From positions 1 through 5,645 of the forward strand of contig JAPYWL010000067.1 of assembly GCA_028276365.1 (NCBI GenBank): a DNA stretch of 5,645 nt, given 5' to 3'. Both the position numbers and the translations under genes were made by a program. Positions 1-5,645 of this stretch are shown piece after piece. Every line of letters starts with the position of its first letter. Positions within the stretch are counted from its first letter, which is position 1. Below the pieces are notes generated by a model, which worked only from the letters and a program-made list of their open reading frames with translations, was not told the DNA's origin and searched no databases. The stretch comes from Deltaproteobacteria bacterium. GTDB lineage: Bacteria > DRYD01.

Positions 1-1127
1 GCTATTATTGTAGAATTAGAACCAATAAAAGAATTGGATTCTATAATAGTTTGGTATTTATTTACTCCATCATAATTAGCTAAAACAACACCAGCACCTA
101 CATTAACATTTTCTTTTATAATACAATTCCCTAAATATGCCAAATGACTACACTTTACACTAAAAGATATTTTGGTATTTTTTAGTTCAACAAATGCTCC
201 TATTTTATTACCTTCAATTATTTCATTATTTTCTCTTAAATTACTAAAAGGACCAATTTTATTGTTATTTACTATTACATTATTATTAATAAAAGAATTA
301 ACAATATTATTTTTATTTCCAATTCTTGAGTTCATAATAAAACAATTAGGACCTATTTTATTAAAATTACCCTCTATAACACTATTTATTATAAATACAT
401 TATCCAATACTAAATTTTCTTTATTTATATTACTTAATGGGCATATAAATATATTATTTCCTAATAAAACAACATCTTTATATATGTTTTTTACTATTTT
501 TTTAGATTCCTCAAAAATCAATTCAAAATCTTTTAAAGAATTTATCCTTAGAAAATAATTACTTACATCTTTATCATATGTAGTATAACTTTTAACATAA
601 TTTTCATTAAAACCTATACTATTGAGAAATTCCAATAATTCTTTTAAATTAAAAATCTTTTTAATTAAAATATTTCTTATTATTTCCCAACTTTCACTTT
701 TAAAAATAAATGAAAATTTATATAATTCCATTGAATTATTCAAGTATTTATCAGAGTAAGAAACTAGTTTTTTTTGATTATCTTTAATAAAATCTAAAAT
801 TATATCAGTATTATAGGAAATCAAAGGAGTATTAGCAGGTAAAACTATAAATGTAATTTCTTCTTTATTATCAATTAAATTTAGATCTTCATAGATTAAA
901 ATATTTATATTATCTAAAATCTTATCAAAATATTTTTGAACGTAACTTCTATTTAAATTAGATGTTATTAAATTAATTTCTATGGATATATTATTATTTT
1001 CTAAAATACTTTTTAGATTTATAAGCTTTAAAAGTAAAGGCTTTAAAAGTGGATAAATATAAAAATCATCGGTGTATTTAAAAAGCTCATCTTCTAAAGG
1101 TAAATAAATTTTAAAAAAATTTCTCAT
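1..1127 (-). CDS. glmU: GlmU-like protein: intact acetyltransferase domain, degenerate uridylyltransferase domain (C-terminus off window)
   Basis: GlmU normally acetylates glucosamine-1-phosphate (C-terminal left-handed beta-helix) and then transfers UMP (N-terminal Rossmann-like domain) to make UDP-GlcNAc for peptidoglycan and LPS in the cytoplasm. I translated 375 complete codons from ATG at 1125-1127. Residues about 225-375 are hexapeptide-repeat beta-helix with clear GlmU motifs: IGPFSNLREN, HLAYLGN, VNVGAG, NYDG, FIGS. By alignment from memory, R298, K316, H328, Y331, N342, N351, K357 and S370 match E. coli R333, K351, H363, Y366, N377, N386, K392 and S405 with no indel. The N-terminal ~200 residues align in outline, but LAAGxGTRM is replaced by LPLEDELFK, the QxxxLGTGHA motif is absent, and YGDVPL reads PANTPL, so the metal-binding Asp105 becomes Asn99. 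About 45 residues lie beyond the left edge. No in-frame alternative start exists before an upstream stop near 1170. No good Shine-Dalgarno is near the ATG; AAGGAAAG lies about 25 bases upstream. Confidence 0.9.
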   Translation of the reverse strand, partial: MRNFFKIYLPLEDELFKYTDDFYIYPLLKPLLLKLINLKSILENNNISIEINLITSNLNRSYVQKYFDKILDNINILIYEDLNLIDNKEEITFIVLPANTPLISYNTDIILDFIKDNQKKLVSYSDKYLNNSMELYKFSFIFKSESWEIIRNILIKKIFNLKELLEFLNSIGFNENYVKSYTTYDKDVSNYFLRINSLKDFELIFEESKKIVKNIYKDVVLLGNNIFICPLSNINKENLVLDNVFIINSVIEGNFNKIGPNCFIMNSRIGNKNNIVNSFINNNVIVNNNKIGPFSNLRENNEIIEGNKIGAFVELKNTKISFSVKCSHLAYLGNCIIKENVNVGAGVVLANYDGVNKYQTIIESNSFIGSNSTII

Positions 1128-1305
1128 AAAAATTAAGCTAAAATATAAAGCACTTTCCTTTTTTATATTCTATATTTCTAAAATTTTTTCCTTTTAATTA
1201 TTTTTTATATAATATTTAAAAGGTAAAAATAAAATGATATTTAATTATTTATTAAAACAAGTAAAATAATAGAATACTAATGAACAAAAGGGGTGTAAAA
1301 AGTTT
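1128..1305. promoter_or_regulatory. Divergent intergenic region between glmU-like gene and phosphatase gene
   Basis: These 178 bases separate two genes transcribed away from each other, so promoters for both are expected here. The sequence is almost entirely A and T. A perfect TATAAT lies on the plus strand at 1208-1213, with only a poor -35 candidate (TTTTTC, 1185-1190) at 17-base spacing. A weaker TAGAAT lies at 1270-1275, nearer the phosphatase gene. For the minus strand I see AT-rich -10-like words but no convincing pair. Given the base composition, none of these hexamers is significant alone. Confidence 0.35.
1287..1295 (+). promoter_or_regulatory. Ribosome binding site of the phosphatase gene
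   Basis: AAAGGGGTG ends 10 bases before the ATG at 1306 and is the only purine-rich, G-containing stretch nearby. It supports that ATG as the start, although the spacing is slightly long. Confidence 0.5.
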
Positions 1306-2004
1306 ATGAAAAAATTTTTAATAGTAAAATTTTTAATAATAGCTTTATCATTATATATTATCTTATTTAAATTAACCAAACCTGAAACTATTTTTTATGA
1401 ACCTCCAAATTTAGGGATATTAAAAAATAATATTAAATTCTATATAGAATCAGGACAATATGAGCAAGATATCCAAAAAGTAGTAGATAAAGCTAAAAAC
1501 TATATATATAATAGAACTAAAGATCTACCTAACCAAGAAAGAGAAAAATTAGCAGTAGTTTTTGATATAGATGAAACTGCTTTATCTAATTTGGAATACG
1601 AATATAAATACGATTTTGGATATAATTATGAAACTTGGATAGAATGGGTAAAAGAAGCTAAAGCCAAACCAATTAAACCTACCTTAGAATTATACAAATA
1701 TGTAAAATCCTTAAATATAAAAACTTTTTTTATAACTGGAAGAACACAATTAAATGAAAATTTAAATGAAGACCCCACTATTATTAATCTTAAAAGAGCA
1801 GGTTATTATTTATGGGAAAAAGTTTATTTTAAACCTTCTAATGTAAAAATGACTACAGTAGAATATAAAACTAACTGTAGAAAAGATATAGAATCTAAAG
1901 GTTATAAAATTATTTTAAACATAGGTGATCAATATAGTGATTTAGAAGGAGGATATTCCCAAGCAGTTTTTAAACTACCTAATCCACTGTATTATATCCC
2001 TTAA
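1306..2004 (+). CDS. Membrane-anchored HAD-superfamily (subfamily IIIB) acid phosphatase
   Basis: The 232-residue protein belongs to the HAD acid phosphatase family that includes plant vegetative storage proteins and bacterial class B/C-type phosphatases. These hydrolyse phosphomonoesters through a phospho-aspartate intermediate. Residues 4-22 are a hydrophobic signal or anchor segment after MKK, so the enzyme probably acts outside the cytoplasmic membrane. There is no lipobox cysteine, unlike the e(P4) lipoproteins. HAD motif I is FDIDETALSN (nucleophile D87, acid/base D89), motif II is FITGR (T144), the motif III lysine is probably K188 in EYKTNCRKDI, and motif IV is GDQYSDLEGG (D208, D212). 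All catalytic positions are present and the length is normal. It stands alone on the plus strand, divergent from the glmU-like gene and convergent with the minus-strand cluster, so context gives no substrate. A nucleotidase or a general phosphatase are both possible. Confidence 0.9.
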   Translation: MKKFLIVKFLIIALSLYIILFKLTKPETIFYEPPNLGILKNNIKFYIESGQYEQDIQKVVDKAKNYIYNRTKDLPNQEREKLAVVFDIDETALSNLEYEYKYDFGYNYETWIEWVKEAKAKPIKPTLELYKYVKSLNIKTFFITGRTQLNENLNEDPTIINLKRAGYYLWEKVYFKPSNVKMTTVEYKTNCRKDIESKGYKIILNIGDQYSDLEGGYSQAVFKLPNPLYYIP

Positions 2005-2077
2005 ACTAATATCTACTTTATACCTTATATAACCCTTTAATACATACCATAAGCTTAGCTTTCAAATATTTTCAATT
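2005..2077. other. Convergent intergenic gap, no clear terminator
   Basis: This 73-base gap lies between the stop of the phosphatase gene and the stop of the minus-strand rnpA-like gene. A bidirectional terminator would be expected. The only hairpin I can see is a very short one, AAGC/GCTT around 2051-2061, with no following T-run worth the name on either strand. Confidence 0.5.
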
Positions 2078-2505
2078 TTACTCATACTTTTTTACGCTTA
2101 TAAAAATAATATATTCTTTTAAAAATTGAATTATTTGATCAATATTTTTACATTTATTTTTTAATTGCTTTTTAAAATTAAAAATAAATAATTTATTAAT
2201 AAATCGTTTTATATAAACTCTTTTATTAACTTTCCCAATTTTTTTAGAAATAGAAATAAAATAATAAAGAAAAGTTTTATTTTTGTATTTTAAATAATCC
2301 TTCTTAAAATGATGGAAATTATCTAAATTAGGTATTTTAAAAACTTTAAAGTTAAAAACTACAAAATCATTTATTTTTCTTAAAAGTATATTCTTTTTTA
2401 TTTTAAATTGTAAAATAGAACTAGATTTTAAATCTTTAAAAAAAAATCTACTTGCTTATTAGAAAGACTCTTTAAATAGAAATTATTATAGATTTTAAAT
2501 TTCAT
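2078..2505 (-). CDS. rnpA: RnpA-like RNase P protein subunit, interrupted by a frame change at a T9 run
   Basis: The ATG at 2503-2505 follows the stop of the upstream methyltransferase gene by 10 bases. Frame 0 closes after 25 codons at TAA 2428-2430. If the T9 run (2438-2446) is read with one extra base, or the ribosome slips -1, an uninterrupted frame continues to TAA at 2078-2080, giving 142 residues. A run of about 118 sense codons is unlikely by chance at this AT content. The product is small and strongly basic, as RnpA is. Residues 84-107 contain SISKKIG, then KRVYIKRFINKLF, matching the RnpA signature (B. subtilis SVSKKIG, then RNRIKRLIRQAF). Near the end EYIIFI resembles the KDYIIIA strand. 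In the RNR motif the first Arg is kept (R96), but Asn and the second Arg are Val and Tyr. The usual last helix is missing. RnpA assists RNase P RNA in cutting tRNA 5' leaders. It is normally beside rpmH, which is not seen here. A decayed copy or a sequencing error remains possible. Confidence 0.5.
2437..2446 (-). other. Homopolymer frameshift site with slippery heptamer U-UUU-UUA
   Basis: On the minus strand the frame reads GAT TTT TTT TTA AAG, so U UUU UUA sits at 2443-2437 exactly in the X-XXY-YYZ register needed for -1 ribosomal slippage. A -1 slip leads to AAA GAT TTA and into the long open frame. The T9 run could equally allow RNA polymerase slippage to T10, or be a miscounted homopolymer. 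A short inverted repeat, AGATTT/AAATCT (2423-2435), follows at once but is too small and AT-only to be a strong stimulatory hairpin. Confidence 0.5.
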
Positions 2506-2515
2506 AATATTTCCA

Positions 2516-3238
2516 TTATATTTTAATTAGGTTTGATCTAATAAGGATGATAATATAAAGCAAAATAATAAAAAACCATGTCCAAGGTTCAGTTTTAATT
2601 ATAGGTAAAATTCTAAATCTTCCATACTCATTTTCTAAAGGTTTAAAATTTATTAACCACTTAGGAACATTTTTTTTATATTCTATATATTTTTCCTTAA
2701 ATTTAGATTCTAAAAATTCTTCTTCAGCGGGTATAACAAAATAGTTATAATAAATTATATAATATAAGATAGTAAAGATAGTAGCTAATAAAGAAAGAAA
2801 TAATCCATAATTTCCAGTAGCTAAAATAGCAAATCCAGCAGCTATAGTGATATTAGCTATATAAACTGGATTTCTTGAAAATCTATAAGGTCCAGTAGTT
2901 ATTAAATTAGCAATAAGTGGTTCTTCTCCCCTACTCTTTACACCTAAATAACCTAAACATATAGACCTTAAAATAGCACCTAAAATAATGAATATAGATC
3001 CTATAATAACAGAAATAAAATTAGCTTTAGCTATTATTAAAAATACAATAACAAGAGGAATCGGAAACAAAGCTCTATACCTAAACCCCATCAAAGCTAT
3101 TATATTTTTGGGCTTATTCCCTACATTGGTATTTAAACTAAAATTATTATTAAGTTTATCATCATTAACTTCATTAATTTCAGTATTATCTTTAGTAATT
3201 TGATTACTTGTAATTTTATTATCAAATTCTTTATTCAT
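2516..3238 (-). CDS. Integral membrane methyltransferase, isoprenylcysteine carboxyl / phospholipid N-methyltransferase type
   Basis: The 240-residue protein carries the signature of the ICMT/PEMT membrane methyltransferases: TGPYRFSRNPVY (115-126), then EEEFLESKF (172-180), a spaced Tyr pair (Y184, Y187) and VPKW (191-194). These form the SAM-binding C-terminal part. Hydrophobic segments at about 57-70, 73-95, 127-145, 147-168 and 219-234 suggest four or five membrane spans. Residues 1-43 are a polar, Asn/Asp/Lys/Thr-rich tail that looks disordered and is not part of the family core. Bacterial members methylate varied lipid or small-molecule substrates, and the substrate here cannot be read from sequence. 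The ATG lies 3 bases after the stop of the upstream methyltransferase gene, and the GGGG of AAGGGGTAAGGG overlaps that stop, so translation is probably coupled. The next gene starts 10 bases after its end. Confidence 0.85.
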   Translation of the reverse strand: MNKEFDNKITSNQITKDNTEINEVNDDKLNNNFSLNTNVGNKPKNIIALMGFRYRALFPIPLVIVFLIIAKANFISVIIGSIFIILGAILRSICLGYLGVKSRGEEPLIANLITTGPYRFSRNPVYIANITIAAGFAILATGNYGLFLSLLATIFTILYYIIYYNYFVIPAEEEFLESKFKEKYIEYKKNVPKWLINFKPLENEYGRFRILPIIKTEPWTWFFIILLYIIILIRSNLIKI

Positions 3239-3241
3239 CCC

Positions 3242-4261
3242 TTACCCCTTAGTAATTTTATTTTTACCTACTAAACTTATCCAGTTATTATTTATATTGA
3301 ATTCTAAATGATATTTATTTTCCAAATCTTTATAAAATTGTTCATTTTTAAATAAGTTAATTTCACTTTTTATTCCAGATATTATAAAAAAATCATAATT
3401 ATAAATAAATAAATTTTTTAATACATTAAAAGGAACATTAGCTAGCAAAATAGTAGGATTATTATTTAATAAAGCTTTTCTTAAAAAATCTATACTAAAT
3501 GAACAAATAAAATAATTTTCAAAATTATAATTTTTAATACTTTTTAGGTTTAAATATACATTTTTTTTAGATTCTAAACAAGCTTTAAAATCAATATCAA
3601 TAGAAAAAATCTTTACATTTCTTGAAATATTTACTTCAGATAATAAATAATAAAGTATTTTTAATATAGCTATAGTTAATATCCCTGTACCACTACCATA
3701 ATCTATTACAATTAGCTCCTTATTACTAATTAAAATTTGTTTAAGATTTGAAATTGTCTTATACAAATTATTAAGCATCAATTTTGTAGTAAAATGACTG
3801 CCCGTACCTTCTGAAAAAGATTCAATAGGAGATAAATAAATATTAATATTACTTATATCCTCTTTAAGAGCTACATCTTTAATATTTATATTTTTAATAA
3901 TGTTAAAAATATCTTGCTTTATATTTTCTTCAGATCCAATAATTAATTGATAAATAAAATTTTTAGGGACATAACTATAAAAAATCCTAGCAAAAAAATC
4001 AAATTTATACTTAAATTTATCTATAAAATTTAAGAATTCTAAAATAAATTTGCTTAGTTTTAATTTGTTTTTTAAAAACTCAAAATCTTTAAATACAACA
4101 ATTAATAAATTAGCATTAATAAATCCTACATAATAAGTTTTATACAATAAAAAAAATGTAATAAAAGATTTATAAATATAAATCAATTCCTCTTTTTTAT
4201 CTTTAAAAAAATTTAAATTTTTTGGCTGTAAATAAAAAAATAATACCTTTATTTTATCCAT
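3242..4261 (-). CDS. prmA: Diverged PrmA-like (ribosomal protein L11) methyltransferase
   Basis: PrmA uses S-adenosylmethionine to methylate ribosomal protein L11 in the cytoplasm. In this 339-residue protein the C-terminal half follows the PrmA order: GTGSHFTT (152-159, family GTGTHPTT), SAM-binding motif I VIDYGSGTGILTIA (185-198), acidic motif II IDID (221-224), ANVPFNVL (274-281, family ANILADVL), ISGI (294-297, family LSGIL), and a final NNWISLVGK strand (325-333, like the family's EWVALVARK). The first ~130 residues should form the L11-recognition domain but show no motif I recognise. They are Lys/Phe/Ile-rich, and the protein is about 45 residues longer than E. coli PrmA. The ATG at 4261 is preceded by a weak AAGGT (4268-4272). 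It follows trxB by 39 bases and precedes the membrane methyltransferase by 3. A PrmA-derived enzyme with another protein target is the main alternative. Confidence 0.75.
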   Translation of the reverse strand: MDKIKVLFFYLQPKNLNFFKDKKEELIYIYKSFITFFLLYKTYYVGFINANLLIVVFKDFEFLKNKLKLSKFILEFLNFIDKFKYKFDFFARIFYSYVPKNFIYQLIIGSEENIKQDIFNIIKNINIKDVALKEDISNINIYLSPIESFSEGTGSHFTTKLMLNNLYKTISNLKQILISNKELIVIDYGSGTGILTIAILKILYYLLSEVNISRNVKIFSIDIDFKACLESKKNVYLNLKSIKNYNFENYFICSFSIDFLRKALLNNNPTILLANVPFNVLKNLFIYNYDFFIISGIKSEINLFKNEQFYKDLENKYHLEFNINNNWISLVGKNKITKG

Positions 4262-4278
4262 TAAATTACCTTATTTAA

Positions 4279-4295
4279 AATTTTTATTAAAAATT
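4279..4295 (-). other. All-AT inverted repeat between trxB and prmA-like gene
   Basis: Arms of 7 bases (AATTTTT and AAAAATT) flank a 3-base centre in the 39-base gap. The stem has no G or C and would be weak. It could be a minor attenuator or RNA-end stabiliser, or simply chance in AT-rich sequence. Confidence 0.2.
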
Positions 4296-4300
4296 AGAAA

Positions 4301-5257
4301 CTAAATATTAGCAGTAGTTTTAAGAGAAGAAAGGTATTCAAAAGCGGTAATAGCAGCTACTGCTCCATCAGCAGCAGAAGTAACTAATTGTTTATCACTT
4401 CCAGATCTAACGTCTCCAACTGCAAATACCCCATTACTTTTAGTTCTCATTCTTTCATCTGTCTTTATAAATCCATATTCGTCTACTTCCACTAATTCTT
4501 TAAATATATCTATCTTAGTTTCAAAACCAATAAAAATAAAAACTCCATCTAGCTTTAATTCCCTTATTTCATTAGTTTTAACATTTCTTAGTATAAGTTT
4601 TTCTAATTTTTTATCACCTTCCATTTTTTGTACAACAGTATCCCAAATTATTTCCACATTAGGTAAAGCAAAAACCCTATCTTGGAGATATTTAAAAGCT
4701 CTAAATTTGTCTCTTCTATGAATAAGATAGACTTTATTAACAATATTAGCTAAGAAGGGGGTTTCCTGTAAAGCACTATTTCCTCCTCCAACCACTGCAA
4801 CATCCTTACCTTTAAAAAAAGCTCCATCACATAAAGCACAATAAGATACCCCTTTACCTAAAAATTTATCCTCTCCTTCAACATTTAGTTTCCTATGAGT
4901 CATACCTGCTGCTATAATTAGCACTTTTGAGTAATATGTATCCACTGAAGTTTTAACAATTTTTAACGGATTTTCTTTATCTAAACTATAATCTAATTCA
5001 ATTTTTTCAACTTCTTCTAAAGTTTTAATAGTAGCTCCAGCAAGTTCAGCTTGCTTGGTCATAATATTTGCTAATTCAGTCCCCCTAACTTTAATATATC
5101 CAGGATAATTCTCTATTAAATCAGTTAATAACAATTGTCCCCCAGGAAATTGCTTATCAAAAACAATAGTTTTAAGCCCAAGTCTAGCAGAATAGATAGC
5201 AGCAGTTAATCCTCCTGCACCAGCTCCTACTATTATAACATCATACAAATTTTTCAT
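4301..5257 (-). CDS. trxB: Thioredoxin reductase (NADPH-type flavoprotein)
   Basis: This 318-residue enzyme passes electrons from NAD(P)H through FAD and a redox-active disulfide to thioredoxin in the cytoplasm. Visible motifs, in order: FAD-binding GAGAGG (11-16), PGGQL (38-42), the active-site disulfide CALC (C140, C143) followed by D144, the second dinucleotide motif GGGNSA (157-162), HRRDKFRA (180-187) whose basic residues normally bind the NADPH 2'-phosphate, and the FAD-closing GVFAVGD (276-282). Length is typical for bacterial low-molecular-weight TrxR. I place the start at ATG 5255-5257 rather than the in-frame TTG two codons upstream, because AAGGAGG (5266-5272) is 8 bases from the ATG but only 2 from the TTG. 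Small departures from the usual consensus are GGGNSALQE in place of GGGDSAxEE and SAADGA in place of AAGDGA. It lies 46 bases after the korA-like gene and 39 before prmA. Confidence 0.95.
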   Translation of the reverse strand: MKNLYDVIIVGAGAGGLTAAIYSARLGLKTIVFDKQFPGGQLLLTDLIENYPGYIKVRGTELANIMTKQAELAGATIKTLEEVEKIELDYSLDKENPLKIVKTSVDTYYSKVLIIAAGMTHRKLNVEGEDKFLGKGVSYCALCDGAFFKGKDVAVVGGGNSALQETPFLANIVNKVYLIHRRDKFRAFKYLQDRVFALPNVEIIWDTVVQKMEGDKKLEKLILRNVKTNEIRELKLDGVFIFIGFETKIDIFKELVEVDEYGFIKTDERMRTKSNGVFAVGDVRSGSDKQLVTSAADGAVAAITAFEYLSSLKTTANI

Positions 5258-5265
5258 ATTCAAAA

Positions 5266-5272
5266 CCTCCTT
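5266..5272 (-). promoter_or_regulatory. Strong ribosome binding site of trxB
   Basis: A near-perfect AAGGAGG on the minus strand, 8 bases before ATG 5257. It decides the start of trxB, since the upstream TTG codon is too close to be used. It is the best Shine-Dalgarno in the window and suggests that trxB is well translated. Confidence 0.85.
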
Positions 5273-5303
5273 ATAATTAGTAATTATTCATAAAATAAAT
5301 TAA

Positions 5304-5645
5304 TTAAACTCCTGCCTCTAAAACTATTCTTTCTTTTTCTAAATTAATAGAATCTATTAAAGCTTTCTTAAGCTCAGTTCTAGAAATAGGTCTTCCATTA
5401 AATTTCACAATTTTTCTATTTATATCAATACCCGCATTTTGTTTTATTAATTTAGATAATTGAGCAGAATAATTCATTTCAACATCTATAATAACTTTTG
5501 CTTTAAGTAAAATATCTTTTATCTCAATAGGGAAAGGATTTAATAAAATAATTTGTAAAAATGCTGTTTTATAATATTGATTTAATTCTTCTAAAACATC
5601 TAAAACAGGGCCTTTAACACTACCCCACCCTACAACTAAATATTC
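5304..5645 (-). CDS. korA: 2-oxoacid:ferredoxin oxidoreductase alpha subunit (KorA-like), C-terminal part only
   Basis: Only the last 113 residues and the TAA stop (5304-5306) are in the window; the rest lies beyond the right edge. The fragment matches the C-terminal domain of 2-oxoglutarate/2-oxoacid:ferredoxin oxidoreductase alpha subunits: YLVVGWGS near its start, LNPFP, then MNYSAQLSKLIKQNAGI (family ENNYSGQL...), and KFNGRPIS before the final helix. The enzyme, with a TPP-binding beta subunit, converts a 2-oxoacid and CoA to acyl-CoA, CO2 and reduced ferredoxin in the cytoplasm. It points to anaerobic-type carbon metabolism. 2-Oxoglutarate is the best guess for substrate, but the specificity residues are not visible, and a related branched-chain or pyruvate enzyme is possible. 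It is the most upstream visible gene of the minus-strand cluster, 46 bases before trxB. The beta subunit gene is not in the window. Confidence 0.85.
   Translation of the reverse strand, partial: EYLVVGWGSVKGPVLDVLEELNQYYKTAFLQIILLNPFPIEIKDILLKAKVIIDVEMNYSAQLSKLIKQNAGIDINRKIVKFNGRPISRTELKKALIDSINLEKERIVLEAGV

Follow-up and report, generated by a model that had tools for sequence, protein, structure and literature searches.

The glmU-like gene at one end of this contig from a Candidatus Calescibacteriota genome encodes a protein in which the acetyltransferase active site of GlmU is preserved and the uridylyltransferase active site is not. Judging from the sequences, we consider it quite probable that this GlmU orthologue is left with GlcN-1-P N-acetyltransferase activity only and that its N-terminal half is non-catalytic. 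In the scheme that we propose, the beta-helix half, presumably as a trimer, would use acetyl-CoA to acetylate GlcN-1-P, the product of GlmM. Descended from the uridylyltransferase domain, the N-terminal half would have lost canonical binding of UTP and GlcNAc-1-P together with the coordination of Mg2+, and would be retained as a non-catalytic domain that is partly reduced in a sister genus. A separate nucleotidyltransferase would then uridylylate GlcNAc-1-P, the most likely one being a COG1208-type protein of 338 residues encoded on contig C49 of the same genome; we put the chance of this last step at about even.

The glmU-like gene and its surroundings

The window, meaning the whole stretch of DNA that was analyzed (5,645 nucleotides, 22 percent G+C), is contig C42 of the source genome (G000), an assembly of 1.59 Mb in 124 contigs with an estimated completeness of about 87 percent. 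The genome belongs to the little-known phylum Candidatus Calescibacteriota, and one of its nearest relatives, which are metagenome genomes, is labelled Candidatus Calescibacterium; hot springs are a known habitat of the lineage (PMC4791363). The glmU-like gene occupies positions 3-1127 of the minus strand, with its ATG at 1127, and runs open into the contig end after 375 of its 427 codons, a truncation that the earlier note missed. Positions 1-127 (no strand assigned) form an exact overlap of 127 bases with contig C35 of the same genome, which carries the final 52 codons, and joining the two contigs gives a complete GlmU-like protein of 427 residues. Downstream of glmU on C35 lie prs and then a gene for a RapZ/YvcJ-like P-loop protein, both names being read from the translations. 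Many bacterial glmU genes have prs downstream, and prs follows glmU here as well as in the related genomes G001 and G006.

Elsewhere in the window, positions 1306-2004 of the plus strand encode an HAD class IIIB acid phosphatase, for which the plant acid phosphatase model is best in NCBIfam, with vegetative storage protein behind it. On the minus strand, a frame of about 145 codons at positions 2110-2510 is seemingly frameshifted at an A run near 2440, leaving two overlapping frames, and appears to be a pseudogene or a sequencing error. Positions 2516-3238, also on the minus strand, encode a membrane methyltransferase whose top NCBIfam match, the Leptospira lipid A 1-phosphate methyltransferase LmtA, is far under its cut-off. 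Contigs C16 and C83 of the source genome (loci L018 and L019) carry near-identical regions in which a gene for a fused oxidoreductase-hexapeptide acetyltransferase of about 560 residues precedes an RtcB-like gene; the pair reflects either a strain mixture or a real duplication.

The acetyltransferase half retains its active site

The left-handed beta-helix acetyltransferase domain, delimited by its match to the NCBIfam glmU model (TIGR01173) and by hits to GlmU structures in the PDB, takes up residues 221-375 of the window protein (positions 3-467, minus strand). The TIGR01173 match itself is confined to residues 224-375 (E 4e-43), and its score of 147.9 bits, obtained with a protein truncated by the contig end, does not reach the curated bifunctional cut-off of 366.85 bits, which applies to a full-length match; unbroken relatives likewise stay below it. 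The best matches of the protein in family and PDB searches are all GlmU, and the beta-helix domain specific to GlmU is present together with its active-site residues. In a residue map based on an alignment of the protein to E. coli GlmU and sixteen further sequences, ten of ten acetyl positions tested in the window are identical to E. coli at a constant offset of 35. They fall in the stretch R298-S370 (positions 18-236, minus strand), where R333, K351, H363, Y366 and N377 of E. coli correspond to R298, K316, H328, Y331 and N342, and A380, N386, Y387, K392 and S405 to A345, N351, Y352, K357 and S370. On the neighboring contig C35, A423 is kept as A388 and R440 is replaced by N405, at a position that also varies among working GlmUs. 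The active site (R333, K351, H363, Y366, N377, N386, Y387, K392, S405 and A423) is kept in 6/6 genomes of the family, and the tail of the protein reads GNPAKF, as in other hexapeptide acetyltransferases.

The N-terminal half has lost the uridylyltransferase residues

Residues 1-220 (positions 468-1127, minus strand) make up a degenerate nucleotidyltransferase-like domain, described from the residue map and an AF2 model; it has no family match, and no nucleotidyltransferase model in NCBIfam and family searches matches its first 190 residues. G14, G16, R18, K25, Q76, G81-T82, G140, E154 and N169 (E. coli numbering) are all lost in the residue map. The uridylyltransferase active site (G-loop, R18, K25, Q76, G81-T82, D105) is absent, and the QxxxxGT motif and the sugar-binding residues are gone too. 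Within ANTPL (residues 98-102, positions 822-836, minus strand), the counterpart of GDVPL, the metal-binding Asp105 has become Asn99, and Asn stands at this position throughout the six genomes of the family. In the own genus N227 is paired with N196, in a stretch where the alignment is not reliable. Of the six, G000 and G001 (438 residues) come from the own genus and G002-G005 (334-360 residues) from a sister genus; in G006, from another family of the same order, glmU runs into a contig end and its N-terminal part was not recovered. These results agree with the earlier note both in its claim that the catalytic positions from R298 to S370 follow E. coli GlmU at identical spacing and in its claim that the N-terminal motifs and the metal-binding Asp are missing, the latter now seen in six genomes. 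Its main proposal, a protein that only acetylates, is likely right and finds good support in the sequences, for across the six genomes the acetyl-site residues are kept except at the variable R440 and the reliably placed uridylyl residues are lost.

Open frames and homologous N-domains are found in all six genomes, which were assembled separately, with 49 percent identity within the genus; in the sister genus, most of the domain's second half, the counterpart of the sugar-binding half of GlmU, is deleted. In the closest pair (G003/G005), dN/dS is about 0.25 for the N-domain vs 0.13 for the C-domain, and in the own genus 0.53 vs 0.18. Purifying selection on the N-domain is thus real, though weaker: relaxed, but not neutral. 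The segments of the former G-loop and metal loop are enriched in invariant N-domain residues (12/40 columns vs 2/89, Fisher p 1e-5); these segments were picked after seeing the data and are also core strands. The former G-loop segment, residues 1-35 (positions 1023-1127, minus strand), holds the invariant E14, K17, Y18, Y25, P26, P30, K34 and L35. The structural or regulatory role that had been suggested for this domain is in keeping with a dN/dS under 1 and with the invariant residues where the active site used to be, but the sister genus does without most of the second half.

Origin and fold of the N-terminal domain

The N-domain likely descends from the uridylyltransferase domain, a reading drawn from the location of the domain, its co-linearity and a model of low confidence, since the profile match is not significant. 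Compared with canonical GlmU N-domains, the family profile reaches a probability of 2-5 percent, which is not significant, in a co-linear match that places ANTPL under GDVPL. Among profiles for canonical GlmU, COG1208, GlgC and an unrelated control, only canonical GlmU comes out slightly above the others, again not significantly, and with the shortened sister-genus set alone it does not. The AF2 model, built from family sequences only (mean pLDDT 66), has a nucleotidyltransferase-like alternation of strands and helices, with a predicted linker helix before the beta-helix (residues 198-215, positions 483-536, minus strand) at pLDDT under 50. GlmU structures align over the full length of the model (best Z 16.8) with an rmsd of 11, so that the relative placement of the domains is unreliable; against the modelled N-domain alone, in the same model of mean pLDDT 66, IspD (1vgw) aligns over 170 residues with an rmsd of 4.0 and Z 10.2. 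The model of the shortened sister-genus protein shows, at low confidence, an N-terminal beta-alpha-beta start, and its structural alignments fall mostly on the beta-helix. Of the homologue alignment and structure model that the earlier note had called for, the alignment bears out the residue losses, and the model shows a nucleotidyltransferase-like outline at low confidence.

A candidate for a proposed separate uridylyltransferase

Because MurA, LpxA and LpxD, all users of UDP-GlcNAc, are found in the source genome, UDP-GlcNAc is needed. Family searches of G000 returned no canonical GlmU N-domain and no other GlmU C-domain, and a second canonical glmU was rejected for want of a match; the best score, 63 bits, belongs to the COG1208 protein. 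The same searches found no canonical GlmU N-domain above E 1e-22 in G001-G006. An enzyme of the UDPGP family (PF01704, the eukaryotic-type UDP-GlcNAc pyrophosphorylase) was likewise rejected as the partner in Calescibacteriota, with no match above cut-off in the seven genomes of the order. These absences rest on family searches in genomes of 71-90 percent completeness, which leaves room for an unseen enzyme.

The sugar nucleotidyltransferases of the source genome comprise a GlgC-like protein, a ManC-like protein, two others side by side on contig C46 and the COG1208-type protein of C49. The COG1208-type protein occurs, whole or partial, in 7/7 genomes of the order with LAGGEGTRLRP or LAAGEGTRLRP intact, and the nucleotidyltransferase motifs of the C49 protein are likewise intact. 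Among solved structures it is closest to a UTP-glucose-1-phosphate uridylyltransferase (8x7s), it passes no curated cut-off, and neither glmS nor glmM adjoins the COG1208 genes in their neighborhoods. It is the only consistent candidate for GlcNAc-1-P uridylylation in Calescibacteriota, possibly with dual specificity. G001, G002, G003, G005 and G006 each encode a GlmM-like mutase and G004 part of one; no glmM orthologue was found in G000. Of the search proposed in the earlier note, then, neither a eukaryotic-type UDP-GlcNAc pyrophosphorylase nor a second glmU came to light, and a COG1208-type candidate did. Its idea of a separate uridylylating enzyme is favored by the need for UDP-GlcNAc and by analogy with the Oscillospiraceae and Gallimonas-type genomes described below; the one Calescibacteriota candidate is of uncertain specificity.

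Similar proteins in other bacteria

GlmU acetyl halves without a working N-domain also occur in rumen Oscillospiraceae, in Gallimonas-type Clostridia, in G043/G188, in G076 (334 residues) and as beta-helix-only forms. In the protein of the rumen Oscillospiraceae (388 residues), LLDDTYRTG replaces LAAGxGTRM and the acetyl half is intact, with prs downstream in L098; such eroded forms were seen at loci L098-L101, L103-L113 and L115, and L179-L183 and L185 are listed with them. In six of the seven Oscillospiraceae genomes with an eroded GlmU, a GlmU N-domain with intact motifs is encoded as a protein of its own, in one case truncated at the end of a contig. The GlmU of Gallimonas-type Clostridia is short, about 325 residues, and its N-domain is reduced (L126, L142, L144, L147, L149); a UDPGP-family enzyme is present in 5/5 of their genomes. 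UDPGP enzymes, with far higher scores, are also present in 4/6 comparison genomes carrying canonical GlmU, and the presence of this family alone is therefore not specific. Two further loci, L165 and L166, are listed with the Gallimonas-type loci; L165, the one scanned, matches no NCBIfam model. The GlmU of G043/G188 (L051, L168; about 422 residues) has a degenerate N-domain, and in G043 its gene is flanked by an atpC-like and a glmS-like gene, the arrangement of E. coli. Neither a stand-alone GlmU N-domain nor a UDPGP enzyme was found, at the thresholds used, in G043/G188 and the beta-helix-only genomes tested.

In a tree of the C-domain, Calescibacteriota, Oscillospiraceae, Gallimonas-type Clostridia and G043/G188 each form a fully supported group, and none group together, which suggests that the uridylyltransferase half was lost separately in these lineages; the backbone is not fully resolved and several rows deviate in composition, so the number of events is not firm. 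Of 211 bacteria sampled, 90 have a GlmU that exceeds the bifunctional cut-off, and N-only or C-only hits turn up in many of the rest, so a split of the two GlmU functions seems to be common among bacteria.

Discussion

Several other explanations of this protein were weighed against an acetyltransferase with a non-catalytic N-terminal half. An artefact such as a frameshift or chimera might be expected of a fragmented metagenome assembly in which glmU is split over two contigs, but the open frames and homologous N-domains shared by six separately assembled genomes exclude assembly error as the cause and make this account scarcely conceivable. That the acetyltransferase is instead fused to a domain of other origin, or to one that has been replaced outright, for example one binding a partner or ligand, is improbable: it would explain the lack of a significant profile match to any nucleotidyltransferase, but the N-domain stands in the same place, has about the canonical length in the own genus, aligns co-linearly if weakly, ANTPL against GDVPL included, and has an IspD-like fold predicted from family sequences alone.

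The enrichment of the two former loop segments in invariant residues, together with purifying selection on the domain, would also be expected if the N-domain still uridylylated through a site rebuilt from non-canonical conserved residues (E14, K17, Y18, N99, Y105). We regard this as very unlikely, for the sister genus lacks most of the half that bears the sugar site in GlmU, Arg18, Lys25 and Asp105 have no counterpart, and the clustering may just mirror core strands. Also very unlikely is an acetyltransferase for another amino sugar phosphate or a general hexapeptide acetyltransferase, which the GNPAKF tail and the loss of R440 might suggest, because the tested contact residues for GlcN-1-P and acetyl-CoA are all kept except R440, the best matches are GlmU throughout, prs adjoins the gene and the genome shows no other GlmU C-domain.

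With canonical bifunctional GlmU (E. coli b3730, TIGR01173) the Calescibacteriota protein shares domain order and the beta-helix acetyl half with its active-site residues, and it differs in an N-domain without the G-loop, R18, K25, D105 and the sugar-site residues (148 bits against a cut-off of 367). The eroded GlmU of the Oscillospiraceae (L098-L115) is similar in its intact acetyl half, its nucleotidyltransferase-like N-domain without the catalytic motif and, in L098, its downstream prs, but it belongs to a separate, well-supported clade, and its partner, a stand-alone intact GlmU N-domain, was not found in Calescibacteriota. In the Gallimonas-type protein, too, the acetyl half is intact and preceded by a reduced N-domain that is non-catalytic, but this protein falls in a separate clade and occurs in genomes with a UDPGP-family enzyme. 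Beta-helix-only GlmU (about 200 residues; L102, L135, L136, G088) has an acetyl half with the same active-site residues; its N-domain is wholly gone, whereas that of Calescibacteriota is kept in decayed form. The C49 protein falls in the same broad COG1208-like group as the archaeal-type sugar-1-phosphate nucleotidylyltransferase (TIGR03992, ST0452) but does not reach the curated cut-off, and its beta-helix is short.

Our search of the open-access literature, which leaves most subscription journals outside, found no description of a monofunctional, truncated or pseudoenzyme GlmU in such a state. We see the dead-half GlmU of Calescibacteriota as a variant within a known enzyme family and an instance of recurrent loss. 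More speculatively, and with considerably more doubt than confidence, the uridylyltransferase half may have decayed several times with different replacements, the dead domain staying in frame and under selection, and this domain may have taken on a new, conserved function where nucleotide was once bound; if so, it might, for instance, control the acetyltransferase or dock the separate uridylyltransferase. GlmU is a drug target and often serves to illustrate how two enzymatic steps can be fused in one protein. If one half can be dead yet present, as it seems to be in these lineages, the fusion would not be essential, and the lineages would offer natural comparisons for roles of the N-domain beyond catalysis. 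For such genes the annotation as bifunctional GlmU would be wrong, and the route by which Calescibacteriota arrive at UDP-GlcNAc is now a testable question.

Follow-up and report, generated by a model that had tools for sequence, protein, structure and literature searches.

The window, by which we mean the whole 5,645-base stretch of DNA analysed here, is an entire contig (C42) of a 1.59 Mb genome assembled in 124 contigs (hereafter G000). On its minus strand, what might pass for a 500-base gap behind a methyltransferase gene holds a gene divided over two frames, which we interpret below as rnpA, the gene for the protein component of RNase P (Table 1). Its ATG lies 10 bases after the end of the upstream gene (2505 vs. 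2516) and opens a frame with the translation MKFKIYNNFYLKSLSNKQVDFFLKI, which is closed by TAA at 2430–2428. Codons 20–23 (GAT TTT TTT TTA) are occupied by a T9 run, the sole T9 of the window (A9 on the plus strand), and the heptamer T TTT TTA stands there in exact zero-frame register. The −1 frame is open from 2455, so that a −1 slip at the run enters it directly, and it ends at a stop codon at 2080–2078. Direct reading confirmed the coordinates and the register given in a preliminary description of this DNA, together with its long second frame, while the count of about 118 further sense codons proved one short of the actual 119.

Table 1. The split gene of the window, its parts and its upstream neighbour.
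Feature	Position	Strand	Basis or remark
Split gene, putative rnpA (RNase P protein component), two frames	2078..2505	-	sequence reading and profiles
Zero frame: ATG, 25 codons, TAA; putative N-terminal part of RnpA	2428..2505	-	direct reading
T9 run, proposed slippage site	2438..2446	-	T9 at the same place in the second species (G001)
Zero-frame heptamer T TTT TTA	2437..2443	-	incidental to T9 followed by A; no specific signal
-1 frame after the run: 119 codons and stop; putative body of RnpA	2078..2437	-	56% identical in G001
Upstream neighbour, PEMT/ICMT-like methyltransferase	2516..3238	-	adjoins rnpA in G001 too

At this base composition, 118 codons would stay open with a probability of about 5e−7 and, as the arrangement recurs in a second species, the long frame exceeds what chance would give. 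In the ORF listing, no ORF of at least 25 amino acids started by ATG, GTG or TTG was present in this frame. An internal start was considered and rejected, since the long frame offers neither a usual start codon nor an SD-like sequence and the codons upstream are conserved (AUU starts may exist in the genus). No RNA family or terminator was found at the T run. Elsewhere in the window, the match of a GlmU-like gene (3–1127, minus strand) to GlmU is confined to the hexapeptide-repeat half, and the N-terminal half is without a family match.

A second species of the same genus (hereafter G001) carries, behind the same neighbour gene (73% identical), the same two rnpA frames with the T9 run and the heptamer. 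The first 22 codons are 68% identical between the two species; the protein encoded after the run has a dN of 0.29 and a dS of 0.58, its frame is free of stops in both, and the alignment gaps within it are multiples of three. Judged by these identities, the dN/dS relation, the open frame and the gaps in threes, the two halves look selected as one protein, and the mark of a conserved frame shift, i.e., selection on both frames, is apparent at rnpA. The preliminary description had argued from the short distance to the upstream gene that the gene is real and had proposed a comparison with close relatives for the T run and the heptamer, and conservation of both frames in G001 agrees with that view. 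It had further offered three explanations, namely programmed ribosomal frameshifting, RNA polymerase slippage, and a real or artefactual loss of one base. As G001 keeps the T9 run, the heptamer and both conserved frames, the last of these appears very unlikely in the form of a dead gene and unlikely in the form of a one-off assembly error, whereas RNA polymerase slippage fits best, for reasons developed below.

The assignment to rnpA was built from several profile comparisons. With PF00825, the G001 copy scored 21.8 bits (cut-off 22.3) as the sole RnpA match in that genome and the G000 copy had no match, while TIGR00188 gave 20 and 16.1 bits for the two copies against a cut-off of 38.35; neither copy thus reached the cut-offs of these curated profiles, and the product would be a divergent member of the RnpA family with scores just or clearly below them. 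A profile of RnpA from the sister genus gave a single match in each genome, G000 and G001, and in both cases this was the split gene, with the G000 match weak when taken alone (E 0.15). The SKKIGK...KR segment aligned to the RnpA signature of the sister genus (hhalign E 1.8e−5, probability 78%), with changed positions when SISKKIGKxNKRxYIKRFIN is set against the SKKxGKAVxRNxxKR-like signature (AV.RN to xNKRx). When a two-member profile was searched against PDB, just three sequences were matched, all of them RNase P proteins, weakly (E 0.06–0.08), and the long frame gave an AlphaFold model of too low confidence for a fold search (pLDDT 48, pTM 0.33). RNase P RNA (RF00010) was detected at about 202 bits in both genomes, and HARP-type RNase P, considered as a substitute, had no match in either, so RnpA should be needed. 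No other rnpA was detected in G000 or G001, where a copy could have been missed at a completeness of 87–88%. In the sister genus, rnpA is unsplit and differently located, beside a gene that we take from its translation to be tsaD-like. Each of these lines is modest, and in combination they make a convincing case that the split gene is rnpA.

Frame switches at long A/T runs were then surveyed in 689 kb of G000 (24% G+C; about 43% of the genome) and 1,245 kb of G001 (65%), using a non-overlapping segment set, as a first survey based on ORFs had returned mostly antisense shadows of real genes. At least seven genes besides rnpA are split in both species. Their runs, where read, are T9, T10 or A10, and the run length is equal in G000 and G001 at every split gene where both were read. 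In recF (T10 in both species), the halves match TIGR00611 at 2–91 and 101–338, and in a Wzx-like flippase (T9) both halves match PF01943. The tilS gene (G000 C83) is split at T9 and a PolyA_pol/CCA-enzyme paralogue (G000 C60) at A10, each in both species. For a GT2 transferase (T10) and a DUF58-like protein (T9; named by us, as nothing useful came from Pfam), the run length is that of G001, and the split and the same offset in G000 were taken from match coordinates. The weakest case is a T10 site in a gene that we presume to be yvcK (Pfam gave CofD, PF01933), in which the upstream piece has ten codons. In the sister genus, full-length ORFs were found for recF, the GT2 transferase and rnpA in at least three genomes, for tilS in three of four and for the DUF58-like gene in one, and the PolyA_pol family is full length in general.

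Other candidates from the survey were set aside. Out-of-frame pairs at T7/T8 and weak T8 pairs were judged from the listings to be stops in the frames, antisense frames or gene junctions, and an A8 pair near a radA-like start (G001 C8) represents ordinary adjacent genes. In one sister-genus genome (G004, C41, run at 118), tilS is split at the same codons by T11, near the start of a contig and apparently in the opposite direction. Three of the eight split genes (rnpA, tilS, and the PolyA_pol paralogue) have a role in tRNA maturation, whether by chance or through a functional link.

All eight sites would be brought into frame by one extra base (+1) or by a −1 move of the ribosome (P = 0.008 if the direction were random). 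The run has 9–10 bases at all eight wherever it was read, and seven of the eight are T runs, though A runs are commoner in conserved genes. What they do not share is the heptamer: the recF and yvcK sites read TTT TTT TTT TAA (TGA in G001 recF) and the flippase site GTT TTT TTT TAG in G000 and CTT TTT TTT TGG in G001, all without U UUU UUA. In intact conserved genes, zero-frame T TTT TTA was counted 225 and 180 times in the two genomes (about 115,000 codons) against 237 and 222 expected from synonymous shuffling. Since it is near its expected frequency in intact genes and missing at the recF, yvcK and flippase sites, the heptamer is no special signal, and a role for it as the distinguishing mark of programmed ribosomal frameshifting is not supported.

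Long runs, by comparison, are scarce in frame. In conserved genes, T runs of at least ten were found 0 and 0 times (11.1 and 10.2 expected) and A runs of at least ten 1 and 0 times (17.5 and 12.5 expected). A few in-frame T9 runs do occur in conserved genes, and G001 has a T10 within an ORF of 704 codons; these exceptions count against the polymerase reading. U UUU UUU is likewise depleted in genes (107/164 and 102/158). Part of the run depletion is attributable to mutation and not to coding selection, as runs of nine or more fall off faster than shorter ones outside genes too; that AT-rich genomes select against long runs in their genes is known (PMC1088944).

Ribosomal −1 frameshifting on the U run (U UUU UUU or U UUU UUA), possibly programmed, would join the frames from an unaltered mRNA. 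In its favour, U UUU UUA stands in exact register at rnpA and is conserved in G001, every T9/T10 site contains U UUU UUU, the −1 direction suits all eight sites, and the product of a slip on U UUU UUU would differ little from that of RNA polymerase slippage; the depletion of U UUU UUU in genes is predicted by both mechanisms, and a test for phase-specific depletion of T7/T8 did not separate them. A ribosome would need no more than seven Us, yet T7 and T8 yielded no conserved split that was convincing, and U UUU UUA is, as described above, neither common to the sites nor rare in intact genes. Stimulators also appear to be missing, as no stretch downstream of the sites folds beyond −0.4 kcal/mol at 70 °C, folding at the rnpA site (without pseudoknots) is no better than in shuffled sequences, and no SD-like motif stands in the 30 bases upstream of it; among 11 sites checked, such a motif was present upstream of one, tilS, inside the P-loop codons. 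We consider the ribosomal explanation unlikely on these grounds, though one to be kept seriously in mind.

If sequencing or assembly had shortened true runs of 10–11 by one base in both assemblies, the genes would be intact and one more base would put all eight sites in frame. Both genomes are metagenome-type assemblies in which in-frame runs of ten or more look missing, as such an error would have it, but the same assemblies do contain runs from T10 to A26. A sequencing or assembly error is also blind to the coding strand, yet T runs make up seven of the eight sites, against an expected excess of A runs (P about 0.016), and this asymmetry speaks against it. Furthermore, about 24–29 in-frame runs of at least ten would be expected per genome in the compared genes, far above the three genes split there (rnpA, recF, and the flippase). 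A systematic error of this kind strikes us as improbable.

The genes could instead be pseudogenes or phase-variable, with the run length flipping in replication. Runs of such length are unstable in general, and a G000 gene (C50, 105–113) is broken at A9 while the matching G001 ORF is continuous. The long rnpA frame, however, is without stops and shows dN < dS in two species, both genomes have the RNase P RNA and no RnpA besides this one was found in them, the affected genes are mostly housekeeping genes, and the run lengths are equal in both species where both were read, all of which makes decay or phase variation highly improbable here.

RNA polymerase slippage at the T9 run, with the split state fixed in the genus, is the reading that we favour for the expression of rnpA, and we give it a probability of roughly two in three. 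It fits best, given seven other genes with splits in the same direction at T9, T10 or A10, several of them without the heptamer, which is itself frequent in intact genes. An A/T homopolymer of about nine bases or more lies at the rnpA frame transition in both species, as is looked for in transcriptional slippage. We propose that the polymerase would slip backwards on long T runs, and occasionally on A runs, so that some transcripts gain one U; the slipped share of the rnpA mRNA would yield full-length RnpA, while on faithful transcripts ribosomes would stop after 25 codons. Fixation of the split state would date from the ancestor of the genus or earlier, and the T run would be retained because the protein depends on it. 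We infer the slippage, its level and the production of RnpA from the sequences. The majority of T runs matches the behaviour of the E. coli RNA polymerase, which slips preferentially on poly(T), needing at least 7 T and more for A (PMC6260861), and in E. coli and Buchnera, slippage at A/T runs leads predominantly to insertions, for the most part of one base (PMC5574713). Against the polymerase reading, it has to be weighed that the data come from two genomes of one genus, both of them metagenome-type assemblies at 87–88% completeness, that the family scores of rnpA are near or below the cut-offs, and that a DpnII-family restriction gene in G001 (C24, 3976–3985) is split at A10 in the direction opposite to the eight, maybe as a lost or variable gene.

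Several known systems resemble parts of this arrangement. In Buchnera and Blochmannia, as here, an AT-rich genome carries genes split at homopolymers whose full-length product is proposed to come from slipped transcripts, with 12–50% corrected transcripts for the frameshifted genes restored at poly(A) (PMC5009743). Those are insect endosymbionts with poly(A) runs, in contrast to the mostly T runs found here in a lineage from hot-spring metagenomes, in which the same splits are fixed in two species and in eight core and envelope genes. In mxiE of Shigella flexneri, overlapping frames are joined, as would be the case in rnpA, by an extra U at a U run, and slippage is required for the longer product (PMC1088944); this is a single regulatory gene in another phylum, demonstrated experimentally. 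The polymerase also slips at a run of nine (A9) in dnaX of the thermophile Thermus thermophilus (PMC1088944), where the shorter product is the one that needs slippage and the full-length one is encoded in frame, whereas in rnpA slippage would lead to the full-length protein. The tssM1 gene of Citrobacter rodentium is likewise interrupted, and slippage at a homopolymer (A11) restores it, with two length variants as the outcome (PMC4256274); it is a single secretion gene with an A run in place of the T run of rnpA. Programmed −1 frameshifting at X XXY YYZ (E. coli dnaX type) shares the net direction and, at rnpA, a heptamer in register, but no stimulator was found here and the heptamer is not common to the eight sites and is frequent in intact genes. 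Our literature search, which covered few subscription papers, returned no report of an rnpA expressed via a frameshift, and a survey of 1,106 prokaryotic genomes (PMC3711429) uses neither 'ribonuclease P' nor 'RecF' in its main text.

The phylum of the organism is small, with seven genomes in the comparison set, and one record from the sister genus is Candidatus Calescibacterium sp. Octopus Spring has yielded a Calescamantes population, described in work on springs of about 80 °C (PMC4791363), and we infer a thermophilic, free-living way of life for the window's organism. Several core proteins of these bacteria probably depend on polymerase stuttering. A wider view, in which homopolymer slippage would be a standing part of gene expression in the genus, with core genes such as rnpA, tilS and the CCA-enzyme paralogue fixed one base wrong and in-frame runs of at least ten purged elsewhere, is put forward tentatively and with somewhat more doubt than belief. 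Slippage rescue was previously known from insect endosymbionts and from single genes elsewhere; if confirmed here, it can be fixed across species in core genes, in a lineage from hot-spring metagenomes. Gene finders would report rnpA as missing or broken, and RecF, TilS and others as truncated, in both genomes, while the eight sites offer natural material for telling polymerase slippage from ribosome slippage.

A separate group of conserved ORFs, which have neither an early ATG, GTG or TTG nor a long run, was rejected as frameshift candidates, as they look like cases of AUU/AUA starts. It comprises a truD-like gene (G000 C6, plus strand near 32508; G001 C6, minus strand near 27295), a zinc-ribbon membrane protein (G000 C9, G001 C26) and a permease-like gene (G000 C26, G001 C27), in each of which an AUU/AUA codon follows an SD-like sequence, and the genus may use such starts.
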